Below are positions 1-64,000 of a DNA stretch of 64,000 nucleotides, piece by piece. The stretch comes from Pseudomonadota bacterium (GTDB taxonomy: Bacteria; Pseudomonadota; Alphaproteobacteria; Acetobacterales; Acetobacteraceae), in the NCBI GenBank assembly GCA_019351895.1, contig JABBOH010000004.1, positions 62,001 through 126,000 on the forward strand. Direction: 5' to 3'. Every line of letters begins with the position of its first letter. Within the stretch, counting starts at the first letter, position 1. A program made the translations under genes and the position numbers. A model generated the notes under the pieces. It had not been told where the DNA came from, did no database searches, and saw nothing but the letters and a program-made list of their open reading frames with translations.

Positions 1-144
1 GCGGAAGCACTGCGGCTCAAGCCGGGAGCCTTCGCGCGGATCGCCCAAGCCCTCATATCGAGCCCGACGGGCCGGCTATGGCTGCGTCCCTCCGCTCTCA
101 GGCGGGACCTCGAAAGCCGCCTCGGCGCTACCCTCGGCGCCTGA
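1..144 (+). CDS. possible C-terminal tail of a gene entering from the left
   Basis: Frame 1 is open from the window edge to a TGA at 142-144 and reads about 47 residues rich in Arg, Leu and Ala (ends SRLGATLGA). Third codon positions are mostly G or C, as in real genes here. It overlaps the end of the minus-strand gene that stops at 76 by about 69 bases, which is long for a convergent pair. I do not recognise the peptide. It may be a genuine C-terminus or only an open frame at a cut edge. Confidence 0.3.
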   Translation, partial: AEALRLKPGAFARIAQALISSPTGRLWLRPSALRRDLESRLGATLGA

Positions 145-840
145 GCGCGGCGCGCGGAAGGCGCGGCGATAGACCCCCGGGCCGCTCAGCAGATCGTGCG
201 CCGTCTCATCGTAGCGGCGGCTGGCGGCGACGTCGAAGGTTGCGAATTCATAGGTCAGCGCCTCCCGCGGAACGGCCAGGCATTGCGCGATCGGCAGGCC
301 GCGCGGCAGCGTGCCGGAGAAACCGGGGTCGAGCCAGACGGCCGGGAACAGGATGCCGACATCATGGAAGCGGTCAGCGTCGACGAGTCCACTCAGCAGA
401 CGAAACGGCAGATCGGCGCGGTTGACGGGATGCGTCGCGAACAGAGACCAGCCCGGTTCCAGCTCGATCGTCCAGAAGCTGTTGAACTTGACGATCACCT
501 GATCCGCGGTGTGGAAAGGCGTGCCCTCCACCTGCGCGGCGGCATGGAAGCTGATCGGCGCGCGTGGGTGATGCCCCGCCGTCAGAGGCGGTATCGTCCA
601 GTCCCAGCTCAGCCGACCCCGGTCGACGATGACGTCGCAAGGCAGCGGGATTGTGAACCCCTGCGACATGGCGTCGACGAAGGGCGGACAGTGTTTGACC
701 GTCCGGACATCCTCGCCGTGGATATCCGAGAAGGCATGCCTCGGCATGGCGCGAAGCCAGTCGGGCAAGGCTTGCCGGGCCGGAACCGGCCTCGGGATGA
801 GGTCCTTTAACGCAGGGTCGCAGCGAAATATGACGCGCAT
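76..840 (-). CDS. hypothetical protein, DUF6065-like
   Basis: A 254-residue soluble protein without signal peptide or membrane segments. It has a conserved-looking N-terminal half (RALPDWLRAMP, then a CPPF-DAM motif near residue 51 and IPLPCDV near 64) that resembles the uncharacterised DUF6065 type of bacterial proteins; this match is from memory. The tail after about residue 225 is Gly/Glu/Ser-rich and probably disordered. The start lies 18 bases after the glpK stop on the same strand, so it may be the last gene of the glycerol operon, but nothing in the protein itself points to glycerol. No function is proposed. Confidence 0.7.
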   Translation of the reverse strand: MRVIFRCDPALKDLIPRPVPARQALPDWLRAMPRHAFSDIHGEDVRTVKHCPPFVDAMSQGFTIPLPCDVIVDRGRLSWDWTIPPLTAGHHPRAPISFHAAAQVEGTPFHTADQVIVKFNSFWTIELEPGWSLFATHPVNRADLPFRLLSGLVDADRFHDVGILFPAVWLDPGFSGTLPRGLPIAQCLAVPREALTYEFATFDVAASRRYDETAHDLLSGPGVYRRAFRAPRSGAEGSAEAAFEVPPESGGTQP

Positions 841-858
841 GGGACCGCTATAGGACGT

Positions 859-2358
859 TCAGTCCGTGTCGGACATGGTCGCGAGACGGACCGCCCTTCG
901 CCAGCCGCGATACTTGGATTGCCGCGCCTCGGCGCCGAGTGCGGGCTTGAAGCGCCGGTCGCCCGACCAGCTTCGCGCAAACTCCTCCGGTTCCGGATAG
1001 ACGCCGGCATCGAGACCCGCGAGATACCCGGCCCCCATGGCCGTTGTTTCCCGGAAGGCCGGACGCTCCACCGTGAGGTTCAGCATGTCCGCCAGGAACT
1101 GCATCGTCCAGTCGCTGGCCGACATGCCGCCATCCACCCGAACCGTGAGGTCGGCGGATGGGTCGCCGTAATCGGCCAGCATCGCCTGCAGCAGATCGAG
1201 CGTCTGGTAGCCCACGCTCTCCAGCACCGCGCGCGCCAGCTCCTTCTTCGTCGTGCCGCGCGTGATGCCCGTCACCAGCGCCCGGGCGTGGCTGTTCCAG
1301 TATGGCGCGCCGAGTCCGGTGAAGGCCGGGACCAGATAGACCGGCTGGGCCGGGTCCGAGGCCTCGGCCAGCCGTCCCGTCTCGGCAGAGTTCTCAACAA
1401 GTCCGAGCCCGTCCCGCAGCCATTGCACGCTTGCCCCGGCCGAGAAGATCGAACCTTCGAGCGCATAACGCCGCTCGCCGCGCCGCTGCCACGCGATCGT
1501 CGTCAGCAGCCGGTGCCGGGATCGCTTCGCCTCCGCTCCGATGTTGAGGAGCACGAAGCCGCCGGTGCCGTAGGTCGCCTTGACGGTGCCCGGCGCAAAA
1601 CAGGCTTGCCCGATCAACGCAGCCTGCTGATCGCCGGCGACGCCGCGGATGGCGATGGCGCCGCCGAGGAGATCTGGGCGGGTGACGCCGAAGTCGCCGG
1701 CGCAGTCGCGGATCTCGGGCATCAGGCTCGCCGGCACGCGGAACAGCCGCAGCAACTCCTCATCCCAGGCACCGCTGCGGATGTCGCATAGCAGCGTGCG
1801 CGACGCGTTGGTCGCGTCGATCGCATGCAGAGCACCTTCAGTCAGCCGCCAGAGCAGGAAGCTGTCGACGGTTCCGAAAGCGAGCGCGCCGGCCTCCGCC
1901 TTCGCGCGCGCGCCCGGAACGTGGTCGAGCAGCCAGCCGATCTTGGTCGCGGAGAAATAGGGATCGAGGCGGAGGCCGGTGCGTTCGGCAACCATCTCGC
2001 CGTGCCCTTCTGTCTCCAGCGCTTCGCAGACATCCGCGGTGCGCCGGTCCTGCCAGACGATGGCGTTATAAATGGGCCGTCCTGTCGCGCGTTCCCATAT
2101 CAGTGTGGTCTCGCGCTGATTGGCGATGCCGAGCGCCGCGATGTCGGCGGCGTCGAGCCCGGCTTCCGCCAGCGCGCCGCGCGCCGTTCCGAGCGCCGTC
2201 GCCCAAAGCGATTCCGGATTGTGCTCAACCCAGCCGGGATGCGGGAAGATCTGGGGAAACTCTTCCTGGGCGGACGCCACCGGCTTCATCGCCGCGTCGA
2301 AGACGATCGCGCGGGTCGAGGTCGTGCCCTGGTCGATGACGAGTATATGGGACGACAT
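859..2358 (-). CDS. glpK: glycerol kinase
   Basis: A 499-residue FGGY-family kinase, the usual length. It converts glycerol plus ATP to sn-glycerol 3-phosphate in the cytoplasm and so traps glycerol entering through the GlpSTPQV transporter. The N-terminal phosphate motif [13 protein letters not shown] is at residues 9-21. The FGGY signature region, the TGLGAPYW stretch and the late DGGMSASDW segment are all present. The start ATG has a GAGG Shine-Dalgarno 7 bases upstream. It follows glpV after a 55-base spacer that contains a strong hairpin, which could lower or separate its expression from the solute-binding protein. Confidence 0.97.
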
Positions 2359-2378
2359 CGTGGTCCTCGGAGGAAAGA

Positions 2379-2402
2379 AGGGGAAGGCTCGCGCCTTCCC
2401 CT
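2379..2402 (-). terminator. intercistronic hairpin between glpV and glpK
   Basis: Perfect 10-bp stem (AGGGGAAGGC / GCCTTCCCCT) with a 4-base loop. On the minus strand it is followed by TCTTTCCTCC, pyrimidine-rich but not a clean U tract. It sits after the glpV stop and before the glpK ribosome binding site. It could be a partial terminator or an RNA-stabilising stem that lets the abundant solute-binding protein be made in excess over the kinase. Confidence 0.6.
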
Positions 2403-2413
2403 GTCCGTTGGCG

Positions 2414-4180
2414 TCAGGTCTTGTTGGTCGCCGGCGCCGACCAGCTCTTGATGAGCTCGTCGTAATCGACCGTCTGACCGGGCGGCTTCTCGTTGGCGAG
2501 CTTACGCTGCGGCGCGAGGTTGCCGTCCTTCTCTGACTTCTGGAACCAGTAGTCGGCGGATTGCGGCTTGTTCATCAGCGGGCCGCGATCACCCTGCACG
2601 CCCGACCGCTGGATGCGCGTCATGATCGCATCCTGATCTCGCGCCAGCCCGTCCATCGCCTGTTGCGGCGTCACCGTACCGGCGATGGCGTTCGACACGT
2701 TCTGCCACCAGACCTGCGCCATCTTGCCGTAGTCGGGCACGTTGACGCCTGTCGGCGTCCATTCCTTGACGGCTGGACCGCGATAGAACTCGACAAGACC
2801 GCCGAGCTTGGGTGCGAGGTCGGTCAGCGCCTGGGACTGGATGTCGCTCTCACGGATGAGGTGCTGCGTGAGGACGGATTTCTTCAAGGTCACGGTCTTC
2901 GACACACAGAACTGGGCGTAGAGCCAACCCGCCTTTATCCGCTCCATCGGGGCGTATTTCAGCATCGTCCAGCAACCGCAATCCTGGTAGCCGAGCTTCA
3001 TGCCCTCTTTCCAGTAAGGGCCATGCGGCGAGGGCGCCATCCGCCACTTCGGCGTGCCGTCCGCGTTCATGACGGGCGACCCCGGTTGCGTCATGGTCGC
3101 CGAGAACGTCGTATACCAGAAGATCTGCTGCGCGATATGGCCCTGGCCCGGCACCGGTCCGGCTTCCAGGAAGTCCATGCCGGCGGCCTCGGGCGGCGCA
3201 TACTTCTTGAGCCACTCGACGTATTTCGTCAGCGCATAGACGGCCGCCGGACCATTGGCGTCACCGCCGCGCGTGATCGAGGAGCCGCGCGGGCGGCCGT
3301 CCACATTGCGGATGCCCCACTCATCCACAGGCAGGCCGTTCGGCAGCCCACGGTCGCCGCCACCGGCCATCGAAAGCCAGGCATCGGTGAAGCGCCAGCC
3401 GAGGCTCGGGTCCTTCTTGCCGTAATCCATATGGCCGTAGACGCGCTGGCCATCGAGGTTCTTCACGTCGTTGGTGAAGAAGTTCGCGATGTCCTCGTAG
3501 GCGGACCAATTCACGGGAACGCCGAGCTCGTAGCCGTACTTGGCCTTGAACTGCGACTTCAGCTCCGGCCGCTTGAACCAGTCATAGCGGAACCAATAGA
3601 GGTTCGCGAACTGCTGGTCCGGCAGCTGGTAGAGCTTCCCGTCGGTGAAGGTTCCGAAGGAGAGCCCGATGAAGTCCTTGAGATCGAGGCCGGGATTGGT
3701 CACGTCCTTGCCGTTATTGGCCATGAAATCGGTCAAGGAGCCATCGACGATGTCGTTGTAGCGCGGATGCGTGCCGATGAAGTCGGAATCGTTCATCCAG
3801 AAATCGTAGATCGGATGGCCGGACTGCATCTCGACCTCGATCTTGTCGACGAGCAGACCCTCATCCATGAGGTCATGATTGACCTTGATGCCGGTAATCT
3901 CGGCAAAGGCCTTCGTCAGAACCTTGGACTCGTATTCGTGGACGTTCAGGATTTCCGAGACGGTGTTGACGGACATTCCTGCATAGGGCTTGGCGGCGTT
4001 GATGAACCACTCCATCTCGGCCATCTGCTGGTCTTTGCTGAGAGTAGAGGGCTGGAATTCGTTATCGACCCACCTCTTGGCGGCATCCATCTGCTGCGCG
4101 TGAGATGGGGAAGAGTGGAGAAGGATGGCGGCGCTGGCGGCAGCCGCCGCGCCCCCCTTCATGACATCACGCCTTTTCAT
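2414..4180 (-). CDS. glpV: glycerol ABC transporter solute-binding protein
   Basis: A 588-residue periplasmic binding protein of the carbohydrate ABC type, matching GlpV of rhizobial glpSTPQV systems. The chosen ATG gives an N-terminus [10 protein letters not shown] followed by an Ala-rich hydrophobic stretch and a SHAQ cleavage-like site. RRDVMK fits the twin-arginine consensus, so export is probably by Tat. An upstream in-frame ATG at 4213 is possible but would bury this signal. The mature part is Trp/Tyr-rich, as expected for a polyol binder. It lies in the glp operon after the DUF2160 gene (72-base gap) and before glpK. Confidence 0.93.
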
Positions 4181-4252
4181 TGTTGTCTTGGCTCCCTCGT
4201 TCCGGTGCCGCACGTGCCATCACGTACGATCATTGTCCCGGGTCCGTTGATT

Positions 4253-4528
4253 TCAGGCGAAGCGAAACATCGCTGCTGCGTATAGTAATGCGATGCCGGT
4301 AGGATACCATAGGTTATCGGCGCCGCTTACACGAATCCAGACGACGAAGATGATCGCGCTACCGATTAGCGATACGAACAGCCGGTCCCCACGCGTCGTC
4401 GGAAAACCAAGGACGCCGCGGCGTGGCGTCTCCGGCCGAAAGATGGCGAGCAGCGTCATGATGATCAGCAGAAGCAGGATCACCCCGAAGAATCCTGCTG
4501 TCGCCCAGGTCCATGCCATCCAGGCCAT
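4253..4528 (-). CDS. DUF2160 small membrane protein of the glycerol transporter operon
   Basis: A 91-residue protein with two clear hydrophobic segments (about residues 5-28 and 50-66) and a third short one at the C-terminus. This DUF2160-type protein is regularly found between glpQ and glpV in alphaproteobacterial glycerol ABC operons. Its role is unknown; assembly or stabilisation of the permease is a guess from position. It starts 17 bases after the glpQ stop. Confidence 0.85.
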   Translation of the reverse strand: MAWMAWTWATAGFFGVILLLLIIMTLLAIFRPETPRRGVLGFPTTRGDRLFVSLIGSAIIFVVWIRVSGADNLWYPTGIALLYAAAMFRFA

Positions 4529-4545
4529 TGCCCGCGCCCCTTCCG

Positions 4546-5352
4546 TCAGACCCGTCCAAGGGCGAAGCCCTTGGCGATGTGGTTACGAACGAACCAGATG
4601 ACGACGGCGCCCGGGATCATCGTCAGCACGCCCGCCGCCGACAACAGCCCCCAATCCATGCCGGCCGCGGAATAGACCTGCGTCATCACGGACGCGATCG
4701 GCTTGGCGTGGATCGTCGTCAGCGTCGACGCCAGAAGCTGCTCGACCCAGGAGAACATGAAGCAGAAGAACGCCGCGACGCCGATTCCGTTGGCGATCAG
4801 CGGGAGAAAGATTTTCACGAAGAATCGTGGGAAGGCATATCCGTCAAGCGATGCCGTCTCATCGATCTCACGGGGAATGCCGGATATGAAGCCTTCGAGA
4901 ATCCACACGGCCAGCGGGACGTTGAACAGGCAATGGGCCAGCGCCACGGCCCAGATCGTGTCGAACAACCCCACGGAATAATAGAGATTGAAGAAAGGCA
5001 TAGCGAAGACCGCCGCCGGGGCCATGAGGTTCGACAGCAGCCAGAAGAACAGGTGCTTGTCGCCGATGAAGCGGTAGCGGCTGAAGGCATAAGCGGCAGG
5101 CAGCGCGACGGTGACCGAGATGACCGTGTTCAGGCAGACATAGCTGAGCGAGTGAATGAAGCCGCCGCGCCAGACCGGATCGAAGAAGATGTGGGCGTAG
5201 TTCCTGAAGGTGACATGCTGCGGCCAGAAGCTCAGACGGCTGGTGATCTCGGCGTTCGTCTTGAAGCTCATGTTCAGCAGCCAGTAGATCGGCAGGAAAA
5301 GGACGATGAGATAGGCGGATATCCCTATGCTGCGCCCCTGGATACGCATCAT
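4546..5352 (-). CDS. glpQ: glycerol ABC transporter permease
   Basis: A 268-residue inner-membrane permease of the MalG type with about six transmembrane helices and the cytoplasmic EAA loop (EIDETASLDGYAFPRFF, roughly residues 170-186) that docks on the ATPases. The start is the first ATG of ATGATG and overlaps the glpP stop by 4 bases, implying translational coupling. An open frame continues well upstream but lies inside glpP in another frame and is not real. It pairs with GlpP to form the pore for glycerol. Confidence 0.93.
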   Translation of the reverse strand: MMRIQGRSIGISAYLIVLFLPIYWLLNMSFKTNAEITSRLSFWPQHVTFRNYAHIFFDPVWRGGFIHSLSYVCLNTVISVTVALPAAYAFSRYRFIGDKHLFFWLLSNLMAPAAVFAMPFFNLYYSVGLFDTIWAVALAHCLFNVPLAVWILEGFISGIPREIDETASLDGYAFPRFFVKIFLPLIANGIGVAAFFCFMFSWVEQLLASTLTTIHAKPIASVMTQVYSAAGMDWGLLSAAGVLTMIPGAVVIWFVRNHIAKGFALGRV

Positions 5353-6239
5353 GCCCCCTTCCGCTGGTCGAGCTGCGTCATGATCGTGAAGAAGATCCAG
5401 CAGATGGTCAGCGTGATCAGATAGTAGACGATCGACATGGCCGCGGCGTTCCCGAGATCGACCTGCCCGAGCGCGATCTTCACGAGGTCGAGCGAGAGGA
5501 AGCTCGTGGCCTCCCCCGGACCGCCGCCGGTCACCACGGACGGCTCGGTGTAGATCATGAAGCTCTCCATGAACCGCAGCAGAACGGCGATCACGAGAAC
5601 CTTCTGCAGCTTGGGAAGCTCGATGTTGCGGAAAACCGACCAGCGGCTCGCCCCGTCGATCCGCGCGGCCTGATAGAAGGCGTCCGGGATCGCCTTGAGG
5701 CCGGCATAGGAGAGCAGCGCGATCATGCCGGTCCAGTGCCAGACATCCATCATGACGATGGTCGCCCAGGCCGACGTCGGATCTTGCGTGTCGTTGTAGT
5801 GCACCCCGATGCCGTTGAGCGCCGCGCCCAGCAACCCGATATCCTGGCGCGCGAAGATTTCCCAGATGGTGCCGACGACCGTCCAGGGAATGAGAAGCGG
5901 CAAGGCGATGAGAACGAGCGTCGCGCCCACCTTCCAGCCGTGGCGCGGAATGCAGATGGCAACCGCGATCCCGAGCGGAAGCTCGATCATCAGAACCACA
6001 AAGGAGAAAATCAGGTTGCGCACGAGGGCGCTCGCGAACCGGCCGCCAATGTCCGTCGTGGGGTCGAGCAGGTTCTGAAACCAGGCGGCGCCGTTCCAGA
6101 AGAAGTGGTTCTGCCCCATCGTGTCCTGAACCGAGTAGTTCACGACCGTCATCATCGGCAGAAGCGACGAGAACAGGACGACGACCAGCACCGGAATGAC
6201 GAAGAACCACGCCCGGTTGCTCCAGGGTTTGTCCATCAT
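5349..6239 (-). CDS. glpP: glycerol ABC transporter permease
   Basis: A 296-residue inner-membrane permease of the MalF type with about six helices. The first is at residues 10-33 and the EAA motif reads YQAARIDGASRWSVFRNIELP, around residues 190-210. The start ATG overlaps the glpT stop by 4 bases (ATGA), and its own stop overlaps glpQ, so glpT-glpP-glpQ should be translated as one coupled unit. Confidence 0.93.
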   Translation of the reverse strand: MMDKPWSNRAWFFVIPVLVVVLFSSLLPMMTVVNYSVQDTMGQNHFFWNGAAWFQNLLDPTTDIGGRFASALVRNLIFSFVVLMIELPLGIAVAICIPRHGWKVGATLVLIALPLLIPWTVVGTIWEIFARQDIGLLGAALNGIGVHYNDTQDPTSAWATIVMMDVWHWTGMIALLSYAGLKAIPDAFYQAARIDGASRWSVFRNIELPKLQKVLVIAVLLRFMESFMIYTEPSVVTGGGPGEATSFLSLDLVKIALGQVDLGNAAAMSIVYYLITLTICWIFFTIMTQLDQRKGA

Positions 6240-7321
6240 GCTGAGCGGCCCTCGATCCGGAGATCATCGACAAAGACATGCAAATGCTCGCGCGGCACGT
6301 GGAGGCCACCGGCATCGCCGGGTGCAAGGTCCACGTCGGGCGGCAGCGTGGCAACCACCTCATGAGCGCCCATGCCGAGACGCGCGAGCCGCCGACGCCC
6401 GAGGTCCTCGATCCTCAGGACGCGGACCGGCAAGCCGCCTGCGGGCAGCAGGGTGGCGTAGTCGGGCCGGAAGCCCAGCTCCACCCGCTTTCCGGCGGCG
6501 GGCGCGTCATACTGAGCGCCGAGATCGAAGGCTGCTTCGCCCACGACCGCGCGGCCGCCTGCCAGCGACGCCGGCAGGAAGTTCATGCCCGGCGAGCCGA
6601 TGAAATAGCCGACGAAGCTGTGCGCCGGGCGCTCGAACAGATCGGCCGGCGTCCCGATCTGCAACACCTCCCCATCCTTCATGACGACCACCTCGTCGGC
6701 GAAGGTCAGCGCCTCCACCTGATCATGCGTCACATAGATCATGAGCATGTCGAGCGCCTGGTGCACCGCCTTGAGCTTCGACCGCAGCTCCCACTTCAGG
6801 GCGGGGTCGATGACCGTCAGCGGCTCGTCGAACAAAACGGCCGACACATCGGCGCGCACGAGCCCACGCCCGAGGGAAATTTTCTGCTTGGCATCCGCCG
6901 TCAACCCGCGCGCACGCCGCTTGAGCACCGGACGGAGATCGAGCAGATCCGCAATCTCGCCCACCCGACGCTCGATCGATGCGCGGTCCATGCCCCGGTT
7001 CTTGAGCGGGAAGGCGAGGTTCTCGGCAACCGTCATGGTGTCGTAGATGACCGGGAACTGGAACACCTGCGCGATGTTGCGTTTTTCCGTCGAGAGCCGC
7101 GTCACGTCGCGGTCGTCGAACAGCAGCCGTCCCTCGGACGGGATGACCAGACCCGATATGATGTTGAGAAGCGTTGTCTTGCCGCAGCCCGATGGGCCCA
7201 GCAACGCGTAGGCGCGCCCGTTCCTCCACATGTGGTCGATCGGCTTCAACGCGTAGGTCGGCGCCGCGCCGGGAGCTCCCGGATAGGCGTGAGCGACATG
7301 GTCGAGGGTCACATTGGCCAT
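6236..7321 (-). CDS. glpT: glycerol ABC transporter ATPase with degenerate signature motif
   Basis: A 361-residue ABC ATPase with a C-terminal TOBE-like regulatory domain. The Walker A (GPSGCGKT, 42-49), Walker B with catalytic Glu (AVLFDE, 161-166) and switch His (YVTHD, H199) are intact. The signature LSGGQ is replaced by LTADAKQ (140-146), and the D-loop reads TVIDP instead of SNLD. The partner GlpS has the opposite defects, so the two probably form a heterodimer with one working and one degenerate ATP site. The start ATG lies 10 bases after the glpS stop; an upstream in-frame extension is shadow sequence inside glpS. Confidence 0.93.
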   Translation of the reverse strand: MANVTLDHVAHAYPGAPGAAPTYALKPIDHMWRNGRAYALLGPSGCGKTTLLNIISGLVIPSEGRLLFDDRDVTRLSTEKRNIAQVFQFPVIYDTMTVAENLAFPLKNRGMDRASIERRVGEIADLLDLRPVLKRRARGLTADAKQKISLGRGLVRADVSAVLFDEPLTVIDPALKWELRSKLKAVHQALDMLMIYVTHDQVEALTFADEVVVMKDGEVLQIGTPADLFERPAHSFVGYFIGSPGMNFLPASLAGGRAVVGEAAFDLGAQYDAPAAGKRVELGFRPDYATLLPAGGLPVRVLRIEDLGRRRLARLGMGAHEVVATLPPDVDLAPGDAGGLHVPREHLHVFVDDLRIEGRSA

Positions 7322-7331
7322 TGGATTGTCC

Positions 7332-8438
7332 TCACACCATCTCCGACATCGCGCGCGCCGCGAGGTTGTCGGGCGCCCGGACCAGCGCCCCCGCTTCGTC
7401 GAAGACGAATACCCGGCCGGGATCGATGCTGATTTCCGCGAGCAGGCCGGGCTCCCAGTCATGCACGCCGAGCACGAGGCTCACCCAGGTTGCAAAGCCA
7501 AGGTCGACATGGACGAAACTCTCCGACCCGCTGATCTCGGTCACGGCGACCTTGCCTTGGAAAGCGCTCGCATTGCCCGACGGCGCTGCGAGCCGCGCAT
7601 GTTCGACGCGAAAGCCGATCTGGTAGCGTCCGTCCGGCAGGCCCGGCAGCAGGTGGTCCGCCCCCACGCGGCGGCCGTCGGGCAGGGTCGCCTCGCCCCC
7701 TGTGCGCGTCACCGTCATCTCGTTCAGCGGCGGGTCCGAGAAGACGCGCGCGGCAAAGATGTTCGCGGGACGGCGGTAGACCGCCGGCGTCGGCCCGATC
7801 TGCGTCACCCGCCCCTGCCACAACGTCGCCGTCGTGCCGCCCAGCAGCAGCGCCTCGGCCGGTTCGGTCGTCGCATAGACAAGGATCGTGCCGGTCGCGG
7901 CAAAAAGCCTCGGCAACTCTTCCCTCAGTTCCTCGCGCAGCTTGTAGTCGAGGTTGGCGAGGGGCTCGTCGAGCAGCACGAGATCGGCGCGCTTCACAAG
8001 GGCGCGCGCGATCGCCGTCCGCTGCTGCTGCCCGCCCGAGAGCTGCGCCGGAAGCCGCTGGAGATAAGGATCGAGGCGCAGCACGCGCGACGCCTCGCTG
8101 ACCCGGCTGTCGATCTCGGACTTGCCGAGCCCGGCCACGCGCAGCGGCGAGGCGATGTTCTCGAACGCCGTCAGCGACGGGTAATTCACGAACTGCTGGT
8201 AGACCATCGCGACCGAGCGTTTGCGGACGGGCACGCCGACCACGCTTTTGCCGTCGACCGTGATCTCGCCTGTCGTGGGCCTGTCGAGCCCGGCCATCAG
8301 GCGCATCAACGTGGTCTTGCCGGCGAGCGTCGGCCCGAGCAGGACGTTCATGGTCCCGCGATCGAAGGTCAGGCTCACGTCATCGATAATGACGTCAGCG
8401 CCGTACTTCAGGCCGACACTGTTGAGTTGAAGGCTCAA
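7332..8438 (-). CDS. glpS: glycerol ABC transporter ATPase lacking the switch histidine
   Basis: A 368-residue ABC ATPase with a C-terminal TOBE-like domain, partner of GlpT. Walker A is present but unusual (GPTLAGKT, 35-42). The signature LSGGQ is intact (133-137) and Walker B with Glu is intact (LVLLDE, 153-158). The switch histidine is replaced by Thr (VYATTEP, T191). I place the start at a TTG (8436-8438) that overlaps the glpD stop as TTGA and has a GGGAG Shine-Dalgarno 8 bases upstream. No ATG exists near the conserved N-terminus, and the longer ATG frame runs back through glpD. Confidence 0.9.
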   Translation of the reverse strand: MSLQLNSVGLKYGADVIIDDVSLTFDRGTMNVLLGPTLAGKTTLMRLMAGLDRPTTGEITVDGKSVVGVPVRKRSVAMVYQQFVNYPSLTAFENIASPLRVAGLGKSEIDSRVSEASRVLRLDPYLQRLPAQLSGGQQQRTAIARALVKRADLVLLDEPLANLDYKLREELREELPRLFAATGTILVYATTEPAEALLLGGTTATLWQGRVTQIGPTPAVYRRPANIFAARVFSDPPLNEMTVTRTGGEATLPDGRRVGADHLLPGLPDGRYQIGFRVEHARLAAPSGNASAFQGKVAVTEISGSESFVHVDLGFATWVSLVLGVHDWEPGLLAEISIDPGRVFVFDEAGALVRAPDNLAARAMSEMV

Positions 8439-9979
8439 GCGACAGGCTCCCGCGCTGACACAATACGTTGCAGGGCGTCCTCGACCCGGGTGGCGTCCGC
8501 CTGGGTGAGCCGCAGGCCGAGCTTGCTGCGGCGCCAGAGCACGTCGGCAGCGGTTCGGACCCATTCGCACCGGACGAGATAGCGAAGCTCGACTTCGGTG
8601 AGATCCGCGCCATAGACCGCGCCCATTTCGGCGAAGCTGCCGACCCCGGCGAGCATGGCGTGGATGCGTGTGCCGTAGGCGCGCATGAGGCGGCGCAGAT
8701 GACTTTCCGCGAGGAATGGGTAGCGTGCCGCAGCCGCGCGCAGCGTCTCCTCGAAACCTTGCATGGGAAAATCTCCGCCCGGCAAAGCGGCCTTGCCGGT
8801 CCAGCCCGCAGCCTCGCCGCGCGCCTCGGGCAGATGCGGCACCAACTGGGCCAGCGCCGCTTCCGCCAACCGCCGATAGGTCGTGATCTTGCCGCCGAAG
8901 ACCGAAAGCAGCGGCGGCGACCCTTCCTCGGCATCGAGCTTCAGCACGTAATCCCGCGTCGCGGCCTGTGCTGCCGTATCGCCGCTCTCGTCATAGAGCG
9001 GGCGAACCCCGGAGTAGGTCCACACGACGTCCTCCGGGGTCACCGGCACGCGCAGATACTCGCTCGCGGAGCGGCAGAGATAGGCCACCTCGTCCGCGCT
9101 CGCGTGCACCTGCGCCGGATCGCCCTTATAGTCCTGATCCGTGGTTCCGATGAGGGTGAAGTCCCGCTCGTACGGGATCACGAAGAAGATCCGCTTGTCC
9201 TCGTTCTGGAAGATATAGCAGCCATCATGATCGTAGAGTTTCGGCACGACGAGATGGCTGCCCTGGACGAGCCTGACCGGAGCGCGGCTGTTGCTGCGCA
9301 TGACGGCCTGCCCCACGTCGCCGACCCAGGGACCCGCCGCATTCACAAGGCTGCGGGCGCGGATGGTGACCGTCTCCCCCGCCTGCTCATCGCGCAAAAC
9401 GACATGCCACAGCCCGTCGCGACGCTCCGCGGAGAGGCAGCGCGTCCGCGGCGAGATGGTGGCGCCGAGTTCCTGCGCCGCCATGGCATTCAGCACGACG
9501 AGCCGCGAATCCTCGACCCAGCAATCGGAATATTCGAAGCCCCGGCGGAATTCCGGCTTGAGCGGCGCGCCAAGCGGATCGCGGGTGAGGTCGACCACGC
9601 GCGTCTTCGGAAGTTTCTTGCGGCCACCTATATTATCGTAAAGAAACAGGCCCAGCCGCAGCAGCCAGCGCGGCCTCAGTTTCCGGTGATAGGGCAACAG
9701 GAAGCGCAAAGGCCAGATGATGTGGGGCGCGATGCTCCACAGCACCTCACGCTCCATCAGCGCTTCGCGAACCAGCCGGAACTCATAATGCTCAAGATAG
9801 CGCAGCCCGCCATGGATGAGCTTTGTCGATGCGCTGGAGGTGCCGGAGCCGAGGTCGTTCTGTTCGCAGAGAAACACGCGCCAGCCGCGCCCCGCCGCAT
9901 CCCGCGCGATCCCGCAGCCGTTGATCCCGCCGCCGATGATAGCGAGATCATAGACTCCCGAGACTGCGTTCGTATGCAA
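8435..9979 (-). CDS. glpD: aerobic glycerol-3-phosphate dehydrogenase
   Basis: A 514-residue FAD enzyme that oxidises glycerol 3-phosphate to dihydroxyacetone phosphate at the inner membrane and feeds electrons to quinone. The dinucleotide-binding motif (AIIGGGINGCGIARDAAGRG) is at about residues 13-32, and the C-terminal domain typical of GlpD is present. The conserved region begins only about ten residues after a TTG at 9977-9979, preceded by AAGGGAACGG, so I take TTG as start. An ATG at 10060 would add 27 basic residues not expected in the family. It is followed, with a 4-base overlap, by glpS. Confidence 0.93.
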   Translation of the reverse strand: MHTNAVSGVYDLAIIGGGINGCGIARDAAGRGWRVFLCEQNDLGSGTSSASTKLIHGGLRYLEHYEFRLVREALMEREVLWSIAPHIIWPLRFLLPYHRKLRPRWLLRLGLFLYDNIGGRKKLPKTRVVDLTRDPLGAPLKPEFRRGFEYSDCWVEDSRLVVLNAMAAQELGATISPRTRCLSAERRDGLWHVVLRDEQAGETVTIRARSLVNAAGPWVGDVGQAVMRSNSRAPVRLVQGSHLVVPKLYDHDGCYIFQNEDKRIFFVIPYERDFTLIGTTDQDYKGDPAQVHASADEVAYLCRSASEYLRVPVTPEDVVWTYSGVRPLYDESGDTAAQAATRDYVLKLDAEEGSPPLLSVFGGKITTYRRLAEAALAQLVPHLPEARGEAAGWTGKAALPGGDFPMQGFEETLRAAAARYPFLAESHLRRLMRAYGTRIHAMLAGVGSFAEMGAVYGADLTEVELRYLVRCEWVRTAADVLWRRSKLGLRLTQADATRVEDALQRIVSAREPVA

Positions 9980-10040
9980 AGTGCGTTCCGTTCCCTTTGC
10001 TCTTGCCTTTATGGGCGAGCGCTTAAACGCAACACAAGCA

Positions 10041-10051
10041 CGAAATTTTCG
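10041..10051. promoter_or_regulatory. candidate GlpR operator between glpR and glpD
   Basis: CGAAA-T-TTTCG is a perfect inverted repeat lying about 60 bases upstream of the glpD start, in the 117-base gap after glpR. DeoR-family GlpR proteins bind sites built on CGAA/TTCG half sites, so this is a reasonable operator candidate. Evidence is one short dyad only. Confidence 0.35.
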
Positions 10052-10096
10052 AAGGTGCAAGCGATCAAAACAATCAGCCGCGCGCGCAGCCGCCGC

Positions 10097-10885
10097 TTAT
10101 TCCTCCTCCAGCTCTCCGCCGGTTTCGATCACCTGGATGCCAAGCCGCTGAAAAAGCTCGGCCATCCTGGCTGGCAGCCGGTCCGTGACGAGGACGTGTA
10201 TCTCGTCCAGCCGCGCGATCCGGACGGGGGCGCGCCGGTTGAACTTGGTCTGATCGGTCACCAGCACCACCCTCCGCGCGTTTTCGATGATCGCGCGCGA
10301 AACCTGAACCTCTCGAACGTCATAATCGAGCAACGTCCCGTCTTCGTCGATCGCCGAGGTGCCGATGACGGCGAGATCCACCTTGAATTGCCGGATGACC
10401 TCGGCGGCCATTTGCCCGACCACGCCGCCGTCGCTGGCGCGGATGGCACCGCCCGCGATTATCACATTGATCTCGCTGTTGCGGTAAAGCGCGTTGGCGA
10501 CGTTGATGTTGTTCGTGATCACCAGAAGGCCGGTGCGGCCGGCGATGGCTTGCGCCACCTCCTCGGTCGTCGTCCCGAGGTTGATGAACAACGACGAATG
10601 GTCGGGGATCAGTCCCGCCGCCGCCTCGCCGATGCGCCTTTTGTTTGACTGGGCAACTAATTTGCGCGCTTCATAGGCTAGATTTTCTACTCCCGACGCC
10701 ACGACGGCGCCGCCGTGAGTGCGCATCAGCAGCCGCGCCTCGCTGAGGTCGTTGAGGTCGCGCCTGATGGTTTGCGGCGTGACGCCGAAACGCGCCACGA
10801 GGTCCTCGACGGCGACGCGGCCGGTCTCGCGGACGAGTGCCGCGATCTCCTGCTGGCGGCGGGAGACGGGACGAAGATTATCCAT
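10097..10885 (-). CDS. glpR: DeoR-family regulator of glycerol metabolism
   Basis: A 262-residue DeoR-family repressor. The N-terminal winged helix-turn-helix (RRQQEIAALV ... VTPQTIRRDLNDL, residues 8-45) is followed by the sugar-phosphate sensor domain with its conserved NLGTTTEEVA segment near residues 98-107. The likely effector is glycerol 3-phosphate. The chosen ATG at 10885 matches the family N-terminus; a longer frame runs back into the upstream oxygenase. The gene sits at the head of the glp genes, only 4 bases after the 2OG-oxygenase stop, so the two are probably cotranscribed. Confidence 0.93.
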   Translation of the reverse strand: MDNLRPVSRRQQEIAALVRETGRVAVEDLVARFGVTPQTIRRDLNDLSEARLLMRTHGGAVVASGVENLAYEARKLVAQSNKRRIGEAAAGLIPDHSSLFINLGTTTEEVAQAIAGRTGLLVITNNINVANALYRNSEINVIIAGGAIRASDGGVVGQMAAEVIRQFKVDLAVIGTSAIDEDGTLLDYDVREVQVSRAIIENARRVVLVTDQTKFNRRAPVRIARLDEIHVLVTDRLPARMAELFQRLGIQVIETGGELEEE

Positions 10886-10889
10886 GACG

Positions 10890-11537
10890 TTAGCCGTTCG
10901 CCTGGGTGGAGACGCCAAGGTTGAAGGCGATCGATATGCGCAGACCCTTGCCCCGATACGGACGGACCTGATGGAAAAGCCATGATGGGAACAGAAACAG
11001 AAGTCCGGGCCTTGGCCGGATCGTCTCGCCGCTGCCGACGGATGCGCCATCCTCGCCTGCGAACTTCAAGGCGGGCGCATACATTCCTGGCCCGGGACCG
11101 CGCGGATCGATCATTTCGAACTCCCCGCCGAGCGCCGGGTTGGTCGCGCAGCCGCCGTCCTCCACATAGTAGGTGCCGGACCAGAAGCTTCCCGGATGGT
11201 AGTGGCTGATATTGCCGTCCCCAGGGCCATTGACGTTGGCCCAGGCCTGCGTCGTCCATTGGGGATTGACCTTCTGACCCTGACGGTCGGCGGTCATCTG
11301 CGTGGCGACATGCCGTGCCGCGGCAAGAACCTCGGCGATCCGCGGCCCGCCCCACTCGGCGATGGCGCGATCCGAGTGCCAGCCACCGGCGTTCGAGGCC
11401 TGCACCGACGGAGTCTGCGCGCGCCGGTCCAGGATGATGCGGGAGAGTTCAGCGTTGCGCGCCTCAGCATCCGGCAGCTCCACGGCCGCGACAGGCGTCG
11501 CGAAAAGGCCACGAATGTTGATTTCGATGCGCGCCAT
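10890..11537 (-). CDS. putative 2-oxoglutarate/Fe(II)-dependent oxygenase
   Basis: A 215-residue protein matching the 2OG-FeII_Oxy_5 / TIGR02466 type. Visible hallmarks are NISHYHPGSFWSGTYYV (iron-binding His region, about residues 112-128), a middle EMIDPRGPGPG segment, and the C-terminal FPSWLFHQVRPY with the distal His, followed by RISIAFN with the 2OG-binding Arg. The substrate is unknown; relatives are often annotated as unknown or phytanoyl-like hydroxylases. The start ATG at 11537 follows GGGGA; an upstream ATG is less likely. It directly precedes glpR with a 4-base gap. Confidence 0.85.
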   Translation of the reverse strand: MARIEINIRGLFATPVAAVELPDAEARNAELSRIILDRRAQTPSVQASNAGGWHSDRAIAEWGGPRIAEVLAAARHVATQMTADRQGQKVNPQWTTQAWANVNGPGDGNISHYHPGSFWSGTYYVEDGGCATNPALGGEFEMIDPRGPGPGMYAPALKFAGEDGASVGSGETIRPRPGLLFLFPSWLFHQVRPYRGKGLRISIAFNLGVSTQANG

Positions 11538-11628
11538 GTTCGTTTCCCCGCGTTTGCCTCTGCGCGCGGGGTCGCGGCCTGTCAAGTGTAGGAAACCGCC
11601 GAGGCGTCAGGTCAAGGGCGGCGGCTCG

Positions 11629-12009
11629 TCAGGCGTCACGCTCCTCGATCGCATCCACACGGTCAGGATAGAAGGCGAGATGATCCCGGATCGCGGCGAC
11701 CGCCTCATAGGGCGCCTCATAGGTCCAGGCGGCATCAACCGACCGCTCGGCGCCCGCCGGGATGCTGAAGTAGGCGGCGTTGCCTTTGTAGGGGCAGTAG
11801 GTCTCGGTGACCGAGCGCGCGAGGGCGCTCATGTCCACATCCCCGCGCGGGACGTATTGCACTGCGGCGTAGCGCGCCTCCCGCAGCGTGACCGCCGCCC
11901 GGCTGTCCGCGATCACCTTGCCGGCAAGCGTGACCACGACGCGGCGTGGGTTGGGCTCGATGCTGATCGGATGGTCGGGGCCGGGGATCTTGATCGTCTT
12001 CTCGGTCAT
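11629..12009 (-). CDS. DUF427 domain protein
   Basis: A 126-residue single-domain protein of the DUF427 family. It has the family pattern PRRVVVTLAGKVIADS near residues 21-36, then YVPRGDV and the TYCPYKGNAAYFSI segment around residues 69-82. The biochemical role is unknown in the family. It has no signal peptide and is probably cytoplasmic. The start ATG is preceded by a G-poor leader without a strong Shine-Dalgarno. It is separated from the PRC-barrel gene upstream by a strong terminator, so it likely has its own promoter. Confidence 0.9.
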   Translation of the reverse strand: MTEKTIKIPGPDHPISIEPNPRRVVVTLAGKVIADSRAAVTLREARYAAVQYVPRGDVDMSALARSVTETYCPYKGNAAYFSIPAGAERSVDAAWTYEAPYEAVAAIRDHLAFYPDRVDAIEERDA

Positions 12010-12059
12010 CGCGCATCTCCTGAGAGGTTCAGCCGCGACGCATGATGCAGCAAAACGAA

Positions 12060-12093
12060 AGGAGGCGCGCCGCGATAATGCGGCGCGCCTCCT
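12060..12093 (-). terminator. rho-independent terminator of the PRC-barrel gene
   Basis: Perfect 14-bp stem (AGGAGGCGCGCCGC / GCGGCGCGCCTCCT) with a 6-base loop. On the minus strand it is followed by TTTCGTTTTG, a reasonable U tract. It lies 27 bases after the PRC-barrel stop. The plus-strand side is also followed by GTTTC, so it may work both ways. Confidence 0.85.
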
Positions 12094-12119
12094 GTTTCAA
12101 AGTCTGCCGCCGTGAAGGC

Positions 12120-12887
<768 letters not shown>

Positions 12888-13032
12888 TTTTTGACTCCCT
12901 GCGTTATCCATCCTGTCTCGAAAGCTGGCAAACCCCAAAAAGCTTTCAAGGACGAAGAATAACAGTCATGGAAGTTTGATCGGGAAGTGCTCCCCGTTCC
13001 TGCTGCATGACGCAGCCGCCCGCCGCCGGTCG

Positions 13033-14370
13033 TCAGTTGAGCGGCGGCGCCCCCGCGCCCGGGCCTTGCGCGGTTGCATTCCGTTTGGCAATGGCCCCGA
13101 TGCGGCCTGCGAGTTCCGGCGTGGCATTGGCGGATCCGCGGTTGCCCCAAGATGTGCGCACATAGTTTGCGATATCCGCGATCTTCTGGTCCGAGAGCGT
13201 GGCCGCGAAGCTCGGCATCGCGATGTATGTGCCCATGCCCGGCAGGCCGTTGACCATTGCGGCGATCACGCTATCGGGCTGGGTCGCGACCACGGCGGCA
13301 TTGCCGGCCAGATTGGGAATGGCGCCCGGCACGCCCTGGCCGCTCGGCTGGTGGCATCCCGCGCAGTTGGTCTGAAAGAGCGCCTGCCCGGCCGCCGACT
13401 GCGCCGGCTTGATCGGAACCGGCACGGTGTAGTCGGGCCGCTTGGCGGCATTCAGAAGATAAGTCGCGATCGCGGTGAGGTCGCCGTCCGTCAGGTAGCG
13501 CGTGCTGTATTGCACAACCGCGGCCATTGGTCCGAAAGCGACGCCGAGATGCGGCTCCGCCCCGGTATGAAGGAACTGCTTCACCTGATCGACCGTGCGC
13601 GCGCCGAGCCCGGCGTCGGGATCGGTCGAGATATTGGGCGCGTAGTAGCCTTCCACGACGCCCCCCGACAGCGACCGGCCGAGCAGCATCGCGCCGAGCC
13701 CGTTGCGCGGCGTATGACATTCGCCGCAATGCCCGGCCCCGAGCACCAGATAGGCGCCGCGGTTCCAGACCGCGGACCGATGCGGGTCGTCGCGATAGGT
13801 GCCGGGCTGGAAGAACATCAGCCGCCACCCGATCAACGACGCGCGGATGTTGAAGGGAAAGGCGAGCCGGTTCACGTCCCGATGGGCCGTGACCGGCTTC
13901 AGCGAAAACAGGTAGGCCTTGATGTCGGAAACATCCTGCCGCGTCATCTGCGTGTAGGAGGTGAAGGGCATCGCGGGGTAGATGAGCTTGCCGTGGGGAC
14001 CGACCCCATCATGGACGACGCGATAGAACTGCTCGTCGGTCCACTGTCCGATGCCGGTTCTGGCGGCGGGCGTGATGTTGGGCGAGACGATCACGCCGAA
14101 GCCCGTATGGATCGGCAATCCGCCGGAGAAGGCAGGCTGGCCGGGTCCGGTGTGGCAGGGCATGCAGTCGGCGGCGCGAGCAAGGTAGTCGCCACGGGCC
14201 ACGGCGGCCGCCACGCCTCCCTTCGATGTCGCGGTATCAGCTGTCGCGGCGCGAAATGTCGGGGCCTGTTCGGTTTGCGCGCGCGCGGGAATCGGGCGGC
14301 CGGCAGCCAGCACCATGGACAGCGCCACGGCGGCACTCGATAGTCGTCGCCCGATAGACAATCCGCGCAT
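13033..14370 (-). CDS. tri-haem cytochrome c, alcohol/gluconate dehydrogenase cytochrome subunit type
   Basis: A 445-residue periplasmic cytochrome c with an N-terminal signal peptide (about residues 1-32, ending PARAQ) and three haem sites: CMPCH (69-73), CGECH (215-219) and CAGCH (336-340). The layout matches the cytochrome subunits of membrane alcohol, sorbitol or gluconate dehydrogenases, which pass electrons to ubiquinone. No catalytic dehydrogenase subunit is adjacent, so its electron donor is unknown and encoded elsewhere. The start ATG has AGGCGG 5 bases upstream and yields the signal directly; the longer open frame adds about 100 basic residues and is rejected. Confidence 0.9.
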   Translation of the reverse strand: MRGLSIGRRLSSAAVALSMVLAAGRPIPARAQTEQAPTFRAATADTATSKGGVAAAVARGDYLARAADCMPCHTGPGQPAFSGGLPIHTGFGVIVSPNITPAARTGIGQWTDEQFYRVVHDGVGPHGKLIYPAMPFTSYTQMTRQDVSDIKAYLFSLKPVTAHRDVNRLAFPFNIRASLIGWRLMFFQPGTYRDDPHRSAVWNRGAYLVLGAGHCGECHTPRNGLGAMLLGRSLSGGVVEGYYAPNISTDPDAGLGARTVDQVKQFLHTGAEPHLGVAFGPMAAVVQYSTRYLTDGDLTAIATYLLNAAKRPDYTVPVPIKPAQSAAGQALFQTNCAGCHQPSGQGVPGAIPNLAGNAAVVATQPDSVIAAMVNGLPGMGTYIAMPSFAATLSDQKIADIANYVRTSWGNRGSANATPELAGRIGAIAKRNATAQGPGAGAPPLN

Positions 14371-14564
14371 CGCGACCGCCTTTCGAAGCAGAGGGCCCGG
14401 CACGTCCTGAACGCATCCGCGCACCCTCCCCTGGCGTTTAGACGGGTCCGGCCGCAGTTTGTTTGCAGACGGACCAGACCCTAGCCGATCCGCCGCGCGC
14501 TTGGCCACATCGTGATGCAGCGCTGAGGGGACGACCGCTCCAGCCGCCGCTATGAAGGAACGCC

Positions 14565-15335
14565 GTGCACGATAAAAGGACCGAGAGCCCCGAAGTAGCC
14601 GATATGGGAAGCTGTCCTCGCTCCCCCGCCGATCCGGAGTTCCGCGACGACGAGGACGCAGCCACGGCGGCATCCCCCATCTATGGCCCCATCGCGCGGG
14701 GTCCCTTCGTCCTCGGCCAGCTCGGCCAGTCGCTCGACGGCCGTATCGCGACGCCGACGGGACATTCGCGCACCATCAGCGGGGCCGCCGGCATCGCGCA
14801 TCTGCACCGGCTGAGAGCGATGGCCGACGCGGTTGTGGTCGGCATCGGCACGATACTCGCGGATGATCCGCAGATGACGGTGCGCGCGGTCCCGGGGCGC
14901 CATCCGGCGCGGGTCGTGATCGACCCCCGCGGGCGAATGCCGTGTGACGCGCGGGTGCTGGCGGATAACGGCGCGCCCTGCTTCGTCGTCCAGACAGCCG
15001 CGCAGCCGCGCCCGGCGGGCGTCATGGTCCTGACCTTGCCGGCGGACCCCTCGGGCGGCGTCGATCCACATGCGCTGGTGGCGGCGCTGGCGGCGCGCGG
15101 GTTCCGGCGGTTGCTGATCGAGGGCGGCGGACAGACGGTGTCGCGGTTCCTCGCCTGCGGTGCGCTGACGCGGCTTCATGTCTGCGTGACACCGGTGCTG
15201 ATCGGCTCGGGACCGACAGGGCTTTGCCTGCCGCCCATCACCCGCATGGAGGAGGCGCTGCGCCCCCGATGCCGGACGCATCTGCTGGGCGACGACGTGC
15301 TTTTCGACATCAGCTTCGATCGGCCCCAGGGCTAG
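14565..15335 (+). CDS. RibD C-terminal-type pyrimidine/pteridine reductase
   Basis: A 256-residue protein with only the reductase half of RibD (DHFR-like fold); the deaminase half is absent. Family marks are GQLGQSLDGRIA (about residues 47-58), the VVVGIGTILADDPQMTVR segment near 88-105, a Val-Ile-Asp-Pro-Arg strand, and LLIEGGGQTVSRFL near 183-196. It should use NAD(P)H to reduce a pyrimidine, pterin or similar ring. The start is GTG with AAGGAA just upstream. It converges with the glycosyltransferase; the two stop codons share a CTAG. Its association with a PTPS-like gene suggests a pterin-type substrate rather than riboflavin; this is inference. Confidence 0.85.
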   Translation: MHDKRTESPEVADMGSCPRSPADPEFRDDEDAATAASPIYGPIARGPFVLGQLGQSLDGRIATPTGHSRTISGAAGIAHLHRLRAMADAVVVGIGTILADDPQMTVRAVPGRHPARVVIDPRGRMPCDARVLADNGAPCFVVQTAAQPRPAGVMVLTLPADPSGGVDPHALVAALAARGFRRLLIEGGGQTVSRFLACGALTRLHVCVTPVLIGSGPTGLCLPPITRMEEALRPRCRTHLLGDDVLFDISFDRPQG

Positions 15336-16363
15336 CCGAGGCGGCGCAGGAGTGCGGCGACCGCGCCGGCCGTAGCCTCCCAACGCGGCAGACGGGCGGC
15401 GGCGGCCAGCGCCGCGCCCGAGGCTGCGTCCCGCGCGGCGGGATCGGCCAGCAGCCGTGCCAGGGCCTCGGCCAGCGCCCCCGGATCGTCAGGCGGCACC
15501 AGCGCGCCCGCGGCTTCCGGCACCACCGAGGGAATGGCCCCGGCCCGGGTTCCGACCACGGGCAGGCCGCGCATCAGCGCCTCCGCATAGGCCATGCCGA
15601 AGCCCTCATGGCGGCTGGCGAGGACGAAGAGATCGGCAGCCGCATAGAGCGCCCCGGCATCCGCGACCTCGCCCGCAAGGCGGATGCGGCCGGCAAGACC
15701 GCGCGCCGCGACCTGCGCGCGGAGCGCCGCCGCCGTCTCGGGCGCGCGGTCGAGACTGCCGGCGATCGTGCAGCGCCAGGGCAGATCCGCGATCCGGGCG
15801 AGGGCGGCCACCAGCACGTCATGCCCCTTGCGCGGCGTCACCGTGCCGAGTGCCAGGACATGCGGCGGAACGCCGAGGCGGGCCGCGGGTGGCGCCGGGT
15901 CGGTGCCCGGCGGCGCCACCACCACCCGATCGGGGGGCACGCCATACTCCCGCCGCAGCGTCTCCGCCGTCGCCTCGCTGGTGGCGATCACGGCGCGGGC
16001 ATGGCCGAGCGCGTCCCGCTCAGCCTCGCGGAGGCCGGCGGCAGCGCCCGTTTCCAGCGCCAGCGGGTGGTGGACGAGGGCGATCAGCCGCAGGCGGTGT
16101 CCCTCGTCAGCGGCCACTTCGGGCATCGCGCCGTAGGCGAGGCCGTCGATGATGACGATGCCGCCGTCCGGCTGCTCGGCGAGCGACTGGCGGACCAAGG
16201 CGAGTTCCGCCCGGCTCGGCGCCGGAAAGCCAGGCGGCCAGGCCAGGTGCCGCAGGGCGAAGCCTTCGCCCCGAAGCCCCGCGATCAGCCGCCGGTCGTA
16301 GGCATAGCCGCCCGTCCGGGTCTCGATCGCGCCGGGAACGGCGAAGCTGATCTCACGCGACAT
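15332..16363 (-). CDS. glycosyltransferase family 4 protein
   Basis: A 343-residue GT-B fold transferase. The C-terminal domain shows ALGTVTPRKGHDVLVAAL (near 177-194), the Ala-Asp-Leu-Phe-Val-Leu-Ala-Ser-Arg segment and the nucleotide-sugar motif EGFGMAYAEALMRGLPVVG (near 261-279), typical of GT4 enzymes. No membrane segment is seen, so it is probably cytoplasmic. The acceptor is unknown. It overlaps the end of the PTPS-like gene upstream by 11 bases and so is translationally coupled to it, which makes a small pterin-like metabolite a candidate acceptor. Confidence 0.88.
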   Translation of the reverse strand: MSREISFAVPGAIETRTGGYAYDRRLIAGLRGEGFALRHLAWPPGFPAPSRAELALVRQSLAEQPDGGIVIIDGLAYGAMPEVAADEGHRLRLIALVHHPLALETGAAAGLREAERDALGHARAVIATSEATAETLRREYGVPPDRVVVAPPGTDPAPPAARLGVPPHVLALGTVTPRKGHDVLVAALARIADLPWRCTIAGSLDRAPETAAALRAQVAARGLAGRIRLAGEVADAGALYAAADLFVLASRHEGFGMAYAEALMRGLPVVGTRAGAIPSVVPEAAGALVPPDDPGALAEALARLLADPAARDAASGAALAAAARLPRWEATAGAVAALLRRLG

Positions 16364-16754
16364 CGGCCTCGTACCAACCTCGCGCGAGATGGGATTCGCC
16401 GAGCGTCACGCGCATGCGGGTAATGCCCTCGGCATGCGGACCGAGCTTGCCGCCGCGCCGCGCCGCCTCCATCCGGTCGAAGATCGTCTTCGCGAGGAAT
16501 TCGGTGGTCGTGACCTGCCCCCCCAGCGCCGGGTCCTCGTCCAGATTGGCGTAGTTGAGCGGCGCTAGGGCGTCGTGCAGGGCCGCCAGCGCCCGGCCGA
16601 TATCGACGACGATGTTGTCGGCCGGCAGCGTCTCGCGGAAGAAGGCCACGTCGACCACGAAGGTCGCCCCGTGGAGCTTCTGCGCCGGGCCGAACACCTC
16701 GCCCGGCAGGCTATGCGCGATCATGATGTGGTCGCGGACTTCGACAGCGAACAT
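16353..16754 (-). CDS. 6-pyruvoyl-tetrahydropterin synthase-like protein lacking catalytic residues
   Basis: A 133-residue T-fold protein of PTPS / 6-carboxytetrahydropterin synthase (QueD) type. One or two zinc ligands are recognisable (H14, and H28 in LHGA). The canonical Cys-x-x-x-His-Gly-His block reads AQKLHGATF, so the catalytic Cys is Ala24 and the third zinc His is Ala30. The usual LDH motif carrying the catalytic His reads LNY (66-68). The late Glu that grips the pterin ring (E120) is kept. It may thus bind a pterin-like ring without the known chemistry. It lies 8 bases after the dehydrogenase gene and overlaps the glycosyltransferase, so the three form one operon. The ATG at 16754 starts directly on the conserved first strand. 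Confidence 0.85.
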   Translation of the reverse strand: MFAVEVRDHIMIAHSLPGEVFGPAQKLHGATFVVDVAFFRETLPADNIVVDIGRALAALHDALAPLNYANLDEDPALGGQVTTTEFLAKTIFDRMEAARRGGKLGPHAEGITRMRVTLGESHLARGWYEADVA

Positions 16755-16761
16755 GGGGGCT

Positions 16762-17751
16762 TCACTCCGTCTCGTACAGCACACGGTGGAACAGGGCGCC
16801 GGATTTTCCCAGGATCTCCGGCAACGCCTGCGGCAGCGCGTCGAAGGGCGTCGCCGCCTCGACGAGCTTGTCGAGACGCGGATCGGCGGCGAGCGACAGC
16901 GCGAGCGCGAGACGCCGCGCATGGCTCCACCGGCTGCGGCGAGCGGGTGCCACGGCGCCCACCTGGGAGGCGCGCAGGCTCAGCCGCTGGCTGTGGAAGG
17001 CGCCTCCGAGCGGGAGCGTCACCGGCCGGTCGCCATACCAGCTGAGTTCGATGATCTCGGCCTCGAATCCGGCCAGAGAGAGCGCGAGGGCCAGCCCCTC
17101 GCCGCTACCCGACGCATGGAACACGAGATCGCAATCCCGCGAAGCCGTATCCCCGTGCGCGAAGCAGACACCCAGCGCCACGGCCACATCCTCGCGCGAT
17201 GGGTCGAGGTCGATCAGCGTCACCTCGGTTCCGGGTATCCGGGCGCAGAGCCAGCCCGTCAGGCAGCCGATCGTCCCGCCGCCCACGACGGCGATGCGGT
17301 CGCCGATGCGCGGGCTCGCATCCCAGGTCGCGTTGAGCGCCGTCTCGATCTGCGCGGCGAGCACCGCGCGCGGTGTCGGCACGTCGGCCGGCACCGGGAT
17401 CGCGGCGGCCTCCGGGACGATGAACCGGCTCTGATGCGGATGCAGGCAAAAGACGCGCTCGCCGAGCCGCTCGTCCGGCCCCTCCTCGACGATGCCGACG
17501 GCGGCGTAGCCGTATTTCACCGGGAATTGGAACTCCCCTGCCTGGAAGGGCGCGCGCATCCGGCCCCATTCGCCGGGCGGCACCCGGCCCGCATAGACCA
17601 GGGCTTCGGTGCCCCGGCTGATGCCGCTCTGCAGCGTGCGGACGACGACCTCGCCAGCCCCGCGTGGCGGCAGGGTCTCGTCCCGGACCTCGGCCCGACC
17701 GGCTTCGGTCATCCAAAGAGCCCGCGCGGGCGTATTGCCGGGAGCCTGCAA
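16762..17751 (-). CDS. BchC-like MDR-family dehydrogenase
   Basis: A 329-residue medium-chain dehydrogenase/reductase. The catalytic zinc loop of alcohol dehydrogenases is altered: the usual Cys-Gly-x-Cys-Gly reads QSGISRGTE. No four-Cys structural zinc lobe is present. The segments SRGTE, RMRAPFQAGEF, PVKYGYAAVG and FCLHPHQ match the BchC (chlorophyllide a dehydrogenase) subtype. The Rossmann motif IAVVGGGTIG is near residues 154-163. A TTG start at 17751 with a perfect GGAGG 8 bases upstream fits the family N-terminus. No other photosynthesis gene is in view. It heads the dehydrogenase-PTPS-glycosyltransferase operon and may oxidise a side chain of the cluster's product. Confidence 0.85.
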   Translation of the reverse strand: MQAPGNTPARALWMTEAGRAEVRDETLPPRGAGEVVVRTLQSGISRGTEALVYAGRVPPGEWGRMRAPFQAGEFQFPVKYGYAAVGIVEEGPDERLGERVFCLHPHQSRFIVPEAAAIPVPADVPTPRAVLAAQIETALNATWDASPRIGDRIAVVGGGTIGCLTGWLCARIPGTEVTLIDLDPSREDVAVALGVCFAHGDTASRDCDLVFHASGSGEGLALALSLAGFEAEIIELSWYGDRPVTLPLGGAFHSQRLSLRASQVGAVAPARRSRWSHARRLALALSLAADPRLDKLVEAATPFDALPQALPEILGKSGALFHRVLYETE

Positions 17752-17789
17752 TCGGTTAGCCTCCGGCCCAGCCAAGCAAGGAACAACGT

Positions 17790-19550
17790 GTGGACGATAT
17801 CGCGCTCGTGGTGCCGCCGGTGCTCGCAGCGCCCGGGGAACGGCTGGGGGCGCGGCGCGCGCTCGTGCTCGTGCTCAATCTCGGCAGCTGGATAGGGCTC
17901 GGCCTCGTCATGGCGCACGTGATCGGCGGCCAGGGCTGGACGCCCGCCAGCATCGCGATCATGGCGCTGTTCCTCATCGGCCTGCCCTGGACGCTGCTCG
18001 CCTTCTGGAACGCCGTCATCGGCTTCGTCATCCTCCGCGGCACCCGCGATCCTGCTTCCTATACGAATGTCGCCCTCCGCGCGACGGTGCCGGACGCGCC
18101 GATCAGCCGTCGCACCGCCATCTGCATCGCCATCCGGCATGAGGATGTGGAGCGCGTGGCGACGCGCCTCGCGGTCATGCAGGGGAGCCTCGCCGCGACC
18201 GGCGCGGGCGCGATGTTCGCCTTCCATGTGCTGAGCGACAGCAGCCGCCCGGATAGCGTGGCGGCCGAGCTTGCGGCGTTCGGCAACGCGCCCGGCGTCA
18301 CCTATCGCCGCCGCCCCGCCAACACCGGCTTCAAGGCGGGCAATCTTCGCGACTTCGCGCTCGCCGCCGGATCGGATGCCCACTTCATGCTCGTGCTCGA
18401 CGCCGACAGCCTGATGTCGGGGGCGGCGATCCTGCGGCTGGTGCGGGTGATGGAGGCAAACCCCGGCCTCGGCATCCTGCAGACGCTGGTGACGGGGTTG
18501 CCAGCGACCAGCGCCTTCGCGCGCATCTTCCAGTTCGGCATGCGCCACGGCATGCGCACGCACACAACGGGCATCGCCTGGTGGCAGGGATCGAGCGGCC
18601 CCTATTGGGGGCACAACGCGCTCATCCGCCTGAGTTCCTTCGTCGCCCATTGCGAGCTGCCGGTCCTGCCGGGTCGGTCGCCCCTATCGGGCCATATCCT
18701 GAGCCACGATCAGGTCGAGGCGGCGCTGATGCGCGCGGCGGGGATGGAGGTGCGGGTAATCGCCGACGAATTCGGCAGCTGGGAGGAAAACCCGCCGCGC
18801 CTGCCGGACTTCATCCGCCGCGACCTCCGCTGGGCCCAAGGCAATCTGCAGTATCTTGGGCTGGTCACCCGCCCCGGGCTGCGGGCCATGGGCCGGTTCC
18901 AGCTTTGCAACGCCATCGCGATGTATCTCGGCGCGCCCACCTCGCTGCTCATGCTGGTGATCGGTCTGGTCAACGGCCTGACGCGCGGCCATGCGGGCGC
19001 GGTGCCGCAGACGCTCGCCTTCAGCCTCTATTTCGGCTTCCTGCTGATCGGTTTTGCGCCGCGGCTGCTCGGCGTGCTCGACATCGCGCTGCGCCCGGCC
19101 GAGCGCCGTCGTTGGGGGGGCCTGCCCCGCCTGCTGGCGGGTGCCGCGACCGACGGCCTGTTCACGCTGATGATCGGGCCGGTGATGATGGTGTCGCAGG
19201 CGCGCTTCATCGCCGGGCTCGCCCTCGGTCGGCGGATCATGTGGGAGGCGCAGCGGCGCGAGGCGGGCGATGTCCCCTGGGCTGAGGCCATCCGCGGACT
19301 CTGGCCGCAGCTGTTGTTCGGGTTGCTGTTCGCGGTGGCCCTCTGGCGTGTCGCGCCGGGGGCGATCCCCTGGGCCTTGCCGACGCTCGCCGGGTCGTTG
19401 CTGGCGATCCCCTTCGCCTGCGTCACCGCCGAGCCGCGCCTCGGGCGCTGGATGGTGCGGCGGGGCCTCTGCGCCATCCCCGATGAGTTCGATCCGGCGC
19501 CCGAGGTCCTGGCGCTGGATGAGAGCCGCGCTGAGCGCTCCAGGCGGTAG
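17790..19550 (+). CDS. opgH: OpgH/MdoH-type glucan glucosyltransferase
   Basis: A 586-residue inner-membrane GT2 enzyme. Two N-terminal helices (about 27-45 and 55-82) precede the catalytic domain with the UDP-binding DAD (204-206), the HDQVE acceptor site (306-310) and the RRDLRW motif (343-348); four to six helices follow. This is the OpgH family that makes osmoregulated periplasmic glucans from UDP-glucose. It is shorter than the 840-residue enteric enzyme but normal for alphaproteobacteria. No opgG lies beside it. The start is GTG with AAGGA 7 bases upstream. Only 38 bases separate its start from the divergent dehydrogenase start. Confidence 0.88.
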   Translation: MDDIALVVPPVLAAPGERLGARRALVLVLNLGSWIGLGLVMAHVIGGQGWTPASIAIMALFLIGLPWTLLAFWNAVIGFVILRGTRDPASYTNVALRATVPDAPISRRTAICIAIRHEDVERVATRLAVMQGSLAATGAGAMFAFHVLSDSSRPDSVAAELAAFGNAPGVTYRRRPANTGFKAGNLRDFALAAGSDAHFMLVLDADSLMSGAAILRLVRVMEANPGLGILQTLVTGLPATSAFARIFQFGMRHGMRTHTTGIAWWQGSSGPYWGHNALIRLSSFVAHCELPVLPGRSPLSGHILSHDQVEAALMRAAGMEVRVIADEFGSWEENPPRLPDFIRRDLRWAQGNLQYLGLVTRPGLRAMGRFQLCNAIAMYLGAPTSLLMLVIGLVNGLTRGHAGAVPQTLAFSLYFGFLLIGFAPRLLGVLDIALRPAERRRWGGLPRLLAGAATDGLFTLMIGPVMMVSQARFIAGLALGRRIMWEAQRREAGDVPWAEAIRGLWPQLLFGLLFAVALWRVAPGAIPWALPTLAGSLLAIPFACVTAEPRLGRWMVRRGLCAIPDEFDPAPEVLALDESRAERSRR

Positions 19551-19629
19551 CCCTCGCCGTCCCGCAGCGCGCGATGCGGCGCTCCCCCGGCACCGCCGCC
19601 CGCGCATGGCCGATCTTGGGCCTCGACTA

Positions 19630-19881
19630 TCAGCCCTCCTCCGGCTCATCCCGGAAGTAAGGCTCCACCGGGCCCGTGACCTTCATGGTCAGAGGCATGC
19701 CGTGGCGGTCGACGGACTTGCCGACCGAAAGGCGCACCCAGCCCTCGCTCACGCAGTATTCCTCGACATTCGTCTTCTCGACGCCCTTGAAGCGGATGCC
19801 CACGCCGCGCGCGAGTGCCGCCTCGTCGTAGAAGGGGCTTTTCGGATTGTTGGAAAGGCGGTCGGGCGGTGTGTCGCTCAT
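19630..19881 (-). CDS. DUF3297 family protein
   Basis: An 83-residue protein that begins MSDTPPDRLSNNPKSPFYDE, the standard DUF3297 N-terminus. This is why I start at 19881 and not at the ATG 14 codons upstream. The family is small, soluble and uncharacterised, widespread in proteobacteria. The GVGIRFKGVEKTNVEEYC segment suggests a compact beta fold. It lies 38 bases after an SDR gene on the same strand. Confidence 0.92.
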   Translation of the reverse strand: MSDTPPDRLSNNPKSPFYDEAALARGVGIRFKGVEKTNVEEYCVSEGWVRLSVGKSVDRHGMPLTMKVTGPVEPYFRDEPEEG

Positions 19882-19919
19882 CTCGTTCGGCCTTCGGACA
19901 TCGTTCGCGTCGGTGTATC

Positions 19920-20798
19920 TCACAGCCCGCGCTCGGCCAGGAAGGCCTTGAAGGCCTCGGCGTAGTCGGGATGCCAGCGGGAGAGCGGCGGCCGGTTCTC
20001 GGTAATGTCCATCGCCGCCCAGAGTATCCGCGCGTTGTCGAGTTCGCGCGTCACGTCGTTGTCCGGGCAGATGATGTAGAAATCACCGGCACCCATGCGC
20101 GCCACCATGAACGCCACCACCTGCTCCGGCGTCCAGGCCGCGGGCGGCTTCTCCTGCACCCGCACCCGGGTGAAGCCGGTGAAGGTGAAGCCCGGCACCA
20201 GAAGATGCGCCGTCACCTCGCAGCCCGCGGTGTTGCGCAGCTCATGCGCCAGCGCCTCGGTCACGACCTTCACCCCGGCCTTGGTGACGTTATAGGCGGT
20301 ATCGCCCGGCGGGCAGGTGATGCCCTGCTTCGATCCGGTGTTCACGATCGCCCCTGGGCGCCCCTGGGCGATCATCGCGGCCCCGAAGACCTGCACGCCG
20401 TTGATCACGCCCCATAGATTGGTGGCGAGCGTATCCGCCCAGCGCGTGGGATCGCCGAACAGCGCGCCGCCGCCCTCGCGCCCCGCATTGTTCATCAGCA
20501 GCCCGACCTCGCCGAAGGCGGAATAGGCGCGGTCGCGCAGCCGCTCCACCTCCTCGCGCCGGCTGACATCGGTGACGACGGCAATCGCGTCCCCGGCATT
20601 GGTGCGGGCGGCGATCGCGGCGCGGGCCGCGTCGAGCCCCGCGGCGTTGGTGTCGGCGAGGCAGAGCCGCATGCCGATCGATGCGCAATGGAGCGCCGCG
20701 GCCAACCCGATGCCGCTCGCCGCTCCGGTGATGACGGCCACGCGGCCGGGCTGGAACACAGGATGCTGCTGGCTCGGGGTCTCGGTCTGGTCGCTCAT
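19920..20798 (-). CDS. short-chain dehydrogenase/reductase
   Basis: A 292-residue classical SDR. The cofactor motif TGAASGIG is at residues 24-31, NNAG near 105-108 and the catalytic YNVTK near 168-172. Asp in the LCLADTN strand favours NAD(H). A long C-terminal extension (about 50 residues ending YAEAFKAFLAERGL) is seen beyond the core. The start ATG has a strong AAGGAG 8 bases upstream. The substrate is unknown. It may be cotranscribed with the DUF3297 gene. Confidence 0.92.
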   Translation of the reverse strand: MSDQTETPSQQHPVFQPGRVAVITGAASGIGLAAALHCASIGMRLCLADTNAAGLDAARAAIAARTNAGDAIAVVTDVSRREEVERLRDRAYSAFGEVGLLMNNAGREGGGALFGDPTRWADTLATNLWGVINGVQVFGAAMIAQGRPGAIVNTGSKQGITCPPGDTAYNVTKAGVKVVTEALAHELRNTAGCEVTAHLLVPGFTFTGFTRVRVQEKPPAAWTPEQVVAFMVARMGAGDFYIICPDNDVTRELDNARILWAAMDITENRPPLSRWHPDYAEAFKAFLAERGL

Positions 20799-20884
20799 CG
20801 GTCATTCTCCTTCTGTCCGAACCCCCCGGGACCCGAACGGGCGCGGGATGCACCGGGGGAATGTAGTCGATCCGCGCCCGTCCG

Positions 20885-22444
20885 CTAGCGGGCGGCGGCG
20901 CGTGCCGGCGGCAGAAGCGTGGGCCTGAGCACGGGCTGGGCCGGGGAGCGGTGCCGGTACGCCAGCGCCTCCGCCACGTCGAGGCGGCGCACGATATCCA
21001 CCCGCGCGAGGTCGGCGATCGTCTGCGACACGCGCAGCAGCCGCGTGAAGCCGCGCGCCGAGAGGCCGAGCTTCTCCGCCGCCGTCTCCGCCAGCGTCCG
21101 CGCGTCGGGCGCCAGAACGATGTGGTCGAGGTCCGCCTCGCTGTTGAGCCCGACACTCGCCCTTCCGCCCGGATTGTCGAGACGCCGCCGCTGCGCCGCG
21201 CGCGCCGCCGCGACCCGGATGGCGACAGCGGCCGAGCCCTCGCCCTGGGGGGCGCGTGATAGTTCCATCGGCGAGATCGGCGCCACCTGTACCACGAGGT
21301 CGATCCGGTCGAGCAGCGGGCCGCTGATCCGGCCCTGGTAGTCCTCGGCGCAGCGGGGCGCACGGCCGCATTCCCGCGCCGCGTTGCCGAAGTGGCCGCA
21401 GCGGCAGGGGTTCATGGCGGCGATCAACTGGAACCGCGCGGGATACGTGACATGGGCGGCAGCCCGCGCGACCGTCGTGCGGCCCGCCTCCACCGGCTGA
21501 CGCAGCGCCTCCAGCGCCGCGCGCGGGAATTCCGGCAATTCGTCCAGAAACAGCACCCCGCGATGGGCAAGGCTCACCTCACCCGGCCGCGCCCGCTGCC
21601 CGCCGCCGGTCAACGCCGCCTGGCTCGCCGAATGATGCGGCTCGCGGAAGGGCGGACGCCTGAGCAGCCGCCCGCCCTCCAGCATGCCGGCCACGCTGTG
21701 CACCATGCTGACCTCCAGCGCCTCCATCGGCGTCAGGTCCGGCAGCAGCCCCGGCAGGCGGCAGGCGAGCATCGACTTCCCCGCCCCCGGCGGCCCGATC
21801 ATGAGCATGTGGTGGCCGCCCGCCGCCGCGATCTCCATCGCCCGCCGCGCCGTCTCCATGCCCTTCACCTGGGCGAGATCAGGTCCCGGCGGGGCCTCGG
21901 CCAACCCGCCCACCTCAGGCGGCGACAGAATCTGCGTGCCTCGGAAATGATTGATCAGGCTCATCAGGTCGGGGGCGGCAAGGATCTCGAGCTTGCCCGC
22001 CCAGGCGGCTTCCGGCCCCTGGGAGGCCGGGCAGATCAGGCCCCATTCCCGCTCGGCCGCCGCCATGGCCGCGGGCAACACGCCGGCGACCGAGACGATG
22101 CTGCCGTCGAGCGACAACTCGCCGAGGGCCGCATAGCCGCCGAGTTCCTCGGGCGGCAGGATGTCCATGGTGCCGAGCACGGCGAGCGCCATCGGCAGGT
22201 CGAAATGACTGCCCTCCTTTACCTGATCGGCGGGCGCGAGGTTGATCAGCAGCCGCTTCGGCGGCAGCGAGAGCCCAAGGGTCGCCAGCGCCGCCCGGAC
22301 CCGCTCGCGCGCCTCGCCCACCGCCTTGTCGGGCAGGCCGACGACCTGGAAGTTCGGCAGTCCCGAGGCGGCCTGGGCCTGCACCTCGACCGGCACCGCC
22401 TGGATACCCGAGAAGGCGAAGCTGCGGACGCGCACGACACCCAT
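20885..22444 (-). CDS. comM: YifB/ComM family Mg-chelatase-like AAA+ ATPase
   Basis: A 519-residue AAA+ protein. It has the N-terminal Lon-protease-like ChlI domain (residues 1-170), then the AAA core with Walker A GPPGAGKS (about 218-225), Walker B LFLDELPEF and the four-Cys insert CRCGHFGNAARECGRAPRC. ComM is a branch-migration helicase that helps integrate transformed DNA in competent bacteria. A role in natural transformation is known for the family, but competence of this organism is not shown. It has no obvious Shine-Dalgarno. Confidence 0.94.
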   Translation of the reverse strand: MGVVRVRSFAFSGIQAVPVEVQAQAASGLPNFQVVGLPDKAVGEARERVRAALATLGLSLPPKRLLINLAPADQVKEGSHFDLPMALAVLGTMDILPPEELGGYAALGELSLDGSIVSVAGVLPAAMAAAEREWGLICPASQGPEAAWAGKLEILAAPDLMSLINHFRGTQILSPPEVGGLAEAPPGPDLAQVKGMETARRAMEIAAAGGHHMLMIGPPGAGKSMLACRLPGLLPDLTPMEALEVSMVHSVAGMLEGGRLLRRPPFREPHHSASQAALTGGGQRARPGEVSLAHRGVLFLDELPEFPRAALEALRQPVEAGRTTVARAAAHVTYPARFQLIAAMNPCRCGHFGNAARECGRAPRCAEDYQGRISGPLLDRIDLVVQVAPISPMELSRAPQGEGSAAVAIRVAAARAAQRRRLDNPGGRASVGLNSEADLDHIVLAPDARTLAETAAEKLGLSARGFTRLLRVSQTIADLARVDIVRRLDVAEALAYRHRSPAQPVLRPTLLPPARAAAR

Positions 22445-22458
22445 GAGTAGGCACTTTC

Positions 22459-22479
22459 GTATCGAATACGGAACGATAC
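22459..22479. promoter_or_regulatory. nested inverted repeats upstream of comM
   Basis: GTATCG and CGATAC form an inverted repeat with a 9-base spacer, nested with CGTAT-CGA-ATACG at 22458-22470. It lies 15-35 bases upstream of the comM start in the divergent comM-asd region. It is a candidate operator; the regulator is unknown. Confidence 0.35.
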
Positions 22480-22621
22480 CGCCGGGCGGGCGGGCTTGTC
22501 CACCGCGCGCGCGTTCATCGCCGGGTGGCTGCCCGGCAAGAGCTTCGCTTGTCGCGGAGGGAACAACTCGCTAACCGGCGGGATTACCCCACGTCAGGGG
22601 CATGGAACGGGAGCAGGGGTG

Positions 22622-23656
22622 ATGGGGTATCGGGTCGCAGTCGTCGGCGCCACAGGGGCTGTGGGACGTGAGATGCTCAAAACGCTGGCCGAGCGGCGCT
22701 TTCCGATCACCGATATCGTCGCCCTCGCCTCCGGCCGGTCCACGGGCACGGAGATTTCCTTCGGCGAGGACCGGGTGCTCAAGTGCCAGAACCTCGAGAA
22801 GTTCGACTTCCGGGGCTGGGATATCGCGCTGTTCAGCCCGGGTGCCGCGATCTCGGCGATCCACGCGCCCCGCGCGGCCGAGGCCGGCTGCGTCGTCATC
22901 GACAATACGAGCCAGTTCCGCATGGACCCGGACGTGCCCCTGGTCGTGCCGGAGGTGAACCCTCAGGCCCTCGCCGGCTGGCGGAAGAAGGGCATCATCG
23001 CCAACCCGAACTGCTCCACGATCCAGATGGTCCTGGCGCTCAAGCCTCTGCACGACGAGTTCACGATAAAGCGCGTCTCGGTCGCGACCTATCAGTCGGT
23101 GTCGGGCGCGGGCAAGGAAGGCATGGATGAGCTGTTCAGCAACAGCCGCGCGCTGTTCGTGAACGACCCGGTGACGCCGCAGCAGTTCACCAAGAACATC
23201 GCCTACAACGTCATCCCGCATATCGACGTGTTCATGGATGACGGCTCCACCAAGGAAGAGTGGAAGATGGTCGTCGAGACCAAGAAGATCCTCGACCCCG
23301 CCATCGCGGTGATGGCCACCTGCGTGCGCGTCCCGGTCTTCATCGGCCACTCGCTCGCCATCCATGCCGAATTCGCCAATGCCGTGACCGCCGGCGAGGC
23401 GCGGGCCACGCTGCGCGACGCGCCGGGCATCACCGTGCTCGATGTGCGCGAAGACGGCGGCTACGCGACCCCGGCCGAGACCGCTGGCGAGGACGATGTC
23501 TACGTCAGCCGCATCCGCAAGGACCCGACCGTGCCGCACGGCATCGCCTTCTGGTGTGTCGGCGACAACCTGCGCAAGGGCGCGGCGCTGAACGCCGTGC
23601 AGATCGCCGAGAGCCTCGTCGCCCAGAACCTGCTGGCCGAGCCTCAGGCCGCGTAA
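22622..23656 (+). CDS. asd: aspartate-semialdehyde dehydrogenase
   Basis: A 344-residue enzyme that reduces aspartyl phosphate to aspartate semialdehyde with NADPH, the branch point to lysine/diaminopimelate, threonine and methionine. The N-terminal AVVGATGAVGREM motif, the catalytic Cys in NPNCSTIQM (about residue 128) and the late His in RVPVFIGHS are present. I start at the ATG 22622, directly before the Rossmann strand and after GGAGCAGGGG; the open frame upstream is not conserved. It is followed by a terminator, so it is probably single. Confidence 0.96.
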   Translation: MGYRVAVVGATGAVGREMLKTLAERRFPITDIVALASGRSTGTEISFGEDRVLKCQNLEKFDFRGWDIALFSPGAAISAIHAPRAAEAGCVVIDNTSQFRMDPDVPLVVPEVNPQALAGWRKKGIIANPNCSTIQMVLALKPLHDEFTIKRVSVATYQSVSGAGKEGMDELFSNSRALFVNDPVTPQQFTKNIAYNVIPHIDVFMDDGSTKEEWKMVVETKKILDPAIAVMATCVRVPVFIGHSLAIHAEFANAVTAGEARATLRDAPGITVLDVREDGGYATPAETAGEDDVYVSRIRKDPTVPHGIAFWCVGDNLRKGAALNAVQIAESLVAQNLLAEPQAA

Positions 23657-23666
23657 AGCTCGCCCG

Positions 23667-23693
23667 CTGCCCGTGGATCGCCTTCGCGGGCAG
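23667..23693 (+). terminator. terminator after asd
   Basis: Nine-bp stem (CTGCCCGTG / CGCGGGCAG, one G-T pair) with a 9-base loop, followed by TGTCGCCTTTTG. It starts 10 bases after the asd stop and lies between convergent genes. Confidence 0.6.
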
Positions 23694-23712
23694 TGTCGCC
23701 TTTTGCCGGTCG

Positions 23713-24654
23713 CTAACGGGGCGAGAGCAGGCCGCCGAGCCTAGCGCGCGGCACCCATCGCCAGAGCAGCGCGGCGACCATCACGGCGAGCCCGTCCAGC
23801 GTGACCCAAAAGGATGGCCGCGGGCCGAGACGCCCGAAATGCCAGTTGGCCGCCAGCACCCGCGACGCGGGCACGAAGGTGGCCAGCGCGTACCAGGCGT
23901 ATTCGGTCAGGATGGTCCCCGCCCCGGCCAGGACCGCGAGCACGAACAGCCCGGAGAGCGTCCGCTCCATCGACGCCGGCATCCCGCGCCACAGCATGAG
24001 CCAGAGGAACAGGCCGGTCGGCAGCACGGCCAGGGTCACGTCGATCTTCTGCGTCAGGAAGAAATGCCAAAGCGAGAGGATCGCGATCGGGTAGATCAGC
24101 CGGTGCAGCGTCTTCCACCGTTTCCCGAGGCTGCGGATGGAGGCGTCGGTCGAGGTGACGGCCAGCGCCACGAAGCCGAGCACGGCGATGAAGCCGATCG
24201 TCAGATAGAAGCGGTGGATGATCTCGCTTGCGACGAAGAGCAGGTTGAAGCCCTCCATAGCGATGTAGAAGATGAGATGCGCCACGGTATAGAAGGCGGC
24301 GGTCAGCCCGAGCATGCGCCGCAGCTGGATCAGCTTCGGCAGACCGAAGATCGCCCGCGCGGGGCTGACCGCAAGCGACAGCAGCAGGAACCAGACCGCC
24401 CACACCCCGGTCATCAGCATGGCCTGGTTCAGCGGCCGGCTGGTGAAGTCGCCCAGGCACCACTGGCCGGTCATGTAGACCGCGGGCAGGCAGCATCCCG
24501 CGAGACACAGCGTCTTCCCGGCCGAGAGCCGGCCCGAGCGATCCCGCCACGGCGCGGTGAACCAGCCGCCCGGTCCGCTCCGGCGGCCGGCGGCGGTCTT
24601 GCTACGGACGGACCGCGCGGGCACGCCGGACGTGGTTGGGATCGGGTTGCTCAT
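23713..24654 (-). CDS. ferric reductase-like transmembrane haem protein, MsrQ/YedZ-like core
   Basis: A 313-residue protein with about eight hydrophobic helices. The centre carries a ferric-reductase (MsrQ/YedZ) core: YTVAHLIFYIAM, then RSLGKRWKTLHRLIYP and SLWHFFLTQK, with His residues placed to bind b-type haem. It has about 100 extra residues at the N-terminus with two more helices and an extra C-terminal pair compared with MsrQ. No MsrP is adjacent. The start overlaps the stop of the exported-protein gene by 4 bases (ATGA), so the two are coupled. Likely role: membrane electron transfer to a periplasmic partner. Confidence 0.8.
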   Translation of the reverse strand: MSNPIPTTSGVPARSVRSKTAAGRRSGPGGWFTAPWRDRSGRLSAGKTLCLAGCCLPAVYMTGQWCLGDFTSRPLNQAMLMTGVWAVWFLLLSLAVSPARAIFGLPKLIQLRRMLGLTAAFYTVAHLIFYIAMEGFNLLFVASEIIHRFYLTIGFIAVLGFVALAVTSTDASIRSLGKRWKTLHRLIYPIAILSLWHFFLTQKIDVTLAVLPTGLFLWLMLWRGMPASMERTLSGLFVLAVLAGAGTILTEYAWYALATFVPASRVLAANWHFGRLGPRPSFWVTLDGLAVMVAALLWRWVPRARLGGLLSPR

Positions 24655-25364
24655 GGATTGGGCATTCCAGCGAGGCCGGGGATGAGGGCGCGGAACAGGC
24701 TCGGCGGCAGGTCGACCTCCTGCAGCCCGGCGGGCGGCGTGAAGAGCTCCGGCGACATCGGCCCGTAGCGGACACTAGTGGCCACGAGCCGCCCCGAGGG
24801 GATCTGGCCGTGATCGTCCGGCTTGTAGCCGTGGCCACTGCCTTCCAGCACGATGCCGTCATGGGTGACGCAGGCCCCGCCCTCCCCGCCCGGTCCCTGC
24901 ACGCTCCAGAGCGTGCAGGTCTCGCCCGCGACGGTGCGGTGGCCTTCGCGCTGGAAGCGTAGCCCGGAATCGGGTCCGAGCCGCCGGTGGAGCATGCCGT
25001 CCGAGGAGACGGCGAAAACGAGTCCCTTCCCCGGCGATACCAGCATCACGCGTTCCGTCGCGCGGTCGAGCAGCAGATAGTCGGCGCCCCCGGCGATCTG
25101 CAGCCGAAGCACCTGCTGCGCCGGGTCGGCATAGGCCTCGATCCGCATGTTGCCGGTGGCCGTGGAGGTCAGGTCGTAGGTCACGGCGGCCGGGCGCTCG
25201 GGGTCGATATTCGGGTAGTCGTGCGCGACCGGCTGAGCCTCTGCCGGGGCCGACGCGACCAGCGCCGCCAAAGCCGCGGCGCCGCCGATGGCACGGCTTT
25301 GGGACCAGCATCGCCAAAGAGCGGAAGAAGCGGAAGAAGCGGAAGAATAGGAAGCGGCCGTCAT
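24651..25364 (-). CDS. exported protein of unknown function in the aat operon
   Basis: A 237-residue protein with an unusual Ser/Ala-rich N-terminus (repeated Ser-Ser-Ala), then a hydrophobic stretch GGAAALAALVASAPAEAQ near residues 27-44 that looks like a signal peptide. The mature part is predicted to be beta-rich (VTYDLTSTATGNMRIEAY, LLDRATERVMLVSPGKG) and somewhat recalls DUF4412-type periplasmic proteins, but I do not recognise it firmly. It carries three Cys after the signal. It is coupled on both sides: its start overlaps the aat stop by 1 base (TGATG) and its stop overlaps the ferric-reductase gene by 4. Confidence 0.75.
   Translation of the reverse strand: MTAASYSSASSASSALWRCWSQSRAIGGAAALAALVASAPAEAQPVAHDYPNIDPERPAAVTYDLTSTATGNMRIEAYADPAQQVLRLQIAGGADYLLLDRATERVMLVSPGKGLVFAVSSDGMLHRRLGPDSGLRFQREGHRTVAGETCTLWSVQGPGGEGGACVTHDGIVLEGSGHGYKPDDHGQIPSGRLVATSVRYGPMSPELFTPPAGLQEVDLPPSLFRALIPGLAGMPNP
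25321..25347 (-). repeat. 9-bp tandem repeat at the 5' end of the exported-protein gene
   Basis: Three exact copies of GCGGAAGAA, encoding the Ser-Ser-Ala run in the first 15 codons. The unit keeps frame, so copy-number change would only alter the length of the region before the signal peptide. Confidence 0.85.
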
Positions 25365-26053
25365 CAGTTCTCCTCACGCATCTCTTCGATGGCGGCGCGC
25401 AGCGCGTTACCTTCCGGTGCTTCGAGCCAACGCGCCGGCTCCTCCAGGGCGGCGGCGAGGTAGCTGCGATAGACCTCGCGCGGGACCTCGCGGGTGCCGA
25501 ACTGGGCGAGGTGCGTCGTCACGAACTGGGTGTCGAGCAGGGTGAACCCGCCGAGGCGCAGCCGTGCGACGAGATGGACCAGTGCGACTTTGGACGCGTC
25601 CCGCGCGCGCGAGAACATGCTCTCGCCGAAAAAGGCGCCGGCCATGGCGAGACCATAGAGACCGCCGACGAGTTCATCGCCCTCCCAGCACTCGACGCTA
25701 TGGGCGTGGCCCTGGACGTGGAGTGCCACGAAAAGCCGTTCGATCGTGGGGTTGATCCAGGTTTCGGCGCGCCGCGGACCGGATTCAGCGCAGGCGGCGA
25801 TGACCGCCTCGAACGCCGCATCGGTGGTGACGCGAAAGCGGCCGGCAAGGACGGTCCGGGCCAATCGCTTTGGGAGATGGAAGCGGTCGAGCGGCAGCAC
25901 CCCGCGCAGTTCCGGGTCCAGCCAGTAGAGGCGAAAGCCGTCGCGCGTTTCGGCCATGGGAAAGAGCCCCGCGCGATAGGCCCGCAGGAGCAGCTCAGGC
26001 GTGATGTCCATCTGTTGACGCGGCATCCGGCGCATGTGGGTCTGCTCTGTCAT
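25364..26053 (-). CDS. aat: leucyl/phenylalanyl-tRNA-protein transferase
   Basis: A 229-residue enzyme that adds Leu or Phe to N-terminal Lys/Arg of proteins, marking them for ClpS/ClpAP degradation. The family core is clear: [14 protein letters not shown], the [16 protein letters not shown] segment, [30 protein letters not shown] and the [16 protein letters not shown] block. The start is uncertain; ATG codons at 26077, 26053, 26035 and 26008 are in frame. I chose 26053 without a strong Shine-Dalgarno. It is the first gene of an overlapping operon with an exported protein and a haem membrane protein. Confidence 0.93.
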
Positions 26054-26146
26054 GCGTAAACGGTCCGGCTGCGGCACAGGCGGCCTTGTGACCCACGCTC
26101 GGCCTCTGCGGGTGGGGAAGCGCCCGGCATCATTGTCTTGCCCACA

Positions 26147-26791
26147 CTACTGGCTGACCCAGACGATCCGATGCATCCACGCGATCGCCTCCGTTTCCAG
26201 TCTTATATCGCTGCGGGAGGGATTAAGCGACCGCGCATCGATGCCGCGCGGCGAGCGTCGGGCGATCTGGCGAACCATCACGCGCCCCTTCCGGTCCTTG
26301 AGAATGACGCGGTCGCCGCGCCGGATGGGCGCCAGGGGGGAGGCGATCAGCATGTCGCCATCCCGGTAGACGGGTTCCAGAGCGTCGCCGGTGACCTCGA
26401 TCGCATAGGCGTGGGGGTCGGAGACCTCAGGCAGCCCGGCCTCGTCCCAATCCTTGCCGGAGGGATAGCCCGAATCGTCAAAATATCCGGGCAGCGCCGC
26501 CTGGGTCATGGCGATCATGGGCAAGCGGCGCGTCGCCGGCCGGGGACCCGCGGGGAGAGCCCGCGCGCCGCTGACAAGGCTGGCGAACTCCTCGAGCGTC
26601 GCATCAGCCGCGCCCAGCACCTTCGACACGCTCTCCGTGCTGGGCCATCGGGCACGACCGTCCGGCGTCGCGCGCTTCGACTGATTGAAGGTGGTGGCGT
26701 TCAGCCCGGCCCTCCGGGCAAGGCCGGAGGCCGAAAGGCCGCGTTCCGCCGCCAATGTGTCGATAGCGCGCCAGATATCTTCGTGCCGCAT
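26147..26791 (-). CDS. HTH/S24-type repressor without the catalytic Ser-Lys dyad
   Basis: A 214-residue LexA/CI-type regulator. The N-terminal helix-turn-helix is at about residues 8-65 (GLSASGLARRAGLNATTFNQSKR). The C-terminal S24 fold has the usual frame (YAIEVTG ... VYRDGDMLIASP ... RRGDRVIL). The nucleophile Ser is Ala137 (GDALEP where GDSMEP is expected) and the general-base Lys is Arg174 (VMVRQI). Self-cleavage should therefore be impossible, so it is probably a ligand- or partner-controlled repressor instead of an SOS-type one. It is divergent from a small unknown gene with a promoter and dyad between. Confidence 0.88.
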   Translation of the reverse strand: MRHEDIWRAIDTLAAERGLSASGLARRAGLNATTFNQSKRATPDGRARWPSTESVSKVLGAADATLEEFASLVSGARALPAGPRPATRRLPMIAMTQAALPGYFDDSGYPSGKDWDEAGLPEVSDPHAYAIEVTGDALEPVYRDGDMLIASPLAPIRRGDRVILKDRKGRVMVRQIARRSPRGIDARSLNPSRSDIRLETEAIAWMHRIVWVSQ

Positions 26792-26860
26792 CAGGATTCC
26801 ATGGAAATGAAGGCTGAGGCGCAGCCCGCGCCCACCGATGGGAATCTATTCCTCCGTTTT

Positions 26861-26890
26861 TTGTTGCTAATACGAAAATAATCCTATAAC
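26861..26890 (+). promoter_or_regulatory. candidate sigma-70 promoter for the 26999 gene
   Basis: TTGTTG at 26861-26866 and TATAAC at 26885-26890 with an 18-base spacer, in the most AT-rich stretch of the region. It faces the gene at 26999, giving a leader of about 100 bases. Confidence 0.6.
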
Positions 26891-26892
26891 AG

Positions 26893-26904
26893 TTCGAAAT
26901 CGAA
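26893..26904. promoter_or_regulatory. candidate operator TTCGA-aa-TCGAA
   Basis: A 5-bp perfect inverted repeat with a 2-base centre, placed immediately after the -10 box where transcription should start. It lies between the S24-type repressor and its divergent neighbour, an ideal place for that repressor to act on both genes. Confidence 0.5.
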
Positions 26905-26998
26905 ACGGAATTCGCGGCCTGTTTCGTGGGATCGGCTCGATCCCGGGACCGCCGCCGAAGGCGGTAGGCGCCCTTCGCGATCTCCTTGGACGGACATC

Positions 26999-27460
26999 AT
27001 GACGATGCAGATAGAGCGAGCGACACTCTCTCCACGGGTTGGGATACCTGCGGCCCGGCCCTCGCCGCGCCTCGCCGGAGCGGGCGTTATTACCCCGAGC
27101 GTCAGCCCGGGCGCTGTCCAGCCGCGCGGTGGCCGGCCGGGCGCCGGCATCCGGGCGCAACCGTTCCGCGACGCGGAGGCCTGCATCATGTGGATGATCG
27201 CGGCCCTGGCCGCCGCCTCGGGGGAGGCACGCCCGCCGCCGCACGCGATCTGCGGGCCGGGCGAAATCGTGAAATGCCTCGATACACTCTATCGCCGGCG
27301 GCGGATCGACCTTCATCACGTCCGCGTCCTGCGCATTTGGGGCCATCGCGGCCGCGCCCCGAAAGCGGCCGACCCCCGGGAGAAGGCCGACTGGCGCATC
27401 TGGCGAGAGGCTTTGGATCGGCTCGACTGGCCACTGCGCTCGCAAGGCATAGTTTCGTGA
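26999..27460 (+). CDS. hypothetical protein divergent from the S24-type repressor
   Basis: A 153-residue soluble protein. The first 60 residues are Pro/Arg/Gly-rich and probably disordered. The C-terminal part looks folded and conserved-like: DAEACIMWMIAALAAASGE, CGPGEIVKCLDTLYRRRRIDLHHVRVLRIWG, WRIWREALDRLDWPL. Similar small proteins of unknown function occur in alphaproteobacteria, as far as I recall. Codon use is like the neighbours. The ATG follows GGACGG. It has its own promoter facing it and may be the target of the adjacent repressor. No function is proposed. Confidence 0.7.
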   Translation: MTMQIERATLSPRVGIPAARPSPRLAGAGVITPSVSPGAVQPRGGRPGAGIRAQPFRDAEACIMWMIAALAAASGEARPPPHAICGPGEIVKCLDTLYRRRRIDLHHVRVLRIWGHRGRAPKAADPREKADWRIWREALDRLDWPLRSQGIVS

Positions 27461-27513
27461 TACCGCGAATCCGAGGAATTTAGTCCTGTAACATACGGAG
27501 GGAGATAGCGACG

Positions 27514-27750
27514 ATGTCTTTTGCTCTGCGCAATCTATGCGTGCTCGCCTACGCGAACGGTTTCACGCTTTGGCATTACAAGGCCGGCCCCGACCCGCTC
27601 GACGAGGTTGCGGGACAGGGGTTCTTCGCGGATGCCGCGGATATGCTGACGACAGGGGATATGATCATGATATCGGCCCAGGATGGCGGACGCCTCGCCG
27701 CGGTCAACCTTGCTCACGGCAGTCCGGCACTGACCGATGTCAGGTTGTAG
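27514..27750 (+). CDS. small conserved hypothetical protein
   Basis: A 78-residue protein (MSFALRNLCVLAYANGFTLW...) that I recall as a widespread small alphaproteobacterial protein of unknown function. It has an aromatic-rich N-terminal half and a GDMIMISAQDGGRLAAV strand region at residues 48-64. No signal or membrane helix. A strong GGAGGGAG Shine-Dalgarno lies about 10 bases before the ATG. It starts 53 bases after the preceding unknown gene and may share its promoter. Confidence 0.8.
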   Translation: MSFALRNLCVLAYANGFTLWHYKAGPDPLDEVAGQGFFADAADMLTTGDMIMISAQDGGRLAAVNLAHGSPALTDVRL

Positions 27751-27808
27751 GGTGAAGCGACGGACCCGTCAGCCCGGTCGGAAGGGCCGCATCATCATCA
27801 GAAAGCAC

Positions 27809-27846
27809 GAAGGCCGCCCCGGATGGACAGCACCATCCAGGGCTTC
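27809..27846. terminator. hairpin between convergent genes
   Basis: Inner stem GGATGG / CCATCC with a 6-base loop, extended by GAAG-CC / GGCTTC with a bulge. It sits between the small conserved gene (+) and the glycine-zipper lipoprotein (-) and may stop transcription from both sides. There is no good U tract. Confidence 0.45.
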
Positions 27847-27861
27847 CCTTCAATCGGCGGT

Positions 27862-28125
27862 TCAGTAGCCGTAGTTGTCGTTGCTATAATACCGAGGGCG
27901 CTGCGGCGTTGTGGCCGCACCGCCAGCCGCGCCCACGGCGCCGCCGATCAACGCGCCGATGCCGGCACCCTGGCCGCCGCCTGCGATGCCGCCGACCACG
28001 GCACCCGTTCCCGCGCCGATGGCGGCGCCGCCCAGCGCGCGCTGACCCGGGCTATACGGATTGGTGCAGCCGGCCAGCAGCGCGAGGCCGGTTAGGGTCG
28101 CCAGGGTCGTGAGCTTCATACGCAT
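27862..28125 (-). CDS. glycine-zipper lipoprotein
   Basis: An 87-residue small lipoprotein. The lipobox LLAGC is at residues 16-20 after a short hydrophobic signal. The body is a Gly-zipper (AIGAGTGAVVGGIAGGGQGAG, then IGALIGGAVGAAGGA), typical of outer-membrane-associated YMGG-like proteins, followed by a Tyr/Asn-rich tail. The first of two ATGs is chosen because GAAGGA lies 7 bases before it. It probably helps envelope integrity. It stands alone. Confidence 0.85.
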   Translation of the reverse strand: MRMKLTTLATLTGLALLAGCTNPYSPGQRALGGAAIGAGTGAVVGGIAGGGQGAGIGALIGGAVGAAGGAATTPQRPRYYSNDNYGY

Positions 28126-28365
28126 GACTATAATCCTTCATCATGACCACTCTGACGCGCAGATGGTTCTGACACGCAAATGGTGCAGTTCGTCGTTTCG
28201 GCAGCCGCCCGGGGGTTTCACAGCGCGGTGAAGCGCCGGACGGCGGCGTCGCGATCATGGTGATGGCTGCAAACCAGGGCGACACCGCAACGGCTTCGTG
28301 GCGGCCGCGTGGCAAAATATCCGGACTAGGCCTGCTGTCCCATGCCCCCTGGAAGGCGGGGCGCC

Positions 28366-29307
28366 TCAGAGGACGACGACGCCGCTATGCTTCGCCTTGC
28401 GTTCGGGCTCGACATGAATGGTGACGACCAGCCCCTCCATCTCCCGCTTCAGCGCCGCTTCGATCCGGTCGCAGATGTCATGCGCCTCATCGACGCGCAT
28501 GGCGCTCGGCACGACGAGATGGAACTGCAGGAACGTCAGCCGCCCCGCCTGCCGCGTGCGCAGGTCATGCGCCTCCAGCGCGCCATCGGCATGCGTGCTC
28601 ACGGTTCGCCGGATACGCTCCAGCGTCTGCTCATCCGGCGCGGCGTCCATCAGCCCGCTCAGCGACAGCCGCAGCATGCGGATGCCGGTCCAGAGGATAT
28701 AGACGGCGGTCGCCGCCGCTAGGGCCGAATCGAGCCAGACCGTGCCGGTGGCCAGAACCAGCACGAGCCCGGCGAGGATGCCCGTCGAGGTCACGACATC
28801 GGTGCCGAGGTGCTGGGCATCGGCCAGCAGCGCGGGGGAGCGGAGGCGCTTTCCCTGGCCCAGCAGAAACCACGCCCAGCCGCCATTGATCACGGTTGCG
28901 AGGAGGTTGAGCGCCATGCCGCGCAGCGGCGCCACGATCACATGCCCGTGGTTCAGGTCGAGCCAGACGTGGTGGAGAATGGAGGCGGCGGCGAAGATGA
29001 TCAGCACCGACTCGACGACGGCCGAGAAGAACTCCGCCTTGTCGTGCCCGTAGGGGTGATCGTGGTCGGCGGGCACCGCCGCGATGCGGAGCGTCCAGAA
29101 GGCGACCGCCGCGCCCGCGACGTTCACGACCGTTTCCAGCGCATCGGAGTAGAGCGCGGCGCTGCCGGTGATCCACCAGCCCGCCGACTTCAGCGCGAGC
29201 ACGAGGAATCCTACCGCGATGCTGCCGGCCGCGAGCCTGAGCGCGGGCGGCCGAATACCGGATGAGAGACTAGATGGGGTATCTTCGTCGATCATCCCTG
29301 GGGCCAT
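28366..29307 (-). CDS. cation diffusion facilitator family metal exporter
   Basis: A 313-residue CDF protein with six transmembrane helices and a cytoplasmic C-terminal domain. The metal site of helix 2 reads YSDALETVVN, so it belongs to the D-x-x-E-x-x-x-N subgroup. The helix 2-3 loop has HDHPYGHDKAEFF, and helix 5 keeps His-x-x-x-Asp (QHLGTD). The substrate metal (Zn, Fe, Co or Mn) cannot be fixed from sequence alone. The ATG at 29307 has AGGGG upstream; ATGs at 29295 and 29364 are alternatives. It follows the phosphatase gene on the same strand and may be the last gene of the sdh transcript. Confidence 0.9.
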   Translation of the reverse strand: MAPGMIDEDTPSSLSSGIRPPALRLAAGSIAVGFLVLALKSAGWWITGSAALYSDALETVVNVAGAAVAFWTLRIAAVPADHDHPYGHDKAEFFSAVVESVLIIFAAASILHHVWLDLNHGHVIVAPLRGMALNLLATVINGGWAWFLLGQGKRLRSPALLADAQHLGTDVVTSTGILAGLVLVLATGTVWLDSALAAATAVYILWTGIRMLRLSLSGLMDAAPDEQTLERIRRTVSTHADGALEAHDLRTRQAGRLTFLQFHLVVPSAMRVDEAHDICDRIEAALKREMEGLVVTIHVEPERKAKHSGVVVL

Positions 29308-29338
29308 GTTCGGCTGCCCCTGCGGCAGCCCCGAGGGT

Positions 29339-30001
29339 TTATTCGCGCCGCAGCACGCGATCAACCACGAAGGACGACAAGCCGCCGGCCACGAAGTCCC
29401 GCTTCAGCGCCGCCTCGTCGTATTCCGTCTTCACCCACTCCAGAAACGGAATGCGGCCCTCCGCCTCATGGGCGAAGCGGAGGAAGAATGCGTCGAGGAT
29501 GCCCGTCCGCGACCGGCTCCAATGCCCGAAGCGCGGCGAGAGCTGGCTGAGCGCGTCGCTGCTGGTGCCGCCGTTGAGCAGCAGGAACAGCCCCGCCGCG
29601 AGACCCGCCCGGTCCGCGCCCGACTTGCAGTGCATGACCGCAGGTTCGACCAGACTGTCGCAGATGCCGGCGAAGCGCAGGATGCGGTCGCGATGCGGCG
29701 CGCCACGGCTCTCGAAAGCCATGTCGATGTGATGCAGCCCGAGCTTCGCCGCCGCCTCGCGCGAGAGCGCGTCGGACCCGCAGAAGCGGCGTCCGCGGAG
29801 GTTGATGACCGTCCGGATGCCGAGCCGCCGCTGCGCCGCCGCCAGCCGCCACGCCGCCGGATGGTTGCAGCGATACATGCGGCCCGGCACCACGGTGGCC
29901 CAGTTCGACCAGACGAGCCGGAAGACGCCATGATCGACGAACAGCGAATCGGTCCAGGCCGCGGCCCGGCCACGGGCGGTCGCGAGGTTACCCCTGAACA
30001 T
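29339..30001 (-). CDS. tyrosine / dual-specificity phosphatase-like protein
   Basis: A 220-residue protein with the cysteine-phosphatase P-loop HCKSGADRAG (C125 to R131). Upstream are the typical GIRTVINLRG strand (61-70) and a candidate general-acid Asp in HHIDMAFESRG (D94). It resembles bacterial DSP/PTP proteins of the DUF442 or Siw14 kind. The substrate may be a phosphoprotein or an inositol/nucleotide phosphate. The ATG at 30001 is 23 bases after the sdhB stop; an in-frame extension upstream is shadow sequence of sdhB. Confidence 0.88.
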   Translation of the reverse strand: MFRGNLATARGRAAAWTDSLFVDHGVFRLVWSNWATVVPGRMYRCNHPAAWRLAAAQRRLGIRTVINLRGRRFCGSDALSREAAAKLGLHHIDMAFESRGAPHRDRILRFAGICDSLVEPAVMHCKSGADRAGLAAGLFLLLNGGTSSDALSQLSPRFGHWSRSRTGILDAFFLRFAHEAEGRIPFLEWVKTEYDEAALKRDFVAGGLSSFVVDRVLRRE

Positions 30002-30024
30002 CGCCAGCGTCCGGCGGTGCGGAC

Positions 30025-30807
30025 CTAGCCCTGCCGCTGCACCATCAGCTTCTTGATCTCGCCGATGGCCTGGGCCGGGTTCAGCCCCTTCGGGCAGGTC
30101 TCGGCGCAGTTCATGATCGTGTGGCAGCGGTAGAGCTTGAACGGGTCCTGAAGCGCGTCCAGGCGCTCGCCCGTATGCTCGTCGCGGCTGTCGGCGATCC
30201 AGCGGTAAGCCGCCAGAAGCACGGCCGGCCCGAGGTACCGGTCGCCGTTCCACCAGTAGCTCGGGCAGCTCGTGGTGCAGCAGAAGCACAGGATGCATTC
30301 CCACATCCCGTCGAGCTTCGCGCGCTCCTCCACGCTCTGCAGCCGCTCGGCATCGGGCGGCGGCGGCGTTTCGGACTGCAGCCACGGCTCGATCGAGCGA
30401 TACTGCGCGTAGGCTTGGCTGAGATCCGGCACCAGATCCTTGATCACCGACATATGCGGCAGCGGGTTGATCCTCACCGCCGCCTTCACCTCGTCGATCG
30501 GCTTGAGGCAGGCGAGCGTGTTGGTGCCGTCGATGTTCATCGCACAGCTGCCGCAGATGCCCTCGCGGCACGACCGGCGGAAGGTCAGTGTGGTGTCGAC
30601 CTCGTTCTTGATCTTGATCAGCGCGTCGAGGACCATCGGTCCGCACGCGTCGAGGTCGATCTCGTACACGTCGGTATGCGGGTTCTGCTCGTCATCGGGG
30701 TTCCAGCGGTAGATGCGGAATTCCTTGACGCGCTTGGCCCCGGCGGGCGCCTTGTAACGGCGTCCCTCGACGACCTTGCTGTTCTTCGGAAGGGTAAAGG
30801 TTGCCAT
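30025..30807 (-). CDS. sdhB: succinate dehydrogenase iron-sulfur subunit
   Basis: A 260-residue subunit B of complex II. The [2Fe-2S] cluster Cys are in [22 protein letters not shown] (about residues 69-90), and the [4Fe-4S]/[3Fe-4S] ligands are in [15 protein letters not shown] and [17 protein letters not shown]. It passes electrons from SdhA to quinone. It follows sdhA after 27 bases. Confidence 0.97.
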
Positions 30808-30834
30808 GTCAGGCTCCGATTTCGAAACGCGGGG

Positions 30835-32646
30835 TCAATACACGCGCTTCTGGGGCGGGAAGACCGAGACCTCGTTGGTCAGGGTCTGCATTTTCACCGG
30901 ACGGTAGCCGAGCGTGACCTCGCCCTGCGCGTCGCACCAGGCGAGGGTGTGCTTCATCCAGTCGGCGTCGTCCCGGTTCGGGTAGTCGTCATGCGCATGG
31001 GCGCCACGGCTTTCCAGCCGCGCCTCGGCGCCGACCATCGTCGTCATGGCGTTGCCCATCAGGTTCTGCAGCTCCAGCGCCTCGACGAGGTCGGAGTTCC
31101 AGATCAGGCTGCGGTCGGCGACGCCCATGTCCGACATCCCGTTCCACGCCTTCCGGACCTTGGCGACGCCTTCCTTGAGGCTGGCCGAGTTGCGGAACAC
31201 CGCGGCATGCGCCTGCATGGCCCGCTGCAGATCGACCCGCAGTTCCGAGACGCGGGTGTCGCCCTTGGCGTGGCGCGTGGCGTCGAAGCGGTCGAGCGAG
31301 GCTTCGCCGGCTTTCGGCGGCAGCGGCGCCTGGGACGCGCCGGCCTGGATCGTCTCGGACGCCCGCTGGGCGGCGGCGCGGCCGAACACCACGAGGTCGA
31401 GCAGCGAATTTGTGCCGAGGCGGTTCGCGCCGTGCACCGAGACGCTGGCGCATTCGCCGACGGCCATCAGCCCGCGCACGACGCGGTCCGGGTCGGCGGG
31501 CGTCGGCGAGAGAACCTCGCCGTGATAGTTCGTCGGGATGCCGCCCATGTTGTAGTGCACCGTCGGCAGCACCGGGATCGGTTCCTTGGTCACGTCGACG
31601 CCCGAGAAGACCCGCGCCGTCTCGGAGATGCCGGGCAGCCGCTGATGCAGCAGTTCGGCGCCGAGATGCTCCAGATGGAGCATGATGTGGTCCTTGTTCG
31701 GACCGCAGCCGCGCCCTTCGTTGATCTCGATGGTCATGGAGCGGGAGACCACGTCGCGGCTCGCAAGGTCCTTCGCCGTCGGCGCGTAGCGCTCCATGAA
31801 GCGCTCGCCCGCGCTGTTGGTGAGGTAGCCGCCTTCGCCGCGCGCGCCCTCGGTGATGAGGCAGCCGGCGCTGAAGATGCCCGTCGGGTGGAACTGCACG
31901 AATTCCATGTCCTGCATGGGCAGGCCGGCGCGGATCGCCATGCCGTTGCCGTCGCCCGTGCAGGTATGGGCCGAGGTGCAGCTCTGGTAGGCGCGGCCGT
32001 AGCCGCCGGTCGCCAGCACCACAGTCTGGGCGCGGAAGCGGTGGATCAGCCCGTCATCCAGACTCCAGGCGGTGACGCCCCGGCACGCGCCGTCCTCGTC
32101 CATGATGAGGTCGAGGGCGATGTATTCCACGAAGAACTCGACCTCGTGCTTCAGGCTCTGCTGATAGAGCGTGTGCAGGATCGCGTGGCCGGTGCGGTCG
32201 GCGGCGGCGCAGGCGCGCATGGCGGGCCGCTTGCCGTAGTCCTGCATGTGGCCGCCGAAGGGGCGCTGGTAGATGCGCCCGTCCTCGGTGCGGCTGAACG
32301 GCACGCCGAAATGCTCAAGCTCGTAGATCGCTGGGATCGCGTTGCGGCACATGTATTCGATGGCGTCCTGGTCGCCGAGCCAGTCCGACCCCTTAACGGT
32401 GTCGTACATGTGCCAGCGCCAGTCGTCCTCGCCCATATTGCCGAGCGCCGCGCCGATGCCGCCCTGGGCGGCGACGGTATGGCTCCGCGTGGGGAAGACC
32501 TTGGTGATGCAGGCGGTCTTGAGCCCGGCGGCACCCATGCCGAGGGTCGCGCGGAGGCCGGCGCCGCCCGCGCCCACCACCACCACGTCGTAAGTATGGT
32601 CGATGACGTTATAGGCGCCGATCGACGGCTTCGAGATCGCGTTCAT
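30835..32646 (-). CDS. sdhA: succinate dehydrogenase flavoprotein subunit
   Basis: A 603-residue FAD subunit that oxidises succinate to fumarate in the TCA cycle. It shows the FAD fold ([17 protein letters not shown], residues 24-40), the FAD-attachment region [10 protein letters not shown] near residues 55-64, and the active-site HPTGIF and [10 protein letters not shown] segments. The start ATG lies 13 bases after the sdhD stop. Order and spacing are those of alphaproteobacterial sdhCDAB. Confidence 0.98.
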
Positions 32647-32659
32647 CGTGGCGCCTTCC

Positions 32660-33061
32660 TCAGATCGCGAGTTTCACGACGGCCAGCAACGCCAGCAGGC
32701 CGAGCAGATAGACCGCGGCCTTCATCACCAGCGTGGCCACGATGCGTGGCATTTCCAGGTGGACGTAATCCTCGATCACCACCTGCAGCCCGAGCATGGT
32801 GTGGTAGAAGGAGGCGAGGATGAGCGCGACCAGCAGCGCCGCCACCAGCGGGTGACCGATCCAGTGCGCGATATCCACCTGCGGATGCCCGGCCAAGCCG
32901 AGGACCGAAAAGACGAACCAGAGCGTCAGCGGGATGAGCGCGACCGACGTGACGCGCTCCGCCCACCAGTGATGCACGCCCGATCGCGCGGCGCCCAGGC
33001 CTTTAACGCGGCCGAGTTGCGTCTGCCGCATCGTGACGGAAAGCTTTTCGCTGTTTGCCAT
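32660..33061 (-). CDS. sdhD: succinate dehydrogenase membrane anchor subunit
   Basis: A 133-residue protein with three hydrophobic helices. The second contains [18 protein letters not shown], where His and Asp-Tyr contribute to haem b and quinone binding. The start ATG at 33061 gives MANSEKLS, 11 bases after the sdhC stop. It forms the membrane part of complex II with SdhC. Confidence 0.94.
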
Positions 33062-33072
33062 GACGAAGATCC

Positions 33073-33507
33073 TCAGAGCCAGACGGCCAGGCCGACGATC
33101 CAGCTGATGACGCTCAGCACCACCGTTGCCACGACCACGATCAGCGCAGTCCGGTGGGAGGTCTTGATCTCGTAGCCGTAGCCGGCGTCCCAGGCGAGAT
33201 GCCGGATGCCGTTGCAGAAGTGGTACCAGAGGGCGAAGGTCCAGCCGAACATCAGGATGAGGCCGAACCACGACCCCACGAAGCCCTGAGCCGAGGCGAA
33301 GGCTTTCGGCCCGCTGGCGGCGGCGACCAGCCACCAGACCATGAGGATGAGGCCGACTGAAATCGCGATGCCCGTGATCCGGTTCAGGATCGAGGTGCCG
33401 GAACTCACCTGCGGCTTGTAGACCTGCAGATGGGGCGAGAGCGGCCGTTGCACGAGCGTGCCGTCGCTCCGCTTGCCGATCATCAAGGCGTCGCGCACAT
33501 CTGCCAT
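33073..33507 (-). CDS. sdhC: succinate dehydrogenase cytochrome b556 subunit
   Basis: A 144-residue membrane subunit with three helices. It shows the family motif RPLSPHLQVYKPQ with SGTSILNRITGIAIS, and the haem-ligand region YHFCNGIRHLAWD. The ATG at 33507 is used; an in-frame GTG four codons upstream is an alternative. It begins the sdhCDAB operon, and its promoter must lie in the 345-base region upstream. Confidence 0.93.
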   Translation of the reverse strand: MADVRDALMIGKRSDGTLVQRPLSPHLQVYKPQVSSGTSILNRITGIAISVGLILMVWWLVAAASGPKAFASAQGFVGSWFGLILMFGWTFALWYHFCNGIRHLAWDAGYGYEIKTSHRTALIVVVATVVLSVISWIVGLAVWL

Positions 33508-33629
33508 AAGCGGTTCCACTCAGATTTTGGGCAATCCAACCGCGCGCGGGAGAGAACAGGGCCGCGATGACAGCGCTGGAGGCCGTGATGTCTGTCTCGC
33601 AGCTTCTGTAATCTCGCGACGGCACCCGG

Positions 33630-33782
33630 TCAACGCAGGTGCAGCATCAAGAACGCGAGGCTGACCAGTCCGAAAATCGCGGCAATTCCTGCATCCAGCC
33701 ATGTCGGCTCCGGGCTTCGGCTTGCGCCCGCCCGCCCGCCCGCCCGCCCGCGGACGTTGCCGCCTCCCGCAAATCTCTGCAT
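33630..33782 (-). CDS. possible 50-residue single-pass membrane microprotein
   Basis: An ATG-to-TGA frame of 50 residues. The first 22 residues are Gly/Arg/Ala-rich, encoded by the GCCC repeat. The rest is a well-formed hydrophobic helix: PTWLDAGIAAIFGLVSLAFLMLHLR. Arg on both flanks and a Trp at the helix edge look like a real membrane segment. There is no clear Shine-Dalgarno before the ATG, and I know no family for it. It lies upstream of sdhC on the same strand. Chance remains possible. Confidence 0.35.
   Translation of the reverse strand: MQRFAGGGNVRGRAGGRAGASRSPEPTWLDAGIAAIFGLVSLAFLMLHLR
33726..33750. repeat. GCCC tetranucleotide run
   Basis: About six uninterrupted GCCC units followed by GCG. 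Four-base units can slip, and a change of one unit would break the 50-residue frame that runs through them. Confidence 0.9.
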
Positions 33783-33852
33783 AAGTGAAACGGTCTAGGC
33801 TGCATGCCCTTTTGCCGTCCCTGTGACCCATGCACAAGGCTTCGAAACAGCG

Positions 33853-34869
33853 ATGAACGCCCCCACCCACCCCATCACGCCCGAGCGGATCATGCAGTTC
33901 GCCTGGGCCTACGCGCCGCCTCTGGTGATCGAGGCGGCGGTGCGCCACCGGGTATTCGATCTCCTGGCGGAGCGGCCACTGACCGTCCCGGCACTGGCGG
34001 AGGCGAGCGGCGCATCAGCCCGCGGCATCGCTGCCATCGCCAACATGCTGGTGGGGCTCGGTCTGCTGACGCGGAACGACGCGGGCGCCTACGCGCTGAC
34101 ACCCGAGAGCGACACCTTCCTGGTGAGCCACCATCCGGCCTTCGTGGGCGGCATTTTCCGCCACGTCAGCCGCCAGCTGCTGCCCAACTGGCTGCAGCTC
34201 ACCGACGTGGTCGGCAGCGGCAAACCAGCGGAATCCGTCAACCGTATCGACGACGGCATGCCGTTCTTCATCGATCTGGTGGAGGACATATTTCCGCTGA
34301 GCTATCCCGCCACGCAGGTCCTGGCGGGCGCGCTCCACCTCGCTCGGGCAGAGGCGCCGGTATCCGTGCTCGACCTCGCGGCCGGTTCGGGCGTCTGGGG
34401 CATCGGGCTTGCCCAGGCCTCCCCGCAGGTTCGCGTGCGGGCGGTCGACTGGCCCGACGTGCTGCCGGTCACGCACCGAATCGCCGATCGGTTCGGACTT
34501 GCCGACCGGCTGACGACCGTCGCGGGCGATCTGCTGGAAGCGGATTTCGGCCAGGGGCATCAGGTGGCGACCCTCGGCCACATCCTGCACAGCGAGGGCG
34601 TCGAGCGGTCTCGCGCCCTGCTGCGGCGGGCCCATGCGGCGCTGGCACCGGGCGGCACCATCGCGATCGCCGAATTCCTGGTGGACGAGGACCGGCGCGG
34701 CCCGGTCAGCGGGCTGATCTTCGCGGTGAACATGCTGGTGAACACCGAGGCTGGGAACACCTACAGCTTCACCGAGATCGCCGGCTGGCTGACGGAGGCG
34801 GGCTTCACCGATCCCCGGCAGCTGGCCGCACCCGGCCCGTCGCCGCTGATCCTCGCGACCCGGCCCTGA
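33853..34869 (+). CDS. SAM-dependent methyltransferase with dimerisation domain
   Basis: A 338-residue O-methyltransferase-like protein. The N-terminal winged-helix dimerisation domain ([21 protein letters not shown] ... residues 11-90) is followed by the Rossmann SAM-binding domain. Motif [17 protein letters not shown] is near residues 174-189, an acidic VRAVDWPDV strand follows, and the LGHILHSEG segment carries a candidate catalytic His. It is of the type found in plant-like O-methyltransferases and in tetracenomycin-type modification enzymes. The substrate is unknown. ATG 33853 is preferred over GTG 33823; neither has an ideal Shine-Dalgarno. Confidence 0.87.
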
Positions 34870-34883
34870 GGCCGGAGGCCGGT

Positions 34884-35288
34884 CTAGCCGCCGACCTGCC
34901 GGAGCCAGTCCTGCAGGTTGTAGTAGTTGCTGATGCGGGCGACCTTCCCGTCCCGCAGCGTGAAGAAGGCGCCGGCGGGCAGCACATAGGTCTGGCTTCG
35001 CGCCTCCGGCAGCCCCTCGTCGGTCGCGATGTAGGTGCCGTGGACGGTGAATTCGGCAGCGCCGCGATCGGGCGCCGGGCCGGTGAGGATCACGATATCC
35101 TCCAGCCGCTCGCGGTAGCAGCGGGTCATGTGGTCGACGAAATGGCCGAAGGCCTCGCGCCCGACCTGCCGCTCGCCCTGGTTGATGTCATGCGCCACAT
35201 CCTCGGTGAGGAGGTCGAGGAAAGCCGCCTTGTCCCCGGCATTGAAGGCCGCGTAGTAGGCCTTGATCACCGCCGCCGCATCGCTCAT
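34884..35288 (-). CDS. SnoaL-like / ketosteroid isomerase-related protein
   Basis: A 134-residue NTF2-like fold protein. The N-terminal helix [21 protein letters not shown] and the strand [18 protein letters not shown] are characteristic of the ketosteroid isomerase-related SnoaL group. It may be a small-molecule isomerase, cyclase or binding protein. The ATG at 35288 begins exactly on the conserved helix. It converges with the methyltransferase, with only 14 bases between stops, and is divergent from glyQ. Confidence 0.9.
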
Positions 35289-35405
35289 CCGCAGGTCCTC
35301 ATCCTTTGTGTGCTCCTCGCTTGCCTTGCCGGCCGCACCTTGCCCCAAGGCTGGCGGGGCCGTAATGGAAGCTCCCCGCAGCCTTGGCGAGCCCCGAATA
35401 CGCGC

Positions 35406-36287
35406 ATGAACCTGAGTTCGACCAACGAGCGCAAGCCCCTCAGCTTCCAGGGCATCATCCTCAGGCTGCACGAATACTGGTCCGAGCGCGGCTGCGTCAT
35501 CCTCCAGCCGTATGACGTGGAGATGGGGGCCGGCACCTTCCATCCGGCGACCACGCTCCGCGCGCTCGGCGGGCGGCCGTGGAAGACCGCCTACGTTCAG
35601 CCGAGCCGCCGCCCGACGGATGGCCGCTACGGTGAGAACCCCAATCGCCTGCAGCACTACTACCAGTATCAGGTGCTGATGAAGCCGAGCCCGGCCGATG
35701 CCCAGACCCTGCTGCTGGGCAGCTACGCCGCCATCGGCATCGACACGGCCCGCCACGACATCCGCTTCGTCGAGGACGACTGGGAGAGCCCGACGCTCGG
35801 CGCCTGGGGGCTGGGGTGGGAGGTGTGGTGCGACGGGATGGAGGTGACGCAGTTCACCTATTTCCAGCAGGTCGGCGGCATCGCCTGCCAGCTTCCCAGC
35901 ATGGAGCTGACGTACGGGCTGGAGCGCCTCGCGATGTATGTGCAAGGCGTGGAGCGGGTCTACGATCTCGATTTCAACGGCCAGGGTGTCAGCTACGGCG
36001 ACGTCTTCCTGCGCGCCGAGCGCGATTACAGCACCTACAACTTCGAGGTCGCGGATACGGCGATGCTGGCGCGGCATTTCGTGGATGCCGAGGCGGAATG
36101 CGGCCGCCTGCTGGAGCGCAACCTCGCCCAGCCCGCCTACGACCAGTGCATCAAGGCAAGCCACCTGTTCAACCTGCTCGACGCGCGGGGCGTCATCAGC
36201 GTGACCGAGCGCGCGGCCTATATCGGCCGGGTGCGGACGCTCGCGCGCGGCTGCTGCGAGGCTTGGCTCGCCGGGGAGCAGGCGTAA
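35406..36287 (+). CDS. glyQ: glycyl-tRNA synthetase alpha subunit
   Basis: A 293-residue class II synthetase catalytic subunit. Family segments: [68 protein letters not shown]. It charges tRNA-Gly as part of an alpha2beta2 enzyme with GlyS, 4 bases downstream. The ATG at 35406 starts the conserved N-terminus; the longer upstream open frame is a shadow of the methyltransferase. Confidence 0.97.
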
Positions 36288-36291
36288 CACC

Positions 36292-38366
36292 ATGGCCGAT
36301 CTGCTGCTGGAACTGTTTTCCGAGGAAATCCCCGCCCGCATGCAGGCCCAGGCGGCGGAGAACCTCGCCCGGCTGCTAGCCGAGGCGCTGGCGCCGCTCG
36401 CCCCGCAGGACGGGCGGACGCTGTACGGTCCGCGCCGGATCGCCTGGATGGGCGCGGTCGCGGCCGAGGTCCCCGCCGCGACGGTCAGCGAGCGCGGGCC
36501 GAAGCTCGCGGCGCCCGAGCAGGCTCTGGCGGGCTTCCTCCGCAAGCACGGCGCGTCAAGTGACGATCTGCGGCAGGATGGCGGCTATTGGCTGCTGGAG
36601 AAACAGGTTCCGGGCCGCCCGGCCGCGGATCTGATCGCCGAGGCGATGCCGGCCCTGCTGCGCCGTTTCCCCTGGCCGAAGTCGATGCGCTGGGGCGGCA
36701 CGAGCGGCTTCACCTGGGTGCGCCCGCTGCGCCGCATCCTCTGCATCCTAGACGGCGCGGTCGTGCCCTTCAGCCTCGCGAGCGGCGACGACGACGGCCA
36801 CGGCCTCGTCAGCGGCGACATCACCGAGGGCCACCGTTTTCTCGCGCCCGGCCAAATCCGCATCACATCCTCGGCTCAGTATGAGGCAAAGCTGAGGGAT
36901 TCCTGCGTGATCGCTGATGCGTCCGAGCGACGCGCGCGCATCGCCGAGGACATCGAAGAACGTGCCCGGCAAGCGGGCTATTCGGTTGTCCCCGACGAGG
37001 GACTGCTGGACGAGGTCGCGGGCCTCGTCGAATGGCCGGTGGCGCTGCTCGGGCGGATCGACGCCGCGTTCATGGACCTGCCGCCGGAAGTCCGGCAGGT
37101 CTCGATGCGGGTCAACCAGCGCTACTTCGCGCTGACGGACGCCGAGGGAAACCCGGCGCCGGCCTTCGTCTTCGCCGCCAATATCGAGGCCCCGGATGGC
37201 GGCGCGGCCATCGTCGCGGGCAACGAGCGCGTGCTGCGCGCGCGGCTCTCGGACGCCCGGCATTTCTGGGACCTCGACCGGCGCGAGACCTTGAGAAGCC
37301 GGGTGGACGCGCTGAAGAAAGTGACGTTCCACGCCAAGCTGGGAAGTCAGTATGACCGCGTCGGGCGCTTGGCGCGTCTTGCGGATCATATTGCGCAGTC
37401 TCTGGATGGAGACTGGCAGCGCGCCTACCACGCGGCAACTTTGGCGAAGGCCGACCTCACCACCGGCATGGTCGGCGAATTCCCCGAGCTTCAGGGCGTC
37501 ATGGGCGGCTACTACGCCCTGCATGACGGCGAGCACCCCGCAGTGGCGGCGGCCATCCGCGATCACTACGCGCCGAAGGGGCCGGGTGACGCGGTGCCGA
37601 CGGCGCCCGTCTCCATCGCCGTCGCCTTGGCCGACAAGATCGATCTTCTGGCCCAGTTCTTCGCCATCGACGAGAAGCCGACCGGCTCGGGCGATCCCTT
37701 CGCGCTCCGCCGCGCGGCGCTCGGCGTCATCCGCATCGTTCGCGAGAACGGCCTGCGTCTGACGCTCCGCCCCGAAATCCACTCGGCCCTGAGCGACACG
37801 AACACGGACGAGGATCGGAAAACACTCGTGCGCGACGAGGTTCTCGCCTTCATCGTCGAGCGCCTGCGCGTCCAGCTTCGCACCGAGGGACGCCGGCACG
37901 ACGTGCTCGCCGCCGCCTTCGCCGCCGCGAATGACGACGACCTCACCCGCCTGCTGCGCCGTGCCGACGCGGTCGAGGCGCTGCTCGGAACCGCCGAGGG
38001 CGCCGACCTTCTCGCGGCCTACCGCCGCGCCGCCAATATCCTCCGGATCGAGGAACGGAAAGGTCCGCTGGACCTCGGTGCCGTCGACCCCTCCCTGCTG
38101 ACGGAAGACGCCGAGAAGGCGCTCAACACAGTCCTCGATGGCGCGGATACTGCCGTCACAAAAGCACTCGCTGACGAAGATTTTGCTGGCGCCATGTCGA
38201 GATTGGCCGCGATCCGGCCGGCGGTCGACGCTTTCTTTGAAGCGGTGACCGTCAACTCTGAAGACCCCGACCTAAGATTGAATCGCCTGAGGCTGCTGAA
38301 GCGGCTACGGTCCCTCACGGATCGCGCCGCTGACTTCTCGAGGCTAGAAACGACGGGAGCCGTCTG

Positions 38367-38367
<1 letters not shown>
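36292..38367 (+). CDS. glyS: glycyl-tRNA synthetase beta subunit
   Basis: A 691-residue beta subunit, normal length. It begins MADLLLELFSEEIPARM, which is diagnostic, and has the MRVNQRYFAL segment and the HD-like region; the C-terminal part should be the tRNA-binding region. It binds and positions tRNA-Gly. The stop overlaps the ppdK start by 1 base (TGATG). Confidence 0.97.
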
Positions 38368-41048
<2,681 letters not shown>

Positions 41049-41051
41049 ACT

Positions 41052-41072
41052 ATGGCGGCGATAGCCATTTTC
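41052..41072 (+). terminator. weak terminator after ppdK
   Basis: ATGGC / GCCAT stem with a 7-base loop followed by TTTCT. It starts 4 bases after the ppdK stop. The stem is short. Confidence 0.4.
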
Positions 41073-41172
41073 TAGACATTTCTCAGGTGCTTCTTGTTGT
41101 CAGCGAAGGGGTGGGCGGCCGTTTGAGCTGTCCACCCGACCTTCGGATCTTCAGGCAAGGAGCCGCCGTCCC

Positions 41173-42054
41173 ATGAGCCAGGCGCTATCCCAGGGTTCTC
41201 TGTTGTCTCCGCCGAGCGGGCAGCCGTTGATCTCGGTTGTCGTCCCTGTGCGCAACGAGGCTCCGAACATCCTTCCGCTCATCGGCGAGATCCGCGCCGC
41301 GCTGACCGGCATCCCGCACGAAATCGTCTATGTCGATGACGGCAGCACGGATGAAACGCCCCAGCGGCTTCGTCAGGCGCTGGCGGAGGGCGCGCCGCTG
41401 CGCATCATCCGCCACAAGGCGAGCTGCGGGCAAAGCGCCGGCGTCATCACCGGGGTTAAGCATGCGCGCGGCATCTGGGTGGCGACGCTCGATGGCGACG
41501 GCCAGAATGATCCCGCCTCGATCCCCGCGATGCTCTCCCGCGCCCAGACCGAGGAGCGAAACGGGCAGCAGCCGATCCTCATGGCCGGCTGGCGGCAGAA
41601 GCGGCGCGACACCTCGGCCAAGCGCTGGGGCTCGCGCATCGCGAACAACGTCCGCGCCTCCATCCTGCGCGACGCGACGCCCGATACCGGCTGCGGCCTG
41701 AAGGTTTTCCGCCGCGACGCCTTCCTCGAGATACCGCATTTCGATCACATGCACCGCTTCCTGCCGGCGCTGTTCATCCGCCAGGGCGGCCGGGTGATCT
41801 CCGTCGCCGTCAATCACCGGCCACGGATGGAAGGCCAGTCCAACTACAACAACTGGCAGCGGCTGCGTGTCGGTATTGTCGACCTCGCCGGCATGTATTG
41901 GCTGCAGCGCCGCTGGCGCGGCCCCGAGATCGACGGCGCGATCGTCGAGCCGCCGGTCGCCGCGACCGACCGCCGCGTGGCCGACGCCCTGGCTCTCGAC
42001 GCCAGGACCGGCACGATCGGCGGGACCGTTGCAACGCTGGAGGGTCAATTGTGA
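41173..42054 (+). CDS. glycosyltransferase family 2, dolichol-phosphate-mannose-synthase-like
   Basis: A 293-residue GT-A enzyme. Marks: ISVVVPVRNEAPNILPLIGEI (17-37), IVYVDDGSTDETP with the first Asp pair (54-66), and ATLDGDGQNDP with the catalytic DGD (near 110-120). It lacks a C-terminal membrane domain, so it resembles DPM1/ArnC-type enzymes that load sugar on a polyprenyl phosphate. It is coupled by a 4-base GTGA overlap to the membrane protein downstream. Confidence 0.9.
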   Translation: MSQALSQGSLLSPPSGQPLISVVVPVRNEAPNILPLIGEIRAALTGIPHEIVYVDDGSTDETPQRLRQALAEGAPLRIIRHKASCGQSAGVITGVKHARGIWVATLDGDGQNDPASIPAMLSRAQTEERNGQQPILMAGWRQKRRDTSAKRWGSRIANNVRASILRDATPDTGCGLKVFRRDAFLEIPHFDHMHRFLPALFIRQGGRVISVAVNHRPRMEGQSNYNNWQRLRVGIVDLAGMYWLQRRWRGPEIDGAIVEPPVAATDRRVADALALDARTGTIGGTVATLEGQL

Positions 42055-42815
42055 GCGCGCTTTCCGGCCAGACCAGCTACCCGCCGCGCACCCAGTCGCC
42101 CTGGCGGCTGTTCATCAAGCCGCTGGGGCTGCTGCTCGGCCTCGTGATCGCGGGTGTCGTGCTCAAGACGCTCGCGGGCGGGCTGAAGGGCGGGTTGCTG
42201 GCGGAGTATGTGGTCGGCCACGGCATCGAGGGCGAGGCGTTCTTCGTCGCCGCCGGAGCGTTGCTGTGCGCCGCGGGTTTGCCCCGTCAGGCGGTGGCCT
42301 TTGCGGGCGGATATGCGTTCGGGCTCAAGCTCGGCCTCGTCCTGGCGATGGTGGCGCAGGTTCTGGGCTGCGTGACGGATTTCTTCTGGGCGCGCAGCTT
42401 CGCGCGCGACTGGGTACAGGGCCGCATCGGCGCCCGGCTCGCCCGCCTCGATGCGCAGTTGAGCGCGCAGCCCTTCATGGCCTCGCTGGCGCTCCGGCTG
42501 CTGCCCGTCGGCAACAACGTGGCGCTGAGCCTGCTCGCCGGACTCTCCTCGGTCAGCGCGCCGGCCTTCCTCGTGGCGTCGGCCGTCGGCTACGTGCCGC
42601 AGACGCTTGTCTTCGCGCTGCTCGGCAGCGGCGTGCAGGTGTCGCACACGACGCAGATCGTGCTCGGCGGCGTGCTGTTCGTAGCCTCCGCCCTTTTCGG
42701 CATCGTGCTCATGCGCCGTTGGAAGCCGGCTCAGCCGCAGTTGGCGGAGGCGCGGCCGGCTGAGGCGCGGCCGGCTGAGGCGCGGCCGGCTGAGGCGCGT
42801 GACGTGGCGGCTTAA
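42051..42815 (+). CDS. TVP38/TMEM64 (SNARE-associated/DedA-like) membrane protein with PAEAR tail
   Basis: A 254-residue protein with about five to six hydrophobic segments. The VTT-domain core is AAGLPRQAVAFAGGYAFGLKLG (about 80-101) with FFWARSFARDWV and the later LRLLPVGNNVALSLLAGLSSV (near 148-168). Such proteins are thought to be lipid scramblases or transporters. The GTG start overlaps the GT2 stop (GTGA). The pair suggests handling of a lipid-linked sugar. The C-terminal 22 residues are a tandem EARPA repeat. Confidence 0.85.
   Translation: MSALSGQTSYPPRTQSPWRLFIKPLGLLLGLVIAGVVLKTLAGGLKGGLLAEYVVGHGIEGEAFFVAAGALLCAAGLPRQAVAFAGGYAFGLKLGLVLAMVAQVLGCVTDFFWARSFARDWVQGRIGARLARLDAQLSAQPFMASLALRLLPVGNNVALSLLAGLSSVSAPAFLVASAVGYVPQTLVFALLGSGVQVSHTTQIVLGGVLFVASALFGIVLMRRWKPAQPQLAEARPAEARPAEARPAEARDVAA
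42747..42799 (+). repeat. 15-bp tandem repeat, 3.5 copies, encoding EARPA
   Basis: Unit GAGGCGCGGCCGGCT at 42747, 42762 and 42777, then a partial copy to 42799. It encodes the C-terminal [18 protein letters not shown]. Related copies occur at 53257-53279 and 55111-55143. Confidence 0.95.
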
Positions 42816-42835
42816 GGCCGCCCCCCGATGCGGCC
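42816..42835. terminator. hairpin between convergent genes
   Basis: GGCCGC / GCGGCC stem with an 8-base loop directly after the stop codon of the TVP38-type gene, facing the DUF6766 gene end. There is no U tract. Confidence 0.4.
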
Positions 42836-42850
42836 AGGAGGGGCGTCAGC

Positions 42851-43555
42851 CTATTCGTTTGCCCCGCCGGTCTGGGCGTCACTGGCGCCGACCGGCTTCG
42901 ACTCCGAGGAATTTTCCTGCCGCAGAAAGATGCTGAGAACGATGTAGATGCCGATGACGGCGAACTCCGCCTCCCAGCACTGGAAGACCGAGAACCAGAA
43001 GTTGGACGAGACGGTGTACGCGCCGAGCGGCATTGGCGGCAGATGCCGCAACGCCTGATCCTCGTTGTGCTTCCAATCGCCGAATACGGCGTGCAGCACG
43101 AAGGTCGCCAGGAACATCGCGAGGAACGCCAGCGACAATGAGTTGGCATAGACCCATTCCCGCGCCGTCGACCGCGTACCGAGCTTCCACTCCACCGTGC
43201 GGTGGCTGAGCGCCTTGGCCTCCGGCGTATCCGGTTTGGGCTGGCGGGAGTGGGCGGCGCCCTTTTGCCGCAGCACCGATCCGAAGGCGATCAGCACGGC
43301 GAGTTGCAGCACCGCCGCCTGCCAGTTGCTCAACATGCCGTCCAGGAAGGTGCCCGTGCCGAGATAGGCGCCGAGGCTGACCGGGTGGAAATGCGCTGCC
43401 CGCAGCGAGCCGTCATAGTCCGACCAGCCCGACAGGCCCTGACCCACGACGCAGACGAGGAAGAGGCTGAACAGCGCGATCGACATGCTGTCGTCGCTGA
43501 TGAGCTTACGCAGGCGGTCCCACACGACGCCCGCACTGTCCTTGACTGCGCTCAT
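42851..43555 (-). CDS. DUF6766 membrane protein with internal duplication
   Basis: A 234-residue protein with four hydrophobic helices in two similar halves. Each half has a helix, a Gly/Trp-Tyr/Lys loop, a P-(V/M)-(S/P)-LGAY motif, a second helix with NWQAAVLQ or CWEAEFAV, and an ending FGSVLRQKG or LSIFLRQEN. This is the DUF6766 pattern. The function is unknown. The start overlaps the gluQRS stop by 4 bases, so it is coupled to that tRNA-modifying enzyme. Confidence 0.85.
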   Translation of the reverse strand: MSAVKDSAGVVWDRLRKLISDDSMSIALFSLFLVCVVGQGLSGWSDYDGSLRAAHFHPVSLGAYLGTGTFLDGMLSNWQAAVLQLAVLIAFGSVLRQKGAAHSRQPKPDTPEAKALSHRTVEWKLGTRSTAREWVYANSLSLAFLAMFLATFVLHAVFGDWKHNEDQALRHLPPMPLGAYTVSSNFWFSVFQCWEAEFAVIGIYIVLSIFLRQENSSESKPVGASDAQTGGANE

Positions 43556-44403
43556 CCCGTCGTCCTTTCGTCGAGCCGTTCCAGAACCTCTGCGGCGGAC
43601 ACGCCCGATTCGCGAAGCTGCCTGAGGCTGAGAGCCCCTGAACGTTTCGAGAGCTTCTCGCCCGCCGCATCGGTCAGCAACGGATGATGGGCATAGCGGG
43701 GCGCGGGCCAGCCCATCAGCGCCTGCAGCAGCCGGTGGATGTCGGTCGCCGCCCGCAGTTCCGCGCCGCGCGTCACCAGCGTGACACCCTGCGCCAAGTC
43801 GTCATGCGTGACGCAGAGATGGTAGCTGCCCGGACAGTCCTTGCGCGCCAGCACGACATCGCCGAAGGCCAGCGGGTCGCAGGCGACCTCGCCCGTCCCC
43901 TCCTCCTCGTAGGCGAGCGGCCCGGTCTCGCGCCGCGCCGCGCGCACGCGCAGCCGCCAGCAATGCGCCGCCCCCGCCGCCACACGGGCAACCGCGATCT
44001 CGGGCGGCAGCCGGGCGCAGGTGCCGGGATAGATAAGCCCGTCCGGCCCGTGCGGCGCGATGCCGGACCGCACGACCTCGCGCGCGATCTGCGCCCGGGT
44101 GCAGAAGCACGGGTAGAGCAGACCGCGGGCCCGCAAGGCCTCCAGCACGCCCGCATAGGCCGCCAGATGCTCGCTCTGCCGGCGGACCGGACCGTCCCAG
44201 CCGATGCCGAGCCAGGCGAGATCCTCGAGGATCGCCGCCTCGTATTCGGCCCGGCCGCGCGTCGCGTCGATGTTCTCGATCCGCAGCAGGAAGCGGCCCT
44301 GCGCCGCCCGCGCCCGGTCATGGGCGATGCGAGCCGCATAGGCATGGCCAAGGTGGAGCAGCCCGGTAGGGCTCGGCGCGAAGCGTGTCACGATGCTATG
44401 CAT
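43552..44403 (-). CDS. gluQRS: glutamyl-Q tRNA(Asp) synthetase
   Basis: A 283-residue truncated GluRS paralogue that glutamylates queuosine in tRNA-Asp. It begins with FAPSPTGLLHLGHAYAA (HLGH motif, residues 17-20). The zinc-binding insert is CFCTRAQIARE with a later Tyr-x-x-x-Cys (YPGTC), and the KMSKS-like LSKRSGALS is near residues 255-263. The anticodon-binding domain is absent, as expected. It is divergent from the esterase and leads into the DUF6766 gene. Confidence 0.95.
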   Translation of the reverse strand: MHSIVTRFAPSPTGLLHLGHAYAARIAHDRARAAQGRFLLRIENIDATRGRAEYEAAILEDLAWLGIGWDGPVRRQSEHLAAYAGVLEALRARGLLYPCFCTRAQIAREVVRSGIAPHGPDGLIYPGTCARLPPEIAVARVAAGAAHCWRLRVRAARRETGPLAYEEEGTGEVACDPLAFGDVVLARKDCPGSYHLCVTHDDLAQGVTLVTRGAELRAATDIHRLLQALMGWPAPRYAHHPLLTDAAGEKLSKRSGALSLRQLRESGVSAAEVLERLDERTTG

Positions 44404-44472
44404 GGCTGCGGGATGGGGTCACGGCGCGATTGCTGTAGCATCGCCGTCCATAGGACGCACGAGAGGCAGGCA

Positions 44473-45159
44473 ATGGCGAAATTGACGGGACCACGTTTCG
44501 GGCCGCTGGCGGGCGGTCCCGCCCGACAGCTCGTGGTCATCTGCCACGGGGTCGGCGCGAACGGGCAGGACCTGATCGCGGTCGCACCCATCCTGGCCGA
44601 AGCGCTTCCGCATGCCGTGTTCGTCGCGCCCGACGGGCCGGAGCCCTATGACGGCGCGCCCCCCGGCGAGCCGCATGAAGGGCGGCAGTGGTTCAGCCTC
44701 TCCGACTGGCGTCCGCTCGCGATGGAGGCCGGAATACGCGCCGCCCGCGGGGCGCTCGACGATTACATCGACGCGACGATCGCGGAACTCGGCATCGCCG
44801 CCACCGAATACGCGGTCGCGGGCTTCAGCCAGGGCGCCATGATGGCGCTGTTCGCCGGGCTCCGCCGCCCGGTGCCCCCGCGCGCTATCCTCGCCTATGC
44901 CGGGATGCTGCTGGGTCCGGAGGAACTGCCGCAGGAGATCGTCAACCGCGCGCCGGTCCTGCTCGTGCATGGCGAGGACGACGAGGTGGTGCCGCCCGAG
45001 GCCTCCAACGTCGCGGCCGACGTGCTGACCGGGCTCGACGTGCCGGTGAAGCTCGTGATGCGCCGCGGTCTCGGGCACAGCATCGATGCCCAGGGACTGG
45101 CCGAGGGGACGCGCATGCTGCAGGATGTCTTCGCTCGCGGCGAAGCCGCACGCGGCTGA
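44473..45159 (+). CDS. phospholipase/carboxylesterase family serine hydrolase
   Basis: A 228-residue alpha/beta hydrolase of the acyl-protein-thioesterase-like group. It has the oxyanion region CHGVGANGQDL (near 24-34), the nucleophile elbow GFSQGAM (Ser near 119), Asp in GEDDEVVP, and the late His in GLGHSID. No signal peptide, so it acts in the cytoplasm on short or medium esters or thioesters. The ATG follows GAGAGGCAGG. Confidence 0.93.
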   Translation: MAKLTGPRFGPLAGGPARQLVVICHGVGANGQDLIAVAPILAEALPHAVFVAPDGPEPYDGAPPGEPHEGRQWFSLSDWRPLAMEAGIRAARGALDDYIDATIAELGIAATEYAVAGFSQGAMMALFAGLRRPVPPRAILAYAGMLLGPEELPQEIVNRAPVLLVHGEDDEVVPPEASNVAADVLTGLDVPVKLVMRRGLGHSIDAQGLAEGTRMLQDVFARGEAARG

Positions 45160-45382
45160 CCGGCGGGGCGGTCGCGCACGGAGGGTCGGCGCCGCCCGAA
45201 TGACGGGCGCATGACACCGTCGCCGGGGTGCTTGCCGAGCCGCGCAGGCTTTGCAATAGTCGTGGGAGGAATTCAACGGCGCGCCATATCTGGTTGAGTC
45301 AATAGATTTTCCGGACCGGATCTGGCCGCTCGTGAAGGAGCGGCGATTGGCTTATGGCTCCCAGCGTTTCCAGGCCTCGGCT

Positions 45383-45399
45383 CCGGGTCGGCAACCCGG
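45383..45399. promoter_or_regulatory. leader hairpin upstream of the HNH gene
   Basis: Perfect CCGGGT / ACCCGG stem with a 5-base loop (CGGCA), 40 bases before the HNH start, inside a 279-base gene-free leader. Its role is unknown; attenuation or an RNA-binding site are possible. Confidence 0.4.
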
Positions 45400-45438
45400 C
45401 GGCGATGCGAGCAGCGTCTCCCTGGTGAGGGCGATCCG

Positions 45439-45999
45439 GTGAGCCATATCTCAGCCGGACTCCAGACCCTGGTGCTCAACGCGGACATGCAGCCGCTGAG
45501 TTGGGGTCCGCTGTCCGTCTGGCCTTGGCAGGACGCCCTGGTCGCTGTCCTGCAGGACCGCGTGACGCCGGTCATCAACTATGAGACCGAAGTTCACTCG
45601 GCCAATCAGTCCTTCCGCATCCCCTCGGTCGTCGCGCTGAAGCGCTACCACAAGCGCAAGCATGTGGCCTTCACGCGCTACCACGTCTTTCTGCGGGACG
45701 GGTTCCGCTGCCAGTATTGCGGTGAAACGCTGACCCCGAAGGAGCTGACCTTCGACCATGTCGTTCCACGCTGCCGCGGCGGCACGACGGTGTGGCACAA
45801 TGTCGTCACCTGCTGCCAGCGAGACAATCTGTTCAAGGGCAGCAAGTCGCTGCGGGAAAGTGGGCTCAGGCTCCGGCGCGCTCCCTACGAGCCGAGCCCG
45901 CATCAGATCGACGAATTCGCCAAGCGCCACGCCTCGCGCGACAATCTGCACAAGACCTGGCTCGACTTCCTCTACTGGGATGCCGATCTAGAGGCGTGA
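45439..45999 (+). CDS. HNH endonuclease
   Basis: A 186-residue protein with a complete HNH domain. The zinc knuckle CQYCGE (near 92-97) and CC in VVTCCQRDN pair with the catalytic TFDHVVPRCRGG (near 107-118) and WHNVV. The N-terminal 85 residues carry the SVWPWQDALVAVLQDRV segment typical of the common chromosomal HNH family of alphaproteobacteria. The cellular role is not established. The GTG start follows GGTGAGGGCG. Confidence 0.92.
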   Translation: MSHISAGLQTLVLNADMQPLSWGPLSVWPWQDALVAVLQDRVTPVINYETEVHSANQSFRIPSVVALKRYHKRKHVAFTRYHVFLRDGFRCQYCGETLTPKELTFDHVVPRCRGGTTVWHNVVTCCQRDNLFKGSKSLRESGLRLRRAPYEPSPHQIDEFAKRHASRDNLHKTWLDFLYWDADLEA

Positions 46000-46095
46000 G
46001 GGCCCGGCACCCGCTCGTCACATCCTGCGGACCGGTTCCCGGCAGCGCGCGACGACCGGATCGGCATTAGTCCGAATTTACGCGGGATCGGTCTC

Positions 46096-49000
46096 CTACC
46101 TCAGGGTCTTCACCACCAGCAGGCGCTGGCCGGCTTTCACCTCCCGCCCGGGCGTGCAGAGAACCTCCGCGACGACACCGGTGACCGCCGAGAGGATGCG
46201 CATCTCCATCTTCATGGATTCGACGATGACGACGGCGTCGCCCGCGGCGACGGCATCGCCCGGCTGCACCAGCACCTTCCAGACGTTGCCGGGGAGCGAC
46301 GCCTCCACGGCGGCAAGCCCCTCGGCCAGCGCATCGTCCGGGAGAGCCTCGGGCGCGGGCTCGGCATCCGCGCGGTCGAGACCGGAGGCCCTCCACCGCT
46401 CGCGCTCGGCCGCGAACGCCGCCCGCTGAACCACGCGGAAAGCCGCGATGGCGGGTGCCTGCTCGGCCAGGTTCGCCCGATAGACGCCAAGGTCGAATTC
46501 CGTCTCCTCGATCACGATCGGATATTGCCCGCGGGGAAATCGCGCGCGGGCATCCAGAAGCTCATCGGCCGAAACCGGGTAGAAGCGGATCTGGTCGAAG
46601 AAGCGCAGCAGCCAGGGCGTGCCGCGCGGGAACACCTCCGTCTCCATCCAGGCGTTCCACATCTGGATGGTGCGGCCGAACAGCTGATAGCCGCCCGGCC
46701 CCTCCATGCCATAGACGCAAAGGTAGGCGCCGCCGATGCCGACGGCATTTTCCGGCGTCCAGGTGCGTGCCGGATTGTATTTCGTAGTCACCAGACGGTG
46801 CCGCGGGTCCAGCGGCGTCGCGACCGGCGCTCCGAGATAGACGTCGCCGAGGCCGAGGACGAGGTAGCTCGCGGCGAAGATGATGCGCTTGACCGCCTCG
46901 ATATCGTCGAGCCCGTTGATGCGGCGGATGAATTCGATGTTCGATGGGCACCACGGCGCGTCCGGCCGCACCAACTCCTGATACCGCGTCATCGCCAGCC
47001 GCGCCTGCTCGTCGTCCCAGGAGAGCGGCAGATGGACGACGCGGCTCGGCACCCGCGCATCGGCAATGTCGGCGAGCGCAGGCTCGATCGTTTCGAGGGC
47101 GGCCATCAACGCGCCGAGCGTCAGCACGTCGGGGTCGTAATGGACCTGCAGCGAACGGATGCCGGGCACCAGATCGATGATGCCATCGAGGCCCCGGCTG
47201 CGCAGCCGCTCCATCATCAGCTGCGCCCGCAACCGAAGAGCGATGTCGAGCACCGGCGGCCCGAACTCCACCAGCAGATAGCTGTCCCCGGCGATGCGGT
47301 AGCAGAGCGCGGCGTCGCCCTCGCCCACGCGCCGCAGCACCGGCCCCTCGGCGCCACCGAAGGCCACTCTCGCGTCGCGGAGGGAAAGGACGCGAAACCG
47401 CACGCGGTCGCCGGGCCGCAGCTGCCCGAGCTTCCATAGCTCGTCCCTCACCACGACGGCCGGGCAGACGAAGCCGCCGAGGCTCGGCCCGTCGGGCCCG
47501 AGGATGATCGGCATGTCGCCTGTGAAGTCGATGGCGCCGACGGCATAGGCGTTGTCGTGGATGTTGGAGGGATGCAGCCCGGCCTCCCCGCCATCGGCGC
47601 GGGCCCAGCGCGGACGCGGCCCGATCAGGCGCACACCCGTCCGCGCCGAGTTGTAGTGGACCTCGTAGGTTTCCCGGAAAAGATCGGCGATGTCCGCGTC
47701 CTGGAAGAAATCCGGCGCGCCATGCGGGCCGTACAGCACCCCGATCTCCCAATCATGGGTCAGGACAGGCGGCGTGACCGCCACGCGCGGGCCGACCGGC
47801 GCGGCGCCGATGCGCAGCGTGTCGCCGATGCGGAGACAACCGGTCGCGTGTCCGCCGAAGCCGCCGAGCGCGAAAGTCGCCCGCGCCCCGAGGTAGAGCG
47901 GCGCGTCGAAGCCCCCCTCGACCGCGAGATAGGCGCGGCTGCCGGCCCCGGCCACACGGCCGATCGCCAGCACCTGCCCGCGCCCGACCGCCACCGGCTC
48001 GAACCACGGCACCGGCGCGCCGTCGAGCGTCGCTGGCATCCGCGCGCCGGCGAGCGCGATGACCGCCGCATGCTCGAACCGAAGCGTCGGCCCCGCGAGC
48101 GTGATCTCCAGCGCCGCCGCGCCTTCCGGGTTGCCGAGGATGCGGTTGGCGAGGCGGCATGACCGGTCATCCATCGGCCCGCTCGGCGGCACGCCGACAT
48201 CCCAGTAGCCGATGCGTCCGGGCCAATCCTGCAGGCTCGTCTGCGTGCCGGGCGCGAGCACCTCGATGGTGCGCGGCGCGAACTCAAACGCATCGAGCGT
48301 GGCCGTCGTCATCTGCGCCTCGCCGAAGACCGGCGCCGCCAGAACCGCGCCGAGATAGGCGAGGTTGCTCTCGATCCCCCAGATCGCGCTGTCCCCGATC
48401 GCGGCCGCGAGCCGGGCGACGGCCTCCGCGCGGTCGGCGCCGTGAGCGATCATCTTGGCGAGCAGCGGATCGTAATGCGGCGTGACCTCGGCCCCGGTCT
48501 CGATCCAGCCGTCGACACGCACGCCGTCCGCGAAGCGCACCTCGGTCAGCAGGCCGCTGCTGGGACGAAAGCCCCGCGCCGGATTCTCGGCATAGATACG
48601 CGCCTCGACCGCCGCCCCTTGCGGGACCAGAGCGGATTGAGGAGGCAACACGAACTCGCCCGCCGCCTGAGCCACCATCCATTCGACCAGATCGACGCCG
48701 AAGACCGCTTCGGTCACGCAATGCTCGACCTGCAGCCGGGTGTTGACCTCGAGGAAGTAGAACGCGCCGCTCTCGGCATCGAGCACGAACTCGACCGTGC
48801 CCGCCGAGCGGTAGCCGACGGACTGTCCGAGCGCCCTTGCCGCCACCGAGAGCGCGTCGCGCGTCGTGGCGCTGAGACCCGGCGCGGGCGTTTCCTCGAT
48901 GACCTTCTGGTGGCGGCGTTGCAGCGAGCAGTCGCGCTCCCCGAGCGTCACGATGCCGCCCTCGCCGTCGCCGAAGATCTGCACCTCCACGTGCCGCGCG

Positions 49001-49611
49001 CGCGCGATATATCTCTCGAGATAGACCCGCGCGTCCCCGAAGTTCGCGCCCGAGAGGCGCTGCACACCGGCCCATTTCTCCGCGAGGTCGCGCGCGTCCC
49101 GGCAGATCTGCATGCCGATCCCGCCGCCGCCCGCGGTGCTTTTCAGCATCACCGGATAGCCGATGCGCGCGGCCTCGGCCGCGGCCTCCCCGGCATCGGC
49201 CAGAAGCCCGCTGCCGGGCAGCAGCGGCACGCCCTCCGCCTCCGCCAGGGCGCGCGCCGAATGCTTCAGGCCGAAGGCGCGCATGTGGGCGGGGTCCGGC
49301 CCGATGAAGCGGATGCCCGCGGCGGCCAGGGCCTCGGCGAATTCCGGCTTCTCGCTGAGGAAGCCGTATCCCGGATGGACCGCCTCCGCGCCCGTTTGGC
49401 GGCAGGCCTCGATGATCGCCGCCGCGTCGAGGTAGCTTTCAGCCGCCGATGCGGGGCCGATCCGCATGGCCTCGTCGGCCTCCCGCACCGGGCGGGTGAA
49501 GCGGTCGGCGTCGGAATAGACCGCGACCGAGCCGACACCCATGCGGCGCAGCGTCGCGATGATCCGCCCGGCGATCTCTCCCCGGTTCGCGACGAGGACC
49601 TTGGCGAACAT
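46096..49611 (-). CDS. biotin-dependent urea or guanidine carboxylase
   Basis: A 1171-residue three-part enzyme. The biotin carboxylase / ATP-grasp domain fills residues 1-450 (LVANRGEIAGRIIATLRRMG, GGGGIGMQICRD). The KipI/KipA-type carboxyltransferase domain fills about 470-1000. A C-terminal biotinyl domain has the biotin-accepting Lys1134 in ESMKMEMR. It is normally called urea carboxylase, making allophanate from urea. The two coupled DUF1989 genes upstream are the mark of the guanidine-degrading branch, where this enzyme carboxylates guanidine. No allophanate hydrolase domain or gene is visible here. The start overlaps the DUF1989 gene by 1 base. Confidence 0.92.
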   Translation of the reverse strand: MFAKVLVANRGEIAGRIIATLRRMGVGSVAVYSDADRFTRPVREADEAMRIGPASAAESYLDAAAIIEACRQTGAEAVHPGYGFLSEKPEFAEALAAAGIRFIGPDPAHMRAFGLKHSARALAEAEGVPLLPGSGLLADAGEAAAEAARIGYPVMLKSTAGGGGIGMQICRDARDLAEKWAGVQRLSGANFGDARVYLERYIARARHVEVQIFGDGEGGIVTLGERDCSLQRRHQKVIEETPAPGLSATTRDALSVAARALGQSVGYRSAGTVEFVLDAESGAFYFLEVNTRLQVEHCVTEAVFGVDLVEWMVAQAAGEFVLPPQSALVPQGAAVEARIYAENPARGFRPSSGLLTEVRFADGVRVDGWIETGAEVTPHYDPLLAKMIAHGADRAEAVARLAAAIGDSAIWGIESNLAYLGAVLAAPVFGEAQMTTATLDAFEFAPRTIEVLAPGTQTSLQDWPGRIGYWDVGVPPSGPMDDRSCRLANRILGNPEGAAALEITLAGPTLRFEHAAVIALAGARMPATLDGAPVPWFEPVAVGRGQVLAIGRVAGAGSRAYLAVEGGFDAPLYLGARATFALGGFGGHATGCLRIGDTLRIGAAPVGPRVAVTPPVLTHDWEIGVLYGPHGAPDFFQDADIADLFRETYEVHYNSARTGVRLIGPRPRWARADGGEAGLHPSNIHDNAYAVGAIDFTGDMPIILGPDGPSLGGFVCPAVVVRDELWKLGQLRPGDRVRFRVLSLRDARVAFGGAEGPVLRRVGEGDAALCYRIAGDSYLLVEFGPPVLDIALRLRAQLMMERLRSRGLDGIIDLVPGIRSLQVHYDPDVLTLGALMAALETIEPALADIADARVPSRVVHLPLSWDDEQARLAMTRYQELVRPDAPWCPSNIEFIRRINGLDDIEAVKRIIFAASYLVLGLGDVYLGAPVATPLDPRHRLVTTKYNPARTWTPENAVGIGGAYLCVYGMEGPGGYQLFGRTIQMWNAWMETEVFPRGTPWLLRFFDQIRFYPVSADELLDARARFPRGQYPIVIEETEFDLGVYRANLAEQAPAIAAFRVVQRAAFAAERERWRASGLDRADAEPAPEALPDDALAEGLAAVEASLPGNVWKVLVQPGDAVAAGDAVVIVESMKMEMRILSAVTGVVAEVLCTPGREVKAGQRLLVVKTLR

Positions 49612-50306
49612 CAGCCGATGCCTTGTGCGACTTTCGCCATCTCGGGTTCGTTCCAGCGCGGACCGTCCCAGATCAGCACGCGGATCGGCGTCGGATTGAA
49701 CCCGTTGCAGGGATTGTTGACCTGCGGACAGTTCGAGAAGACGACCAGTACGTCCATCTCGGCGCGCAGATCGACATGGCCGCCGGGTGCGGACAAGCCG
49801 TCGACGATCGCAAGCTCGCCCGCGGGCGTGATCGGCACGTTCATGAAAAAGTTCACGTTGCCGACGATGTCGCGCTTGCCGAGCCCATACTTCCCAAGTT
49901 CCAGCAGGAAGTTCTCGCGGCAGGCGTGCATGTAGCGGGTGTGATGGCCGAAGCGCACGGTGTTCGCTTCGCAGGAACAGGCGCCGGCCGAGGTGTCGTG
50001 CCGTCCGCAGCTGTCGGCCACCACCGAAACCAGGGGCCGCCCCTCGTTCGAGAGCAACTGCGTGCCGAGGCCGATATAGGCGCCGCCCTGCTCCAGCAGC
50101 GTGTCCTGCGGGCTGTAGCGCTCAGTCGGGTTGTCCGCGTTGTAGAACAGCGCATCGACCGCCTGCTGCCCTTCGAGGTCGATCAGCCGCAGCGTCTGGC
50201 CGCGCTTGAGGATGGCGGACCACGGCGCTCGCGCGGGCACGGTCACATCCAGGATCGCGGCGCTTTCGGCGAGGCCGCTCACAAGGTCGCTCACAAGGTC
50301 GCTCAT
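49611..50306 (-). CDS. DUF1989 urea carboxylase-associated protein, UAAP2 type (candidate carboxyguanidine deiminase subunit)
   Basis: A 231-residue DUF1989 protein. It carries a Cys-Gly-Arg-His-Asp motif (C100-D104), two further Cys (C110, C112) in GACSCEANTVRFG, and NPCNGFNPTPIR near the C-terminus. These residues suit a metal or catalytic site. In guanidine degraders, paired proteins of this family form carboxyguanidine deiminase. The start overlaps the preceding DUF1989 gene by 4 bases. The first codons are duplicated (SDLVSDLV) by a 12-bp tandem repeat at 50281-50304. Confidence 0.88.
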   Translation of the reverse strand: MSDLVSDLVSGLAESAAILDVTVPARAPWSAILKRGQTLRLIDLEGQQAVDALFYNADNPTERYSPQDTLLEQGGAYIGLGTQLLSNEGRPLVSVVADSCGRHDTSAGACSCEANTVRFGHHTRYMHACRENFLLELGKYGLGKRDIVGNVNFFMNVPITPAGELAIVDGLSAPGGHVDLRAEMDVLVVFSNCPQVNNPCNGFNPTPIRVLIWDGPRWNEPEMAKVAQGIG

Positions 50307-51166
50307 GCCGCGCGCCCGGGCGCGAAGAGCCTGTCGGTGTTCTCGTAGCCGCGCACGGCCTCCTCGCCGAAGCTGCGGCAGAGATCGTCAGCGGCGGGCG
50401 GCGGCGCCTGCCACACGACGGCCTCCACCGGGCCCTGGGTGAAGGCCGGCCCCGGCGCCAGGGGATGAGGACAGTTCGAGATCGCGACGAACAGGTTCAT
50501 CTCGGCACGCAGATCGACGAGCGTGCCGGGCAGCCCGCCATCCCTCCAGCGGAACCGGCCTGCGCTTGCGGTTGTGTCGTCCTCCGTTCCGATCTCGGCG
50601 AAGAAGGTGATCGCGGGCGGCACATCCGCGCGGCGCAGGCCGAGCTTGCCGGCGGCGAGCCGGAAGTTGTCGCGGCTGTTGCGGAGCGTGGCGTTGCCAT
50701 ACTGCCGGACATTCGACGCGGGCGTGCTGCCGCCGAGAATTGTGTCGCTGGCGCCAAAGCTATCCTCGGTGATCGCGCACAACACGCGCCCCATATCCGA
50801 GAACAGCACGCGCCCGCGCGTGAGGCGCGTCGTCCATTGCAGCTTCACGGTGTCGCCGGCGTTGTAGCGCTCGCTGGTGTCGTCGGCATTCCAGATGAGC
50901 ACCGAGACACCGGGATTGCCGGCGATGTTGACCAGCCGCAGCGTCTGCCCGCGAAGCACGCGCATCGTCGAGTACCACCCGCCGGGGACGATCTCGCGCT
51001 CGATGACGGTCTCGGGCCTGATCGCCGGGGGCGCCGGAACCGCCGTCATGTCGCGCGGCTGGGCGGCCTCCTTCGCCTGGGCCTGCGCCCTCAGCGCCTC
51101 ATACCGGGCGCGATGCTGTTCGGGTGTCTGCTCGTCGAGGTCCGCTTCCATCCGTCCATCATCCAT
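50303..51166 (-). CDS. DUF1989 urea carboxylase-associated protein, UAAP1 type (candidate partner subunit)
   Basis: A 287-residue DUF1989 protein, first gene of the carboxylase operon. Compared with its downstream paralogue, the Cys-Gly-Arg-His-Asp motif reads FGASD (F137-D141), so Cys and His are missing. The N-terminal 45 residues are a charged helical extension. It is probably the non-catalytic partner in a heteromeric deiminase. The ATG at 51166 is the first of two close in-frame starts. Only 73 bases separate it from degQ, and no ykkC guanidine riboswitch is visible there. Confidence 0.86.
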   Translation of the reverse strand: MDDGRMEADLDEQTPEQHRARYEALRAQAQAKEAAQPRDMTAVPAPPAIRPETVIEREIVPGGWYSTMRVLRGQTLRLVNIAGNPGVSVLIWNADDTSERYNAGDTVKLQWTTRLTRGRVLFSDMGRVLCAITEDSFGASDTILGGSTPASNVRQYGNATLRNSRDNFRLAAGKLGLRRADVPPAITFFAEIGTEDDTTASAGRFRWRDGGLPGTLVDLRAEMNLFVAISNCPHPLAPGPAFTQGPVEAVVWQAPPPAADDLCRSFGEEAVRGYENTDRLFAPGRAA

Positions 51167-51239
51167 GAAGGCTGCCGACTCCTCGTTGCGTGAACAATGA
51201 ACTTGAAATGCGAAGCGTCCCGGTCCGGCGACGGCCGCG

Positions 51240-52760
51240 CTACCCGGTCCAGGCCGGTTCGAGGCTGATCCATTGCGTGTTGTCGGAGCCCTGCACCAGC
51301 AACAGCACCTGATCGCGCCGGGCGGCGCGCAAGGCCGCGAGCCGCGTCATGACATCGCCGATCCGCACGACCGGCGCACCGTCGACCTCCAGGATCACAT
51401 CGCCCGCCGCAAGGCCTTCCCGGGCGCCCACGCTATTGGGCGTCACTTCCGTGATGACGACGCCATGAGTGTCGGCGGGGATGTCGAACTTGCTCTGCAG
51501 GGCCGGGGTGAGGTCGGCGACGGTGAGGCCGAGGCCCTCGGCCGGCTCGGGCTTCGGCGGCGCGGGCGGCGCCGGCTTCGGCTTAGCGGCGGCCGAGGCC
51601 GGGGCGGGCGGCTCCCCGGCGATCGTGAGCGTCGCGCTGTCGCGATGCCCGGCGCGCCAGTAGTCCACGACGGCCGGCTCGCCGACGCTGCTATCGGCGA
51701 CCATGCGCGGGAAGGACCGCATGTCCTGCACCGTATGGCCGTCGAAATCGAGGATCACGTCGCCCGGCCGCAGATGCGCGCCCGCGGCGGGACCGCCGGG
51801 TGCGACCGTCGCGACCATCGCCCCGGTGGTCTCGGGCATCCCGAGCATCGAGGCGATGTCCGGCGTCACGTTCTGCACCTGCACGCCCATCCAGCCGGGC
51901 CGCGGCTTGCCGAAGCGCCGCAACTGATCGACGACGGCCGCTACCTCGTCCGAGGGAATGGCGAAGCCGATGCCGACGGAGCCGCCCGAGGGCGAGTAGA
52001 TCGCCGTATTGATGCCGATGACCGCCCCTGCCATGTCGAAAAGTGGACCGCCCGAATTGCCGCGGTTGATGGCGGCGTCCGTTTGGATGTAGTCGCTCGA
52101 TCCCTCGTCGCCGAGGTCGCGGCCCCGCGCGCTGATGATGCCCGCCGTCACCGTGCCGCCGAGACCGTAGGGGTTGCCGATGGCGATGACCCACTCGCCG
52201 ATCCGCGCGGCGCGCGACCGGCCGAAATGCACGGCCTTGAGCGGATGGGTGGGATGGACGCGCAGCAGCGCGATGTCGTTCCGCGTGTCGCGGCCGACGA
52301 CGACCGCATGCAGCGAGGTCCCGTCCGAGAGGATCACGCTGATGCTGTGCGCGCCGTCGATGACGTGGTTGTTGGTGACGATGAGGCCGGAGGGGTCGAC
52401 GATGAAGCCCGAGCCGAGGCTTTGCATCTGCTCGCCGGTGGCGGCCGCGTCGGGCATGCCGGGGCCCTCGGCGCTGTTCAGGAACTGCTGAAAGCTCCGG
52501 TCGACCGGCGGCACGCCGTGATCGGCCGCGGCCGGCGGCGCGGCGGCGCTCCCGCTCCCGCTGGACGAGCCTGAGCTTCCGCTCGCGGTGCCGCCGCTCG
52601 AGTCGCTGCTCGGGGTGGCGCTTTCGGTGCTCGCGACATTGACGACGGATGGCAGCAGCTGCGCCGCCAGTTCGGCGAAGCCGGACGGCACGCCATGAGC
52701 CGAGGCGCCGGTCGGGACACCGGTCAGAAGCAGGGCGGCGGCGAGCAGAAGGGCACGCAT
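51240..52760 (-). CDS. degQ: periplasmic Deg/Do-type serine protease
   Basis: A 506-residue HtrA-family protease with an N-terminal signal peptide ([19 protein letters not shown]). A Ser/Gly-rich linker (residues 48-72) leads to the trypsin-like domain with triad His132 (TNNHV), Asp162 (RNDIALLRV) and Ser236 (GNSGGPL). Two PDZ domains follow at about 305-390 and 420-505, separated by an Ala/Pro/Lys linker. It degrades or chaperones misfolded envelope proteins. I use the ATG at 52760, which begins directly at the signal; the upstream ATG would add 26 polar residues. Which Deg paralogue it is (P, Q) cannot be settled. Confidence 0.9.
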
Positions 52761-52923
52761 GGGTTTGGCTGGCTCATCCGGTGGACATTGGCGGCATGAA
52801 GGCGGATTGTGCGCGTGCGAGCGCATGACCACAAGCACGACGAGGCGGCAGGCGCCGATATGGCCGACGAAGCCCCGCCCGCTCGTTCCCCACGCCCAGC
52901 CCTATCGCCGGAAACCACGCATC

Positions 52924-54066
52924 ATGACCCAGCCTGACCACGAGATCGACCAAGCGGTGCGGCGCCTGCTCGCCCAGTTCCGCGCTCAGGATACCGCCGG
53001 GGAGACCCTCGGCGTGACGCATGTCGAGGATGTACTCGTGCGTGACGGACTGGTACAGGTCACGCTCGGCGTCGATCGGGCGCAGGTCAGCGCGATTGAG
53101 CCCGCCCGGCGCGCGGCTGAGGGCGCCATCGGGCGGCTGCCCGGCGTGCGCAATGCGACGGTCGTCCTGACCGCCCACCGGGCGCCCGGCACCCCCGCTC
53201 CGCCGCGGCCGGCTCAAGCGGGCCACGCACACACGCATGCGCAGGCGCGAACCCCTGAGGCGCGGCCGGCCGAGGCGCGGACAGCCGCACCGAGACCCGC
53301 GCCGATACCCGGCGTCGCGCATATCCTCGCCGTCGCCTCCGGCAAGGGCGGCGTCGGCAAGTCGACGGTGTCGGTCAACCTCGCGGTCGCCCTGGCGCGG
53401 CGGGGGCTTCGTGTCGGGCTGATGGATGCCGATATCTACGGGCCGAGCCTGCCGCGGATGCTGGGCGAACACCGGCGGCCCGAGGTCCGGGGCGACCGGC
53501 TGATCCCGGTCGAGGCCTGGGGCCTGAAGGCGATGTCGATGGGCCTGCTGGTCGAGGAGGATTCCGCGATGATCTGGCGCGGCCCCATGATCATGGGCGC
53601 GGTGCAGCAGTTCCTGGGGCAAGTCGAGTGGGGGACGCTCGATGTTCTGGTGATCGACCTTCCGCCCGGAACCGGCGACATTCAGCTGACCCTGTCGCAG
53701 CGCGCGCAAGTCTCGGGCGCGGTCATCGTCTCGACGCCGCAAGATATCGCCCTGATCGACGCACGCCGGGCGGTGCGGATGTTCGAGAAGGTCGAAATAC
53801 CGGTGTTCGGCGTCATCGAAAACATGAGCGTCTTCTGCTGCCCCAACTGCGGGCATCGCGCGGAAATATTTGGCCACGGCGGCGCGCGCGCGGAAGCGGC
53901 CCGGCTCGGCCAGCCGTTTCTCGGCGAAATCCCTCTATTACTGGACGTCCGCGAAATGTCCGATGCCGGCACGCCGGTCGTGGCCGCGGCCCCGGAAAGC
54001 GAGGGTGCGCGGGCTTTCGTCGATATAGCCGATACCCTCTCGGCACGCCTCGGGCTCGGGGCTTAA
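52924..54066 (+). CDS. mrp: Mrp/ApbC-type Fe-S cluster carrier ATPase
   Basis: A 380-residue P-loop protein. The N-terminal DUF59/MIP18-like domain (1-85) is joined by a long His/Ala/Pro/Arg linker (86-130, with HAHTHA and PEARPAEAR) to the MinD-like ATPase with the deviant Walker [10 protein letters not shown] (140-148). The family CPNC motif ([13 protein letters not shown]) binds the bridging [4Fe-4S] cluster. It helps deliver Fe-S clusters. It is divergent from degQ. Confidence 0.93.
53257..53279 (+). repeat. PAEAR-type repeat in the mrp linker
   Basis: One unit GAGGCGCGGCCGGCC plus GAGGCGCG, 14 of 15 identical to the tandem unit at 42747. It is read in the same frame, giving EARPAEAR. 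Confidence 0.85.
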
Positions 54067-54172
54067 CTCGGCATCGCGCGCGACCATGACCCGTTATTTG
54101 AATCGTCAAGAAGAACAGACGGGCGGATCTGCATGCCAGATTTGTTAATTCATGGGGAATGCCCTTGCATCC

Positions 54173-54188
54173 GAAGGCATAAGCCTTC
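54173..54188 (+). terminator. hairpin downstream of mrp
   Basis: Perfect GAAGGC-ATAA-GCCTTC hairpin in an AT-rich 220-base gap between mrp and the coiled-coil gene. It is followed by AAGTAATCATT, not a U tract, so termination is uncertain. The gap should also hold the promoter of the coiled-coil gene. Confidence 0.4.
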
Positions 54189-54287
54189 AAGTAATCATTC
54201 GGCGATTCGATGAATTGCGGACAGGGTTACGTGGTTGTAACTCCCGCAGCATTATGCCGATTTCCGATTACACTTAACAGAGTTCCA

Positions 54288-55118
54288 ATGTCCTCCCACA
54301 CGCCCAATCACGATGAGCCTACAGAGCCCGCCGACCCGACGGAGGCGCGCATGCGGCTCGCGCTCGGCCTTGGCACACGCCCGGCCGCAGGCAATGGCGG
54401 CTCCGGCGGCCCGGCCAATCCGCCGCAGACCTCCCACGATCCCAGCCGCCAGCGCCGCCGCTTCGCGCAGGACGGCGACGTGCCCGTCGTCATGCTGCAC
54501 CGGAGCCGTGAGGGCGATGCCGGCGGCGAGAACCGGCTCGCCGCGCTGACGGCGGAACTTCGCGAGGAACGCGCGGCCCGGGCGAAGGCGGAACGTGCCC
54601 TGGAAGAAAACCACGCCCTCGTCAATTCGCTGCGGACAAAACTGAAACACGCCGAAATGACCCTCGAGGACAGGCTGCGCGCCGATCACGACACGCGCGC
54701 GCAGTTCGACGAACTGCTGACGCATGAGCGCGAGGCGCGGCAGCGGGCGGAAACCCGCGCCGCGGAAGCCGAGCTTGCGTTGTCCCTCCGCGACCGTCAG
54801 CCGGAGACGCCCGAGCCTGCCGCACGCCGCGCCACGCCCGCGAAACGCGACCTGTTCGAGGAAATTGCGCTCCCGGAAATTCTGCTGGAGAACGTCGTGA
54901 GCGAGCCTGCGACGGGAAGCGTGGCGTCCGGCGCGGCCGCGCCGAAGCGCCGTGGCCGCAAGCCCAAGGCAGCCGCGACGGCCAAGGCCGATCCCCTTCC
55001 CGGCACCGCCTCCGCCGCCGGCGACGATGAGAGCGGCGACCAGCCGATCGAGTGGTGGCTCCCAAGCTTCCGGGCCGGCCGCAAGGCCCCGGCGCGCCGC
55101 AAGCGCACCGCCGGCTGA
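54288..55118 (+). CDS. coiled-coil protein with basic AT-hook-like motif
   Basis: A 276-residue soluble protein. Residues 1-75 are disordered-looking. Residues about 83-175 form a long Glu/Arg/Ala coiled coil (LTAELREERAARAKAERALEENHALVNSL). KRRGRKPKA near 220 resembles an AT-hook DNA-binding motif. The end carries QPIEWWLPSFRAG and a Lys/Arg tail. I recall unnamed proteins with the same EWWLPSFR ending in Acetobacteraceae, so a lineage-specific nucleoid or regulatory protein is possible. The ATG at 54288 is preferred over 54210, whose N-terminus is not similar in style. Its stop codon lies within a short repeat. Confidence 0.78.
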   Translation: MSSHTPNHDEPTEPADPTEARMRLALGLGTRPAAGNGGSGGPANPPQTSHDPSRQRRRFAQDGDVPVVMLHRSREGDAGGENRLAALTAELREERAARAKAERALEENHALVNSLRTKLKHAEMTLEDRLRADHDTRAQFDELLTHEREARQRAETRAAEAELALSLRDRQPETPEPAARRATPAKRDLFEEIALPEILLENVVSEPATGSVASGAAAPKRRGRKPKAAATAKADPLPGTASAAGDDESGDQPIEWWLPSFRAGRKAPARRKRTAG

Positions 55119-55143
55119 GGCGCGCGCCCGACCGGCTGAGGCG
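55111..55143 (+). repeat. two CCGGCTGAGGCG repeats around a stop codon
   Basis: The same 12-base core occurs at 55111-55122 and 55132-55143. The TGA inside the first copy is the stop of the coiled-coil gene. Read in the frame of the next gene, the block would again give PAEAR and PAEAG. Confidence 0.85.
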
Positions 55144-55191
55144 GGCGTCCCGGCAATGGCGGCTCGGCTGGCGGTCATGCTAGATCGGGGC

Positions 55192-55758
55192 ATGTCCGCT
55201 GCCGCCTTCTCGCCCGATACCGAGCGCCTGCTCGATCAGGCCGCCGCCTTCTGCGAGCGCAGGAGCCTGCGGCTGACCGACCAGCGGCGTCAGGTGCTGG
55301 GGCTCATTCTCGACAATCCGCGCCCGTCCGGCGCCTACGACCTGCTCGACCGGCTGCGCGAGGTGGGCCGCCCGGCCGCGCCGCCGACAGTCTATCGGGC
55401 ACTGGAATTTCTCACCGCCCAAGGCCTCGTGCACCGGATCGAGCGGCTGTCGGCCTTCGTCGGCTGCTCGCACATGCTGGACGACGCGGCGCATGACGCT
55501 GCGGGCACAGGCACGGGCACAGGCACGGGCACGGGCACGGGCCATGCCCATCACGGCCTCCATGCGACGCAGTTCCTCATCTGCACCGCGTGCCGCCGCG
55601 TCGTCGAGATGGCGGACAGCCGTATCCGGGTCGCGATCGACGCCGCAGCCTCAGCCGAGGGCTTCAAACCCATGGCCGCGACCGTCGAGGTCGAGGGTAT
55701 CTGCGCGGACTGCGCAGCAGATGCCGCGAGCGCTCAAAGCCTCGCGGGTGTTTCCTGA
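55192..55758 (+). CDS. Fur-family regulator, Zur-like
   Basis: A 188-residue Fur-fold regulator. The winged helix spans 10-85 (LRLTDQRRQVLGLIL, PPTVYRALEFLTAQGLVHRIE). Structural zinc Cys pairs are C131/C134 and C171/C174, and His residues in GHAHHGLH (118-124) suit the regulatory metal site. The double CxxC and the sequence style favour Zur (zinc uptake) over Fur. A Gly-Thr run (104-117) is inserted just before the His motif. Starts at 55156 or 55192 are possible. No znu genes are nearby. Confidence 0.87.
   Translation: MSAAAFSPDTERLLDQAAAFCERRSLRLTDQRRQVLGLILDNPRPSGAYDLLDRLREVGRPAAPPTVYRALEFLTAQGLVHRIERLSAFVGCSHMLDDAAHDAAGTGTGTGTGTGTGHAHHGLHATQFLICTACRRVVEMADSRIRVAIDAAASAEGFKPMAATVEVEGICADCAADAASAQSLAGVS
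55504..55539 (+). repeat. GGCAC(A/G) hexamer run inside the Fur-family gene
   Basis: Six tandem units of GGCACA or GGCACG encode alternating Gly-Thr. The unit is two codons, so expansion only lengthens the loop. Confidence 0.95.
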
Positions 55759-55795
55759 GTCGCATTCGCCCGGGAATTCGGCCATACCGCAGCCC

Positions 55796-58708
55796 ATGAA
55801 CGATACTGTGACACCTGCCGACGCAGCACCCGGCGGGGCCGCCGCGGCCCCGGATTACCGCCACACCGTCTTCCTGCCGCGCACCGCCTTCCCGATGAAA
55901 GGCGACCTGCCGAAGCGGGAGCCGGCCATTCTCGCCGGCTGGGACGAGCGCCATCTGTGGGAGAGCGTCCGCGAGAATTCGGCTGGCCGGCCGCCCTTCG
56001 TGCTGCATGACGGGCCGCCTTACGCCAATGGCCATCTCCATCTCGGCCACGCCTTGAACAAGGTGCTGAAGGACGCGATCAACCGCGCGCACCAGATGGC
56101 GGGCTTCGACGCCCACTTCATCCCGGGCTGGGACTGCCACGGCCTGCCGATCGAGTGGAAGATCGAGGAGGAATACCGCAAGTCCGGTCGCAACAAGGAC
56201 GAGGTGCCGGTCCTGCAGTTCCGCGCCGAATGCCGCGCCTATGCCGAGAAGTGGCTCGCCGTGCAGCGCGAGGAGTTCATCCGCCTCGGCGTGATGGGCG
56301 ACTGGGCGAACCGCTACGCGACCATGGACTTCGCCTCGGAAGCCGCGATCGCGGGCGAAATCGGCCGCTTCCTGATGAACGGCGCGCTCTATCGCGGCCT
56401 CCGCCCCGTGATGTGGAGCACGGTCGAGAAGACCGCGCTCGCCGAGGCCGAGGTCGAGTACCACGACCACAAGAGCGTCACCATCTGGGTGCGCTTCCCG
56501 GTGATCGCGGGGGCGCCGGCGGCACTCGAAGGCGCCTCCGTCGTCATCTGGACGACGACGCCCTGGACCATGCCCGGCAACCGCGCCATCGCCTATGGCC
56601 CCGAGATCGACTACCTGCTGATCGAGGTCGAGACGGTCGGTGAAGGCGCGCGCGCGCGCCTGGGCGAGCGGGTGATGGTGGGAGAGGCCCTGCTCGCGCC
56701 GTTCCTGGCCGAGACCGGTATCACCGGCCACCGCGTCCTCGGCACCTTCAAGGGCTCCGATCTGGCGGGCATCGTCACCGCCCATCCGCTGCGCGGCCAG
56801 GGCTACGACCACGACGTGCCGCTGCTGCCCGCCGAGTTCGTCACGACCGAGACCGGCACCGGCTTCGTCCATACCGCGCCGAGCCACGGCGAGGACGACT
56901 TTATCCTCGGCCGCGCGCATGGGCTGGAAGTCCCCGACACGGTGGGCGACGACGGCACCTACAACGCCTGGGTGCCGCTATTCGCCGGGCTGCACGTCTT
57001 CAAGGCCGCCGAGCCGGTCTGCGCCGCGCTGGACGCCGCGGGCGGGCTCCTGCATCGGAACGTGCTCGTGCACTCCTACCCGCATTCCTGGCGCTCCAAG
57101 GCGCCGCTGATCTACCGCGCGACGCCGCAGTGGTTCATCCGCATGGACGGCCCCGAGGACATCCGCGGCCACGCGCTGCAGGCCATCGCCGAGACGCGCT
57201 TCATCCCCGAGCAGGGCCGCAACCGCATCGCCAGCATGGTCGCGGCCCGGCCGGACTGGTGCGTCAGTCGCCAGCGCGCCTGGGGCGTGCCGATCCCGAT
57301 CTTCGTCGACCGCCGGACCGGTGAGCCGCTGCGCGACCCGGCGGTGATGGAGCGCGTCGTCACCTTCTTCAAAGCCGAGGGCGCGGACGCCTGGTACGCC
57401 CGTCCCGCCGCCGATTTCCTCGGCAACGGCTACGACCCGGCGCAGTTCGAGCAGGTGCGCGACATCATCGACGTGTGGTTCGAAAGCGGCTCGACCCATG
57501 CCTTCGTGCTGGAGGCGCGCGGGATGCCGTGGCCGGCCGACCTCTATCTGGAAGGCTCGGACCAGCATCGCGGCTGGTTCCATTCCTCGTTGCTGGAGGC
57601 CGTCGGCACGCGCGGGCGCGCGCCCTTCAAGGCGGTGCTGACGCACGGCTTCCTGGTCGATGAGCAGGGCCGCAAGATGTCGAAGTCGCTCGGCAACGGG
57701 GTCGAGCCGCAGGACGTGATCGCCAAATACGGCGCCGATATCCTGCGCCTCTGGGTCATGTCCTCCGATGCGCGGGACGATCTCAGCATCGGTCCCGACA
57801 TTCTGCGCCAGCAGGGCGAGCTTTATCGCCGGCTGCGCAACACGCTGCGCTGGATTCTCGGCAGCCTCGACGGCTTCGACCCGGCCGAAACCCTGCCCTA
57901 TGCGGATCTGCCGGAGCTCGAGCGCTGGGTGCTGCATCGCCTGTCGGAACTCGACGGGCTGCTGCGCGGCGCGGTCGAAAGCCATGACTGGACCGGCGTC
58001 TATCCCGCCATCCACCATTTCTGCGCGACCGATCTCTCGGCCTATTACTTCGACATCCGCAAGGACGCGCTCTACTGCGACCGGCCGGACAGCCTGCGGC
58101 GGCGCGCGGCGCGCACGGTGCTCGACCATCTGCATCGCTGCCTGACCGCGTGGCTCGCGCCCGTGCTGGTCTTCACGGCCGAAGAAGCCTGGGCCGCCCG
58201 CTTCGGCCACGACGCCAGCATCCACGAGCAGACGTTTCCCGCAATTCCCCCCGCGTGGCGGGACGAGGCGCTGGCGGCGAAATGGGCGAAGGTGCGCGAA
58301 ATTCGTCGGACCATCAATAAAAGGCTTGAGCGGCTGCGCCGTGAAGGCCTCATCGGTTCGTCGCTAGAGGCCAAGGTCTTTGTCGAATTCGCCTCGACTT
58401 TGGTTTCGAGCTACGAGCTGAATGATCCCGATCTCGAAGCCCGCACCGGCCTCACGGCCGAGGACATCAACCTGATTCTGAGCATGGACGTGAATCTGCT
58501 CAGCAAAAGCGCTTGGGAAGAAGTTCTTATTGTTTCAGAGGTTGAGTTCCGGCTCCTGCAATCTCAGGGAAGTGTCGACGCCAGCGTGGCGTCGGGCCAT
58601 AAATGCGCCCGTTGCTGGCGCGTGCTGCCCGAGGTGGATGCGGGCACGAAACTCTGCCTCCGCTGCACCGACGCGGTCGCGTCCGGCCTCGTGGGGCGGG
58701 CCGCCTGA
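55796..58708 (+). CDS. ileS: isoleucyl-tRNA synthetase
   Basis: A 970-residue class Ia synthetase. The HLGH motif is at 82-85 (DGPPYANGHLHLGHALNK) and KMSKS at 627-631. The CP1 editing domain lies between (VVIWTTTPWTMPGNRAIAYG). A C-terminal zinc finger has CARCWRVLPEVDAGTKLCLRC. The longer frame upstream runs through the Fur gene; the ATG at 55796 gives the family N-terminus. Its stop overlaps lspA by 1 base. Confidence 0.98.
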   Translation: MNDTVTPADAAPGGAAAAPDYRHTVFLPRTAFPMKGDLPKREPAILAGWDERHLWESVRENSAGRPPFVLHDGPPYANGHLHLGHALNKVLKDAINRAHQMAGFDAHFIPGWDCHGLPIEWKIEEEYRKSGRNKDEVPVLQFRAECRAYAEKWLAVQREEFIRLGVMGDWANRYATMDFASEAAIAGEIGRFLMNGALYRGLRPVMWSTVEKTALAEAEVEYHDHKSVTIWVRFPVIAGAPAALEGASVVIWTTTPWTMPGNRAIAYGPEIDYLLIEVETVGEGARARLGERVMVGEALLAPFLAETGITGHRVLGTFKGSDLAGIVTAHPLRGQGYDHDVPLLPAEFVTTETGTGFVHTAPSHGEDDFILGRAHGLEVPDTVGDDGTYNAWVPLFAGLHVFKAAEPVCAALDAAGGLLHRNVLVHSYPHSWRSKAPLIYRATPQWFIRMDGPEDIRGHALQAIAETRFIPEQGRNRIASMVAARPDWCVSRQRAWGVPIPIFVDRRTGEPLRDPAVMERVVTFFKAEGADAWYARPAADFLGNGYDPAQFEQVRDIIDVWFESGSTHAFVLEARGMPWPADLYLEGSDQHRGWFHSSLLEAVGTRGRAPFKAVLTHGFLVDEQGRKMSKSLGNGVEPQDVIAKYGADILRLWVMSSDARDDLSIGPDILRQQGELYRRLRNTLRWILGSLDGFDPAETLPYADLPELERWVLHRLSELDGLLRGAVESHDWTGVYPAIHHFCATDLSAYYFDIRKDALYCDRPDSLRRRAARTVLDHLHRCLTAWLAPVLVFTAEEAWAARFGHDASIHEQTFPAIPPAWRDEALAAKWAKVREIRRTINKRLERLRREGLIGSSLEAKVFVEFASTLVSSYELNDPDLEARTGLTAEDINLILSMDVNLLSKSAWEEVLIVSEVEFRLLQSQGSVDASVASGHKCARCWRVLPEVDAGTKLCLRCTDAVASGLVGRAA

Positions 58709-59223
58709 TGGTGGCGCGGAGATCCGTGGCGCTGACCGGGCTTCTCACCGCCATCATCGTGCTGGCCGCCGATCAGGCCAGCAAGTGGTGGATTCTCCAC
58801 GGCCTGCATCTGGAGCAGGTCGGGCAGATCGTGCTGCTGCCGGTGCTTAACTTCACCATGGTCTGGAACCGGGGCGTGACCTTCGGCCTGCTGACCGGCG
58901 ACAGCACAGGCGCGCATCTGGCGCTGGCGGTCTTCGCGCTGATCGTCGTGGTCGTGCTCGGCGTCTGGCTGGCGCGCACGACACGGCTCGCGATCTCCAT
59001 CCCCGTGGGCGCGATCGCGGGCGGCGCGCTTGGCAATGTCGCCGACCGGCTGCACTACGGCGCGGTGGTCGACTTCATCCAGGCCCATGCCTTCGGCTAT
59101 TCATGGTATGTGTTCAATGTGGCGGACGCGGCCATCGTGTGCGGCGTCGCGGCGCTGATCATCGACAACCTGTTACCCGGACGGTCCGAACCGGCACCCG
59201 TCCGGGCCAAGAATCGCGGCTGA
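58708..59223 (+). CDS. lspA: lipoprotein signal peptidase
   Basis: A 171-residue inner-membrane aspartic protease with four helices that cleaves prolipoproteins. Catalytic Asp residues lie in GNVADRLHYGAVVDF and FNVADAAIVCG (near residues 113 and 137), and NRGVTFGLL is the conserved first loop. The start is inside the ileS stop (TGATG), the usual ileS-lspA coupling. The next gene encodes a lipoprotein that would be its substrate. Confidence 0.97.
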   Translation: MVARRSVALTGLLTAIIVLAADQASKWWILHGLHLEQVGQIVLLPVLNFTMVWNRGVTFGLLTGDSTGAHLALAVFALIVVVVLGVWLARTTRLAISIPVGAIAGGALGNVADRLHYGAVVDFIQAHAFGYSWYVFNVADAAIVCGVAALIIDNLLPGRSEPAPVRAKNRG

Positions 59224-59230
59224 GGGACGA

Positions 59231-59821
59231 ATGTCGAGGATGATGACGATGCGCTCGGCGCTGCTCATGGCGCCGCTGGTGATGCCCATTCTGGCGCTCG
59301 GGGGATGCAGCAGTGGCACCCTTCAGACGCTTGGTCTGCAACGCGATCCGCCGGATGAGTTCCAGGTCACGACCCAGCCGCAGCTGGCGATGCCGCCCGA
59401 TCTCAACGCGGCGGCGACCGCCCTGCCCGCGCCGACGCCCGGCGCGCCGCGGCCGCAGGACGTGGCGGTGCCGCAGCAGGCCGAGGACGCCATGCTCGGC
59501 GGTGCGGCGCTCGAGGGCGGGACGCCCTCCACCCAGGGCGATCAGGCCTTCCTGCAGAAGGCAGGGCCGCCCGCGCCGCCCAATATCCGCCGGCAGGTCG
59601 ATGCCATCGCGACGCGCGACGCGAAAAGCCACGATCTCGGCAACCGCATCAATCCCTTCGGCACACCGGTCGCCAAACCCGCTCTGGTCAACGCGGACGA
59701 GGAGCGGCAGCGGATCCAGAAGGACGCGGCGCTCGGGCTCAGCCCGACGGTCGGCAAGACGCCGCTCGTCAAGCCAAAGAACAACGGGCCGCTCGGCGAC
59801 CTGCTCGACTCCATCTTCTGA
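59231..59821 (+). CDS. DUF3035 lipoprotein
   Basis: A 196-residue predicted lipoprotein. The signal peptide ends LALGGC with Cys at residue 26. The body has the DUF3035 pattern RDPPDEFQVTTQPQLAMPPDL near residues 38-58 and a Pro/Ala-rich middle. The function is unknown; the family is common behind lspA in alphaproteobacteria. It begins 7 bases after the lspA stop. Confidence 0.9.
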   Translation: MSRMMTMRSALLMAPLVMPILALGGCSSGTLQTLGLQRDPPDEFQVTTQPQLAMPPDLNAAATALPAPTPGAPRPQDVAVPQQAEDAMLGGAALEGGTPSTQGDQAFLQKAGPPAPPNIRRQVDAIATRDAKSHDLGNRINPFGTPVAKPALVNADEERQRIQKDAALGLSPTVGKTPLVKPKNNGPLGDLLDSIF

Positions 59822-59832
59822 CCGGGACTCCC

Positions 59833-60597
59833 ATGTCGAACTTCGCGATCTACCCAAGCCTCGCCGGCCGGCGCGTGCTCGTGACCGGGGGCGCCTCCGG
59901 CATCGGCGCCGGGATCGTCGAGCATTTCGTGGCCCAGGGCAGCCATGTCGGCTTCCTCGACCTCGATGAGGCCGCCGCCGCCGCCCTGATCGCCCGCCAG
60001 CCGGAAGGCGCGGTCGTCAAGTTCGTCCGCGTCGATCTCCGCGACATCGCGGCGCTGCGGGCGGCGATCGAAACGCTGCGCGGCGCCCTCGGCGGCGGCT
60101 TCGACGTGCTTGTGAACAACGCCGCGCGCGACGACCGCCATTCCATCGACGAGGTCACGCCCGAATACTGGGACGACCGGATGAACACCAATCTGCGCCA
60201 CCAGTTCTTCTGCGCGCAGGCGGTCAAGCCCGACATGATCGCGGCGGGCGGCGGCTCGATCATCAACATGAGTTCGAACAGCTTCCTGCTCGCGACCGGG
60301 AACATGCCCGCCTATACCGCCGCCAAGTCGGCGGTCATCGGATTGACGCGCGGCCTTGCGCGCGATCTCGGACCGCACCACATCCGGGCGAACATCGTCT
60401 ATCCGGGCTGGATCATCACGCAGCGTCAGCTCGACCTGTGGATGACGCCAGAAGCCGAAGCCAAACGCGCAGCCGGACAGTGCATCCCCGACCGCCTTTA
60501 CGAGGCCGATGTCGCGCGGATGGTGCTGTGGCTGGCGGCGGACGACAGCCGCCTCGTCACGGCGCGCGAGTTCATCGTGGATGGGGGCTGGTTCTAG
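59833..60597 (+). CDS. short-chain dehydrogenase/reductase
   Basis: A 254-residue classical SDR. TGGASGIG (cofactor, 17-24), NNAARD (95-100), the catalytic Ser in INMSSNSF and YTAAK (near 157-161) are present. FLDLD after the second strand indicates NAD(H). The C-terminal ITQRQLDLWMTPEAEAKRA region resembles sugar or polyol dehydrogenases. It is followed after 24 bases by an aldo/keto reductase with AGGAGG before its start, so a small sugar-oxidising operon is possible. Confidence 0.92.
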   Translation: MSNFAIYPSLAGRRVLVTGGASGIGAGIVEHFVAQGSHVGFLDLDEAAAAALIARQPEGAVVKFVRVDLRDIAALRAAIETLRGALGGGFDVLVNNAARDDRHSIDEVTPEYWDDRMNTNLRHQFFCAQAVKPDMIAAGGGSIINMSSNSFLLATGNMPAYTAAKSAVIGLTRGLARDLGPHHIRANIVYPGWIITQRQLDLWMTPEAEAKRAAGQCIPDRLYEADVARMVLWLAADDSRLVTAREFIVDGGWF

Positions 60598-60621
60598 CCT
60601 CCTCCTCATCAGGAGGTTCGC

Positions 60622-61647
<1,026 letters not shown>

Positions 61648-61670
61648 AGTCCGGGTTCGAGGGCCAGCGG

Positions 61671-62111
61671 ATGCGGCAGGCACTGCATCGTCTGACGATC
61701 CAGACGCGCGGCAAGGGTCTGGTGGAGGTCACGCGGCCCGTTCTAGGCTGGGTCGCCGATCAGCGCATCGGCACGGGGCTGCTGACGCTCTGGTGCGCCC
61801 ATACCTCGGCCTCGCTGGCGGTCACGGAGAATGCGAGCCCTGAGGTGCTGGACGATATCCGCGACGGCTTCGAGCGGCTGGTCCCGCAGCATCGCGGCCA
61901 ATCCGGCGGTCCGCGCTACGCCCATGCGCTGGAAGGGCCGGACGATATGCCGTCCCACATCCGCGCGCTGCTCACCGGGCCCCAGCTGACCATTCCGGTA
62001 TCGGAAGGTCGTCCGGTACTCGGCACGTGGCAGGGGATTTTCGTCTTCGAGCATCGCAGCCGACCCCACCGGCGCGAGGTCGTGCTGCATCTCATCGGCG
62101 AGGATGGCTGA
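61671..62111 (+). CDS. YjbQ family protein
   Basis: A 146-residue UPF0047/YjbQ protein, a small beta-rich trimeric enzyme with secondary thiamine-phosphate-synthase activity in vitro. Conserved segments: LTLWCAHTSASLAVTENASPEVL (near 36-58), YAHALEGPDDMPSHIRALL and the GTWQGIFVFEHRSRPHRREV end, with the His residues that bind metal. It starts 23 bases after the aldo/keto reductase stop. Its last three codons and stop are half of a perfect palindrome. Confidence 0.93.
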   Translation: MRQALHRLTIQTRGKGLVEVTRPVLGWVADQRIGTGLLTLWCAHTSASLAVTENASPEVLDDIRDGFERLVPQHRGQSGGPRYAHALEGPDDMPSHIRALLTGPQLTIPVSEGRPVLGTWQGIFVFEHRSRPHRREVVLHLIGEDG

Positions 62112-62134
62112 GGGTCGCGACCCTCAGCCATCCT
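62101..62134. repeat. perfect 34-bp palindrome at the 3' end of the YjbQ gene
   Basis: A 17-bp arm and its exact complement with no spacer, from the last YjbQ codons (stop at 62109-62111) into the gap before the convergent cfa gene. It likely forms a very stable RNA hairpin, possibly a two-way terminator, though no U tract follows. Confidence 0.9.
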
Positions 62135-62153
62135 GCGCGGGCCTCGCAGATGG

Positions 62154-63419
62154 TCAGGCCAGCACGTTCCGGTCGGCTGCGACGTTCCGCATCATCTGCC
62201 GCTCGGTCTCACTGACATAATCCCGCGTGAGCGGGACGGCAGCCTGGTCTCGGGTGATCTGGAGCTGGAAGTTCACATGCTCCTGGTTGCGGAAGGCAAG
62301 CTCCGACCCCGCCAGATAGAACTCAAACATGCGGCAGAAGCGCTCGTCGTAGAGTGCCGTGATGGCGTCCCGGTTGGCAGCGAAGCGCCGCCGCCAATGG
62401 CGGAGCGTCTCCGCGTAGTGCAGGCGGAGAATTTCGATATCCGTAACGATCAGGCCGGTGCGCTCGATCGGCGCCATGACCTCGGACAGCGCCGGCGAAT
62501 AGCCGCCCGGGAAGATGTATTTCGTGATCCACGGGTTGGTGGTGCCCGGCCCGTCGCTGCGTCCGATGGTATGGATGAGGGCTACGCCGTCCGGCTTCAT
62601 CGCCTTCTTCACGAGGTTGAAGAAGGTTCCATAGTGGTTGATGCCGACATGCTCGAACATGCCGACCGAGACGATCCGGTCGAACTTGTCCTGTACGAGA
62701 CGGTAGTCCAGCAACTCGAACTTCACGCGGTCGGAGAGGCCCTCGGCCTCGGCGCGGGCGCGGGCTTCGGCGAGCTGTTCGGTCGAGAGCGTGATGCCCG
62801 TCACCCGGGCGCCGTAGTCGCGCGCGAGCGTCAGCGCCATGCCGCCCCAGCCGCAGCCGATGTCGAGCACCGTGAGGTCCGGACGGTCGAGTTTCAGCTT
62901 GGCCGCGATGTGGTGTTTCTTGGCGAGCTGCGCCTCCTCCAGCGTCTCGTCGCCGCGCGGGAAGTAGGCGCAGGAATATTGCCGATCCCGATCGAGAAAG
63001 AGGCTGTAGAGCCGCCCGTTGAGGTCGTAGTGGTGGGCGACGTTGCGCCGCGCGCGGACGGTGGAATTGAGCTGTTTGAGCCGCCGCAGCATGGTGCCCG
63101 CGATGATGCGCCCCTTCATCGTCGGCAGCGCCGACACTCCGGCCATCTGCAGGTTCGCCAGAAGGACCTCCAGCACCTGATAGATGTTGCAGTCCTGCGG
63201 AACGAGCGTCTGGTCCATATAAGCTTCGCCGACGCCGAGGCCCGGATTGAGGATGATCGCGCGGATCGTCCTCTCGTCCGTGATCCTGATGGTGGCGCTG
63301 CCGGGTCTGTCGTCCGGTCTGTTCGGACCGTAGAGGGTGCTTTCGCCGTTCGGCCAGATCACCGTGAGGCCGCCGCTCCGGATCATGCGTTTCAGAAGGC
63401 GATCAAGGATCTGTCGCAT
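62154..63419 (-). CDS. cfa: cyclopropane-fatty-acyl-phospholipid synthase
   Basis: A 421-residue SAM-dependent enzyme that adds a methylene bridge to unsaturated membrane lipids. SAM motif I is VLDIGCGWGGMALTLAR near residues 179-195. Family segments: HHYDLNGRLYSLFLD, YSCAYFPRGDETLEEAQ with the active-site region, MFEHVGINHYGTFF and FPGGYSPALSE. It is usually induced by acid, osmotic or stationary-phase stress. It follows the rplI terminator on the same strand and converges with the YjbQ gene. Confidence 0.95.
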   Translation of the reverse strand: MRQILDRLLKRMIRSGGLTVIWPNGESTLYGPNRPDDRPGSATIRITDERTIRAIILNPGLGVGEAYMDQTLVPQDCNIYQVLEVLLANLQMAGVSALPTMKGRIIAGTMLRRLKQLNSTVRARRNVAHHYDLNGRLYSLFLDRDRQYSCAYFPRGDETLEEAQLAKKHHIAAKLKLDRPDLTVLDIGCGWGGMALTLARDYGARVTGITLSTEQLAEARARAEAEGLSDRVKFELLDYRLVQDKFDRIVSVGMFEHVGINHYGTFFNLVKKAMKPDGVALIHTIGRSDGPGTTNPWITKYIFPGGYSPALSEVMAPIERTGLIVTDIEILRLHYAETLRHWRRRFAANRDAITALYDERFCRMFEFYLAGSELAFRNQEHVNFQLQITRDQAAVPLTRDYVSETERQMMRNVAADRNVLA

Positions 63420-63546
63420 TGCGATTCTCTCGTCCGACGACGCGGGTCATGCCAAAGCCGCACCCGCCATGCATATTACCAAATCGATAATGCGCTGCGG
63501 CCGGTTCTGCAAGCAGCGGGTCGGACAACCCTGCGCAATCGGAATC

Positions 63547-63581
63547 AAAAAGCCGGCAGAACAGCGTTCTACCGGCTTTTT
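63547..63581 (-). terminator. rho-independent terminator after rplI
   Basis: AAAAAGCCGG / CCGGCTTTTT outer stem with a second AGAAC / GTTCT stem inside, one mismatch between, and a 3-base loop. The A and T runs make it active in both directions. It lies 28 bases after the rplI stop. Confidence 0.95.
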
Positions 63582-63609
63582 GCATGCAGGCTCGTAGCGC
63601 CTCGGGGTA

Positions 63610-64000
63610 TCAGGCCGCGTCGGCTTCCTCGTCCGTGCCGAACAACTCGGCGGCGGTCGGCTCGGCATCTTCGGCGGCCGCGCGGCCAACGGCCTCGCCG
63701 CGCAGCTGCTTCTCGCTTTCCTCGACGCTGCGCGCCACATTGACCGTGATGTGCATGGTCACCTCGGGATGCAGCACGACGCGCACCTGGCGCACGCCGA
63801 GCGTCTTGATCGGGTGATCGAGTTCCACCTGATTGCGGTCGATCTGCAACCCGCCGCTCGTCGCACCTTCCGCGATGTCGCGGCTGGAGACGGAGCCGTA
63901 AAGGCTGCCGGAATCGCCCGCCTGCCGGATCAGGGTGACGGTCAGGCCGTGCACGCGCTCGGCGACCCGCTCGGCCTCCTCGCGGCGCTTCAGGTTCTGC
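63610..64000 (-). CDS. rplI: 50S ribosomal protein L9, C-terminal part
   Basis: The gene enters from the right edge; about 129 residues are visible. It shows the helix [19 protein letters not shown] and then the C-domain strands [16 protein letters not shown] and [27 protein letters not shown], which are diagnostic for L9. The last 30 residues are an acidic Ala/Glu/Asp tail longer than in E. coli, as usual in alphaproteobacteria. Strong terminator downstream. The N-terminal domain lies outside the window. Confidence 0.95.

Follow-up and report, generated by a model that had tools for sequence, protein, structure and literature searches.

Gene content of the locus

The analyzed window is a 64,000-nt stretch of an Acetobacteraceae contig (JABBOH010000004.1 of assembly GCA_019351895.1, positions 62,001-126,000, forward strand), and the four tightly packed genes described in the original prediction were confirmed as open reading frames. 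A RibD_C-type reductase without a deaminase domain, predicted to act on a pyrimidine or pterin, is encoded on the forward strand at 14565..15335 (Pfam RibD_C, 132 bits; no deaminase match). Its stop codon overlaps in CTAG (15332-15335) with that of a convergent GT4 glycosyltransferase gene on the reverse strand at 15332..16363 (Pfam Glyco_trans_1_4, 111 bits). The latter gene overlaps by 11 bases (16353-16363) with the reverse-strand gene for a 133-residue PTPS-IV subfamily T-fold protein carrying the motif FGPAQKLHGATF (16353..16754; Pfam PTPS, 68.5 bits), which starts with the ATG at 16754 in a frame that stays open to 16922. An NAD-type MDR dehydrogenase, assigned by alignment, residue counts over 80 rows, and a structure model, is encoded upstream on the same strand at 16762..17775; the spacer to the PTPS-like gene measured 7 bases (16755-16761) rather than the predicted 8. 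The start of the dehydrogenase is uncertain between TTG 17775 and TTG 17751, both upstream of Trp21, an invariant residue of the family alignment that would be lost if the first internal ATG (17712) were used. A divergent neighbor on the forward strand (17790..19550) encodes an MdoH/OpgH-like GT2 glycosyltransferase recognized by NCBIfam MdoH models, and this gene is likely part of this cluster type. The packing of the four genes was as predicted, but the cluster had been drawn too small: the MdoH-like neighbor was omitted, and relatives usually possess further genes. The GC content was 0.69-0.76 for the cluster, 0.62-0.68 for the left flank, and 0.68-0.73 for the right flank.

Co-conservation of the gene set

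A neighborhood comparison across Alphaproteobacteria had been set beforehand as a test of the predicted association, and the association held. Three sets of loci were compared: an even sample of 35 alphaproteobacterial genomes from 30 genera, all with the PTPS-like gene, plus 20 loci from the family and 20 from the phylum that were hand-picked among the matches listed and are therefore non-random. The PTPS-like gene was almost always accompanied by the dehydrogenase (present in 34/35, 20/20, and 20/20 loci of the even, family, and phylum sets, respectively) and GT4 (33/35, 20/20, and 20/20); RibD occurred in 27/35, 20/20, and 17/20. In 33 of the 35 even-sample loci the dehydrogenase gene lies immediately upstream of the PTPS-like gene on the same strand. 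GT4 lies immediately downstream in 33, comprising 29 within our gap limits (-60 to 300 bases) and four whose apparent overlap of 64-101 bases was accepted by eye. Two exceptions, one without the dehydrogenase (L149) and one without GT4 (L154), are cut by contig ends, and L152, also without GT4, is a genuine exception. For the five core proteins, pairwise distances correlate with r values of 0.62-0.83, in part through shared host ancestry, and none of 499 permutations reached any of the ten values. We conclude that the dehydrogenase, PTPS-IV, and GT4 set is not a chance association.

Of 289 genomes drawn evenly from the class, 36 encoded PTPS-IV proteins, as did 67 of 150 genomes of the window's family (three weak matches dropped from each). 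Among three Streptomyces plasmid loci, one (L112) possesses most of the gene set, in a second (L113) a profile search found PTPS-IV but none of the other genes, and in a third (L260) PTPS-IV is apparently alone in an incomplete gene table. A class I SAM methyltransferase gene accompanies PTPS-IV in 30/35, 14/20, and 18/20 loci of the even, family, and phylum sets, respectively; the window's genome yielded no orthologue (no match in a single-protein search; best profile score, 21 bits). A creatininase, whose fold we take to be that of the deformylase ArfB, was detected with a single-sequence model in 6/35, 0/20, and 5/20 loci.

The PTPS-like protein is a member of the PTPS-IV subfamily

By its sequence, the PTPS-like protein is a member of the PTPS-IV subfamily of COG0720, an already named family for which the relevant passages of PMC5041015 and PMC5445326 give an FGPAQ signature. 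The protein contains FGPAQxLHGAT, and over 82 aligned rows the F, G, and A residues of the signature are invariant, P is retained in 81, Q in 79, and HGAT in all 82. A profile match to SCO6650 (3D7J) scored 207.6 bits over nearly the full length. The CxxxHGH motif of QueD and PTPS-I is absent, as all 82 rows have Ala in place of the Cys and read HGA; the CxxxxxHGH motif of PTPS-II is absent, with Gly at the Cys position in all 82; and the ExxHGH motif of PTPS-III is absent, with Gln (79 rows), Arg (2), or Ala (1) at the Glu position. Because all three motifs are missing, QueD or PTPS chemistry is unlikely. The position predicted for the catalytic His is occupied mostly by Tyr or Phe (75/82 rows of the PTPS-IV alignment), and Glu120 near the C terminus is invariant. 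By alignment, we equate His14 and His28 with two of the three zinc-His positions of QueD/PTPS-I and PTPS-II.

The reductase, cyclohydrolase, and dehydrogenase

Only a RibD_C domain was found in the cluster reductase, which is hence not a bifunctional RibD; the genome's other RibD has both deaminase and reductase domains. Since the genome encodes this separate bifunctional RibD along with RibA, RibBA, and FolE, the copy in the cluster is an additional RibD paralogue. Its best solved match was 6p8c, named as a DARPP reductase (111 bits), followed by 2azn (82 bits), both presumably of archaeal origin, whereas most RibD chains scored 55-70 bits. The archaeal DARPP reductase model TIGR01508 gave 107 bits against a cut-off of 186, and the archaeal and bacterial RibD models of NCBIfam, both below their cut-offs, showed no clear preference. 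At the RibD position compared over 69 rows, Gln occurs in 34, His in 16, Arg in 16, and Leu in one, with two gaps; 8dq9 (RibD-type) has Lys, and 6p8c and 2azn have Asn.

In its relevant passages, PMC5445326 lists PF00925 and PF01872 as PTPS-IV neighbors, with 561 sequences in cluster-node 62. The earlier suggestion that no route with such a set had been described is not supported; a Streptomyces member has also been solved (3D7J). The same source terms PF00925 GTP cyclohydrolase I/FolE2, but in Pfam it is GTP_cyclohydro2. PF01872 is present in the window's cluster; GTP cyclohydrolase II was not found in the window, and it occurs near PTPS-IV in 12/35 even-sample loci (one weak, 72 bits), 0/20 family loci, and 9/20 phylum loci. 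The possibility that a cluster-type RibA lies in another part of the genome was rejected, as one copy (C66) adjoins the bifunctional RibD and the other (C19) is RibBA. Because the window's cluster has no cyclohydrolase of its own, the enzyme used in this genome is probably a housekeeping copy. One Tyr, presumably equivalent to Tyr105 of Escherichia coli RibA, is kept in all 31 neighboring cyclohydrolases compared (34 were found in 80 named loci).

A Pfam search of the dehydrogenase returned no match at E 0.001. BchC (TIGR01202) is its best NCBIfam match and both are MDR-type dehydrogenases, but at 57 bits against a curated cut-off of 291 the resemblance behind the label "BchC-like" is distant, and BchC identity was rejected. 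The structure model (pLDDT 93) retrieved generic MDR folds, some of them polyol dehydrogenases. Relatives are annotated as zinc-binding alcohol dehydrogenases; SGxSRGTE and KYGY replace the Cys and His/Glu ligands of zinc-dependent MDR enzymes at the canonical positions, and His114 and His261 are among the other conserved residues.

A candidate pathway and its alternatives

We propose, with a probability of roughly 0.6, that this is a biosynthetic cluster built around PTPS-IV that converts a GTP-derived aminopyrimidine into a glycosylated pterin-like metabolite. From the observed gene content, co-conservation, and residue losses, we infer each reaction and the class of product. GTP cyclohydrolase II would open GTP to yield 2,5-diamino-pyrimidinone ribosyl phosphate (DARPP), the RibD_C enzyme would reduce DARPP or a later intermediate, and the MDR dehydrogenase would oxidize or reduce a side-chain carbon. 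The T-fold PTPS-IV protein could hold the 2-amino-4-oxo ring via invariant Glu120 and shape or close it, GT4 would attach a sugar, and in most relatives the product would be methylated. Of the original prediction, the co-conservation of pterin- or pyrimidine-type enzymes with a glycosyltransferase is supported; a glycosylated pterin is a putative product. Because the PTPS-I, -II, and -III motifs are lost and the cyclohydrolase linked to PTPS-IV in relatives is type II, of the riboflavin branch, a diaminopyrimidine is a more probable precursor than dihydroneopterin triphosphate. Against a riboflavin-branch precursor, RibD was not found in 8/35 even-sample loci, and neither the window nor any of the 20 family loci contains the cyclohydrolase.

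The likely membrane enzymes of relatives, an MdoH-like GT2 or a CDP-alcohol phosphatidyltransferase with an LPG_synthase_TM-type protein, suggest a membrane-linked or exported end product. One alternative, unlikely in our judgment, is a lipid-anchored nucleoside- or pterin-glycoside, which would be joined to a phospholipid by the CDP-alcohol phosphatidyltransferase and flipped by the LPG_synthase_TM protein, the window's genus using the MdoH-like enzyme instead. The phosphatidyltransferase occurs in 12/35 even-sample and 10/20 phylum loci and also in Streptomyces and Rhizobiaceae loci, the LPG_synthase_TM-type gene is found in the same loci, and in two cases (L155 and L156) the phosphatidyltransferase is fused to FkbM; however, neither gene was found in the window or the 20 family loci, and the flippase-type gene was detected by profile in 0/35 even-sample loci.

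A bolder reading, which we regard as unlikely, is that the cluster forms the pterin ring by a redox route independent of FolE. Cyclohydrolase II would make DARPP, RibD_C would reduce ribose C1′ to the ribityl level, and the polyol-type MDR dehydrogenase would oxidize the C2′ hydroxyl to a ketone, these last two steps yielding the same 1-amino-ketose as an Amadori rearrangement. The 5-amino group could then close on C2′ to form a 7,8-dihydropterin; PTPS-IV would either keep the ring in place while it closes or act on the side chain ahead of glycosylation by GT4. Chlamydia reportedly bypasses FolE with RibA plus TrpF, a precedent in principle; the redox route, if true, would represent a new mode of pterin ring formation.

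Synthesis of a surface polysaccharide or osmoregulated glucan, with MdoH and GT4 as the core and the pterin-type enzymes as decoration, appears quite improbable. The MdoH-like gene is a neighbor in 53 of the 80 top-scoring named loci and 9/20 phylum loci, and sulfatase-annotated, FkbM, and flippase-type genes lie near the clusters of relatives, but MdoH occurs in only 8/35 even-sample and 3/20 family loci while the dehydrogenase-PTPS-GT4 set persists. Moreover, the cluster gene is distinct from the genome's osmoregulated glucan synthase gene, as OpgG with an adjacent OpgH is encoded on another contig.

F420 synthesis starts from a riboflavin-branch intermediate, and one genome (L122) carries CofC-, CofD-, and CofE-like genes at a distance of ~6 kb from the cluster (CofC and CofE by our own reading). 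Production of coenzyme F420 or a close deazaflavin by the cluster is nevertheless very unlikely: the window's genome (G000, 97.9% complete) gave no CofD match, and among the 289 class genomes CofD occurs in 45 and both genes in 8, slightly above the 5.6 expected but without association (Fisher p 0.23), with CofD on a different contig from the cluster in the remaining seven of the eight. A role of archaeal PTPS-IV in F420 synthesis, given as an unpublished statement in the relevant passage of PMC5041015, is not borne out for this cluster.

That the protein serves queuosine or biopterin synthesis as QueD or a classical PTPS, beside incidental neighbors, is hardly credible: most relatives in the records examined are annotated as 6-carboxytetrahydropterin synthase, the queuosine enzyme, and this is the sole PF01242 protein found in the genome, but it lacks all three classical motifs, scores 33 bits with the QueD NCBIfam model (cut-off 89), and has conserved neighbors, with no queC, queE, or queF listed in the incomplete gene tables of annotated relatives.

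Comparison with known systems

The PTPS-IV family name, its PF00925 and PF01872 neighbors (in the relevant passages of the source above), and the SCO6650 structure were known already. Searches of the open-licence literature found no relevant papers on the cluster by gene content and no named product; by SCO number, the locus turned up in table rows only. The conserved partner set, which is widely shared among bacteria, provides a testable pathway for a common metabolite, probably a sugar-bearing, pterin-like small molecule built from GTP. The protein has the same signature as published PTPS-IV members, whereas the dehydrogenase, GT4, methyltransferase, MdoH, and CDP-alcohol neighbors are not named in the pertinent passages of PMC5041015 and PMC5445326. 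The cluster reductase resembles the DARPP reductases 6p8c and 2azn in being a stand-alone RibD_C domain, but it falls below every NCBIfam equivalog cut-off, for stand-alone DARPP reductases and bacterial RibD alike. QueD/PTPS-I and PTPS-II share the T-fold and the C-terminal Glu (Glu120) with the PTPS-IV protein, which lacks the catalytic Cys motif and has HGA in place of HGH. The one related Streptomyces cluster examined (L112) differs in carrying a creatininase and in having no RibD found within 10 kb. Actinobacterial SCO6650 of Streptomyces coelicolor, which reportedly lacks zinc, a catalytic triad, and PTPS activity, carries the identical motif.

Conservation of the gene set around PTPS-IV

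The four open reading frames of the original prediction were present in the window, encoding a RibD_C protein (14565-15335, + strand), a GT4 glycosyltransferase (15332-16363, - strand), a PTPS-like protein (16353-16754, - strand), and a dehydrogenase (16762-17775, - strand), with Pfam assigning the RibD_C, GT4, and PTPS domains. The common CTAG of the RibD and GT4 stops (15332-15335) and the 11-base overlap of the GT4 and PTPS-like genes were as described, but the dehydrogenase/PTPS-like gap measured 7 bases rather than 8. A fifth gene, encoding an MdoH-like GT2 (17790-19550), has a divergent start adjoining the dehydrogenase. Beyond RibD lie a cytochrome c protein with two Pfam Cytochrom_C matches (13036-14340, - strand), for which no homologue was found in 80 named loci (tblastn, 1e-6), and a Ser/Asn-rich low-complexity reading frame with a start resembling a signal peptide by eye (12120-12938, - strand).

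The PTPS-like protein belongs to an already named subfamily, PTPS-IV, as its motif FGPAQKLHGATF contains the signature given for that group (PMC5445326). Used as the query against 289 evenly drawn alphaproteobacterial genomes, it gave 39 matches; three weak ones were excluded, and 36 were strong (E ≤ 4.1e-29), including the window's own genome. The surroundings of the other 35, which are not fully independent because they represent only 30 genera, were scored with profiles made from the 80 named relatives, together with 20 loci picked by us from 66 other strong Acetobacteraceae listed and 20 picked from 27 strong genomes listed in a 398-genome sample of Pseudomonadota. The 27 may be an undercount because at most 10 candidates were scored per genome; four of the seven strong phylum genomes that were not picked were already covered. 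In the even, family, and phylum samples, respectively, the dehydrogenase was found in 34, 20, and 20 loci, GT4 in 33, 20, and 20, a methyltransferase in 30, 14, and 18, RibD in 27, 20, and 17, cyclohydrolase II in 12 (one weak), 0, and 9, CDP-alcohol phosphatidyltransferase in 12, 0, and 10, MdoH in 8, 3, and 9, FkbM in 6, 0, and 6, and creatininase in 6, 0, and 5. The 80 named loci, skewed to near relatives as the best 80 of at least 586, contained the dehydrogenase in 76, GT4 in 77, RibD in 45, and MdoH in 53 (tblastn). Core protein distances were correlated across loci (r 0.62-0.83, reached in 0 of 499 permutations), which fits co-inheritance and is partly due to host relatedness. The neighborhood comparison proposed with the original prediction bears out co-conservation of the set, and we conclude that the cluster is real and conserved, not a chance arrangement.

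Among the exceptions, contig ends interrupt L149 and L154; in L152 the dehydrogenase is on the opposite strand and GT4 was not found; and GT4 is displaced in L247 and L249. Among three Streptomyces plasmid loci, L112 has most of the set with RibD not found, whereas PTPS-IV apparently occurs without the cluster in L113 (profile search) and L260 (from an incomplete gene table), where its neighbors are MEKHLA, cupin, and MBL-fold genes.

Of the 20 family loci, three have the window layout with MdoH and a convergent RibD, two of them from genomes of the window's genus and one from elsewhere in the family, and a profile search found no methyltransferase in the window or in these three loci; in the remaining 17, RibD, dehydrogenase, PTPS, and GT4 are all co-directional. 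The window PTPS is 71% identical to that of G246, a genome of another family, versus at most 60% for sampled own-family members outside the genus. Cluster replacement or transfer in the window's lineage is possible.

Alternative roles

A role in F420 synthesis is listed for PTPS-IV on unpublished grounds (PMC5041015). CofD occurred in 45 of the 289 genomes and together with PTPS-IV in 8 (5.6 expected, Fisher p 0.23), and no CofD match was found in the window's genome. F420-type genes lie ∼6 kb from the cluster in one of the eight, G246 (L122:8085-11104; CofD by search, CofC- and CofE-like genes read from the gene listing), and CofD is on a different contig from PTPS-IV in the other seven. For osmoregulated periplasmic glucan synthesis, MdoH was present in 74 of 161 fetched loci (median 457 bits, lowest 230); the window's genome has OpgG with an adjoining OpgH on another contig, and that OpgH is 37% identical (300 bits) to the window MdoH. 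As to riboflavin, a bifunctional RibD adjoining a RibA plus a RibBA elsewhere in the genome make the window RibD_C an extra paralogue; FolE is also present, so folate need not depend on the cluster.

Proposed pathway and comparison with SCO6650

The dehydrogenase had no Pfam match at E 0.001. Some resemblance to BchC, as first suggested, was seen, but it is distant (57 bits against a cut-off of 291). Structure prediction gave the dehydrogenase an MDR fold with high confidence (pLDDT 93), and its PDB matches were generic, including L-idonate, xylitol, and sorbitol dehydrogenases. Across 80 aligned rows the NAD-binding glycines are retained, the acidic residue after the second strand is Asp in 79 and Glu in one, and the canonical zinc ligands are not retained.

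The linked cyclohydrolase of relatives is type II, with the Tyr retained in 31 of 31 copies compared, and the best solved match of the stand-alone RibD_C is a DARPP reductase (111 bits); these features favor a 2-amino ribityl-pyrimidine rather than dihydroneopterin triphosphate as the putative precursor. We propose a route in which RibD_C would reduce C1' and the dehydrogenase would oxidize C2', giving an Amadori-type ketose that could close to a dihydropterin, with glycosylation by GT4 afterwards. Likely membrane enzymes in relatives, including two CDP-alcohol phosphatidyltransferase-FkbM methyltransferase fusions adjoining alphaproteobacterial PTPS-IV clusters (L155:6162-7622 and L156:4412-7957), suggest that in many species the product is membrane-linked or exported. 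Beyond MdoH and FkbM, the protein at L040:6094-7185, whose family (f512) occurs in 18 of 80 named loci, had no Pfam match at E 1 and has a signal-peptide-like stretch by eye. Searches of open-licence literature found no named product for a PTPS-IV cluster; the class first predicted, a glycosylated pterin or deazapterin-like molecule, is a plausible candidate.

Among solved proteins, SCO6650 (3D7J) matched the family profile at 207.6 bits, and the next reached only 34. The structural study of SCO6650 reportedly found that zinc and the catalytic triad had been lost and that PTPS activity was absent, and the product of the Streptomyces cyclohydrolase SCO6655 is a formylated pyrimidine. In 82 aligned rows of the PTPS-like family, Gly or Ala stands in place of both Cys residues, HGA replaces HGH, Tyr or Phe occupies our assigned catalytic His position in 75, and Glu120 is invariant. 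The altered Cys, HGH, and His positions make doubtful the 6-carboxytetrahydropterin synthase label carried by most relatives whose records were examined, and the PTPS-like sequence is consistent with the losses ascribed to SCO6650.
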